Assembly: GCA_963812945.1 (NCBI GenBank) | Contig: CAWEXD010000001.1 | Span: 1-31,922 of the forward strand | DNA: 31,922 nt | Direction of reading: 5' to 3' | Origin: DASRDR01 sp963812945 [NCBI: uncultured Candidatus Rokubacteria bacterium] | Lineage (GTDB): Bacteria; Methylomirabilota; Methylomirabilia; Rokubacteriales | In this document: positions 1-31,922 of the stretch, in pieces | Numbering within the stretch: position 1 is the first letter of the stretch | Layout: each line of letters begins with the position of its first letter | Made by a program: the position numbers and the translations under genes | The notes under the pieces: generated by a model | The model's input: the letters and a program-made list of their open reading frames with translations, nothing else | Told to the model about the DNA's origin: nothing | Database searches by the model: none

Positions 1-99
1 GGCAGAGAGTCAACTCTCCGGCCGAGCCCGGTCAGCATAGAGGGGTCGACGTCCTCGTCGGTGGGATCCCGCTAGTTACCGGGTCTCCGCGTTCGTTCT
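1..99. other. Left edge, no gene assigned
   Basis: No supported gene lies between the left edge and the stop codon of the acyl-CoA ligase. A small inverted repeat (GAGAGT/ACTCTC, arms at 5-10 and 13-18) is visible. An ATG reads leftward from 38 but gives only 12 codons before the edge and lacks a convincing ribosome binding site, so it is not called. Confidence 0.4.
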
Positions 100-1659
100 C
101 TAGATTCGGCGGTCGCGGTCCGCCCAGTACCGCTCGCGCAGCTCGCGCTTGAGAATCTTGCCGTACGCGTTCTTCGGCAGCTCCGGGAGGAAGTCCACCG
201 ACGCCGGCTTCTTGTAGGACGCCAGATGCCGGCGGCAGTGCTCGATGATGTCGGCGTCGGATGCCCGCGCCGCGTCTCGCAGGACCACCACGGCCTTCAC
301 GGACTCGCCCCACTTGGGGTCCGGCACGCCGATCACCGCCACCTCGCGGACGGCGGGGTGCGTGCAGATGACCTCCTCGACCTCGCGGGGGTAGATGTTG
401 GCGCCGCCGGAGATGATCATGTCCTTCTTGCGATCCGTGACGTACAGGTAGCCCTCTTCGTCCAGATGCCCCACGTCCCCGGTATGGAGCCAGCCGTTCC
501 GGAGGGTCTCCGCCGTCGCCTCGGCATTGTTCCAGTACCCCTTCATGACAAGGTCGCCCCGCACGACGATCTCCCCCGGCGTCCCCGGGGCCACATCGCG
601 GTCGCCGTCGTCGACGATCCGGACCCTCACCCCAGTGGTCTCGCGTCCCGCTGAGGCGAGACGATGCTGCCTGACCGGGTCATCGCCGGCGAGGTGCTCC
701 TCCTTGGGCAGCGTCGTGCAGACCATGGGCGCCTCGGCTTGCGCGAAGATCTGGCAAAGGATCGGCCCGAACGTCCGCACGGCCTCCTGCTGCTGCTCCA
801 CGTACATCGGTCCGCCGCCATAGAAGATGGTGTGGAGGCTCGACAGATCGTACTCCCGATGGACGCCGCTCGTGGTCAACGTGTGGACCATGGTCGGCGC
901 AAGAAACATGGTGGTGACGCGATACCGCTGGATGGCCTCGAAGATCCGGCGCGGTTCGAACGACCGCGTGGCCGGGAAGGCCGAGGCCGCGCCCCGCGCG
1001 ATGTGGTGGAAGATCGAGATACCGGATCCATGCGTGATGGCCGCCGCGTGAAGGAGCACATCGGCTTCCCGTGCAGGGTTTACGTCCAGCAGGAAGATCT
1101 GGACCATCGCGAGCAGGGCGCGATGGGTCAGCATCGCGCCCTTGGGCCGGCCGGTGGTGCCGGACGTATAGAAGAGCCACGCGAGGTCCTCGCGCTCGAC
1201 GACGATCTCGGGCGCCGAGGCCGGCCGGTCCTGCATGAGGTCCTCGAAGCCGAGGTCGCCGGGCTCGCCGCGGCCGATGGCCACGAATCGCTCGACCGTC
1301 TTCAGGCGCCCGCGGATCATCGCCAGGTGCGACCGGAAGTCCGCGTGGTAGACCAGGATGCGGGCGCCCGAGTCGTTCAGCATGTACTCGTGCTCGCTGG
1401 GATGCAGCCGGACGTTCATCGGCACGACGCCCATGCCGGCCTTCATCGGCGCGAGGATCGTCTCGAGCCCTTGCGGGCAGCTGGGGACCAGCATGCCGAT
1501 CCGATCGCCGCGCTCGGCGCCGAGGGCGAGCAACGCGTGCGCCAGTCTGTTCACGCGCGCTTCCGCGTCGCGAAAGGTAACCACGGTGTCGGTCGCGAGC
1601 CAGGCAGGACGGTCCGGCCAGCGTTGCGCCGCGCGGGTCAGGAAGTGCCCGACGTGCAT
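100..1659 (-). CDS. AMP-binding acyl-CoA synthetase (ligase)
   Basis: This 519-residue protein belongs to the ANL adenylate-forming superfamily. Such enzymes activate a carboxylic acid with ATP to an acyl-AMP and transfer it to CoA. The phosphate-binding loop (LFYTSGTTGRPKG, residues about 163-175) is intact. So are the YGGGP motif, the hinge region (GWLHTGDVG and DRKKDMIISGGANIYP) and the C-terminal catalytic lysine context (PKNAYGKILKREL). Length is normal for medium/long-chain or aryl acyl-CoA ligases. The start ATG is preceded by GGGTGAG at a good distance. It lies 64 bases downstream of the BtpA-family gene and is probably the last gene of the sulfite dehydrogenase operon. The acid substrate cannot be read from the sequence. 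Confidence 0.93.
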   Translation of the reverse strand: MHVGHFLTRAAQRWPDRPAWLATDTVVTFRDAEARVNRLAHALLALGAERGDRIGMLVPSCPQGLETILAPMKAGMGVVPMNVRLHPSEHEYMLNDSGARILVYHADFRSHLAMIRGRLKTVERFVAIGRGEPGDLGFEDLMQDRPASAPEIVVEREDLAWLFYTSGTTGRPKGAMLTHRALLAMVQIFLLDVNPAREADVLLHAAAITHGSGISIFHHIARGAASAFPATRSFEPRRIFEAIQRYRVTTMFLAPTMVHTLTTSGVHREYDLSSLHTIFYGGGPMYVEQQQEAVRTFGPILCQIFAQAEAPMVCTTLPKEEHLAGDDPVRQHRLASAGRETTGVRVRIVDDGDRDVAPGTPGEIVVRGDLVMKGYWNNAEATAETLRNGWLHTGDVGHLDEEGYLYVTDRKKDMIISGGANIYPREVEEVICTHPAVREVAVIGVPDPKWGESVKAVVVLRDAARASDADIIEHCRRHLASYKKPASVDFLPELPKNAYGKILKRELRERYWADRDRRI

Positions 1660-1723
1660 CTCACCCGCGACCCGGCTCGAGCGGGATCATGGGCATGGCG
1701 GGCGCCCGCGGAGCCTCGCGCGG

Positions 1724-2521
1724 CTACTCGGCGCGCGCGCCGCGGGCGATGGCCGCCACGCGGTCCGGGTCGACGGGCGCCGTGGTGCGCCCGTCGCGCT
1801 TGACCCAGGTCCCGACGATAGCGCCGTCGGCGACCCGGAGGAGCTCGCCCACGGTGTCCGGCGCGACGCCGGAGCCGACGAGGATGGGCCGGTCGGGCAC
1901 GGCTGCGCGCACGCGCTTGACATCACCGAGCGGCGTCGGCTCCCCCGTCGCGACGCCGGAGACGACCAGCGCGTCCGCCAGCCCCCGGTAGGCGGCGTCG
2001 CGCGCGACCTGGTCCAGCTCGACCGGGGCGAGCGGGACCGCGTGCTTGCCGCCCACGTCCACGAAGAGCCGCGTCTCCGTCCCGAGGAGCCGCCGGTAGC
2101 GGAGCGTCCCGTACGCGTCGCCCTGGATCACGCCCTGGTCCGCCACGACCGCGCCCACGTGGATGTTGACCCGCACGAACGCGGCGCCGACCGCGGCCGC
2201 GAGGCCGAGCGCCGCCCGGGCGTCGTTCTTGAGCACGTTGACGCCGATCGGGAAGCGCACGGCCCGCCGCACCTCGCCCGCCGCGACGGCCATGGCCGCC
2301 ACCGTCGCCGGGTCCGCCCGGTCAGGGCTGAACGGCGCGTCCCCGAAGTTCTCCACGAGGCAGGCGTGGAAGCCCCCCGCCTCGAGCGCCCGCGCGTCGG
2401 CGACCGCCCGCTCCACGACGGCCTCGATCGAGCCGCCCCAGCGTGGGCTGCCGGGCAGCGGGAGGAGATGGACCATCCCGATCAGCACGCGCCGGAGACC
2501 GGGAATCGCTTCGAGGCTCAC
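1724..2521 (-). CDS. BtpA/SgcQ family TIM-barrel protein
   Basis: The 265-residue product begins, after a short N-terminus, with MVHLLPLPGSP and continues with features of the BtpA family such as GVNVLKND, RVNIHVGA and LVGSGVAPDT. BtpA was named for a role in photosystem I accumulation in cyanobacteria. Relatives (SgcQ) occur widely in non-phototrophs, where they are predicted TIM-barrel enzymes of unknown substrate; nothing else here suggests photosynthesis. The start is taken as the GTG at 2521, whose GTGA overlaps the TGA of the upstream gene by 4 bases, which suggests translational coupling. The reading frame stays open far upstream, but that part is the antisense-like shadow of the neighbouring gene. 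Family assignment is strong, function unknown. Confidence 0.85.
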   Translation of the reverse strand: MSLEAIPGLRRVLIGMVHLLPLPGSPRWGGSIEAVVERAVADARALEAGGFHACLVENFGDAPFSPDRADPATVAAMAVAAGEVRRAVRFPIGVNVLKNDARAALGLAAAVGAAFVRVNIHVGAVVADQGVIQGDAYGTLRYRRLLGTETRLFVDVGGKHAVPLAPVELDQVARDAAYRGLADALVVSGVATGEPTPLGDVKRVRAAVPDRPILVGSGVAPDTVGELLRVADGAIVGTWVKRDGRTTAPVDPDRVAAIARGARAE

Positions 2522-3279
2522 TGGGGCCGGCCGCCGCCGGCGGCGCGATCGCGCGCCATCTCGGGACCGAAGAGCTCGGCCCGGCCGGCGACCAGCTGGA
2601 GAGCGAGGCCCCAGGCCCGCGCCTCGCGATCGGTGAAGCTCGGCGGGACCCGGTGGTCGTGCTTGTCCACGAACCGTCGGAGATCGTCGGCCAGCGCCTG
2701 GAGCTTCTCGCGTGTCAGGGCGACGAGCCGAGCGGCCCCCGGCCGCGACCCGCCCCGCGCCAGCGCCAGCTCGAGGTGCGGGAGACAGAGGCCGTCCGAG
2801 CCGGCGTAGGCCCCATCGAGCTCGGCGTTCCCGAGTCCGGCGAGGAGCGCGTCGAGGTCGCTCCGCTCGGCGTCGGCCACCGCGACGCAGACGGAGCACC
2901 GCGCGCGGCGAGGGCGCGACGCGCTCCCCATCGTCCGCCCGTGGCGCCCTCCGCCGACAAGCGCCCGCCAGCCGCGAAGGCCATCACGCGTCTCCACCGC
3001 CTCCGCGGTCTCGTCGAGCCACCGGCAGGCCCGCTCGACGAGCCCCTGGTAGACGATCGCCGCTCCGAGCGCGGCGTCGGGCAGCTCGCGGAGGGCGGCC
3101 GCGTGGGCGGCGCAGAAGCCCCACGCCTCCGCGAGGCGCGTCCGGGTGACGGGATCCGTCACGTGCTCCGCGACCACCGTGCCGAGGTGTCGGACCGCCA
3201 GCTCGCGCAGACACCCGCAGAGCGGGCACCCGGGGCGGGCGCAGGCCTCGACGAGACGGGCGCGGCCGTTCAGGCTCAC
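2518..3279 (-). CDS. Protein with duplicated CxxC...CxxH modules (DUF6062-like)
   Basis: This 253-residue protein has no signal peptide or membrane segment. It contains two similar cysteine/histidine modules: CPLC (Cys18, Cys21) followed by GFCAAH (Cys56, His59), and CSVC (Cys128, Cys131) followed by GLCLPH (Cys165, His168). The spacing is nearly identical (35 and 34 residues), which indicates an internal duplication of a zinc-ribbon-like or other metal-binding unit. The pattern resembles DUF6062-type proteins, but that assignment is tentative. The GTG start at 3279 forms a GTGA overlap with the stop of the cytochrome gene, and its own stop overlaps the BtpA start the same way. Co-translation with the sulfite dehydrogenase genes suggests a role in cofactor handling, metal supply or thiol chemistry; this is inference. 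Confidence 0.72.
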   Translation of the reverse strand: MSLNGRARLVEACARPGCPLCGCLRELAVRHLGTVVAEHVTDPVTRTRLAEAWGFCAAHAAALRELPDAALGAAIVYQGLVERACRWLDETAEAVETRDGLRGWRALVGGGRHGRTMGSASRPRRARCSVCVAVADAERSDLDALLAGLGNAELDGAYAGSDGLCLPHLELALARGGSRPGAARLVALTREKLQALADDLRRFVDKHDHRVPPSFTDREARAWGLALQLVAGRAELFGPEMARDRAAGGGRPQ

Positions 3280-3572
3280 GGCGCCAGGCGGGTCACGAGG
3301 TATTCGAGGATGAGCGGGCGCGTCTCGGGCGTGATCGGCGCGCCGTAGGCCACCATGCGGTCGACGATCGCCTCCCACGTCGCCCGGTCGAGCCGCTGCT
3401 GGGCGACCATCTCCGCGCTGTGGCAGGGGATGCAGGCCCCCAGCACGAGCGGCATGTGCTCCCCTGGCGGCAGCGGGTTGGCCGACTGCGCGGGGGACCG
3501 TCCGCCCGCGAGCCCGACGGCGAGGCCCGCGACCAGCGCCACGAGCATGACGGCGGCCGGGTTACGCCACAT
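3276..3572 (-). CDS. sorB: Small mono-haem cytochrome c, likely sulfite dehydrogenase subunit
   Basis: A 98-residue protein with an N-terminal hydrophobic export segment (residues about 7-23) and a single haem c attachment motif CIPCH (Cys47, Cys50, His51). Met73 in the C-terminal helix is a candidate distal axial ligand. Small c-type cytochromes of this size encoded next to a periplasmic molybdenum sulfite oxidase are the electron-accepting SorB subunit in Starkeya-type sulfite dehydrogenases. The gene begins inside the 3' end of the sorA-like gene (11-base overlap), which supports a stoichiometric complex. Haem binding is directly supported; the SorB label rests on context and size. Confidence 0.82.
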   Translation of the reverse strand: MWRNPAAVMLVALVAGLAVGLAGGRSPAQSANPLPPGEHMPLVLGACIPCHSAEMVAQQRLDRATWEAIVDRMVAYGAPITPETRPLILEYLVTRLAP

Positions 3573-4728
3573 TCACCCGGACGGCGTGGATCACGTTCCA
3601 GCGGTAGCCCTGCGGGTCGCGCGGCCGGCTCGCCGGCTGGTGGCGCCCGAGCGAGTCGCTGGCCCGCGCCATGACCGTGTGCGCCCCCGGCGGCGCGGTC
3701 CAGCCGAGCTCGAAGCGGCGCCACGCGTAGCGGTGTTCCGCGCCAACCAGATTGGCGGCCTTCCAGCTCTGCCCCCCGTCGGTCGACACGTCGACCGCGA
3801 CCACGGTCCCCTCGCCCGCCCACGCGAACCCGGTCACCGTCTGGGACCCGGCCGTGAGCGAGGCGCCGTCCGCCGGCGCCACGACGATCGACTTGCACTC
3901 GACCGACTGGAGCGAGTACGTCTGGTTCGGATCGTCCACGCGCGGCGACCGGTAGCTCCGCGCCATGAACGGGCCGGCCCACTCCTGGTCGGCCAGTGTG
4001 AGCTTGGTCAGCCACTTGATCGAGGCCGAGCCGACCCAGCCCGGCACGAGGAGGCGCGCCGGCCCGCCGTGGAGATGCGGCACCGGCTGGCCGTTCATCT
4101 CCAGCGCGATCATCGTGTGGGGGTCCATCGCCTTCTGGATGGGGTGGCTCCGGACGAAGTCCGGCGCCTGGGGCGTCGGCGGCGTGTCGTTCCCGTCGGG
4201 GATGACGTGGCGCGCCGTCGCCCGCGGCCGCGCGAGCTGGAGGACGTCGGCCAGCCGCACCCCGCGCCACACCGCGGTCCCGACCGCCCCGTTCTCCCAC
4301 TGGAGCCCCGGCGCCGGGGGCTTGTGGAAGCTCCGGCCGTTACCGGCGCACTCGAGCGTGATGGTCTGGGTGACCTGCGGGAGGCGCCGGAGGTCGTCGA
4401 GGCGCAGCGTCAGCGGGTTCTCGACCTCGCCGTCGACGGTGAGGGCGTACGCCGCCGGGTCGACGACCGGCCCGTCGTAGTTGTTCCGGACGAAGAAGAG
4501 GTCGTTCGGCGTGACGTCGCTCGTGAGCTCCCGGAGCGGCGTCTCGAGGTTGATGGGGCGCGGGCTCCGAAGGATCAGCTTGTCCTTACCCGGGACCGGG
4601 GCCGCAGGCGCCGCCGTCTGGGCGCGCACCGGCAGCCCGGCGCCGAGCAGCGTCGCGGCGGCGCCGACCTGGACGACGAAGGCGCGGCGGGAGACACCCT
4701 CCTCGAACGCGTGTGACCGATCGCTCAT
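3562..4728 (-). CDS. sorA: Tat-exported molybdenum sulfite dehydrogenase catalytic subunit
   Basis: The 388-residue protein starts with a twin-arginine signal (SRRAFV, Arg14-Arg15, then a hydrophobic stretch to about residue 37). The sulfite-oxidase-type molybdopterin domain follows, with the molybdenum-ligating cysteine in TLECAGNGR (Cys127). The C-terminal Mo-co dimerisation domain (VSTDGGQSW ... HTVMARASD) is complete. No haem-binding domain is fused, so electrons should pass to the small cytochrome encoded immediately downstream. The likely reaction is sulfite plus water to sulfate in the periplasm. SoxC is homologous, but no SoxD or other sox gene is present, which favours SorA. A GAGGAGG ribosome site precedes the ATG. 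Confidence 0.88.
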   Translation of the reverse strand: MSDRSHAFEEGVSRRAFVVQVGAAATLLGAGLPVRAQTAAPAAPVPGKDKLILRSPRPINLETPLRELTSDVTPNDLFFVRNNYDGPVVDPAAYALTVDGEVENPLTLRLDDLRRLPQVTQTITLECAGNGRSFHKPPAPGLQWENGAVGTAVWRGVRLADVLQLARPRATARHVIPDGNDTPPTPQAPDFVRSHPIQKAMDPHTMIALEMNGQPVPHLHGGPARLLVPGWVGSASIKWLTKLTLADQEWAGPFMARSYRSPRVDDPNQTYSLQSVECKSIVVAPADGASLTAGSQTVTGFAWAGEGTVVAVDVSTDGGQSWKAANLVGAEHRYAWRRFELGWTAPPGAHTVMARASDSLGRHQPASRPRDPQGYRWNVIHAVRVNVA

Positions 4729-4817
4729 GGCCGTCCTCCTCGAAGATGGACCGGTCCCGGGAACCGCGGGGACGGGCGGTGGACGCCGCCCGACGGGCGG
4801 AACCGCTCGCGGGCCTA

Positions 4818-4846
4818 CTTCAAACCACCGGGTCCCGGGGTGTCAA
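4818..4846 (-). promoter_or_regulatory. Possible sigma70-like promoter of the sulfite dehydrogenase operon
   Basis: On the minus strand a perfect TTGACA (4841-4846) is followed about 17-18 bases later by a weak -10 (TTGAAG or TGAAGT around 4818-4823). The -35 overlaps the stop codon of the DUF1499 gene. Only the -35 is convincing, and the roughly 90-base leader to the sorA start is not otherwise explained. Confidence 0.3.
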
Positions 4847-5634
4847 GCCCCGGGCAGTCCCTCCGCCCGGAGGCGCTCGATGAACGCCCGGACCCGGGCG
4901 GCGTTGACGCCGAGATCGCCCACGCCGATCCGGGAGAGCGAGCGGACGTCCACGCGGCTCCCGGCGCCCCGCGCGCGAACGCGGACGACCACGTCGTCCT
5001 TGAAGCCGAACCAGCTTGTCGTCGCCGTCGCCTCGAGCCGGCCCTCCCTCGGAACGGCCGCCACGATCTCCCAGCCGAGCGAACGGGCGGCGGCCTCGGC
5101 CGCGGCAAAGGCGCGATCGGGCGCCGCGTCCACGTCGAGCGGCCGAAGGTCGGGGAAGGCCTTCCGCTGCTGGGCGGCCACGGCGGGGCCGCCGTACTCG
5201 ACGGGGTTCCGGGCGCCCTGCCTGCGCGCCACGACCGCCACGAACGCGGGCGGATCCTCCGGATCGGTCGTGACGTCGTGGATCGGCGGGACGCGGCGCG
5301 CCTCCGCCTGCATCCGCCAGGGGATCGCGAAGGCGGCCAGCGCGACGATCAGGGCGAGCGCGGCGAGGCCGGCGTGGCGCGGCGAGCGTCGAGCGAGGCT
5401 CACGACGAGCGCGACGACCGCGAGAACGGCGGCGACCGCGCCGAGCTGGGCGCCCCAGCGGAGGAGCGTGAAGGCCGGGCCGAGGCCCCACCCGCCGAAC
5501 CGGTAACCGGGCCCGGCCAGGAGCACGCCGGCCCCGGCGAGCCCGGCGAGGAGCAGCACCAGACCGGGGAGGATCGGCCCGATCCGGCCGACTGATGAGT
5601 GCCGGCGGTCAGGCCTCCGGGGTCGCCACCGCAT
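4843..5634 (-). CDS. DUF1499 family membrane protein
   Basis: With the ATG at 5634 the product is 263 residues. A basic N-terminus is followed by three hydrophobic segments (roughly residues 22-44, 56-80 and 86-104) and a C-terminal soluble domain. That domain has features of DUF1499 (PEDPPAFVAVVARR, NPVEYGGP, QRKAFPDLRPL, DVRSLSRIGVGDLGVNAARVRAFIERL). DUF1499 proteins are widespread and of unknown function. The start is uncertain: the 5634 ATG overlaps the VOC gene by 26 bases, and a GTG nearer the first membrane segment would remove the basic tail. The gene is probably co-transcribed with the VOC gene. Confidence 0.78.
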   Translation of the reverse strand: MRWRPRRPDRRHSSVGRIGPILPGLVLLLAGLAGAGVLLAGPGYRFGGWGLGPAFTLLRWGAQLGAVAAVLAVVALVVSLARRSPRHAGLAALALIVALAAFAIPWRMQAEARRVPPIHDVTTDPEDPPAFVAVVARRQGARNPVEYGGPAVAAQQRKAFPDLRPLDVDAAPDRAFAAAEAAARSLGWEIVAAVPREGRLEATATTSWFGFKDDVVVRVRARGAGSRVDVRSLSRIGVGDLGVNAARVRAFIERLRAEGLPGA

Positions 5635-6034
5635 ACCGGTCCCACCAGCCAGCCGCCGGCGCGATCTGCTCCACGACGTCGATCCAGACCCCGGCGGGAT
5701 CGAAGAGGCCAAAGCGGCGCTGGCCGAACGGCTCGTCTCGGAGCGCAAGCGCGAGCGGGGCCCCGTCCTGAACGAAGCGCGCGTACTCGGCCCGCGCATC
5801 CGCGACCTGGAACTCGAGACACATCCCCTGACCGCTGAACGGCTCGGGCCCCGGCGGCGCCGACGGATGGCTCGGGTGCATGAAGGCGAGGCTCGCCCTC
5901 CCCGCACCCGCGCTGAGCAGGACGAACCAGGTGGCCTCGAAGACCACCCCCAGGCCGAACCAGCGCCGGTAGAAGTCCCGGCACCCGGTCAAGTGCTCGG
6001 TGACGACGATCGGATAGAAGTCCTGAAGCTGCAT
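5609..6034 (-). CDS. VOC (glyoxalase/bleomycin resistance) family protein
   Basis: This 141-residue protein has the vicinal oxygen chelate fold pattern of two beta-alpha-beta-beta-beta units: FYPIVVTEHLTGCRDFYRRWFG, shortened here to its core DFYRRWFGLG, then CLEFQVAD and FGLFDPAGVWIDVVEQI. The family includes lyases, dioxygenases and resistance proteins, and the sequence does not identify a substrate. Metal-ligand candidates include the glutamates of CLEFQV and DVVEQ; a classical first-strand histidine is not obvious, so it may be a binding protein rather than a metalloenzyme. A GGAGGGG ribosome site precedes the ATG, and a TACAAT -10-like box lies at 6059-6064. Confidence 0.85.
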   Translation of the reverse strand: MQLQDFYPIVVTEHLTGCRDFYRRWFGLGVVFEATWFVLLSAGAGRASLAFMHPSHPSAPPGPEPFSGQGMCLEFQVADARAEYARFVQDGAPLALALRDEPFGQRRFGLFDPAGVWIDVVEQIAPAAGWWDRYAVATPEA

Positions 6035-6058
6035 CGATCCCCTCCGGGCTCGATGTCG

Positions 6059-6064
6059 ATTGTA
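6059..6064 (-). promoter_or_regulatory. -10-like box upstream of the VOC gene
   Basis: The minus strand reads TACAAT here, five of six matches to the -10 consensus, about 25 bases before the start codon. No good -35 is seen at 16-18 bases, so this is a weak promoter call. Confidence 0.3.
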
Positions 6065-6194
6065 TCGGACGCCGCGCGGACAGGCACGCGGGGGGCCCGA
6101 GCACGCGTCACTATCCTCATCGCGGGCGGCCGCTTCACCGTGTTCGGCCTTCGGATCATTGTTTCAGAACATTTACGCCTCACTGTCGCTGTGA

Positions 6195-6209
6195 ACTGCC
6201 GCGGGCAGT
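6195..6209 (-). terminator. Small hairpin after the chromate operon
   Basis: ACTGCC and GGCAGT arms surround a 3-base loop about 15 bases past the stop of the beta-propeller gene. No T-tract follows. It may contribute to transcript end formation, but evidence is only the inverted repeat. The rest of 6035-6223 shows no gene. Confidence 0.25.
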
Positions 6210-6223
6210 CGACGGCGACGCCG

Positions 6224-7150
6224 TTACGCCCGCTCCTCGTAGACCGCGGCACGATGACTCGCGGGCAGGAACGCGCAGACGAGGTGCCGCGCGGCGTCGA
6301 GCGACAGCGTGTGCGCGCCCGGCTCGGTGGGAATGATCTCGTGACGCCGGAGTGGCGCCGTATCGAACACGTCGATCACGCCGGGATCCCCGATCGCGAC
6401 GTAGAGGCGGCGCAGGCCGGCATTCAGGAACACGACGTCGGGCACCCCGCCGATGGGCTCGGCCCTGAGAATCGTGCTGCTGTCCGCATCGAGTTCGAGC
6501 AGGACGCCGGCATCGCAGGCGCAGTAGAGGCGGCGCCGGGCGACATCGATGTCCAGGCCGTGGGGGCCCGCCTGCGGGATCGGGGCGACTCGTCGGATCC
6601 CGACCGGATCGCCGGCTTCGATGAGAACGATCTGCGGAGGATCCGCGATGTTCACGTGAAACGCATCGGCCACGGCATCGTAGACGGTCCACCGCGTTCG
6701 GCCCGCCACGGGAACATCCGTGAGGTGCTTCCGGGCGTGGAGGTCAACGATCGAGACCGTGTACGAGCCGCGAACGGCGGGGTCACCGACGTGGGCGACC
6801 AGGAGCCGCCCGCGTCGCGGATCGTAGGCGAGCCCATTGGGCCGCACGCCGACGGCGATTTTGTCGACGGTGGCCCCACCATCGGGACGGAAGAGTCCGA
6901 CCGTGTTCTCACCCCGGTTCGACGTGACAATGAGCTCCAGCTCGGACGCGACGAGGGCGCCGGCCACTCCTGTCAGGTTTTCAATCGAGCCGAGGTACGT
7001 CCGTATCCCGCCATCGATGACGTCGACCGCGTCGTTTGCGGTGTGGGCCACGTAGACGCGGCCCGTGGGCTCGTGGACGGCGGCATGGTCGAACCCGCCG
7101 GACTTGGCATGCGCGGGCAACTCGACGAACCCCAGCCGCCGGAGCGGCAT
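6224..7150 (-). CDS. YncE/YVTN-type beta-propeller protein
   Basis: A 308-residue protein of repeated beta-propeller blades with the typical pattern of a strand, D/N-x-V and RLYVA: GRVYVAHTANDAVDVID, RRGRLLVAHVGD, RRRLYCACDAGVLLELD and RRLYVAIGDPGVIDVFD. Such YncE-like or surface-layer-like propellers bind ligands or partner proteins. No signal peptide is seen, so the protein should be cytoplasmic, unlike periplasmic YncE. The start chosen (ATG at 7150) lies one base after the stop of the ChrB-phosphatase fusion (TGACATG), which indicates translational coupling and a linked role. It is the last gene of the chromate operon. No enzyme activity can be inferred. Confidence 0.82.
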   Translation of the reverse strand: MPLRRLGFVELPAHAKSGGFDHAAVHEPTGRVYVAHTANDAVDVIDGGIRTYLGSIENLTGVAGALVASELELIVTSNRGENTVGLFRPDGGATVDKIAVGVRPNGLAYDPRRGRLLVAHVGDPAVRGSYTVSIVDLHARKHLTDVPVAGRTRWTVYDAVADAFHVNIADPPQIVLIEAGDPVGIRRVAPIPQAGPHGLDIDVARRRLYCACDAGVLLELDADSSTILRAEPIGGVPDVVFLNAGLRRLYVAIGDPGVIDVFDTAPLRRHEIIPTEPGAHTLSLDAARHLVCAFLPASHRAAVYEERA

Positions 7151-7151
7151 G

Positions 7152-7973
7152 TCATCGCCCTGCAGCGAGGTCCGCGACCAGCCGCTCGACGTTCGCCACG
7201 ATGCGGTCACGGGCCGTCGAATAGCCATCACTGACCGCTGGCACGTCCCACTGATCCACTCGCTGGCCCTTGGCCGGGGCGATATCGCATCCGAAGCTGA
7301 TCACGCGCGTCGCGCTCTCCAAGTCATAGAGGGTGACGGGCCGCGGCCGACTGGGAGTCGCGCGCAGGCCCTCACCGGCGAGGCCTTTGACCGCGCCGGG
7401 GGCGAGCTCCGAATCCGGCTCGGTCCCCGCCGCCACCGCGTCCATCCCGAGACCCCCCGCCGTGGCGAGGCGGCGGAAGTGCGCGGCTCCGATCACGCTC
7501 TTCGCCGCGCCATGGAGACACACGAACAGCACCCGCGGCCGTGGTTTCTCGGAGACCGTGGTCCGACAGAACGCGTAGAGCGCGTCATAGAGCGGGAACT
7601 GATGGGCCATGTTGTCGAAGTCGTCGCGGCTCGTGGCCTGAAATCCGGTCGCCGCCGCATATAGCCCGGCCGACTCTGGCGTCAAGGCGCGGTCGTCCGT
7701 GTCGGCGCCCCGGACGATGCGCGCGAGCATGCCGAGCGCGGGATCCGCTAGATCATACCGCTCCACGAAGGCATCGAACGAGCACTGGGGCCCATGATGC
7801 CCCAGCTCGACATTCGGGATGTCGTACGGGATCGCGTGGTCACGCTTCGCCACGTCCAGAACCTGATTCGCCGGGACGAAGAGGAAGTCCGGCTCCGCAT
7901 CGATGAAGCGGGAGATCAGCCACGGACAGGCAATACGGTCGACACGCGCACGCTCACGGGTGATCCACTTCAT
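7152..7973 (-). CDS. ChrB-domain / LMW phosphatase (ArsC-like) fusion protein
   Basis: This 273-residue protein joins two domains. Residues about 1-135 match the C-terminal domain of chromate resistance protein ChrB (VDRIACPWLISRFID). Residues about 146-270 resemble low-molecular-weight protein tyrosine phosphatases and thioredoxin-type arsenate reductases (VLFVCLHGAAKS, then DQWDVPAVSD near 240-249). In the phosphate-binding loop, Cys152 is followed by five residues and then Lys158 instead of the nearly invariant arginine. The acidic loop is present. The ATG has an AGGAG site that overlaps the stop codon of chrA, 9 bases upstream. The product may bind or reduce an oxyanion such as chromate or arsenate; activity is uncertain given the Arg-to-Lys change. 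Confidence 0.85.
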   Translation of the reverse strand: MKWITRERARVDRIACPWLISRFIDAEPDFLFVPANQVLDVAKRDHAIPYDIPNVELGHHGPQCSFDAFVERYDLADPALGMLARIVRGADTDDRALTPESAGLYAAATGFQATSRDDFDNMAHQFPLYDALYAFCRTTVSEKPRPRVLFVCLHGAAKSVIGAAHFRRLATAGGLGMDAVAAGTEPDSELAPGAVKGLAGEGLRATPSRPRPVTLYDLESATRVISFGCDIAPAKGQRVDQWDVPAVSDGYSTARDRIVANVERLVADLAAGR

Positions 7974-7982
7974 GGCACGCTC

Positions 7983-9095
7983 CTATCTCAGCGAGACGAT
8001 GATGAGGCCCGCCGCGGCGCCAGCCGCGATGAGCAAAGGTTCGGGGACCTTGAACCGCCACGTAATTCCTAGGACCGCGAGAGCGATGAGCAGCGTCGGG
8101 ACGTCGACGATCGCACGACGGGCCAGCACGAAGCACGCCCCGGCAATGGTGCCGGAGGCCGCAGCCGTCACGCCGGCCACGAACGCCTTGACTTTGGCGT
8201 TGGCGCTGATGCGATCGAAGAACGGGAACGGGATGACGACAAACAGGTACACCGGCAGGAACACGCCGACCGCGGCAGCCACCGCTCCGGGGAAGCTCGC
8301 GACGAGATAGCCGATGAACGCCACCGTGATGACGATGGGGCCGGGTGTCAGCATCGCGACCGCGACGGCGTCCAGGAACTGCTGGTCGTTCAGCCAGCCG
8401 TACTGCTGGACCACACCCCCGTAGAGAAACGGCACGATCGCGAGGCCGCTGCCGAAGATGAACGCGCCGGCCTGGGCGAAAAAGACCAGGATCTTGACAA
8501 GGAGCTCAGGCGTAGCCGCCACCGCGAGACACACAGGCGCCGAGCGCTTGAGCCACGCGGGTGGAGCCTGGGCGACGATCGCGACGACTCCCGAGAGCAG
8601 GAACAGCCAGGCGATCTCGGACTCGGTCCAGGCGGTGACAACGGCCATCACCGCGAAGATCACCCATTGCAGCTTGTCCTTGGCCATCGTGAGCTTCGCC
8701 AGCTTGTACGCGGCGAGCACGATGATGCCAATCACCGCCGCGCCCACGCCGTAGAACGCGGCCTGCATCCACGGAAGTCCGCCGAACCGGACGTAGAGCC
8801 AGCTGATCGCCAGGGTCATGACGAACGACGGGAGGATGAACGCGAGCGCGACCAGCGTCGCGCCGGCGATCCGCGAATGGACGTACCCGAGACAGATCGC
8901 GAGCTGCGCCGCCAGGGGACCCGGTGCCAGCTGGGAGAGGGCCAGCGACTTCATGTACTCCTCTTTGGTGAACCAGCCCCGGTGCTCGACGAGATCGCGC
9001 TGCATGTAGCCGACCAGCGCCACCGGCCCCCCGAATCCCAGGCTGCCCAGGTAGAGGAAGTATTTCAGCAACGCCCTCGTCGTAGGGCGGGTCAT
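7983..9095 (-). CDS. chrA: Chromate transporter ChrA
   Basis: A 370-residue integral membrane protein with the two homologous halves of long-chain ChrA transporters (CHR family). The N-terminal half carries FLYLGSLGFGGPVALVGYM and SQLAPGPLAAQLA; the C-terminal half carries FIFGSGLAIVPFLYGGVV and MLTPGPIVITVAFIGY. ChrA effluxes chromate from the cytoplasm using the proton or membrane gradient, preventing entry of Cr(VI) into sulfate pathways. The gene lies within the chromate operon, 105 bases after the OCD-family gene and 9 bases before the ChrB fusion gene. The start ATG is preceded by a G-rich site. Family and role are secure. Confidence 0.95.
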   Translation of the reverse strand: MTRPTTRALLKYFLYLGSLGFGGPVALVGYMQRDLVEHRGWFTKEEYMKSLALSQLAPGPLAAQLAICLGYVHSRIAGATLVALAFILPSFVMTLAISWLYVRFGGLPWMQAAFYGVGAAVIGIIVLAAYKLAKLTMAKDKLQWVIFAVMAVVTAWTESEIAWLFLLSGVVAIVAQAPPAWLKRSAPVCLAVAATPELLVKILVFFAQAGAFIFGSGLAIVPFLYGGVVQQYGWLNDQQFLDAVAVAMLTPGPIVITVAFIGYLVASFPGAVAAAVGVFLPVYLFVVIPFPFFDRISANAKVKAFVAGVTAAASGTIAGACFVLARRAIVDVPTLLIALAVLGITWRFKVPEPLLIAAGAAAGLIIVSLR

Positions 9096-9200
9096 CCCCG
9101 ACCCCCATCGCCGCAGTCGGGCGCTACTCGCAGATGTCGTTCTGCACCGAAGCGACCACGACGCTCACGACTCGCCGCGTTCCTCCCGCCGCCAGCTGGC

Positions 9201-10181
9201 TCAGTCATCGAGCTTCACCTCGGTGCCGTGTCCATTGGCGACGGCCCGTTCGTAGACGACGATGGCGGCGGCGACGTCCTGCAACGCGGTCCCCGAGCTG
9301 TCGAAGACCATGATCTCGTCGTCGTGCGTTCGGCCTTGCCGCCGGCCTGCGACCACATCCGAGAGCTCGGCATGGACGCTCTCCCGGGTCATCAGTCCGG
9401 CCGCGAGCGCGTGCTGGAGCTCGCCGATCTCCGCGCATTGCTCGAGCACGTCGACCACGAGCGTCGACGATGCGACGAGCGCCGGCTCCAGCTCTTGCTT
9501 GCCCCGATTGTCAGCCCCGACGGCAGCGATGAAGGTGCCGGGCGCAATGTCGTCTCGGAACACGAACGGGCGGCGCGATGGGGTACAGGTCACGCACACG
9601 TCGCTCTCGCGCAGAGCGGCGTGAAGGTCCGTCGCGACCGAGACGCGGATCCCGAGGTCCGCCTGAGCCCGCGCGGCGAGACCCTGCGCGCGCGCAGGAT
9701 CGGCGTCAAGCACCCACACACGCTCGAGTGGCAGCACCGCGGCGATCGCGGCCAGCTGAATCTCCCCCTGGACACCGCATCCCACGACCGTGGCGGATCT
9801 CGAGTCGCGTCGCGCCAGGTACTTCGCCGCGACCGCGGTGGCCGCCCCGGTCCGCAGGGCTGTCACGCTGGCCGAGTCCATCATCGCGAGGGGCTCGCCG
9901 GTCTCCGCATCTGCGAGCACGACGGTCCCACGAATGGTTGGCAGGCCGAAGCGTTGTGGGTTGTCCGGAAAGTTCGCATTCGTCTTGGCCGCGAAGTAGC
10001 TGCGTGAGCCAACGAGGCCGGCCGCCTTGATGTGGAAGCCGCCGCGTGCGGCGGGAACTCCGAGCACGCCCGGGCCCAGCGTGCGCCCCTCGGCATGGGC
10101 ACGGAACGCGTTCGCGACCGCTTCGATGCAGTCGTGGAGGCTGAGGAGCTCGAGGACCTGGCGGCGCGACAGAATGCGCAT
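9201..10181 (-). CDS. Ornithine cyclodeaminase / mu-crystallin family protein
   Basis: This 326-residue protein has the NAD(P)-binding motif GCGVQGEIQL following ATVV, and substrate-site features of the OCD/mu-crystallin family (GGFHIKAAG, KTNANFPDNP, ALRTGAATAVAAKYLA). Family members deaminate or reduce amino and imino acids (ornithine cyclodeaminase, alanine dehydrogenase, ketimine reductase), and some act only as binding proteins. Length and domain order are normal. It sits between the SOD-rhodanese gene (45 bases upstream) and chrA in the same orientation, so it is probably an operon member. It may supply proline or NAD(P)H-linked redox balance during chromate stress, but the substrate cannot be read from sequence. 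OCD proteins are not part of the classical chr set. Confidence 0.88.
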   Translation of the reverse strand: MRILSRRQVLELLSLHDCIEAVANAFRAHAEGRTLGPGVLGVPAARGGFHIKAAGLVGSRSYFAAKTNANFPDNPQRFGLPTIRGTVVLADAETGEPLAMMDSASVTALRTGAATAVAAKYLARRDSRSATVVGCGVQGEIQLAAIAAVLPLERVWVLDADPARAQGLAARAQADLGIRVSVATDLHAALRESDVCVTCTPSRRPFVFRDDIAPGTFIAAVGADNRGKQELEPALVASSTLVVDVLEQCAEIGELQHALAAGLMTRESVHAELSDVVAGRRQGRTHDDEIMVFDSSGTALQDVAAAIVVYERAVANGHGTEVKLDD

Positions 10182-10226
10182 GCTACGCCTTCGGCGAGAT
10201 GGCGTTGTGGCGCGTCGCGTCGATGT

Positions 10227-11192
10227 TCATGCGTCGCGCTCCGGCGGCCGCATCGCGCGGGCGCCGCCGGCGGCATACCAGGCGGAGAGGCCGCCGCGGA
10301 CGTACCGCGCGTCGAGTCCACGGGCCCGCAGCACCCGCGTCACGTTGCAGCCGACATGAAATCCGTAGGCGCAATAGACCGCGACCGGCTGGTCCGGGGA
10401 CAGCTCTCCAACCCATTGTTCGACGCGGTCGGGATCGTGCCAGACCGCGCCGTCCATGAGATCCACGGTCCGGGAGATGTGGTGGCGGGGCCGGGCATCC
10501 AGGATCTGGACGGGCTCGCCTTTCGCCAGCCGGGCGGCGAGCTCCTCGACGGACAGTGATGGCAGGCTTCCATCGGAGGGGTCTTCCCGCGGAAGCGGCG
10601 CCTCGCCCTGCACGGCGGCCATCCGGGCGACCACCGCCGACCAGTTGATGTTGCGCATGAAGGCGTCGATGTAGGCCGTGACGTTGGCGCCGAAGTCCTG
10701 GTGGTACGCGTGCTCATACATGTCGAGCACGAGCACAGGGGCCGCATCGATCGCCGCCTGGACGTGATCCGCGGCCATCAGGTTCCAGAACCGCTTCGCC
10801 GGCCTGGAGTACGTCAGCGCGACCCAGCCGGACCCATGGGCCAGGGACTGTCCCGCCCGCACGAACTCCCGGCGCCAGGCCCAGACACTCCCGAAGTGCT
10901 CCTCGAGGGTGGCCGCCACTGGATCCGGAATCTTGTTCCCTTCCCCGCCCAGGTTGCCGAAGTACAGCTCGTGCAGCGCGACGGAGCCCATTGCCGCCAG
11001 CTCTTCGCGCTTCAGGGCGCCGAGCTGGTAGTCGGGCGCTCCGGCATCGAGGTTGGCGAGCTCGGTCCGGACCGCGTTCAGTGTACGGACTGCGCTCCCG
11101 TAATGGTGCTCGTAGTGACTGACCAGCAATCGTTCGGAGAGCCCGTTCAATGTCCAGGGTCGAACTGCAATCGGCGCGATGGCTTGATGCAT
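10227..11192 (-). CDS. chrC: Fe/Mn superoxide dismutase - rhodanese fusion
   Basis: The 321-residue product has an N-terminal Fe/Mn superoxide dismutase domain (about 1-190). All four metal ligands are visible: His26 (SHYEHHYG), His74 (LHELYFGN), Asp157 and His161 (LDMYEHAYH). A C-terminal rhodanese domain (about 212-315) has its candidate active-site cysteine at Cys274 (VYCAYGFHVG). SOD genes in chromate operons are called chrC and protect against superoxide formed during Cr(VI) reduction. The rhodanese adds a sulfur-transfer or thiol-based oxyanion function. The start ATG at 11192 is chosen because AGGGAG lies 9 bases upstream; an in-frame ATG at 11213 has no ribosome site. It lies about 90 bases after chrB. 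Confidence 0.9.
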   Translation of the reverse strand: MHQAIAPIAVRPWTLNGLSERLLVSHYEHHYGSAVRTLNAVRTELANLDAGAPDYQLGALKREELAAMGSVALHELYFGNLGGEGNKIPDPVAATLEEHFGSVWAWRREFVRAGQSLAHGSGWVALTYSRPAKRFWNLMAADHVQAAIDAAPVLVLDMYEHAYHQDFGANVTAYIDAFMRNINWSAVVARMAAVQGEAPLPREDPSDGSLPSLSVEELAARLAKGEPVQILDARPRHHISRTVDLMDGAVWHDPDRVEQWVGELSPDQPVAVYCAYGFHVGCNVTRVLRARGLDARYVRGGLSAWYAAGGARAMRPPERDA

Positions 11193-11282
11193 CGGTAGTG
11201 TCTCCCTATCCATGGGTCAGTGATTCGCGAGGCCTGGTGAGGCTGCCGGCGCGAGGCGATGCACGTTCATGCGCGGCAAGGG

Positions 11283-12260
11283 TCAGTCCGATCCTCGCGC
11301 GGTGTCCGACTCCGCGTCCGTGTAGGCGGCATAGAGCCAGTCGAACAGCGCGAGCGCACGCTTCAGGAGCTCATCGTCGTCGCGGCTCTGCTGCTTGGCC
11401 CCGGCGAGGAGCGTCGCCACCCCGGCCGCGTCGGCGACCGGGATCCCGCCGACGTCGAGGTAGTGGACGAGATCGCCCACGCGCCGCAGCGCGTCGTCTC
11501 CCTCGAGATCGAAGCTCTTCAGGAACACCTCGAACGTGACACGAGACTCGATGTGGGTGAATGGCGCGCCGTCGAAATCGAACCCGACCGCATGGGTCGG
11601 CAGGTCCGCCGGGCTCTCGAGCCACACGAACGAGGCGGCCCGATCGATGTGCCGTTTTATGAGCCAGGCGCAGGCGAGACGGTCCACCCACGGCGCCTTG
11701 CGGGTGGCCCACACCCGGCGTTGGTATTGGCCGCGGTCCAGCCGAGAGATGGGCCCGCGCTGGCCGTGCGGCTCCCCGGGGCTGAGAATCTCCGTCGCGA
11801 CCATCTCCATCTCCAGCACGGCGGCCTCGGCCTGCGCCTTGGTCATCCCCGGAAAGAAGTCGGTCGCAACAATGGCCTCGAACTGCCGACGCAGCGTCCG
11901 GCTCTGACGCCGGACGGCGGCAGGATCCCGCCGCGTGAAGCGCTTCCGCGCCTGGCTGATCTCTTCAACGAGCGCCGCGTAGTCCTTCGTCCGATCAACG
12001 AGCGCCCGTAGCGCCTCGGCCTGGCCCTCGTCGCGCGGCTCGACGCGCAGCACGTGCGCACTGCCGCCCGCTTCGGTGATCTCGGCCGCGAGGCCCGCGA
12101 GGACTTCCTGCAGGTCCGGGCGCTCGGGCAGGACATACACGCCGTCGCGCAGCACGCCCGCTCCCGTGGCCTTCAGGGCCCGCCAGACGCGCATGCGCTG
12201 GGTCGCGTTCTCTGTGGGAAGGCTGGTAACCAGCTGAAGCCACGCTGGGAAGTCATGCAT
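11283..12260 (-). CDS. chrB: Chromate resistance protein ChrB (chromate-sensing regulator)
   Basis: The 325-residue protein matches full-length ChrB. The N-terminal region (FPAWLQLVTSLP, RVWRALKATGAGVLRDGVYVLP) resembles the PaaX-like winged-helix part. A linker helical region (KRFTRRDPAAVRRQ) follows, then the C-terminal ChrB domain from about residue 187 (VDRLACAWLIKRHID ... VHYLDVGGIPV). In Ochrobactrum tritici, ChrB is a chromate-sensitive transcriptional regulator needed for full resistance. The start ATG at 12260 is chosen from family alignment. It has no ribosome binding site and lies 10 bases after a -10 box, so a near-leaderless message is likely. It heads the operon, consistent with autoregulation through repeats at 12279-12321. 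Confidence 0.92.
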   Translation of the reverse strand: MHDFPAWLQLVTSLPTENATQRMRVWRALKATGAGVLRDGVYVLPERPDLQEVLAGLAAEITEAGGSAHVLRVEPRDEGQAEALRALVDRTKDYAALVEEISQARKRFTRRDPAAVRRQSRTLRRQFEAIVATDFFPGMTKAQAEAAVLEMEMVATEILSPGEPHGQRGPISRLDRGQYQRRVWATRKAPWVDRLACAWLIKRHIDRAASFVWLESPADLPTHAVGFDFDGAPFTHIESRVTFEVFLKSFDLEGDDALRRVGDLVHYLDVGGIPVADAAGVATLLAGAKQQSRDDDELLKRALALFDWLYAAYTDAESDTARGSD

Positions 12261-12270
12261 CACGTAGCGA

Positions 12271-12299
12271 ACTCTACTGATATGTAGGTATCGTGTCAA
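12271..12299 (-). promoter_or_regulatory. Promoter of the chromate operon
   Basis: On the minus strand a perfect TTGACA (12294-12299) is followed by a 17-base spacer and TAGAGT (12271-12276, four of six). The expected transcription start, near 12264, is only about 4 bases before the chrB ATG, and no Shine-Dalgarno sequence is present. The surrounding DNA (12261-12340) is strikingly AT-rich compared with the whole window. Confidence 0.65.
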
Positions 12300-12321
12300 T
12301 GATATTTGTAAGATATTGTAG
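12279..12321 (-). promoter_or_regulatory. Three-copy direct repeat, candidate ChrB operator
   Basis: Plus-strand copies read GATATGTAG (12279-12287), GATATTTGTA (12301-12310) and GATATTGTAG (12312-12321). Their starts are 22 and 11 bases apart, which matches whole helical turns, so all copies face the same side of DNA. One copy lies between the -35 and -10 and two lie upstream of the -35. A regulator binding here could block or recruit polymerase. ChrB is the obvious candidate; this is inference. Confidence 0.5.
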
Positions 12322-12869
12322 TTAAAGTGTTTTATCCATCGATTGTCGGGTCCGGCGGCGAGCGTCGTGGTCCCAACAGGGCTGGTCGGGGTCCGTGAAA
12401 GTGGGGCATCGGGTACGCAGTGCGACACTCGAGCAGAACAGCGTTGGTGCTACCGAAAGACCCTCCGCGGAGGAGTCAGGGTTCAGAGCGAGGTCACCCT
12501 CGGGGCGTCACCATGCCCATCAGCGAGGCAAGTCCACGACGCGGGCTCGGCCGGTGACCAGCCTCCTCGTCCGCGCTCTCACGCCGGTCGCCCGACGCTC
12601 GGCGGGCGAGAGCGCCTCCGAGACGAGTCAAGGAGGCCCGCGACCGCAAGCAACGGCGGGCACGCGAACGCATCGACCGTGCGTCACGCGGCATCATCGT
12701 GCGTCTCCCGCGCTCGCTCACCCACCAGCCGTGGAGCCGTTCGTGGCGACGCGCGTGACTCGCCTCCGGCGCGCTCGTGTGATGCATCAGTTGTTACATC
12801 GAGTGCTCCACCCTGTTTCACGTGTCAGATCCTCCGGGAATGCCTGGTGGCTCGCGTATACTCCGGGGC
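12322..12869. other. Long region without a recognisable gene
   Basis: This roughly 550-base stretch separates the chromate operon from the divergent metallohydrolase gene. No frame gives a recognisable protein. A start-less open plus-strand frame at 12558-12758 encodes a highly charged segment (KEARDRKQRRARERIDRASR) and could be a gene remnant. A perfect palindrome CCTCCGCGGAGG lies at 12462-12473. TATACT at 12857-12862 could be a -10 box placing the transcription start at the GTG at 12870, but no -35 is evident. Confidence 0.4.
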
Positions 12870-13919
12870 GTGCGTCCTGCCCCCCGGCCGGCCCGACTCG
12901 CGGTCGTCCTGGCTGTCGTCGCCGTCCTCGTCCCGGGCTGCCAGGGCCCCGGGCCGCCGAAGGCGGACGCGCCTCCGCACCACCTGGAGCGGGGCTTCCG
13001 GAACCTCAATCCCGAGTACGCGCGCCCGGGCCTCTGGACCCGCTGGCGGTTCGTGATCCCTCGCCTCCTCAGCTCGCCCCGGAAGGCGTCGTTCCCCATC
13101 GTCGTGAACGACGGCCGCGCCTTGCGGGAGAACACCGGAGCGGCGACCGTCACGTGGGTCGGCCACTCGACGCTCCTGGTCCAGCTCGACGGGGTGAGCT
13201 TGCTCACCGACCCCCAGTGGTCGGAGCGAGCCAGCCCGGTCACGTGGGCGGGACCCCGGCGCGTCACGCCGCCGGCGCTGCGGTTCGAGGATCTGCCGCC
13301 GATCGACCTGGTCCTCATCTCCCACGACCACTACGACCACCTGGACGCCCCGACCGTGAAGCGGCTGTGGGCCACCCACCGGCCCCGCTTCCTGGCGCCG
13401 CTCGGCTTCAAGGCGTGGTTCGCGGAGCTCGGGATCGACGCGGTGGACGAGCTCGACTGGTGGGAGAGCCGGACCGTCAACGGCCTCACGGTCGTGTGCA
13501 CGCCGGTCCAGCACTGGAGCGCGCGGAGCCTCCGGGACGAGAACCGCCGGCTCTGGGCGAGCTGGGCCGTCCTCGGCAAGGACCGGCGCTTCTACTTCGC
13601 GGGCGACACGGGGTACTACGCACCCATCTTCCGGGAGATCGGCCGCCGCCTCGGCCCCTTCGACCTCGCGGCCATCCCCATCGGCGCGTACCTGCCGCCG
13701 GCCCTGATGCTGGTCTCGCACCTCACCCCCGAGGAGGCCCTCGACGTCGGGGACGACGTGGGGGCTCGTCGCCTGGTCGGGATCCACTGGGGCACGTTCG
13801 ACCTCGCGTACGAGCCGCTCGGCGAGCCGCCGCTCCGGCTCCGGGCGGAGGCGCGCCGGCGCGGGCTCGAGCCGGAGCGGATCTGGGTCCTCCGGCACGG
13901 CGAGACGCGGGCCTGGTGA
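12870..13919 (+). CDS. NAPE-PLD-like metallo-beta-lactamase fold lipoprotein
   Basis: With the GTG at 12870 the product is 349 residues. It opens with an ideal lipoprotein signal: arginine-rich start, hydrophobic core and lipobox LVPGC with Cys24. The rest is a metallo-beta-lactamase fold hydrolase of the NAPE-PLD/UlaG type, with VTWVGHSTLLVQLDG, the zinc motif HDHYDHLD, FAGDTGYY, and a late metal-ligand histidine in GIHWGTFDLAYEP. Bacterial members are predicted phosphodiesterases or lactonases of mostly unknown substrate. The frame stays open to a GTG at 12822, and an ATG at 12840 is also possible, but the 12870 start gives the best signal peptide. It probably acts at the outer face of the inner membrane or in the outer membrane. 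Confidence 0.85.
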   Translation: MRPAPRPARLAVVLAVVAVLVPGCQGPGPPKADAPPHHLERGFRNLNPEYARPGLWTRWRFVIPRLLSSPRKASFPIVVNDGRALRENTGAATVTWVGHSTLLVQLDGVSLLTDPQWSERASPVTWAGPRRVTPPALRFEDLPPIDLVLISHDHYDHLDAPTVKRLWATHRPRFLAPLGFKAWFAELGIDAVDELDWWESRTVNGLTVVCTPVQHWSARSLRDENRRLWASWAVLGKDRRFYFAGDTGYYAPIFREIGRRLGPFDLAAIPIGAYLPPALMLVSHLTPEEALDVGDDVGARRLVGIHWGTFDLAYEPLGEPPLRLRAEARRRGLEPERIWVLRHGETRAW

Positions 13920-13945
13920 GGCCCGGCTGCGCGTGCCGGGACAGG

Positions 13946-14356
13946 CTAGCGGCGGGGCAACACGCGCCAGTCGCGCGGGGGAAACTGGTCGCGCTCGGTG
14001 ATGATCGAGACGCGCCCGCGGTCGCTGACGAAGCCGTTCACCACCCAGCTGAGCGCGCTCACGAGGAGCGCCCCCCAGAAGGCCGGCCAGAACCCGTGCA
14101 CGTCGAAGCCCGGCACGATCGCCGAGGTGAGCCAGAGGCAGAGGGCGTTCAGCACGAACAGGAAGAGGCCGAGCGTCACGAGCGTGAGCGGCAGCGTCAG
14201 GATCAGGAGGACCGGGCGCACGATCGCATTGACCAGACCGAGCACGATCGCCGCCACGAGCACCATGGTGGCGCCGCGCGCCTCGATGCCGGGCACGATC
14301 TCGGTGGCGAGCCAGATGGCCAGCGCGTTGACCAGGACCCGGATCAGGAAGCCCAT
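13946..14356 (-). CDS. Phage holin family 4 / YvlD-like membrane protein
   Basis: A 136-residue membrane protein with four hydrophobic segments. It carries the typical YvlD/PF04020 pattern: NALAIWLATEIVPGIE at the N-terminus, LGLVNAIVRPVLLILTLPLT in the middle, LFLFVLNALCLWLTSAIVPGF, and a final helix near 90-110. Despite the holin name these are chromosomal membrane proteins, in some bacteria linked to envelope stress. The C-terminal tail after about residue 113 is hydrophilic. A strong GGAGGAGG site precedes the ATG. The gene is convergent with the metallohydrolase gene (26 bases between stops) and divergent from the MFS/spermidine synthase fusion. Confidence 0.88.
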   Translation of the reverse strand: MGFLIRVLVNALAIWLATEIVPGIEARGATMVLVAAIVLGLVNAIVRPVLLILTLPLTLVTLGLFLFVLNALCLWLTSAIVPGFDVHGFWPAFWGALLVSALSWVVNGFVSDRGRVSIITERDQFPPRDWRVLPRR

Positions 14357-14422
14357 CCCCGCTCCTCCTCCCGCTGGATCGCGCCGGAGCGCGCCCGCCC
14401 CACAGTATGCACCCGCCAGGCC

Positions 14423-14451
14423 TTGACCCGGTGGGCTGGCGCGGCTAGCGT
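14423..14451 (+). promoter_or_regulatory. Promoter of the MFS/spermidine synthase - Rieske - aminotransferase run
   Basis: TTGACC (14423-14428) and TAGCGT (14446-14451) are separated by exactly 17 bases. The predicted start is near 14458, and an AGGAG ribosome site (14460-14464) sits 8 bases before the GTG start at 14473. Confidence 0.5.
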
Positions 14452-14472
14452 CGAGCGCCAGGAGCCCGCCCT

Positions 14473-16704
14473 GTGCTGATCCTCTTCGGCGTCACGATCT
14501 TCGTCGGTGCGAGCCTGCTGTTCCTGGTCCAGCCCATGTTCGCGCGGATGGCGCTGCCGCTGCTCGGCGGAGCCCCCGCCGTGTGGAACACGGCAATGGT
14601 GTTCTACCAGGCGGTCCTGCTCGTGGGATACGCCTACGCCCACGCGACGATGCGCTGGCTCGGGCCGCGCCGCCAGGCGGGCCTCCACCTGCTGGTCCTG
14701 CTCCTGCCGCTCTTGGTCCTGCCGATCGCGCTGCCGGCGGGCTGGACGCCGCCCGGCCAGACGAGCCCGATCCCCTGGCTCCTCGCCCTGCTCGCGGTGG
14801 CCGTCGGGCTCCCCTTCTTCGCCGTCTCCGCGACGAGCCCCGTCCTCCAGGCCTGGTTCGCCGCCACGGGCCACCCGGGAGCGCGAGACCCGTACGTCCT
14901 CTACGCCGCGAGCAACCTCGGCAGCATGCTCGCGCTCCTCGCCTACCCGGTCGTCGTCGAGCGCCTGCTCCGCCTGCACGCGCAGAGTCACCTCTGGGCA
15001 TGGGGCTACGGGAGCCTCGTCGTGCTGGCCGCCGCCTGCGCCCTCGCGCTCTGGCGTGCCCGCCCGGCCGGTCATGCGGGGGAGCCCGCGCACCCGCTCG
15101 CCGCGGCCTTGCCGGGCCCCGCGACGCCGGACCGCGCGGGCCGGCCCATCACGCGGGCCCGGCGCGCGCGCTGGGTGCTCCTCGCCGCGGTCCCGTCGAG
15201 CCTGATGCTGAGCGTCACGACCTATCTGTCCACCGACATCGCGGCGATCCCGCTCCTCTGGGTCGTGCCGCTGGCGATCTACCTCCTCACGTTCACCCTC
15301 GTGTTCGGCCGGCGGCGGATCATCCCGCACCGGGTCTGGGTCGAGCTCCTGCCGGTGGCGCTCCTGCCGCTGGTGCTCGTCCTGGTCGCCCGGGCCAACG
15401 AGCCGCTGGCCCTCGTGATCCCGACGCACCTCGTGGTCTTCTTCGTGGCGGCGATGGTCTGTCACGGCGAGCTGGCCCGCGACAAGCCCGACCCGCGCCA
15501 CCTCACCGAGTTCTACCTCTGGCTCTCGGCCGGCGGCGTGGTGGGAGGCGCGTTCACGGCGCTGCTCGCCCCGATCGTGTTCACGAACGTGCTGGAGTAC
15601 CCCCTCGTCCTGGCGCTGCTCCCGCTCCTGCCCGCGCGGCCCCCCGCCGCGTGGCTCGGCCGCACGAGCCGGATCCTGGACCTCGTCTTGCCGCTCGGCC
15701 TCGGCGTCTTGACGGTCGGGCTGCTCGTCGGGCTCGAGCGCGCGGGCTATGGGCCCGAGGCGATCGGCCCCGCCGTCGGGCTGGTGACGCTCCTCTGCCT
15801 CGCCTTCTGGCGCCGCCCCGTCCGCTTCGCGCTGGGCCTCGCCGCGCTCCTCCTCGCCGGCGCCGTCTATCAAGGCGAGGAAGGGCGCCTGCTCTACGCC
15901 GAGCGGAGCTTCTTCGGCGTCTCCCGGGTGACGCGGGACCCGAGCGGCCAGTACCACATGCTCATGCACGGGACCACGCTCCACGGGATGCAGGGGCTCG
16001 CCCCGGCGCGCCGGCGGGAACCCCTGACGTACTTCCACTCGAGCGGGCCCCTCGGCCAGTTCTTCGCCGCGGTCGATGGCGCGACCCCGCGGCGGGCCGT
16101 GGCCGTCGTCGGGCTCGGCGCGGGGTCGCTCGCCTGCTACGGGAAGGCGGACCAGCGGTGGACGTTCTACGAGATCGACCCCGTCGTGTTCCGGATCGCC
16201 CGGGACATGCGCTTCTTCACGTTCCTGCGGGACTGCCCGCCCAAGATCTTCGTCGTTCTGGGCGACGCCCGGCTCACCCTGGCCCGGGCCCCCGACCAGG
16301 TCTATGATCTGATCATCCTCGACGCCTACAGCTCGGACGCCCCGCCGATGCACCTCATCACGCTCGACGCGCTCCGCCTCTACCTGGCCAAGCTCGCGCC
16401 GGGCGGCGTGCTGCTCTTCAACATCTCGAACCGCCACCTGGATCTCGAGCCCGTTCTCGGTACGATCGCCCGGGCGGCCGGGCTCGTCGCGCGCACCCGG
16501 GACGACGCGCGGGTCGCGGCCGCGGAGCGCATGGCCGGGAAGGTGGAGTCACAGTGGGTCGTGATGGCGCGGCGGGAGGAGGATCTCGGCGCCCTCCGGG
16601 ACGACCCCGTCTGGAAAGCGCCCGCCGCGCCGCCGGACCTTCCGCCCTGGACCGACGACTTCGCGAGCCTCCTCGCCGCCTTCCGCTGGGGGGTCAAGCC
16701 GTGA
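14473..16704 (+). CDS. Fused MFS transporter-like / spermidine synthase-like protein
   Basis: A 743-residue two-part protein. The first about 450 residues are a polytopic membrane domain starting with ILFGVTIFVGASLLFLVQP and GGAPAVWNTAMVFYQ, typical of the 'fused MFS/spermidine synthase' family. The C-terminal part is a methyltransferase-like spermidine synthase fold, with VVGLGAGSLACYG (about residue 545), GDARLTL and DAYSSDAPPMHLIT (from residue 617). The aspartate of DAYSSD corresponds to the catalytic-site region of spermidine synthases. The substrate of these fusions is not established; polyamine synthesis coupled to membrane transport is only a hypothesis. The GTG start has an AGGAG site. 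Its stop overlaps the Rieske gene's GTG by 4 bases, so the two are probably co-translated. Confidence 0.9.
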   Translation: MLILFGVTIFVGASLLFLVQPMFARMALPLLGGAPAVWNTAMVFYQAVLLVGYAYAHATMRWLGPRRQAGLHLLVLLLPLLVLPIALPAGWTPPGQTSPIPWLLALLAVAVGLPFFAVSATSPVLQAWFAATGHPGARDPYVLYAASNLGSMLALLAYPVVVERLLRLHAQSHLWAWGYGSLVVLAAACALALWRARPAGHAGEPAHPLAAALPGPATPDRAGRPITRARRARWVLLAAVPSSLMLSVTTYLSTDIAAIPLLWVVPLAIYLLTFTLVFGRRRIIPHRVWVELLPVALLPLVLVLVARANEPLALVIPTHLVVFFVAAMVCHGELARDKPDPRHLTEFYLWLSAGGVVGGAFTALLAPIVFTNVLEYPLVLALLPLLPARPPAAWLGRTSRILDLVLPLGLGVLTVGLLVGLERAGYGPEAIGPAVGLVTLLCLAFWRRPVRFALGLAALLLAGAVYQGEEGRLLYAERSFFGVSRVTRDPSGQYHMLMHGTTLHGMQGLAPARRREPLTYFHSSGPLGQFFAAVDGATPRRAVAVVGLGAGSLACYGKADQRWTFYEIDPVVFRIARDMRFFTFLRDCPPKIFVVLGDARLTLARAPDQVYDLIILDAYSSDAPPMHLITLDALRLYLAKLAPGGVLLFNISNRHLDLEPVLGTIARAAGLVARTRDDARVAAAERMAGKVESQWVVMARREEDLGALRDDPVWKAPAAPPDLPPWTDDFASLLAAFRWGVKP

Positions 16705-17687
16705 CCCGCGGGGGGACCGCGCTACGCCGGTGCTGGCACCCGGTGGCGTACGCGACCGACGTCGGGACGGCCCCCCACGCGGCCACGCTCCTCGAGGAGC
16801 GGCTCGCGCTCTGGCGGGACTCGCGCGGCATGGTCCACGCCTTCCAGGATCTCTGCCTCCATCGCGGGACCGCGCTCTCGCTCGGCACGGTGCACGGGGA
16901 CGAGCTCGCGTGCGCGTACCATGGCTGGCGCTACGGCGCCGACGGCGCCTGCACGCGCATCCCACAGCTCGCCGACCCGACGCGCGTCCCGGCCCGGGCG
17001 CGGGTCCCCGCCTACCGGACCCTTGAGCGCTACGGCCTGGTGTGGGTCGCGCTGGACGACCCCGAGTGGCCCCTGCCCGAGGTGCCGGAGCTGGAGGATC
17101 CCGGCTGGCGGACGGTCCCCACGGGGCCCTTCGCCTGGCGGTGCGACGCCTCCCGCCAGGTGGAGAACTTCACGGACTTCGGTCACTTCGCCTTCGTCCA
17201 TCCCGGGCTCCTGGGCGACCCCGCCAAGCCGGTCGTGGCCGCCCACGAGGTGGAGACCGACGGCCACGTCCTCCGGTACCGGTACGCCCGGCCGGACGAG
17301 CCCAACACGGAGGAGCGCCCGGTGTTCGCCGCCGAGACGCGGAAGGAGCCGACCCGCCAGACGCGCTACGCGCTCCACCTCCCCTACACCATCGTCGAGC
17401 ACATCACCTGGGGACGGGCCGACGGGCTCGTGTACTTCTTCGCCTCGCAGCCGGTGGCGCCCGACCGCTGCATCGGCTACTGCCTGGTAGCGCGCAACTA
17501 CAACCTCGACCAGCCGGACGCGGTGATGCAGGACTTCGAGCGCGTCATCTTCGGCCAGGATCAGCGCGTCGTCGAGTCGCAGCGGCCCGACAGGGTCCCC
17601 TTCGACTTCGCCGCCGAGCTCCATCTCACCTTCGACAAGGTGGCCGTCGCCTATCGCCGGGCCATGGCGGCCCACGGCCTCGCATAG
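16701..17687 (+). CDS. Rieske [2Fe-2S] aromatic oxygenase, alpha-subunit type
   Basis: The 328-residue product has an N-terminal Rieske domain with both ligand pairs, CLH (Cys52, His54) and CAYH (Cys71, His74). Its catalytic domain has the mononuclear iron motif DFGHFAFVH (Asp159, His162, His167). This architecture matches vanillate demethylase, phenoxybenzoate dioxygenase and PaO-like oxygenases, which use O2 to hydroxylate or demethylate aromatic or cyclic substrates with an external reductase. No reductase gene is adjacent, so electrons must come from elsewhere. The GTG at 16701 gives a GTGA overlap with the upstream fusion gene. The frame extends further upstream, but that part is shadow. 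The substrate is unknown. Confidence 0.9.
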   Translation: MTRGGTALRRCWHPVAYATDVGTAPHAATLLEERLALWRDSRGMVHAFQDLCLHRGTALSLGTVHGDELACAYHGWRYGADGACTRIPQLADPTRVPARARVPAYRTLERYGLVWVALDDPEWPLPEVPELEDPGWRTVPTGPFAWRCDASRQVENFTDFGHFAFVHPGLLGDPAKPVVAAHEVETDGHVLRYRYARPDEPNTEERPVFAAETRKEPTRQTRYALHLPYTIVEHITWGRADGLVYFFASQPVAPDRCIGYCLVARNYNLDQPDAVMQDFERVIFGQDQRVVESQRPDRVPFDFAAELHLTFDKVAVAYRRAMAAHGLA

Positions 17688-17695
17688 GAGCCAGC

Positions 17696-19036
17696 ATGCG
17701 TACATTCGACCGCTCCCGAGCCCTCCTCGAGCGCGCCCGCCGGTCCCTGGCCGGCGGCGTGTCGAGCCCAGTCCGCGGGACGCTGCCCGTCCCTCTCTAC
17801 TTCACCCGGGGGGAGGGGCCCCGCCTCCAGGACGCCGACGGGAACTGGTACCTCGACTACGCGGCGGCGTGGGGGCCCGTGATCCTCGGCTACTCCCATC
17901 CTGCCCTCGTCGCCGCCGCCCACCGCGCGGCGGAGCGCCCGTTCACCTACGGCGCCCAGCACGAGCTCGAGATCTCCGTGGCCGAGCGGATCCAGGCGGC
18001 CGTGCCGAGCGCGGAGCGCGTGGCCTTCAGCTCGAGCGGGAGCGAGGTCGTCCAGCTCGCCCATCGGCTGGCTCGCGCCTTCACGCGCCGCACCCTGATG
18101 CTGAAGTTCGAGGGCCACTACCACGGGTGGATCGACGGCGCGCTCGTGAGCTACCACCCGCGCGAGGGGCTCGGGCCCCGCGAGGCGCCGCACGTGATCC
18201 CGGGCTCCTTCGGCCAGGTGCCGAACGTCGTGGACAACGTCCTGGTCGCGCCGTGGAACGACCTCGCGGTGCTCGAGGGCCTGTTCCGGGCTCATCCGGA
18301 CCGGATCGCCGGCGTGATGATGGAGCCGGTCCTCTGCAACAGCGGGTGCATCATGCCGATCCCGGGCTATCTCGAGGGCGTGCGCGACCTCTGCCGGCGG
18401 CACGGGGCGCTCTTCATCATGGACGAGGTCATCACGGGCTTCCGGATCGCCCTCGGCGGCGCGCAGGCCCACTTCGGCGTCACGCCCGACCTCTCGACGT
18501 TCGGGAAGGCGGTGGCGGGCGGGGCGCCCCTGTCGGTCGTCGCCGGCCGCCGGGAGATCATGGAGCAGACTCACGGCGCGGGCGTCGCCTTTGGCGGGAC
18601 GTTCAACGGGAACCCCCTGTCGCTGGCGATCGCCGACGCCACGCTCGCGGAGCTGGCGCGTGACGGGGGCGCGGCCCTCGGGCAGGCGAACCGGTCGGGC
18701 GAGGCCTTGCTGGAGGGGATCCGCGGCCTCGGGCGGCGCCACGGCCTGCCGCTCCTGGTCGCGGGCTTCGGCGCGGCGTTCGCGCTCCACTTCACCCGCC
18801 GGACGGAGCTCAGGGACTACCGGGACACGCTCGACGACGACGCCGAGATGCTCGGGGGGTTCCTCCGCGGCGCCCTCGAGGAGGGGCTCCACGTGCTGCC
18901 GGACGGCCGGTTCTACGTCTCGGCCGTCCACACGGCCGCCGACGTCGAGGAGACGCTGGCCATCGTGGACCGCGTGTTCGGGGCCCTCGGAGAGCCGGCT
19001 CGGAGGATCGACCGGAGCGCGAGCGCTCGGGTCTGA
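17696..19036 (+). CDS. Class III aminotransferase, glutamate-1-semialdehyde aminomutase-like
   Basis: A 446-residue PLP enzyme of fold type I, class III. It has the N-terminal signature LAGGVSSPVRG, cofactor-phosphate loop SSSGSE (about 112-117), FEGHYHGW, the pyridine-nitrogen aspartate in MDEVITGFR (Asp243), and the Schiff-base lysine Lys271 in FGKAVAGG. These resemble HemL, but the genomic setting (Rieske oxygenase, spermidine synthase-like fusion) is unlike haem biosynthesis. It may instead be a catabolic or secondary-metabolism transaminase or aminomutase. The ATG lies 8 bases after the Rieske stop, with AGGAG overlapping that stop. Family is certain, reaction uncertain. Confidence 0.9.
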   Translation: MRTFDRSRALLERARRSLAGGVSSPVRGTLPVPLYFTRGEGPRLQDADGNWYLDYAAAWGPVILGYSHPALVAAAHRAAERPFTYGAQHELEISVAERIQAAVPSAERVAFSSSGSEVVQLAHRLARAFTRRTLMLKFEGHYHGWIDGALVSYHPREGLGPREAPHVIPGSFGQVPNVVDNVLVAPWNDLAVLEGLFRAHPDRIAGVMMEPVLCNSGCIMPIPGYLEGVRDLCRRHGALFIMDEVITGFRIALGGAQAHFGVTPDLSTFGKAVAGGAPLSVVAGRREIMEQTHGAGVAFGGTFNGNPLSLAIADATLAELARDGGAALGQANRSGEALLEGIRGLGRRHGLPLLVAGFGAAFALHFTRRTELRDYRDTLDDDAEMLGGFLRGALEEGLHVLPDGRFYVSAVHTAADVEETLAIVDRVFGALGEPARRIDRSASARV

Positions 19037-19060
19037 CGGGGCTAGACGCGAGACGCGCTT

Positions 19061-19088
19061 CGGCCCGGCCCCTGACGGGGCCGGGCCG
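19061..19088. terminator. Perfect 12-bp hairpin between converging genes
   Basis: Arms 19061-19072 and 19077-19088 are perfect complements around a TGAC loop and almost all G/C; an imperfect stem extends further outward. It starts 24 bases after the aminotransferase stop and 17 bases after the cold-shock gene stop on the other strand. No T-tract follows on either strand, so a bidirectional terminator or RNA-stabilising hairpin is inferred from position and symmetry. Confidence 0.55.
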
Positions 19089-19105
19089 CGCGCTCGCGAA
19101 ACCGG

Positions 19106-19309
19106 TCAGGCAGACTTCTTGACGTTCGACGCCTGGAGACCCTTCGGACCCCGGGTGACCTCGAACTCGACCTTGTCACCCTCGGCCAGGCTGCGGAAAC
19201 CGCTCGCCTGGATGGCCGAGTAGTGGACGAACACGTCCTGCCCGTCCTCTTGGGTGATGAACCCGTAGCCCTTCGCGTCGTTGAACCACTTCACCAATCC
19301 GCTTGCCAT
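19106..19309 (-). CDS. Cold-shock protein, CspA family
   Basis: A 67-residue single cold-shock domain. The RNA-binding motifs RNP1 (KGYGFITQ) and RNP2 (VFVHYSAI) are intact, as is the start [10 protein letters not shown]. Such proteins bind single-stranded RNA and act as RNA chaperones or antiterminators, often after temperature downshift or in rapid growth. A strong ribosome site (AAGGAGGAG) is 8 bases before the ATG. The reading frame remains open well upstream, but family length fixes this start. The gene has a recognisable promoter about 150 bases upstream and a structured leader, as known for cold-shock genes. Confidence 0.96.
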
Positions 19310-19450
19310 GCTCCCTACTCCTCCTTGCTTGGTTCCCGCCGATGCGGCGGTGCTTCCCCCACATCGGGGGACAAACGAAAACGCCGAACGAACCCGGGTT
19401 CGCGCGGCGTTCTCACTTCCTGACGGCCTGACCACTGAACCACGAATGCT
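19310..19450 (-). promoter_or_regulatory. Structured 5' leader of the cold-shock gene
   Basis: About 140 transcribed bases precede the start codon. They contain a 32-base inverted repeat at 19380-19411 (7-bp outer stem, 2x2 mismatch, 7-bp inner arms) followed on the minus strand by TTTTCGTTT, which looks like an intrinsic terminator. Next come a CCCCC/GGGGG hairpin (19356-19370) and a CCGCCG/CGGCGG hairpin (19336-19350) just before the ribosome site. The length matches the long temperature-responsive leader known for E. coli cspA, but the sequence is not recognisably related. Attenuation or thermosensing is inferred. Confidence 0.55.
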
Positions 19451-19456
19451 TGCGGC

Positions 19457-19484
19457 ATTGTACACTGGGCGACTTGCCGGTCAA
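19457..19484 (-). promoter_or_regulatory. Promoter of the cold-shock gene
   Basis: Minus-strand TTGACC (19479-19484), 16-base spacer, then TACAAT (19457-19462, five of six) preceded by GTG in an extended -10 arrangement. The predicted start is near 19450. This is one of the best sigma70-like promoters in the window. Confidence 0.7.
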
Positions 19485-19687
19485 GGGAAATCTTCCAGTT
19501 TCGCGAGGGGAATCCATCCCTACTCCCGCTGGCCGACATCGCCTCGGTCAATCCTCGTAACATGTTTCAGTATATGACAAAATTCAGTCCTGATGGCCCG
19601 CATCGTGGGGCCGGGCCCTCAGGGATTCCGACTTGCGCTCACTCATCTGGGCTACCCTGGACGGCAGTGATTGCGAAGGTCGTGCCG
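19485..19687. other. Divergent intergenic region
   Basis: No gene is seen. An AT-rich patch around 19557-19590 includes the palindrome AACATGTT (19559-19566). It could hold the promoter of the CopC gene, but no clear -35/-10 pair is visible on the plus strand. Confidence 0.35.
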
Positions 19688-20584
19688 ATGCGAGTGGCGT
19701 CAACTGATCGACGGCGCCGGACGACGGTCTGTCATGGCGTCGTCGTGTCGCTGGCCGTGCTGGCCTGGCTGCCCGACCTGGCGGGAGCGCGACCGGCCCT
19801 CGCCGGGCACGGGGGCATCGTGCAGCTGAACCGGGCCGCCGCAGGCCCGTACGCCCTGTCCGTCTGGACCCAGCCCTCGCCCCCCCGTCCGGGACCCTGG
19901 CAGGTGGACGTCGCGGTGATGCAGGAGAGCGGCGTGCCCGTCGCGGACGCCATGGTCCGCGTCCGCGCCGAGCCCCTCGAGGGCGCCGGCGCACCGGTGG
20001 AGACCGACGCGCGCCGCGACGCCGACCCCCTCGGGGTGCGCTATCGCGCGAGCCTCGCGCTGGGACGCGCCGGGCCGTGGCGGGTGACGGTGTCCATCGC
20101 CGGGCCCGCAGGCCCGGGTGCCGTCAGCTTCCCGGTCGACGTCGAGCCGGCGGGCCTCGGATGGTGGCCGGCCGCCCTGGGCGCAGCATGTCTCGCGGTC
20201 GCGGCGGCGGTCGCCGTCGCCTGGCGCCGGCGCCGGCTCACGGGCGTCGCGCTCGCCCTCCTCCTGATGGCCTCGCCGGCCTGGCCCCACGCCTCCCTGG
20301 TCCGGTCGAGCCCGGCGCGGCGCGCCACCCTCACGACCGCGCCGGACCGGGTCCAACTCTGGTTCAACGAGGCCGTCGAGCCGAAGTTCTCGAGCCTCTC
20401 GGTGCTGGATGCAGGCGGTCAGCAGGTGGACCTCGGCGACGCGCGGGTCGATCCCGAGGACCCGAAGCGCTTGACCGTCGGGTTGAAGCCGCTCGGCCGC
20501 GGCACCTACCGCGTCCGCTTCCGTGTCCTCTCGGTCGACGGTCACGTCGTCGAGAGCGAGTTCCCGTTCACGCTGCGCCCGTAG
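19688..20584 (+). CDS. Membrane-anchored two-domain protein with C-terminal CopC domain
   Basis: With the ATG at 19688 the product is 298 residues. It has an N-terminal signal segment (about 15-40), then a first beta-rich domain (about 55-152) resembling FixH/YtkA-type periplasmic domains. A transmembrane helix follows (about 159-179) and an RRRR turn, then a second hydrophobic helix (about 184-199). The C-terminal CopC domain (about 201-296) begins HASLVRSSP and carries NEAVEPKF and SVDGHVVE. CopC proteins bind Cu(II) through an N-terminal histidine and a later histidine; His201 and His286 correspond. In stand-alone CopC that first histidine is freed by signal cleavage, whereas here it follows a helix. 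A periplasmic copper-handling role is likely. CopD is not adjacent. Confidence 0.82.
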   Translation: MRVASTDRRRRTTVCHGVVVSLAVLAWLPDLAGARPALAGHGGIVQLNRAAAGPYALSVWTQPSPPRPGPWQVDVAVMQESGVPVADAMVRVRAEPLEGAGAPVETDARRDADPLGVRYRASLALGRAGPWRVTVSIAGPAGPGAVSFPVDVEPAGLGWWPAALGAACLAVAAAVAVAWRRRRLTGVALALLLMASPAWPHASLVRSSPARRATLTTAPDRVQLWFNEAVEPKFSSLSVLDAGGQQVDLGDARVDPEDPKRLTVGLKPLGRGTYRVRFRVLSVDGHVVESEFPFTLRP

Positions 20585-20698
20585 CACGCCCACACGGGAC
20601 CCTAGGATGGGCACCGTTGTCTTGACATTCGGTCACATTCGCTTGACACCTGCGCCGGCGATCGTGGCGCCGGTGGAGATCCCGGGGCTTCCCCGACC
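20585..20698. other. Convergent intergenic region
   Basis: No gene is visible. It holds two CTTGACA copies (20621-20627 and 20642-20648), two interleaved ACATTCG copies (20625-20631, 20635-20641), and a small CGGGG/CCCCG hairpin near 20683-20695 that may help terminate the ABC operon. GACCCTAG occurs at both ends (20598-20605 and 20695-20702). Confidence 0.35.
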
Positions 20699-21514
20699 CT
20701 AGTCGAACGTCGTGAGCTGGGCTGCCGCCTGGCGGTCGTAGCCGAGGCTCGCCCGCAGGAGCTGGCGGGTGTACGGCTCCGCCGGCTCCGCGGCGCGCAG
20801 CTGGCCGGCCGTCAGCTCCTCCACGACCCGCCCGGCGTTCATCACCAGCAGGCGCTCGCAGAGATGCGCCACGATCGCCAGGTTGTGGCTCACGAGCACG
20901 TAGGTCAGTCCGCGCTCGCGCCGGAGGCGGGCGAGGAGGTTCAGGATCTCCGCCTGCACCGACACGTCGAGCGCCGAGGTGGGCTCGTCGAGCAGGAGGA
21001 TGCGGGGCTCGAGGATCAGGGCGCGGGCGATCGACACGCGCTGGCGCTGGCCGCCGGAGAGCTGGTGCGGGTAGCGGAAGCGGAAGCCCGGGCCGAGCCC
21101 CACCTCGCCGAGCGCCCGCTCGATCCGCCGGTCCGCCTCGCCGCGCCGCGCGAGCCCGTGGATGGCGAGCGGCTCGCTCAGCACCCGGTCCACCGTGTGG
21201 CGCGGGTGGAGCGACCCGTAGGGATCCTGGAAGACCATCTGGCAGACGCGTGCGAACGCCCGCGCGCGATGCGCCTCCTGGGTCTGGCCGGCGACGGTGA
21301 TTCGCCCGGCCGCGGGCGGGACCAGGCCCGCGATGGCCCGCAGCACCGTGGTCTTCCCGGAGCCGGACTCGCCAACCAGGCCGAACGCGGCGCCTTCGTC
21401 GACCCGAAAAGACACGCCGCGGACGGCGTGGACGCCGCCGTCGCTCCCCTGCCCGAAGACCACGTGGAGCCCGTCGATCTCCAGGATCGCCGGCGCCGCC
21501 CGGGAGGGGCTCAC
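20699..21514 (-). CDS. dppF: Peptide-type ABC transporter ATP-binding protein (DppF-like)
   Basis: A 271-residue ABC ATPase with Walker A GESGSGKT, Q-loop MVFQDPYGSLHPR, signature LSGGQRQR, Walker B ILLLDEPTSALD and switch histidine VSHN. The C-terminal YTRQLL region is typical of the oligopeptide/dipeptide/nickel family. Together with the adjacent DppD-like ATPase it should form the heterodimeric motor of a peptide-type importer. The GTG start at 21514 makes a GTGA overlap with the dppD-like stop. It is the last gene of the five-gene operon. Peptide, nickel, glutathione or other small solutes are all possible cargoes for this family. Confidence 0.93.
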   Translation of the reverse strand: MSPSRAAPAILEIDGLHVVFGQGSDGGVHAVRGVSFRVDEGAAFGLVGESGSGKTTVLRAIAGLVPPAAGRITVAGQTQEAHRARAFARVCQMVFQDPYGSLHPRHTVDRVLSEPLAIHGLARRGEADRRIERALGEVGLGPGFRFRYPHQLSGGQRQRVSIARALILEPRILLLDEPTSALDVSVQAEILNLLARLRRERGLTYVLVSHNLAIVAHLCERLLVMNAGRVVEELTAGQLRAAEPAEPYTRQLLRASLGYDRQAAAQLTTFD

Positions 21515-22356
21515 GCCGCCGGCCCGTCCCGCCACGCGGGGTCCCGCTCGAGGACGGCCAGCTCGGCGACCGGCTGGTCGATGCGGGGCAGCGAGCGGAG
21601 GAGCCCCTGGGTGTAGGGGTGGCGCGCGGCCGCGAGGTCGCGGGCCCGGCAGGTCTCGACGATCCGCCCCGCGTACATGATGAGCACGCGATCGCAGAAC
21701 GAGGCGACCAGGTTCAGATCGTGGCTGATGAAGACGAGCCCCATGCCGCGCTCGGTCACGAGGTCGTCCAGGATCGCCAGGACCTGGTTCTGCACCGTGA
21801 CGTCCAGCGCGGACGTGGGCTCGTCGGCGATCAGGAGGTCGGGCCCGGCCGCGAGCATCATGGCGATCATGACCCGCTGGCCCATGCCCCCCGAGACCTC
21901 GTGGGGATACACCTCGTAGACGCGCTCCGGGTTCCGGATCCGGACCGCTTCCAGCATCTCGAGCGCCCGGCGGCGGCACTCGTCCCAGGACGCGTTCGAG
22001 TGCACCCGCCACGCCTCGGCGACCTGGTCGCCCACGGGCATCACCGGGTTCAGGGAGAACTTCGGGTCCTGGAGAACCATCGCGATCCGCTGGCCCCGGA
22101 TGCGCCGCATCTCCGCCTCGGGGGCGGCCTGGAGGTCGATCCCCTCGAACTCGAGGCGGCGCGCGGTCACGCGCCCCGGCGGCGGCACCAGCCGGAGGAT
22201 GGCGCGGCCGGTCATCGACTTCCCGGAGCCGGACTCGCCCACGATGCCGAGCTTCTCCCGCCCGACCTCGAAGCTCACGCCCCGGACGGCCTCGACGGTG
22301 TGCACCCGCCCCGGGAAGCGGACCCACAGGTCCTCGACGGTGAGAATCGGGGTCAT
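21511..22356 (-). CDS. dppD: Peptide-type ABC transporter ATP-binding protein (DppD-like)
   Basis: A 281-residue ABC ATPase with Walker A GESGSGKS (40-47), Q-loop MVLQDPKFSLNP, a signature variant VSGGMGQR typical of DppD/OppD, Walker B LLIADEPTSALD and FISHD. It is shorter than usual (about 320-330), because the C-terminal oligopeptide-transporter extension is trimmed after HPYTQGLL. The ATG at 22356 overlaps the TGA of dppC (ATGA), and its own stop overlaps dppF (GTGA). It pairs with the DppF-like subunit. Confidence 0.93.
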   Translation of the reverse strand: MTPILTVEDLWVRFPGRVHTVEAVRGVSFEVGREKLGIVGESGSGKSMTGRAILRLVPPPGRVTARRLEFEGIDLQAAPEAEMRRIRGQRIAMVLQDPKFSLNPVMPVGDQVAEAWRVHSNASWDECRRRALEMLEAVRIRNPERVYEVYPHEVSGGMGQRVMIAMMLAAGPDLLIADEPTSALDVTVQNQVLAILDDLVTERGMGLVFISHDLNLVASFCDRVLIMYAGRIVETCRARDLAAARHPYTQGLLRSLPRIDQPVAELAVLERDPAWRDGPAA

Positions 22357-23267
22357 CCGACCTTGGGATCGAGGACGTCCCGGAGCCCGTCCCCGAGCAG
22401 GTTGAACCCCAGGCTCACGACGAGGATCGCGATCCCGGGCACCGTCGCCACCCACCACTGGTCGAGGAGGAACTGCCGGCCCGACGCGATCATGGCCCCC
22501 CACTCGGGTGCGGGCGGCTGGGCGCCGAGGCCGAGGAAGCCGAGGCCGGCCGCGGTCAGGATGATCCCGGCCATGTCGTGGCCGACGCGGACGATGAGCG
22601 ACGAGGTGCAGAGCGGGACGACGTGGCCCAGCACGATGCGAAGGGGCCCCGCGCCCTGGAGTTGGATGGCGGCGATGAAGTCGCTCCGGCGGATCGTCAG
22701 GGTCTCCGCCCGCGCCACCCGCGCGTACGGCGGCCACGCCGTGAACGCGATGGCAATGACGGCGTTCTCGATGCCCGGGCCGAGGGCGGAGACGAAGGCC
22801 AGCGCCAGGATGAGTCGCGGAAACGCGAGGAACACGTCGGTCACCCGCATGAGGACCGTGTCGACCCACCCCCCGAGATAGCCCGCCGCGGTACCGATGA
22901 GGAGGCCGGTCGGCGCGACCATCACGACGACCAGCCCGACGATCACCAGCGTGATGCGCGACCCGTAGAGGACGCGCGTGTAGATGTCGCGACCGAGCTG
23001 GTCCGTCCCGAACCAGTGCCGGGCGCTCGGGGGCTGGAGGCGCTGACCCAGATCCTGGGCGAACGGCGAGAGGTCGGTGAGGGCCGGCGCGAGCAGAGCC
23101 ACCAGTATCAGGGCGATCAGGACCGCGAGGCCAGCCATCGCGAGCGGGTTCCGGCGGAAGCCCAGCCAGCCGACGTAGGCCTGGCCGAGCCGAGCCTGGC
23201 CCCGCGAGGCCGGCGTCTCGGCGAGGAGCCAGCTCCGGAGCGTCGCGGCGCGGCCGGCCGGCGTCAT
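22353..23267 (-). CDS. dppC: Peptide-type ABC transporter permease (DppC-like)
   Basis: A 304-residue permease with the family's N-terminal OppC_N segment (FRRNPLAMAGLAVL), the conserved HWFGTDQLGRDIYTRVLYG motif, and the cytoplasmic EAA loop in DFIAAIQLQGAGPLRIVLGHVVP. About six membrane helices are evident, ending in the usual NLLGDGLRDVLDPK tail. It forms the translocation pore with the DppB-like protein. The ATG overlaps the dppB stop by 4 bases (ATGA), as does its stop with dppD, showing strict translational coupling. Confidence 0.95.
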   Translation of the reverse strand: MTPAGRAATLRSWLLAETPASRGQARLGQAYVGWLGFRRNPLAMAGLAVLIALILVALLAPALTDLSPFAQDLGQRLQPPSARHWFGTDQLGRDIYTRVLYGSRITLVIVGLVVVMVAPTGLLIGTAAGYLGGWVDTVLMRVTDVFLAFPRLILALAFVSALGPGIENAVIAIAFTAWPPYARVARAETLTIRRSDFIAAIQLQGAGPLRIVLGHVVPLCTSSLIVRVGHDMAGIILTAAGLGFLGLGAQPPAPEWGAMIASGRQFLLDQWWVATVPGIAILVVSLGFNLLGDGLRDVLDPKVG

Positions 23268-24331
23268 CGGGCGCGCGGGTCCACGAGGCGGTACAGGAGG
23301 TCCGAGAGGAGGTTCAGGCCGATGAAGATGGTCCCGACCACGATCGTCCCGCCGAGGACGGCGTTCATGTCGGCGTTCAGGAGCGAGCTCGTGATGTACT
23401 GCCCCAGGCCTGGCCACGCGAAGACCGTCTCGGTCAGCACCGAGCCCTCGAGGAGGTTCGCGTAGGCCAGCGCGATCACCGTGATGAGGGGGACCAGCAC
23501 GTTGCCGAACGCGTGGCGCCACACGACGCGCCGCTCGGAGAGCCCCTTGATCCGGGCCGTGGTGACATACTCCTGCCCGAGCTCGGCCAGCATGAAGCTC
23601 CGGGTCATTCGGGCGATGTAGGCGAGCGAGAAGTAGCCCAGGATCGACGCCGGCAGGATCACGTGGCTCAGCGCGTTCCAGAAGACCTCCCATTCGCCCG
23701 CCAGCACCGAGTCGAGGAGGATGACGCCGCTCCACACGGGAACCAGGTCGTCGAACGCCACGTCGAGCCGTCCCGGCCCCGCGACCCAGCCGAGCCGCGC
23801 GTAGAACAGCAGGAGACCCATGAGCCCGAGCCAGAAGACGGGCACCGAGTAGCCGAGGAGGCTCACCACCCGGACGACCTGGTCCGCCAGCCGCCCGCGG
23901 GCCACTGCGGCCACGACGCCCATGGGGATGCCCAGCGCCACGCCGATCAGCGTCGCCACCGTGGCCAGCTCGAGCGTGGCCGGGAACACCCGGCGAATGT
24001 CGACGAGAACCGGGTTCGAGGTCAGGACCGACCGCCCGAAGTCCCCGGTGAGCACCTTCTTCAGGTAGAGCCAGAACTGCCGCCAGAGCGGCAGGTGGAG
24101 GCCAAGCTCGTGCTTGACCCGCTCGTAGACCTCCGCCGGCGCGCGGTCCCCGACCGCGGCGAGGACCGGGTCGATCGGGACCACGCGGGCGATCAGGAAG
24201 GTGACGAGGAGGAGGCCGAGGAAGGTCAGGGCGACCGTCCCTAGGAGCCGCGCCACCGGCCAGAGGACGCGCACCGGGAGTGAGGTCGGCCTCACTCCCG
24301 GCGGAGGCGTCGAAGCCGGCGGACCGGTCAC
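23264..24331 (-). CDS. dppB: Peptide-type ABC transporter permease (DppB-like)
   Basis: A permease of up to 355 residues with six membrane helices and DppB-family features: GLLLVTFLIARVVPIDPV near the N-terminus, GDFGRSV, SVPVFWLGL, and the EAA loop YVTTARIKGLSERRVVWRHAFGNVLVP. The C-terminal motif FAWPGLGQYITSSLLN is also present. The start is uncertain. The GTG at 24331 gives an unusually long N-terminus before the first helix. The GTG at 24274 fits family length better and would put the perfect inverted repeat at 24274-24301 in an 83-base dppA-dppB spacer. Neither start has a good ribosome site. Confidence 0.92.
   Translation of the reverse strand: MTGPPASTPPPGVRPTSLPVRVLWPVARLLGTVALTFLGLLLVTFLIARVVPIDPVLAAVGDRAPAEVYERVKHELGLHLPLWRQFWLYLKKVLTGDFGRSVLTSNPVLVDIRRVFPATLELATVATLIGVALGIPMGVVAAVARGRLADQVVRVVSLLGYSVPVFWLGLMGLLLFYARLGWVAGPGRLDVAFDDLVPVWSGVILLDSVLAGEWEVFWNALSHVILPASILGYFSLAYIARMTRSFMLAELGQEYVTTARIKGLSERRVVWRHAFGNVLVPLITVIALAYANLLEGSVLTETVFAWPGLGQYITSSLLNADMNAVLGGTIVVGTIFIGLNLLSDLLYRLVDPRAR
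24274..24301. repeat. Perfect 12-bp inverted repeat at the dppA/dppB junction
   Basis: Arms CCGGGAGTGAGG (24274-24285) and CCTCACTCCCGG (24290-24301) surround a TCGG loop with no mismatch. Strong hairpins after a binding-protein gene are known to protect its mRNA from 3' decay or to attenuate downstream permease expression (for example malE-malF). Here it either lies in the spacer or at the start of dppB, depending on the start codon used. Confidence 0.6.
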
Positions 24332-24357
24332 CGCAGCGCGGCCGTCCGCGCCGTCAG

Positions 24358-25935
24358 CTACTTCTTGATGGCGTGGTACAGGTTGTTCTCGAAGCTCGGG
24401 CCGATGACGAGCCCGTCGACGCCCTTGTGGTGGGCGACGACCTCGCTCTCCTGGAACATGATGATGAACGGCGACGTCTTCTGGTGCTCCCGCTGAAGCT
24501 GCTGGTACGTCGCCTCGCGCTTCTTCGCGTCCTTCTCGCGGACGGCCGCCTGGGTGATCCTCGTCATGTCGGGGATGTCCCAGCTGTTCCGCCAGGCGAG
24601 GGTCTTCGACTTCGCGTTATCCGTGTTGTCGACGTTCATCGCGAAGGTCTCGGCGTTCGTGTGCGGGTCCTGGTAGTCCGGGCCCCACTGGCCAATGTAG
24701 ACGTCGTGGTTCCGCGCCCGGTACTTGGTCAGCGTCTGTTTCCCGTCGCCGGGCAGGAGCTCCAACTTGACGCCGGCCTTCGCCCAGCTCGCCTGGATGG
24801 CCTGGGCGATGTCCATGTAAGGCGAGGTGCTGCGGACGTCCATGGTCACGCTGAATCCGTTCGGCAGCCCGGCTTTGGCGAGTAACGCCTTGGCCCGCTC
24901 GAGGTCGAACTTGTAGGGCTTGTCGTCAATAGCGCCGAGGAAGCCGCTCGGCAGAAACACCTGGTGGACAGCGTAGCGGCCACGGACGATGTTCTCCTCG
25001 ATCCCCGCGTAGTCGACCAGGTACTTCAGCGCCTCGCGCACCTCGGGCTTGGCCAGGTTCGCGTTCTTCTGGTTGAGTCCCAGGTAGAAGATCGAGCCCT
25101 TCGGGCCCTGCTTGGTCGCGAGGTTCGCGTTGCCCTTGATGGCGTCCAGCTGGTCCTTGGACAGGTTCCGCGCGTAGTCGACGTCGCCTTTCTCGAGGAG
25201 CAAACGCTGAGTCGCGGGCTCGGGCACGTGCCGCACGACCACCCGGCGCGGGAGCGCCTTCGATCCGTGGTAGCCGTCCCACCGCTCGAGAGTGTACGAC
25301 TCGTTCGCCTTCCAGCTCACGAGCTTGAACGGGCCGCTGGCGGCGGAGTTCGTCTTGAGCCACTCGTTGCCGAAGTCGCCGCCCTTATCGTGGCCCTGGA
25401 CGACTTTGCTGTCCACGATCGAGCCGACCGTGGCGGTCAGGCAGTAGTAGAAGAAGGTGGGCGCCACCGCGTCGCCGGTCTCGATCACCAGCGTCTGGTC
25501 GTCGGTCGCCCGGATCTTCTCCTTCACGTTCTCCTTGGTGAAGCCGAACTGGGTCAGGATGAACCCCGGCGACTTGTTGAGGATCACAGCGCGCTGGAGC
25601 GAGTAGGCCGCGTCGCCCGCGGTGACCGGGTTCCCGGAGTGGAACTTGATGCCCTTCCTCATCTTGAACGTGTAGGTCTTGCCGTCGGCGCCGATGGACC
25701 AGCTCTCGGCGAGCTCGCCCTTGAGCTTGCTGACGTCCTTGAGGTCGTACGCGATGAGCCGCTCGTAGACGTTGCCCACCGCCTCGCTGCCCGAGAACTC
25801 GAACGACTCCGCGGGATCGAGCGAGATGATGTCGTCGATGGCCTTGGCCATGACGACCGTGTCCTTGGGCGTCGCCGCCAGGGCGGGACTGGCGACCAGG
25901 ACGGCTGCCGCGAGAAGCCAGGTGATTCTCCTCAT
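24358..25935 (-). CDS. dppA: Peptide-type ABC transporter substrate-binding protein (DppA-like, SBP family 5)
   Basis: A 525-residue exported protein. The Sec signal peptide (RRITWLLAAAVLVASPALA, cleavage after about residue 21) precedes a complete SBP family 5 fold, with the LDPAESFEFSGSEAVGNVYE opening shortened here to SLDPAESFEFSG, then KTYTFKMRKGIKFHSGNPVTAGD, and WGPDYQDPHTNAETF toward the C-terminus. It has no lipobox, so it should be free in the periplasm. It would deliver peptides or another small solute to the DppBC pore. A strong GGAAAGGAGC site precedes the ATG. It is the first gene of the operon, with a promoter at 26015-26043. Confidence 0.95.
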   Translation of the reverse strand: MRRITWLLAAAVLVASPALAATPKDTVVMAKAIDDIISLDPAESFEFSGSEAVGNVYERLIAYDLKDVSKLKGELAESWSIGADGKTYTFKMRKGIKFHSGNPVTAGDAAYSLQRAVILNKSPGFILTQFGFTKENVKEKIRATDDQTLVIETGDAVAPTFFYYCLTATVGSIVDSKVVQGHDKGGDFGNEWLKTNSAASGPFKLVSWKANESYTLERWDGYHGSKALPRRVVVRHVPEPATQRLLLEKGDVDYARNLSKDQLDAIKGNANLATKQGPKGSIFYLGLNQKNANLAKPEVREALKYLVDYAGIEENIVRGRYAVHQVFLPSGFLGAIDDKPYKFDLERAKALLAKAGLPNGFSVTMDVRSTSPYMDIAQAIQASWAKAGVKLELLPGDGKQTLTKYRARNHDVYIGQWGPDYQDPHTNAETFAMNVDNTDNAKSKTLAWRNSWDIPDMTRITQAAVREKDAKKREATYQQLQREHQKTSPFIIMFQESEVVAHHKGVDGLVIGPSFENNLYHAIKK

Positions 25936-26014
25936 GCGAAGCTCCTTTCCATGGGCCCGCCGCCGCAGGCGCGAGCCGTCGCTCCGCCGGGATCCGGGGT
26001 CGGGCGTTTGACGC

Positions 26015-26043
26015 ATGATCGGGGCGGGACGCCGGCCTGTCAA
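26015..26043 (-). promoter_or_regulatory. Promoter of the dpp-like operon
   Basis: On the minus strand a perfect TTGACA (26038-26043) is separated by 17 bases from GATCAT (26015-26020, four of six). The predicted start is near 26008, giving a leader of about 73 bases before the dppA start. The rest of 25936-26149 contains no gene. Confidence 0.55.
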
Positions 26044-26149
26044 GCGCGCGCCATCGCGGCGCTCGGCGAGGGGTCCATTCGGACCGCGCGCGGTGCTAGC
26101 ATTCGGGTGCTCGCATCGTGTGCGCTGCACGGGGGGTCGGGGGGGGACC

Positions 26150-26935
26150 ATGCGTCGAGGTATCCGTGCGATTCTGCGGTGGGGACTGGTCGCTGCAATG
26201 CTCGCCCTGACCGGAGTCGGGCCGGACCGATCGGCCGCCGACGCACCCGGCCGGCCGATCTCCATCGCGGACGACTTCCAGGGCGGCGTCGGGCCGATCT
26301 GGCGGCTCCAGCGGATCCGGCCGGACGCGATCGCCACCATCCGCGATCCGACCGGTCTGGACCGCGACGTCGTGGCCATCACGCTCCGGTCCGGCGACAT
26401 GGCCGACAGCGGCGGCGTCTCGGAGCGCGCCGAGCTCTCGGAGGCCGACCACCTCCACCTTCCGACCGGCACCGACGTCTGGTACGGCTTCTCGTTCTAC
26501 TTGCCGCCGGACTTCCCCGTCGTCGACCGCCGCCTCGTCCTGGGGCAATGGAAGCAGGGCTGCGGGGACTGCACGGCCGACCACAGCCCGGGCATCGCCA
26601 ACCGCTACCGGAACGGGGTGTTCTCGATCACCATCCAGGACGCCGAGCGCCGGGTGGTGCTCTTCGAGGAGAAGGCCGACATTCGCGGCCGCTGGAACCA
26701 TCTCGTGTACCACCTCAGACTCACGCCCCGCCCGGACGGCTTTCTCCGGGTGTGGCTCAACGGCCGGCAGGTCACGGACTACCGAGGCCGGATCGGTTAC
26801 ACGGATGACCTGGACCACGTGTACTTCAAGATCGGGCTCTATCGCGACAATCTCGCGGTCCCGATGACGATGCTCCTCGCGCGGTTCCGCCGCGGGGCCA
26901 CTCGCGCCGAGGTCGACCCCGCCGACTCGCCGTGA
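26150..26935 (+). CDS. Exported polysaccharide lyase-like protein (heparin lyase I-type fold)
   Basis: With the ATG at 26150 the product is 261 residues with an N-terminal signal segment (RAILRWGLVAAMLALTG). The mature part matches the PF14099-type 'polysaccharide lyase' jelly-roll, with SERAELSEAD, VWYGFSFYLPPDFP, LGQWKQG, WNHLVYHLRLTP and GFLRVWLNGRQVTDYRG. Proteins of this group bind or cleave polysaccharides, but many are uncharacterised and lyase activity cannot be assumed. The G-rich sequence before the ATG may serve as ribosome site. It is divergent from dppA and convergent with the serine hydrolase gene. Confidence 0.82.
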   Translation: MRRGIRAILRWGLVAAMLALTGVGPDRSAADAPGRPISIADDFQGGVGPIWRLQRIRPDAIATIRDPTGLDRDVVAITLRSGDMADSGGVSERAELSEADHLHLPTGTDVWYGFSFYLPPDFPVVDRRLVLGQWKQGCGDCTADHSPGIANRYRNGVFSITIQDAERRVVLFEEKADIRGRWNHLVYHLRLTPRPDGFLRVWLNGRQVTDYRGRIGYTDDLDHVYFKIGLYRDNLAVPMTMLLARFRRGATRAEVDPADSP

Positions 26936-26960
26936 CCCCGCCGGGGTGACCGGCCCGCGG

Positions 26961-26979
26961 GAGCGCGCGCGTCGCGCTC
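26961..26979. terminator. GC-rich hairpin between converging genes
   Basis: GAGCGCG (26961-26967) and CGCGCTC (26973-26979) form a 7-bp stem directly abutting the serine hydrolase stop codon. A second ACCCC/GGGGT stem lies at 26935-26947 by the lyase stop. No T-tract is present. A bidirectional terminator is a reasonable but unproven reading. Confidence 0.35.
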
Positions 26980-28176
26980 TCAGTTGCCCAGGCTCTTCAC
27001 GACTGCGAGCCAGAGCGCGAGCAGCTCCCGGCCCGGGTCGCCCACGTCGCGCGCGGCGGTGTGGATCAGCACGAGCTTCGTCCTCGGGTCCACGAACACG
27101 GCCTGCCCCCGCAGGCCGCGCAGCACGAACTGCCGATCCGGACCGGGCACGATCCACGTCTGGTAGCCGTAGCCGAAGAACGAGCTCGTGTTCCCGGGCT
27201 CGAACTGCCGTGCCGCCGGCGTGGTCGCGGCGCGCACCCAGCCCGCCGGGATGATCGGCCGCCCGTCGAGCGCGCCGTCGTTCGCGAGCAGCATGCCGAG
27301 CCGCGCGTAGTCGCGCACCGTGGCGTTGACGGCGAAGTACGCCGCCTCGTAGCCCCCCTTGTCCACGGCCCAGGAGGCGTCGGCCTCGGCGCCCATGGGC
27401 TGCCAGATCTTCGCCGACAGGTACTCGGCCAGCGGCTTGCCGGTGGCCGCGCGCAGCACCAGGCCGAGGACCTGCGTCTCGGCCGACGAGTAGTAGAATC
27501 GCTCGCCGGGCGCGCGATCGCGCGTGCGGAAGGGCATCACGGTCGCGGCTCCGCCCTCGCTTTCTCCCAGCACCGACAGCCGCGCGAGCGTTGCGACGTC
27601 GTCGGCGCCGCTGTAGTTCTCGGTGAACCGGACGCCGGAGGACATGGTCAGCAGGTGGCGAATCGGCGTCTCGCCGTAGGGGGTGCCCGTGAGCTCCGCG
27701 ACGTACTGCTCGGCACGATCGTCGAGCGACCGGATCCGGCCCTCGGACAGCGCCACCCCGACGAGCATGGCCACGATCGTCTTGGCCATCGAGTAGGAGT
27801 TCATGCGGTGCTCGGGCGTGCGGTCGTACTGGTACCGCTCGGCGAGTATGGTGTCGCCCTTCAGGAGCAAGAGCCCCGTGGTGCGGTTGCGCGCGAGGTA
27901 GTCGTCCAGCCCGCTGTTCTGTGACTCGTACGTGTAGCGGAACGCCGGCTCGGCCGCGGCACGCTTCAGGGGACGGGCCGCCGGAGCCCGGGCCACCTTG
28001 CGCGCCGGGAAGGCCTCGTCGAAGCGGCTCACGAGACCGACCAGGCACCGCAGCTCCGGCCGCAGGGAGGCCGGGCAGAGCGGATAGCCCTCGTTCTTGC
28101 CCAGCACCGCCTCGTCCGGCGCGGCGAACGACCCGGCGGCGAGGAGGACGATCGCGAGAAGGACGATGAGTCTCAC
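26980..28176 (-). CDS. Exported class C beta-lactamase-like serine hydrolase
   Basis: A 398-residue protein with a Sec signal peptide (LIVLLAIVLLAAGSFAA). The catalytic SxxK motif is SMAK (Ser129, Lys132) and the YxS/N motif is YSS (Tyr229-Ser231). The KTG-type third motif is not canonical; LRGLRGQ occupies a similar place. This fits the beta-lactamase-related family (PF00144) of esterases, peptidases and amidases rather than a true AmpC. Two cysteines near the N-terminus (about 34 and 44) might form a disulfide. It follows the sugar-permease gene by 54 bases in the same direction and may be co-transcribed. Hydrolysis of an ester or amide in the periplasm is the likely activity. Confidence 0.9.
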   Translation of the reverse strand: MRLIVLLAIVLLAAGSFAAPDEAVLGKNEGYPLCPASLRPELRCLVGLVSRFDEAFPARKVARAPAARPLKRAAAEPAFRYTYESQNSGLDDYLARNRTTGLLLLKGDTILAERYQYDRTPEHRMNSYSMAKTIVAMLVGVALSEGRIRSLDDRAEQYVAELTGTPYGETPIRHLLTMSSGVRFTENYSGADDVATLARLSVLGESEGGAATVMPFRTRDRAPGERFYYSSAETQVLGLVLRAATGKPLAEYLSAKIWQPMGAEADASWAVDKGGYEAAYFAVNATVRDYARLGMLLANDGALDGRPIIPAGWVRAATTPAARQFEPGNTSSFFGYGYQTWIVPGPDRQFVLRGLRGQAVFVDPRTKLVLIHTAARDVGDPGRELLALWLAVVKSLGN

Positions 28177-28230
28177 GCCGCCCCCCCCATCGTCCGGCGC
28201 GATCCGACGGAGAGCGCCGTCGCAGCCACC

Positions 28231-29106
28231 CTACCCCTTGACCGAGCCCGCCGTCAGGCCCTGGACGAGGTAGCGCTGGAAGACGAGAACGAGGATGACC
28301 GCCGGCAGCGCGCCGAGGAACCCGGAGGCCGCGATGACCGAGTAATCGATGTTGATCTGGGCGTTCATGGCGGCGATCACCGGGGGCAGCGTCGTGGTGC
28401 CGGGCTTCGTGTTCAGCACGAGCGCCACCAGGAACTCGTTCCAGCAGAGCATGAACGTGAAGGCGCCCCCCGCCACGAGGCCGGGGCCGGAGATGGGCAG
28501 GACGACCCGGTAGTACGCCTGGAGGCGGTTGCAGCCGTCGACGAGGGCGCTCCGGTCCAGCTCCGCCGGGATCGTCTCGAAGTACGCCTTCATGATCCAG
28601 ATCGTGAACGGGAGCGTGAAGGCGCAGTACGCGATGGTGAGCCCGGTCAGCGTGTTCTGGAGCCCGAGCGTCCGGAACATCAGGAAGAACGCCGGGATCA
28701 GCACGATCGTGGGGAGCATGCGGGTGAAGAGCAGGCTGTAGAGAGAGAAGCCCTTCAGCGGGAACCGGAAGCGCGCGTAGGCGTACCCCGCCGTCGTGCC
28801 GACCACGAGGTTCAGCACGGTCACCAGGGACGCTACGATCAGCGTGTTCAGCATGGACGGCAGGATCTTCGCCGCCTGCCCCTCGGCGTGGAAGCGCACC
28901 AGGCCGAAGATCATCCGGTAGTTGTCGAACGTGACCTCGGGCGGGATCAGCGAGAGCGGCCGGGCCAGGAGATGCTTCTGGTACGACACGCTCGTGATGA
29001 ACAGCCAGACGAAGGGGCCGATCAGCCAGAGCGTGACGGCCCCGACCAGGCCGTAGACCAGGAGGCGCCGGCCGAGCCCCCGCTCGCCGACGATCGTGCC
29101 GCCCAT
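28231..29106 (-). CDS. Sugar-type ABC transporter permease (MalG/UgpE-like)
   Basis: A 291-residue permease with six membrane helices. The EAA-type loop is EELDRSALVDGCNRLQAYYRVVLPISGPG, core AELDRSALVDG. A late helix CWNEFLVALVL and the tail FQRYLVQGLTAGSVKG are hallmark features of CUT1-family MalG-type subunits. It forms the pore with the MalF-like protein. Its ATG shares one base with the upstream stop codon (TGATG), showing coupling. No gene for a MalK-type ATPase is present in the window, so a shared ATPase elsewhere is implied. Confidence 0.94.
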   Translation of the reverse strand: MGGTIVGERGLGRRLLVYGLVGAVTLWLIGPFVWLFITSVSYQKHLLARPLSLIPPEVTFDNYRMIFGLVRFHAEGQAAKILPSMLNTLIVASLVTVLNLVVGTTAGYAYARFRFPLKGFSLYSLLFTRMLPTIVLIPAFFLMFRTLGLQNTLTGLTIAYCAFTLPFTIWIMKAYFETIPAELDRSALVDGCNRLQAYYRVVLPISGPGLVAGGAFTFMLCWNEFLVALVLNTKPGTTTLPPVIAAMNAQINIDYSVIAASGFLGALPAVILVLVFQRYLVQGLTAGSVKG

Positions 29107-30110
29107 CAGGTCTCGGCCTCGAACCGGCGCAGCACCAGCCAGTGGTACACGAAGGTCAGGAGCAGGCACAGCGCCGTCAGCGTGTAGAGGATCGCCGTGC
29201 CGGGCCCGAACTTGAAGAAGCTGAAGGCCGTCTGGAACCCGAGCCAGGAGATCGTCGTGGTGTCCTGCGCGGGGCCGCCCATGGTCAGGACGTAGATCAG
29301 GTCGAGCATGAGGAAGCCGTTCACCGTGCTCAGCACCAGGATCAGGAACAGGATGGGCCGGAGCGCGGGGAGGGTGACGTACCAGAGCCGCCGCCAGTAG
29401 CCCGCCCCGTCCACGGCGGCCGCCATGTAGTGCTCCTCGGGAATCGACTGCATCCCGGCCAGGAGGAGGAGCGTCGCGAACGGCGCCTGGTTCCACATGT
29501 AGACCGAGACCAGGACGTTGAGCGCCTGGAACCCGTCCTTGAAGAACGCGATGTACCCGTCGATCAGCCCGGCCCGGTGGAGGACGCCGTTGAGCATGCC
29601 GAACTCGAAGTCGAGGATCCCGATCCAGAGGAGCCCCACCACCACGCGGGAGAGCGACCAGGGAATGAGGAGGAAGCTCCGCATGAGCGGGCGCCCCGCG
29701 AAGCGCTCGTGGAGCACGAGCGCCATCCCGAGTCCGATCAGCGTGGCCTCGAGAACGAACGCGCCGACGAAGTAGAGCGTGCGCCAGAGCGAGCTCCAGT
29801 AGACCGGATCCGCGAAGGTCCGCGCGTAGTTCTGGAGGCCGACGAACCGGAAGAGCGGGAGCCTGACACCGAAGAGCTCGATGGCCGGACCCGTGGCCCG
29901 GAGGAGGTTGACCTCGGTGAAGCTCATCCAGAGGGAGTACAGAAGCGGGAACACGATGACCAGGACGATGCCGAGGACGGCGGGGACGATCAGGAGCCAG
30001 GCGAACGCCGCCTCGGAAAGAACGACCGGCCGGAAGGCGGCGCGCGTCCGCTTCCGGCCGGTCCGCTCGATGCTGAGGGTCCCGGGCGCCCCCGTGCCCT
30101 CGGCGCCCAT
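29106..30110 (-). CDS. Sugar-type ABC transporter permease (MalF/UgpA-like)
   Basis: A 334-residue permease with a hydrophilic N-terminal tail of about 35 residues, then six membrane helices starting LLIVPAVLGIVLVIVFPLLYS. It carries the EAA loop EHYMAAAVDGAGYWRRLWYVTLPALRPIL (core AAAVDGAGYWRRLWYVTLP) and FVGLQNYARTF in the first loop, typical of CUT1 MalF-like subunits. The gene starts 15 bases after the binding-protein stop. It pairs with the downstream MalG-like protein. Confidence 0.94.
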   Translation of the reverse strand: MGAEGTGAPGTLSIERTGRKRTRAAFRPVVLSEAAFAWLLIVPAVLGIVLVIVFPLLYSLWMSFTEVNLLRATGPAIELFGVRLPLFRFVGLQNYARTFADPVYWSSLWRTLYFVGAFVLEATLIGLGMALVLHERFAGRPLMRSFLLIPWSLSRVVVGLLWIGILDFEFGMLNGVLHRAGLIDGYIAFFKDGFQALNVLVSVYMWNQAPFATLLLLAGMQSIPEEHYMAAAVDGAGYWRRLWYVTLPALRPILFLILVLSTVNGFLMLDLIYVLTMGGPAQDTTTISWLGFQTAFSFFKFGPGTAILYTLTALCLLLTFVYHWLVLRRFEAET

Positions 30111-30125
30111 CCCCCAGGCTCCGTC

Positions 30126-31424
30126 CTACGCGAGCGACTTCTGGAGCTTGGCCAGGTCCTTCAGACCCTGCGGCACCGTCAGGGTCCCGCGGATGATGTT
30201 CTGGACGATCGGGATCGCCTTCGTGTCGTACTCCCCGTACCACGGCTCCTTGTAGGCCGCGATGGCCTTGCCCTTCTGGTACTGCGCCTTCAGGAGCTTC
30301 AGATCGACCCAGTTGTCGTAGGACTTCACGATCTCGGGGTGGTCGTACATCTCGGGATACGGGTTGTCGAGGCCGGCGATCAGGCACCACTGCCGCTGGA
30401 CGTACCAGTCGCCGTTCAGGTTGCCGCCGAGGAACCGCACGAGCTTCCAGGCATCCTCCAGGTTCTTCGACTTGGCGTTGATCGTATACCCGTCCGTCCA
30501 CATGTACGTCTGGCCGGTGCCCGGGTACATCGCCATCTTCGCCTTCTTGGGCGCGAGCTTCGAGTTCTCGGGCTCGCCGGCGCTCGACTTCAGGTAGTAG
30601 GAGTGGGTCGTCGTGTAGGCGTAGCGCCCGGTCCAGAAGAGGCGATGCGTGTCGGTCGACGAGGTCTTGGTCAGGACCTCCGGATTGACCAGCTCGGCCT
30701 TCCACGCTTTCTGCCAGCGCTCCATCGCGCGGGCGGCGCCCGGCTCCTGGTCGACGATCACCTGGTTCTTCGCGTCGAAGATGTTCGCGCCCTCGGAGAA
30801 GCAGTCGCTCATGAACTGCTGCATCGTGCCCGAGGGACTGTTGTTCCAGTTGGGTAGGTAGGGGGTCTCGCTGACCTTGTCGCGCTTGAGCTTCATGGAA
30901 TGGTCCATAAGCTCGTCCCAGGTCTTCGCGGGTGCCTTGATCCCCGCCTGCTGCAGCATGGGCTCGTTGTAGATCAGGACGAACAGGCTCGTGAAGTACG
31001 GAAGCGACGAGAGCGAGCCGTCCTTGTTCTTGAGGCTCTCGAGGTTCGCCGGCGTCATCTTTTTCTTGAGCTCGTCGACACCCGGCAGGTCGTCGATCTT
31101 GCGAAGCAGACCGTTCTCGTGCCAGCGCTCGCGGAAGCCGTGCTGGCAGTACATCACGTCCACCACCTCGCCGGCGAAGGCGCGCGTCTCCATCGTCGGG
31201 TGATACTGGGCCCACGGGATGGCCTCGTACTTCACCTGGCCCCCGTGCTTCTTGTTGTAGAACTCGACGTAGTCCTTGACCGTATCGGGCTTGAAGACCC
31301 AGCCGCTCAGGTTGATGGGCTTGTCGGTCGCGCGGGCCGGCCGGGCTCCGGCCCCGGCGAGCGCCGTCGAGGCCCCCAGCATCCCTGCGCCCTTGAGGAA
31401 GGTCCGGCGGTCCAGTCGGCTCAT
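30126..31424 (-). CDS. Tat-exported sugar ABC transporter substrate-binding protein (SBP family 1)
   Basis: A 432-residue binding protein with a twin-arginine signal (DRRTFLKG, Arg6-Arg7, hydrophobic run to about residue 32), so it is exported folded. The mature part is a family 1 extracellular solute-binding fold: ETRAFAGEVVDVMYCQHGF, FTSLFVLIYNEPMLQQAG, TWDELMDHS and YTINAKSKNLEDAWKLVRFLG, core SKNLEDAWKLVRFLG. Cargo is likely a sugar or sugar-like compound. The ATG has a GGGAGGAA site. It is the first gene of the importer operon, preceded by a promoter at 31486-31515. Confidence 0.94.
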   Translation of the reverse strand: MSRLDRRTFLKGAGMLGASTALAGAGARPARATDKPINLSGWVFKPDTVKDYVEFYNKKHGGQVKYEAIPWAQYHPTMETRAFAGEVVDVMYCQHGFRERWHENGLLRKIDDLPGVDELKKKMTPANLESLKNKDGSLSSLPYFTSLFVLIYNEPMLQQAGIKAPAKTWDELMDHSMKLKRDKVSETPYLPNWNNSPSGTMQQFMSDCFSEGANIFDAKNQVIVDQEPGAARAMERWQKAWKAELVNPEVLTKTSSTDTHRLFWTGRYAYTTTHSYYLKSSAGEPENSKLAPKKAKMAMYPGTGQTYMWTDGYTINAKSKNLEDAWKLVRFLGGNLNGDWYVQRQWCLIAGLDNPYPEMYDHPEIVKSYDNWVDLKLLKAQYQKGKAIAAYKEPWYGEYDTKAIPIVQNIIRGTLTVPQGLKDLAKLQKSLA

Positions 31425-31464
31425 GGCGATTCCTCCCCGCGTTCGGTCGAGCGTGGTCGGTTCT

Positions 31465-31511
31465 CGAGACGTGCCGATGCTTGGAATTCTGGGCGAGCGG
31501 CCCGAGACGTG
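31465..31511. repeat. Direct repeat CGAGACGTG flanking the promoter
   Basis: CGAGACGTG occurs at 31465-31473 and at 31503-31511, 38 bases apart. One copy overlaps the -35 of the sugar importer promoter and the other lies just past the predicted start, a placement typical of operator pairs. No regulator gene is adjacent. Confidence 0.35.
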
Positions 31512-31515
31512 TCAA
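31486..31515 (-). promoter_or_regulatory. Promoter of the sugar importer operon
   Basis: Minus-strand TTGACA (31510-31515) with an 18-base spacer to CAGAAT (31486-31491, four of six). The predicted start is near 31479, leaving a leader of about 55 bases before the binding-protein start. Confidence 0.55.
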
Positions 31516-31549
31516 GGCCACCGCCACGCTCGATGGGCTCGGCTATCTC

Positions 31550-31591
31550 TGGACGGCCTTCGGCCTGTGGTGGACGGCCTTCGGCCTGTGG
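31550..31591. repeat. Exact 21-bp tandem duplication
   Basis: Two identical 21-base units (31550-31570 and 31571-31591) stand head to tail, each containing the small inverted repeat GGCC-TTC-GGCC. They lie in the spacer between the right-edge gene and the sugar importer promoter, about 35 bases upstream of the -35. Confidence 0.8.
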
Positions 31592-31685
31592 CGACCGTGG
31601 GCTAACGGTGGACTCACGGCCGCGCCGGAGGAGGGGCCGCCCCGGGCGGATGGGATGCGCTACCGAGGTCCGCTACTCGGGCAAC

Positions 31686-31922
31686 TCAGCGGCGGTGCGA
31701 TCGAGCGGCGGCGGATCGCGCCGGGAGCAGGGGCGCCCGCGATCGCCCCTCGCGGGCCGCCGGCGACGTGCCGGCCGCGGGCCGCCTGGCTCGCGACAGC
31801 TCGGCCTGGAGGAAGCGGCGCACCGCCGGATCGGGCTCGAGCCCGATGGCGCGCCGGTAGGCCTCGGCGGCGGCCTGCGCGCGGCCGGTCCGGGCGAGAG
31901 GGCAGCCCGCGCCGCCCAGTAG
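31686..31922 (-). CDS. 3' end of a TPR-ending protein, possibly ECF sigma factor (partial)
   Basis: The minus-strand frame runs from the right edge to a TGA at 31686 and encodes the last 78 residues of a protein. Its first half has a tetratricopeptide-like motif (RTGRAQAAAEAYRRAIGLEP, then DPAVRRFLQAEL). This closely resembles the C-terminus of DUF6596-type ECF sigma factors, which end in GR-AEAAAAYRRA-L ... RRFL. A plain TPR protein is the alternative. The remaining tail is rich in arginine and alanine and may be less conserved. The 5' part lies beyond the window, so identity is tentative. Confidence 0.5.
   Translation of the reverse strand, partial: LLGGAGCPLARTGRAQAAAEAYRRAIGLEPDPAVRRFLQAELSRARRPAAGTSPAAREGRSRAPLLPARSAAARSHRR

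Follow-up and report, generated by a model that had tools for sequence, protein, structure and literature searches.

This locus raises the question of whether six adjacent genes from an uncultured Candidatus Rokubacteria bacterium, probably a soil inhabitant, form one chromate-resistance (chr) system, and which of them depart from known chr determinants. The genes lie within a 31,922-nt stretch of DNA, analysed here as a whole (the window), as a minus-strand block of six open reading frames (ORFs) running from 12260 to 6224, each from an ATG to a stop codon:

12271..12299, minus strand: sigma70-like promoter, TTGACA-17 nt-TAGAGT, 5' of chrB
12264..12277, minus strand: putative operator for ChrB, GTAGAGTTCGCTAC; it overlaps the -10 hexamer and lies three bases 5' of the chrB ATG
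11283..12260, minus strand: chrB, chromate-responsive regulator, 325 aa (Pfam ChrB_N and ChrB_C)
10227..11213, minus strand: chrC::chrE-like fusion (Fe/Mn SOD and rhodanese), 328 aa (Pfam Sod_Fe_C and Rhodanese)
9201..10181, minus strand: OCD/alanine-dehydrogenase-family NAD(P)-type protein of a chr-linked clade, 326 aa (Pfam OCD_Mu_crystall)
7983..9095, minus strand: chrA, chromate efflux transporter, 370 aa (Pfam Chromate_transp; TIGR00937 358.5 bits, cut-off 171.7)
7152..7973, minus strand: chrF::ArsC-like fusion, 273 aa (Pfam ChrB_C and LMWPc), with a ChrF/ChrB_C domain at about 1-140 and an arsenate-reductase/LMW-PTP-fold domain at about 145-273 containing C152-X5-K158 and C229
6224..7150, minus strand: chrZ/chrK-like beta-propeller, 308 aa (sequence similarity and linkage)

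The ORFs, together with Pfam families for five of the proteins, confirm the six same-strand genes described in the initial annotation. The intergenic gaps of 69 nt (chrB-SOD), 45 nt (SOD-OCD), 105 nt (OCD-chrA), 9 nt (chrA-fusion) and 1 nt (fusion-propeller) agree with the spacing of 1-105 bases given there. The single promoter was also recovered: the one preceding chrB was the only sigma70-like promoter detected in 5900-12600, where shuffled sequence yielded 0.5 on average.

Relation to the pMOL28 chr1 determinant

The six-gene block is a chromate-resistance operon of the chr kind and, judged by sequence similarity, most of its oddities are known chr parts when it is set against plasmid pMOL28 of C. 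metallidurans. The accessible parts of the published accounts give the pMOL28 chr1 gene order as chrI / chrB1A1CEF1ONPYZ (PMC11647585) and report chrO, N, P, Y and Z as chromate-induced, with 'no data given' (PMC2864759). The window proteins share 48% identity with ChrB1, 60% with ChrA1, 48% with ChrC, 35% with ChrE, 57% over 139 aa with ChrF1 and 26% with a YncE-family protein (E 7e-23 in an 11-protein set) taken as ChrZ, the last two pMOL28 proteins being identified through gene order. In contrast to pMOL28, the window joins C to E and F to an ArsC-like domain, an OCD protein is added, the gene order is different, the propeller has no signal peptide discernible by eye, and chrI, O, N, P and Y lie outside the six genes.

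This comparison revises the view that the operon has no chrF and several non-classical members. The ChrF1-like segment is the first half of what had been called a ChrB-phosphatase fusion, and it resembles a ChrB_C-only protein of the ChrF type. The rhodanese and the propeller, which had also been counted as non-classical, are of the ChrE and the ChrZ/ChrK kind, respectively; the truly non-classical parts are the OCD protein and the ArsC-like domain. By its TIGR00937 score, ChrA is a CHR-family transporter. In the SOD half of the chrC::chrE-like fusion, H33, H81, D164 and H168, which we take to be ligand positions, are invariant across 10 sequences. Its rhodanese half is named ChrE-like only because its score on the ChrE profile NF033833 (72.7 bits) falls below the cut-off of 120. 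As here, Comamonas, Roseateles, Paraburkholderia xenovorans LB400 and Acidovorax (loci L013, L014, L017, L018 and L020) have a single SOD-rhodanese ORF followed by ChrF; these fusions are 43-45% identical to that of the window, but their ChrF is unfused.

The propeller gave no Pfam match above cut-off, and all its YncE/YVTN-type NCBIfam matches were sub-cut-off. Arthrobacter sp. FB24 (chrJ, chrK, chrL) also has a YncE-type propeller, ChrK, encoded next to genes of the ChrB and ChrA types; it is 26.8% identical to the window protein but carries a signal sequence (PMC2751784). According to the accessible text of the same report, chromate induces chrK, and resistance drops when chrJ, K and L are lost. 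The window propeller is a distant ChrZ/ChrK counterpart. Among the anchors listed, 25 of its 28 close relatives lie within 1 kb of chrA, chrB or chrF, and this linkage rules out a random neighbour. The other three have no such anchor on their contigs: one (G004:C109) adjoins the other half of a split ChrF::ArsC-like fusion, one (G069:C104) adjoins a relative of pMOL28 ChrY, a DUF1259 protein, and the third (G061:C309) is a fragment on a contig of 3.5 kb. A link between chrY and chrL has been described in the accessible part of PMC7060636.

ChrB and a shared operator

In O. tritici ChrB, residues R18, R23, R180, R187 and H229 are reported as essential for the chromate response in the accessible text of PMC3817168. 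All five are matched in spacing by R22, R27, R187, R194 and H236 of the window ChrB. A sequence search at E up to 1 found no solved structure related to ChrB. The putative operator GTAGAGTTCGCTAC is identical in 13 of 14 positions to GTAGAGATCGCTAC, which precedes several beta-proteobacterial chrB genes, in the five loci named above and in L032, and the pMOL28 chr1 operator, GTAGAGATCTCTAC, is one mismatch away. The window contains one operator-like site with at most one mismatch and 100 shuffles contained none. The site was present at 0-1 mismatch in seven of nine loci whose ChrB is at least 43% identical; the two lacking it were L019 (ChrB 48%, best site five mismatches) and L022 (43%, three mismatches). 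It occurred at fewer than five mismatches in none of 17 loci whose ChrB is at most 36% identical. The window pairs a ChrB regulator with a putative matching operator at the promoter.

The proposal that the six genes act as a single system is supported because the genes stay together in Rokubacteria relatives and because the only promoter detected bears an operator common to other chrB genes. Overall, the block is quite likely an operon for chromate-inducible detoxification, related to the pMOL28 chr1 determinant but rearranged, with the protein roles proposed below.

The ChrF::ArsC-like fusion and the OCD-family protein

The fusion scored 24.5 bits on LMWPc (cut-off 23.2). The catalytic loop of LMW protein tyrosine phosphatases is C-X5-R, whereas the ArsC-like domain has C152-X5-K158, with Lys at this position in 19 of 20 sampled phylum matches and Arg in one. 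Because the phosphatase Arg is replaced by Lys, the domain could be non-catalytic. The same C-X5-K spacing is found in Cg_ArsC2 (3rh0) of C. glutamicum. Thioredoxin-linked ArsC enzymes have three redox cysteines, whereas the ArsC-like half has two conserved cysteines, C152 and C229. For C. glutamicum Cg_ArsC1' (3t38), the redox cysteines are given as C88, C162 and C166 in the accessible text of PMC6514093. A structure of the fusion predicted from 43 sequences (pLDDT 94.1; an earlier 7-sequence model with pLDDT 40 was left out) matched 3t38 (Z 18.2) and 3rh0 (Z 16.6) over the ArsC-like half, which is predicted to adopt the arsenate-reductase/LMW-PTP fold. This half shares 21-24% identity with the two C. 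glutamicum proteins, from which it differs in its fusion to ChrF and its place in a chr operon.

The fusion is present in at least nine of the 95 phylum genomes surveyed, one copy being split by a contig end, and the ArsC-like domain adjoins ChrA or ChrF in most loci examined. The family also occurs outside chr loci: stand-alone copies lie in a different neighbourhood in L031 (genome G011) and L033 (G012). Among the matches listed, the ChrA nearest to an ArsC-like copy is 10.7 kb away in G012 and 10.2 kb away in G089, and none lies on the G011 contig. Plasmid records gave 118 matches to the ArsC-like half, none with at least 60% identity; the 20 of 118 listed were mostly Actinobacteria 'arsenate reductase ArsC'.

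The chr-linked OCD proteins form their own clade (tree support 100/99; L083, which has an in-frame stop, was left out). The clade was found in 13 of the 95 genomes, and ChrA in at least 70. Among the anchors listed, all 13 members have a chr gene no more than 1.9 kb away, and none of the 75 other OCD matches has one within 2 kb. These counts comprise 88 OCD and 38 propeller rows, with the two pieces of the G001 OCD protein merged into one row and those of its propeller into another; anchors were taken for contigs with an OCD or propeller match, and very weak anchors could be missing. The survey thus found that the OCD clade, the propeller and the fusion do keep chr neighbours. The OCD protein is homologous over its full length to archaeal alanine dehydrogenase (1omo; E 1e-61) and keeps K66, R110 and D224, presumably positions with functional roles in that enzyme. 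It has V39 and H50 in place of K41 and R52 of 1omo, which we also assume to be functional, and scored 271.9 bits against a cut-off of 409.15 on the archaeal alanine dehydrogenase profile TIGR02371. H50 and K52 are invariant in nine chr-linked OCD proteins. Plasmid records gave 936 matches to the OCD protein, none with at least 60% identity (best 41.4% among the 8 listed). No description of the OCD protein or the ArsC-like domain in a chr operon was found in the open-access literature, a weak negative; in its accessible text, ornithine cyclodeaminase and chromate resistance appeared together only in a siderophore context.

Proposed roles and competing readings

In the arrangement we infer, the six genes are co-transcribed, chromate is both inducer and substrate, and the catalytic roles are as follows. 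ChrB would occupy the operator overlapping the -10 hexamer until chromate, bound at its C-terminal domain, frees the promoter, and ChrA would export chromate. ChrC::ChrE would clear superoxide arising from chromium redox cycling and might also break up chromium-thiol adducts. The ChrF half keeps the residues important to the chromate response of ChrB without the DNA-binding domain, and it may hold chromate close to the ArsC-like half, whose Cys152/Lys158 loop would act on the oxyanion through thiol chemistry. This chromate-holding role is a guess, since the accessible texts call ChrF a putative repressor (PMC7060636) and report chrF2 deletion to be without effect on resistance (PMC2751784). 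The OCD protein may be an imine/amino-acid-type dehydrogenase, NAD(P)-linked, whose substrate differs from that of alanine dehydrogenase, and the propeller an accessory protein, ligand-binding or enzymatic, like ChrK/ChrZ. A joint role for the two unusual parts is conceivable, though we hold it distinctly unlikely: ChrF::ArsC-like would be a dedicated chromate-processing enzyme and the chr-specific OCD clade would supply or recycle a reduced metabolite in the same pathway. ChrF would then bind chromate and pass it to the ArsC-fold domain with its Lys oxyanion loop, which would reduce it or transfer it to a low-molecular-weight thiol, as mycothiol-linked ArsC does with arsenate. If true, an efflux operon would gain enzymatic chromate reduction.

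The presence of arsenate reductases among the best sequence and fold matches of the ArsC-like domain, and the loop spacing shared with Cg_ArsC2, would also suit a chr-type system tuned to a different oxyanion (arsenate, selenate, molybdate or similar) with a true arsenate reductase. We consider this quite improbable: the six genes and eight scanned window neighbours include no ars transporter or ArsR, the ArsC-like domain mostly sits beside ChrA or ChrF, and the ChrB response residues and chr operator are retained. The accessible text on FB24 likewise describes little arsenate response of its chr genes, yet chrB-Cterm rose 5.3-fold (PMC2751784). Very improbable, in our view, is a core operon (chrB, C::E, A and F) carrying the OCD protein, ArsC-like domain and propeller as functionally unrelated passengers. 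The pMOL28 operon has no counterpart of the OCD protein or the ArsC-like domain, and certain stand-alone ArsC-like copies lie away from chr genes, but the linkage of the OCD clade and propellers to chr genes and the recurrence of the fusion argue against it.

That the whole block was acquired recently by horizontal transfer, as its lower GC hinted in the initial annotation, appears unlikely. The lower GC itself was borne out (0.678 in the operon genes, with GC3 of 0.82-0.88, vs 0.712 in other window ORFs). However, GC is similar or lower at 19-20, 24-26 and 28-31 kb, and the codon-usage distances of the operon genes (0.21-0.31) fall within those of the other ORFs (0.16-0.55). These ORFs were called mechanically, so that some flanking ones may be in the wrong frame, and the calls used for chrB and the propeller gene started at an upstream GTG. 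Identity of the window ChrB to long phylum matches is 30-38%, except for G093 (74%), whereas the other five proteins have their best phylum matches at 74-86%; therefore the regulator, at least, was exchanged.

The detoxification operon proposed here consists of familiar chr genes, fused and joined by two unusual parts, an ArsC-like domain and an amino-acid-dehydrogenase-like enzyme, and its proteins besides ChrB and ChrA would handle intracellular chromate or products thereof. The natural fusion of ChrF to an arsenate-reductase-like domain offers a direct biochemical handle on chr accessory proteins, and a dehydrogenase clade found solely beside chr genes in the surveyed phylum offers another.

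A conserved six-gene chr operon

On the minus strand, six genes, all running from ATG to stop, lie head to tail from 12260 to 6224, with intergenic gaps of 69, 45, 105, 9 and 1 nt in order. The single sigma70-like promoter detected in 5900-12600 lies directly upstream of chrB. This agrees with the initial annotation, which had proposed one same-strand operon behind one promoter with spacing of 1-105 bases.

Gene 1, minus strand: ChrB (Pfam ChrB_N, ChrB_C)
Gene 2, minus strand: SOD plus rhodanese (Pfam/NCBIfam profile matches)
Gene 3, minus strand: OCD/mu-crystallin protein (Pfam/NCBIfam profile match)
Gene 4, minus strand: ChrA (TIGR00937, 358.5 bits versus 171.7)
Gene 5, minus strand: ChrB_C plus LMWPc (24.5 versus 23.2)
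Gene 6, minus strand: propeller (only weak YncE/YVTN-type matches in Pfam and NCBIfam)
12264-12277: putative operator GTAGAGTTCGCTAC, three bases before the chrB ATG

Neighbourhood searches found the OCD, propeller and fusion genes beside chrA, chrB or chrF in relatives, and the six-gene chr operon is both real and conserved. Scanning genome contigs with the gene 5 fusion protein gave 38 loci, with top identities of 77-78% in Rokubacteria MAGs. In the compared locus L001, a single strand encodes ChrB, OCD (with an internal gap), a second ChrA, ChrA, fusion, propeller and SOD-rhodanese. Across 95 genomes of the phylum, surveyed with an E-value limit set per query, matches were found for ChrA in 70, P0005 (the fusion query) in 66, OCD in 61, ChrB in 53, SOD-rhodanese in 52 (most of the matches listed being the SOD part alone at 30-39%) and the propeller in 30. 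The OCD matches split into 13 at ≥57% identity, from 13 different genomes, and 75 at ≤43%. All 13 of the former have chrA, chrB or chrF no more than 1.9 kb away, versus none of the 75 within 2 kb and two within 6 kb (Fisher p 9e-14 at 6 kb, nominal since the genomes are related). In an OCD tree built on 30 rows (the window, 12 chr-linked and 17 others, after one row was dropped), a branch with support 100/99 separates the chr-linked rows from the rest. Propellers at ≥50% lie within 1 kb of chrA/B/F in 25 of 28 cases, and those at 26-30% within 4.1 kb in seven of ten. Among the matches listed, the ChrF::ArsC-like fusion occurs in nine phylum genomes (one copy cut by a contig end); L008 and L011 have its two halves as neighbouring genes instead.

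Regulator, operator and origin

The putative operator is the single site in the window at ≤1 mismatch (0 in 100 shuffles). The predicted -10 hexamer falls within it; in O. tritici, part of the -10 is covered by an inverted repeat (excerpt of PMC3817168). GTAGAGATCGCTAC lies upstream of chrB in L013, L014, L017, L018, L020 and L032, and the form in plasmid pMOL28 is GTAGAGATCTCTAC. As a control, the 300 nt upstream of the ChrB match were scanned in 26 loci. Where ChrB is ≥43% identical to the window's, seven of nine loci carry the operator at 0-1 mismatch (exceptions: L019 with 5 mismatches, L022 with 3), the pattern itself being defined by the six exact loci, of which L017, L018 and L020 are near copies. 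At ≤36% identity, none of 17 loci carries it at 0-1 mismatch (best, 5 mismatches). The predicted -10 and operator end just three bases before the ATG, so the chrB transcript could be leaderless. Upstream of the low-identity chrBs of L007, L008, L037 and L036, there is another short palindrome-like word (GTATCAAnnGTTAC, GTAACCATAGTTAC), which may serve as operator for the other type of ChrB.

In O. tritici ChrB, R18, R23, R180, R187 and H229 are essential for DNA binding or chromate response (excerpt of PMC3817168); by constant offsets, not alignment to the O. tritici sequence, these are R22, R27, R187, R194 and H236 in the window. By the same offsets, among nine other tested positions in that excerpt, R175, R196 and R252 match, and R182, R195, C213, A241, G244 and H258 do not.

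One relative (genome G093) has a ChrB 74% identical to the window's, and the other long phylum matches are at 30-38%, so the regulator is, judged by sequence, different from that of most Rokubacterial operons seen. Identity of the window ChrB to the compared proteobacterial ChrBs is 43-48%, nearer than to most Rokubacterial ones, from which a regulator exchange may be read. The other five proteins have best phylum matches of 74-86% and, of all sequences compared, resemble those of Rokubacteria most. The operon is lower in GC (0.678 versus 0.712), as first noticed, but similarly low stretches occur elsewhere in the window, so this does not establish the suggested horizontal transfer. A flanking 743-aa protein is 63% identical to G093, with matches in 4 of 17 genomes searched; together with the matches of the five operon proteins, this makes a Rokubacterial host likely. 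Elsewhere, 3562-4728 encodes a sulfite-oxidase-family molybdopterin protein with, by eye, a twin-arginine-like export signal, followed by a 98-aa ORF (3276-3572); 26980-28176 encodes 398 aa containing a Pfam Beta-lactamase (serine type) domain.

Comparison with the pMOL28 chr operon

On pMOL28 of C. metallidurans CH34, chrZYPNOF1ECA1B1 lies opposite chrI (excerpt of PMC11647585). Chromate induction of chrO, N, P, Y and Z is stated with 'no data given' (excerpt of PMC2864759), and a metal mix raises chrP, N, O, F1, E, C, A1, B1 and I, the excerpt of PMC11647585 not listing Y and Z. Identities to pMOL28 proteins are 48% for ChrB, 60% for ChrA, 48% for the SOD half versus ChrC, 35% for the rhodanese half versus ChrE, 57% for the first half of the fusion versus the 140-aa ChrF1, and 26% for the propeller versus a YncE-family protein (RMET_RS31100 and RMET_RS31075 were named ChrF1 and ChrZ by matching printed to annotated gene order). 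The OCD protein has no counterpart among the pMOL28 chr operon proteins compared. By this comparison chrF, at first thought absent, is present in a fused form. Of the supposedly non-classical members, the OCD protein and the ArsC-like half alone fall outside the pMOL28 set, the rhodanese and propeller having counterparts there.

Loci of Comamonas, Roseateles, Paraburkholderia and Acidovorax (L013, L014, L017, L018, L020) likewise encode a one-frame SOD-rhodanese with ChrF behind it. In a plasmid collection, 16 of 109 records matching the SOD-rhodanese query cover ≥80% of it in one place, some of these being two neighbouring genes. H33, H81, D164 and H168, presumably the SOD metal ligands, are invariant in 10 aligned SOD-rhodaneses; the equally invariant Ala41 is opposite a Tyr of 1coj, so the activity may not be quite that of ordinary SODs. 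For ChrE, cleavage of chromium-glutathione complexes has been suggested (excerpt of PMC10581121).

Among 13 propellers, H14, D21, H22, H36, R79, N105, R151, R153, N167, H197, D238 and H280 are invariant, and several of these are common to the pMOL28 and Arthrobacter sp. FB24 proteins, suggestive of a ligand site. FB24 induces chrK in response to chromate and is less resistant when chrJ, chrK and chrL are lost (excerpt of PMC2751784). At L195:3065-5682, on a contig without chrA/B/F matches, a chr-type propeller adjoins a DUF1259 (ChrY/ChrL family) protein and a periplasmic binding protein, molybdate-type by eye. On a Pannonibacter phragmitetus BB plasmid from soil beneath a chromium slag heap (L191:72-1433), a ChrB-domain protein adjoins a 41% propeller relative that ends early at a Tn3 transposase.

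The OCD protein and the ChrF::ArsC-like fusion

In the OCD protein, K66, R110 and D224 are conserved relative to archaeal alanine dehydrogenase, whereas K41 and R52 of that enzyme are V39 and H50 here, so alanine is probably not the substrate.

The ChrF half of the fusion retains R6, R13 and H59 at places matching the chromate-response residues of ChrB. ChrF has been named a putative repressor (excerpt of PMC7060636) and chrF2 deletion reportedly leaves resistance unchanged (excerpt of PMC2751784), so chromate-holding, the role proposed for this half, is a guess.

The structure of the fusion was predicted from 43 sequences (pLDDT 94.1). In a fold search of the model, residues ~143-273 resemble arsenate reductases and LMW phosphatases: 3t38 (Cg_ArsC1'; Z 18.2, rmsd 3.8, 159 aligned, extending outside the domain), 1y1l (Z 17.4, rmsd 1.7, 116 aligned) and 3rh0 (Cg_ArsC2; Z 16.6, rmsd 2.4, 120 aligned). 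Z values within 1 of each other are ties, so the fold leaves reductase versus phosphatase undecided. The top three matches in the sequence search are arsenate reductases (3t38, 4e-10; 1y1l, 1e-5; 3rh0, 0.0035). In the loop, FVCLHGAAKS, Lys replaces the phosphatase Arg; among 20 sampled of at least 33 phylum matches to this half only, 19 have Lys and one Arg, and all 20 keep the second cysteine (C229). Since 3rh0 has the same Cys-X5-Lys spacing, the Lys alone does not imply an inactive enzyme. Stand-alone Cys-X5-Lys proteins at L031:7992-8384 and L033:7800-8213 share a non-chr neighbourhood (rhodanese-ThiF, cupin, DegP-like and glycolate-oxidase-type genes, as judged by eye from the sequences); the family thus also occurs outside chr loci. 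The OCD protein and the ArsC-like half are two uncharacterized modules in a chr operon, and are worth testing.
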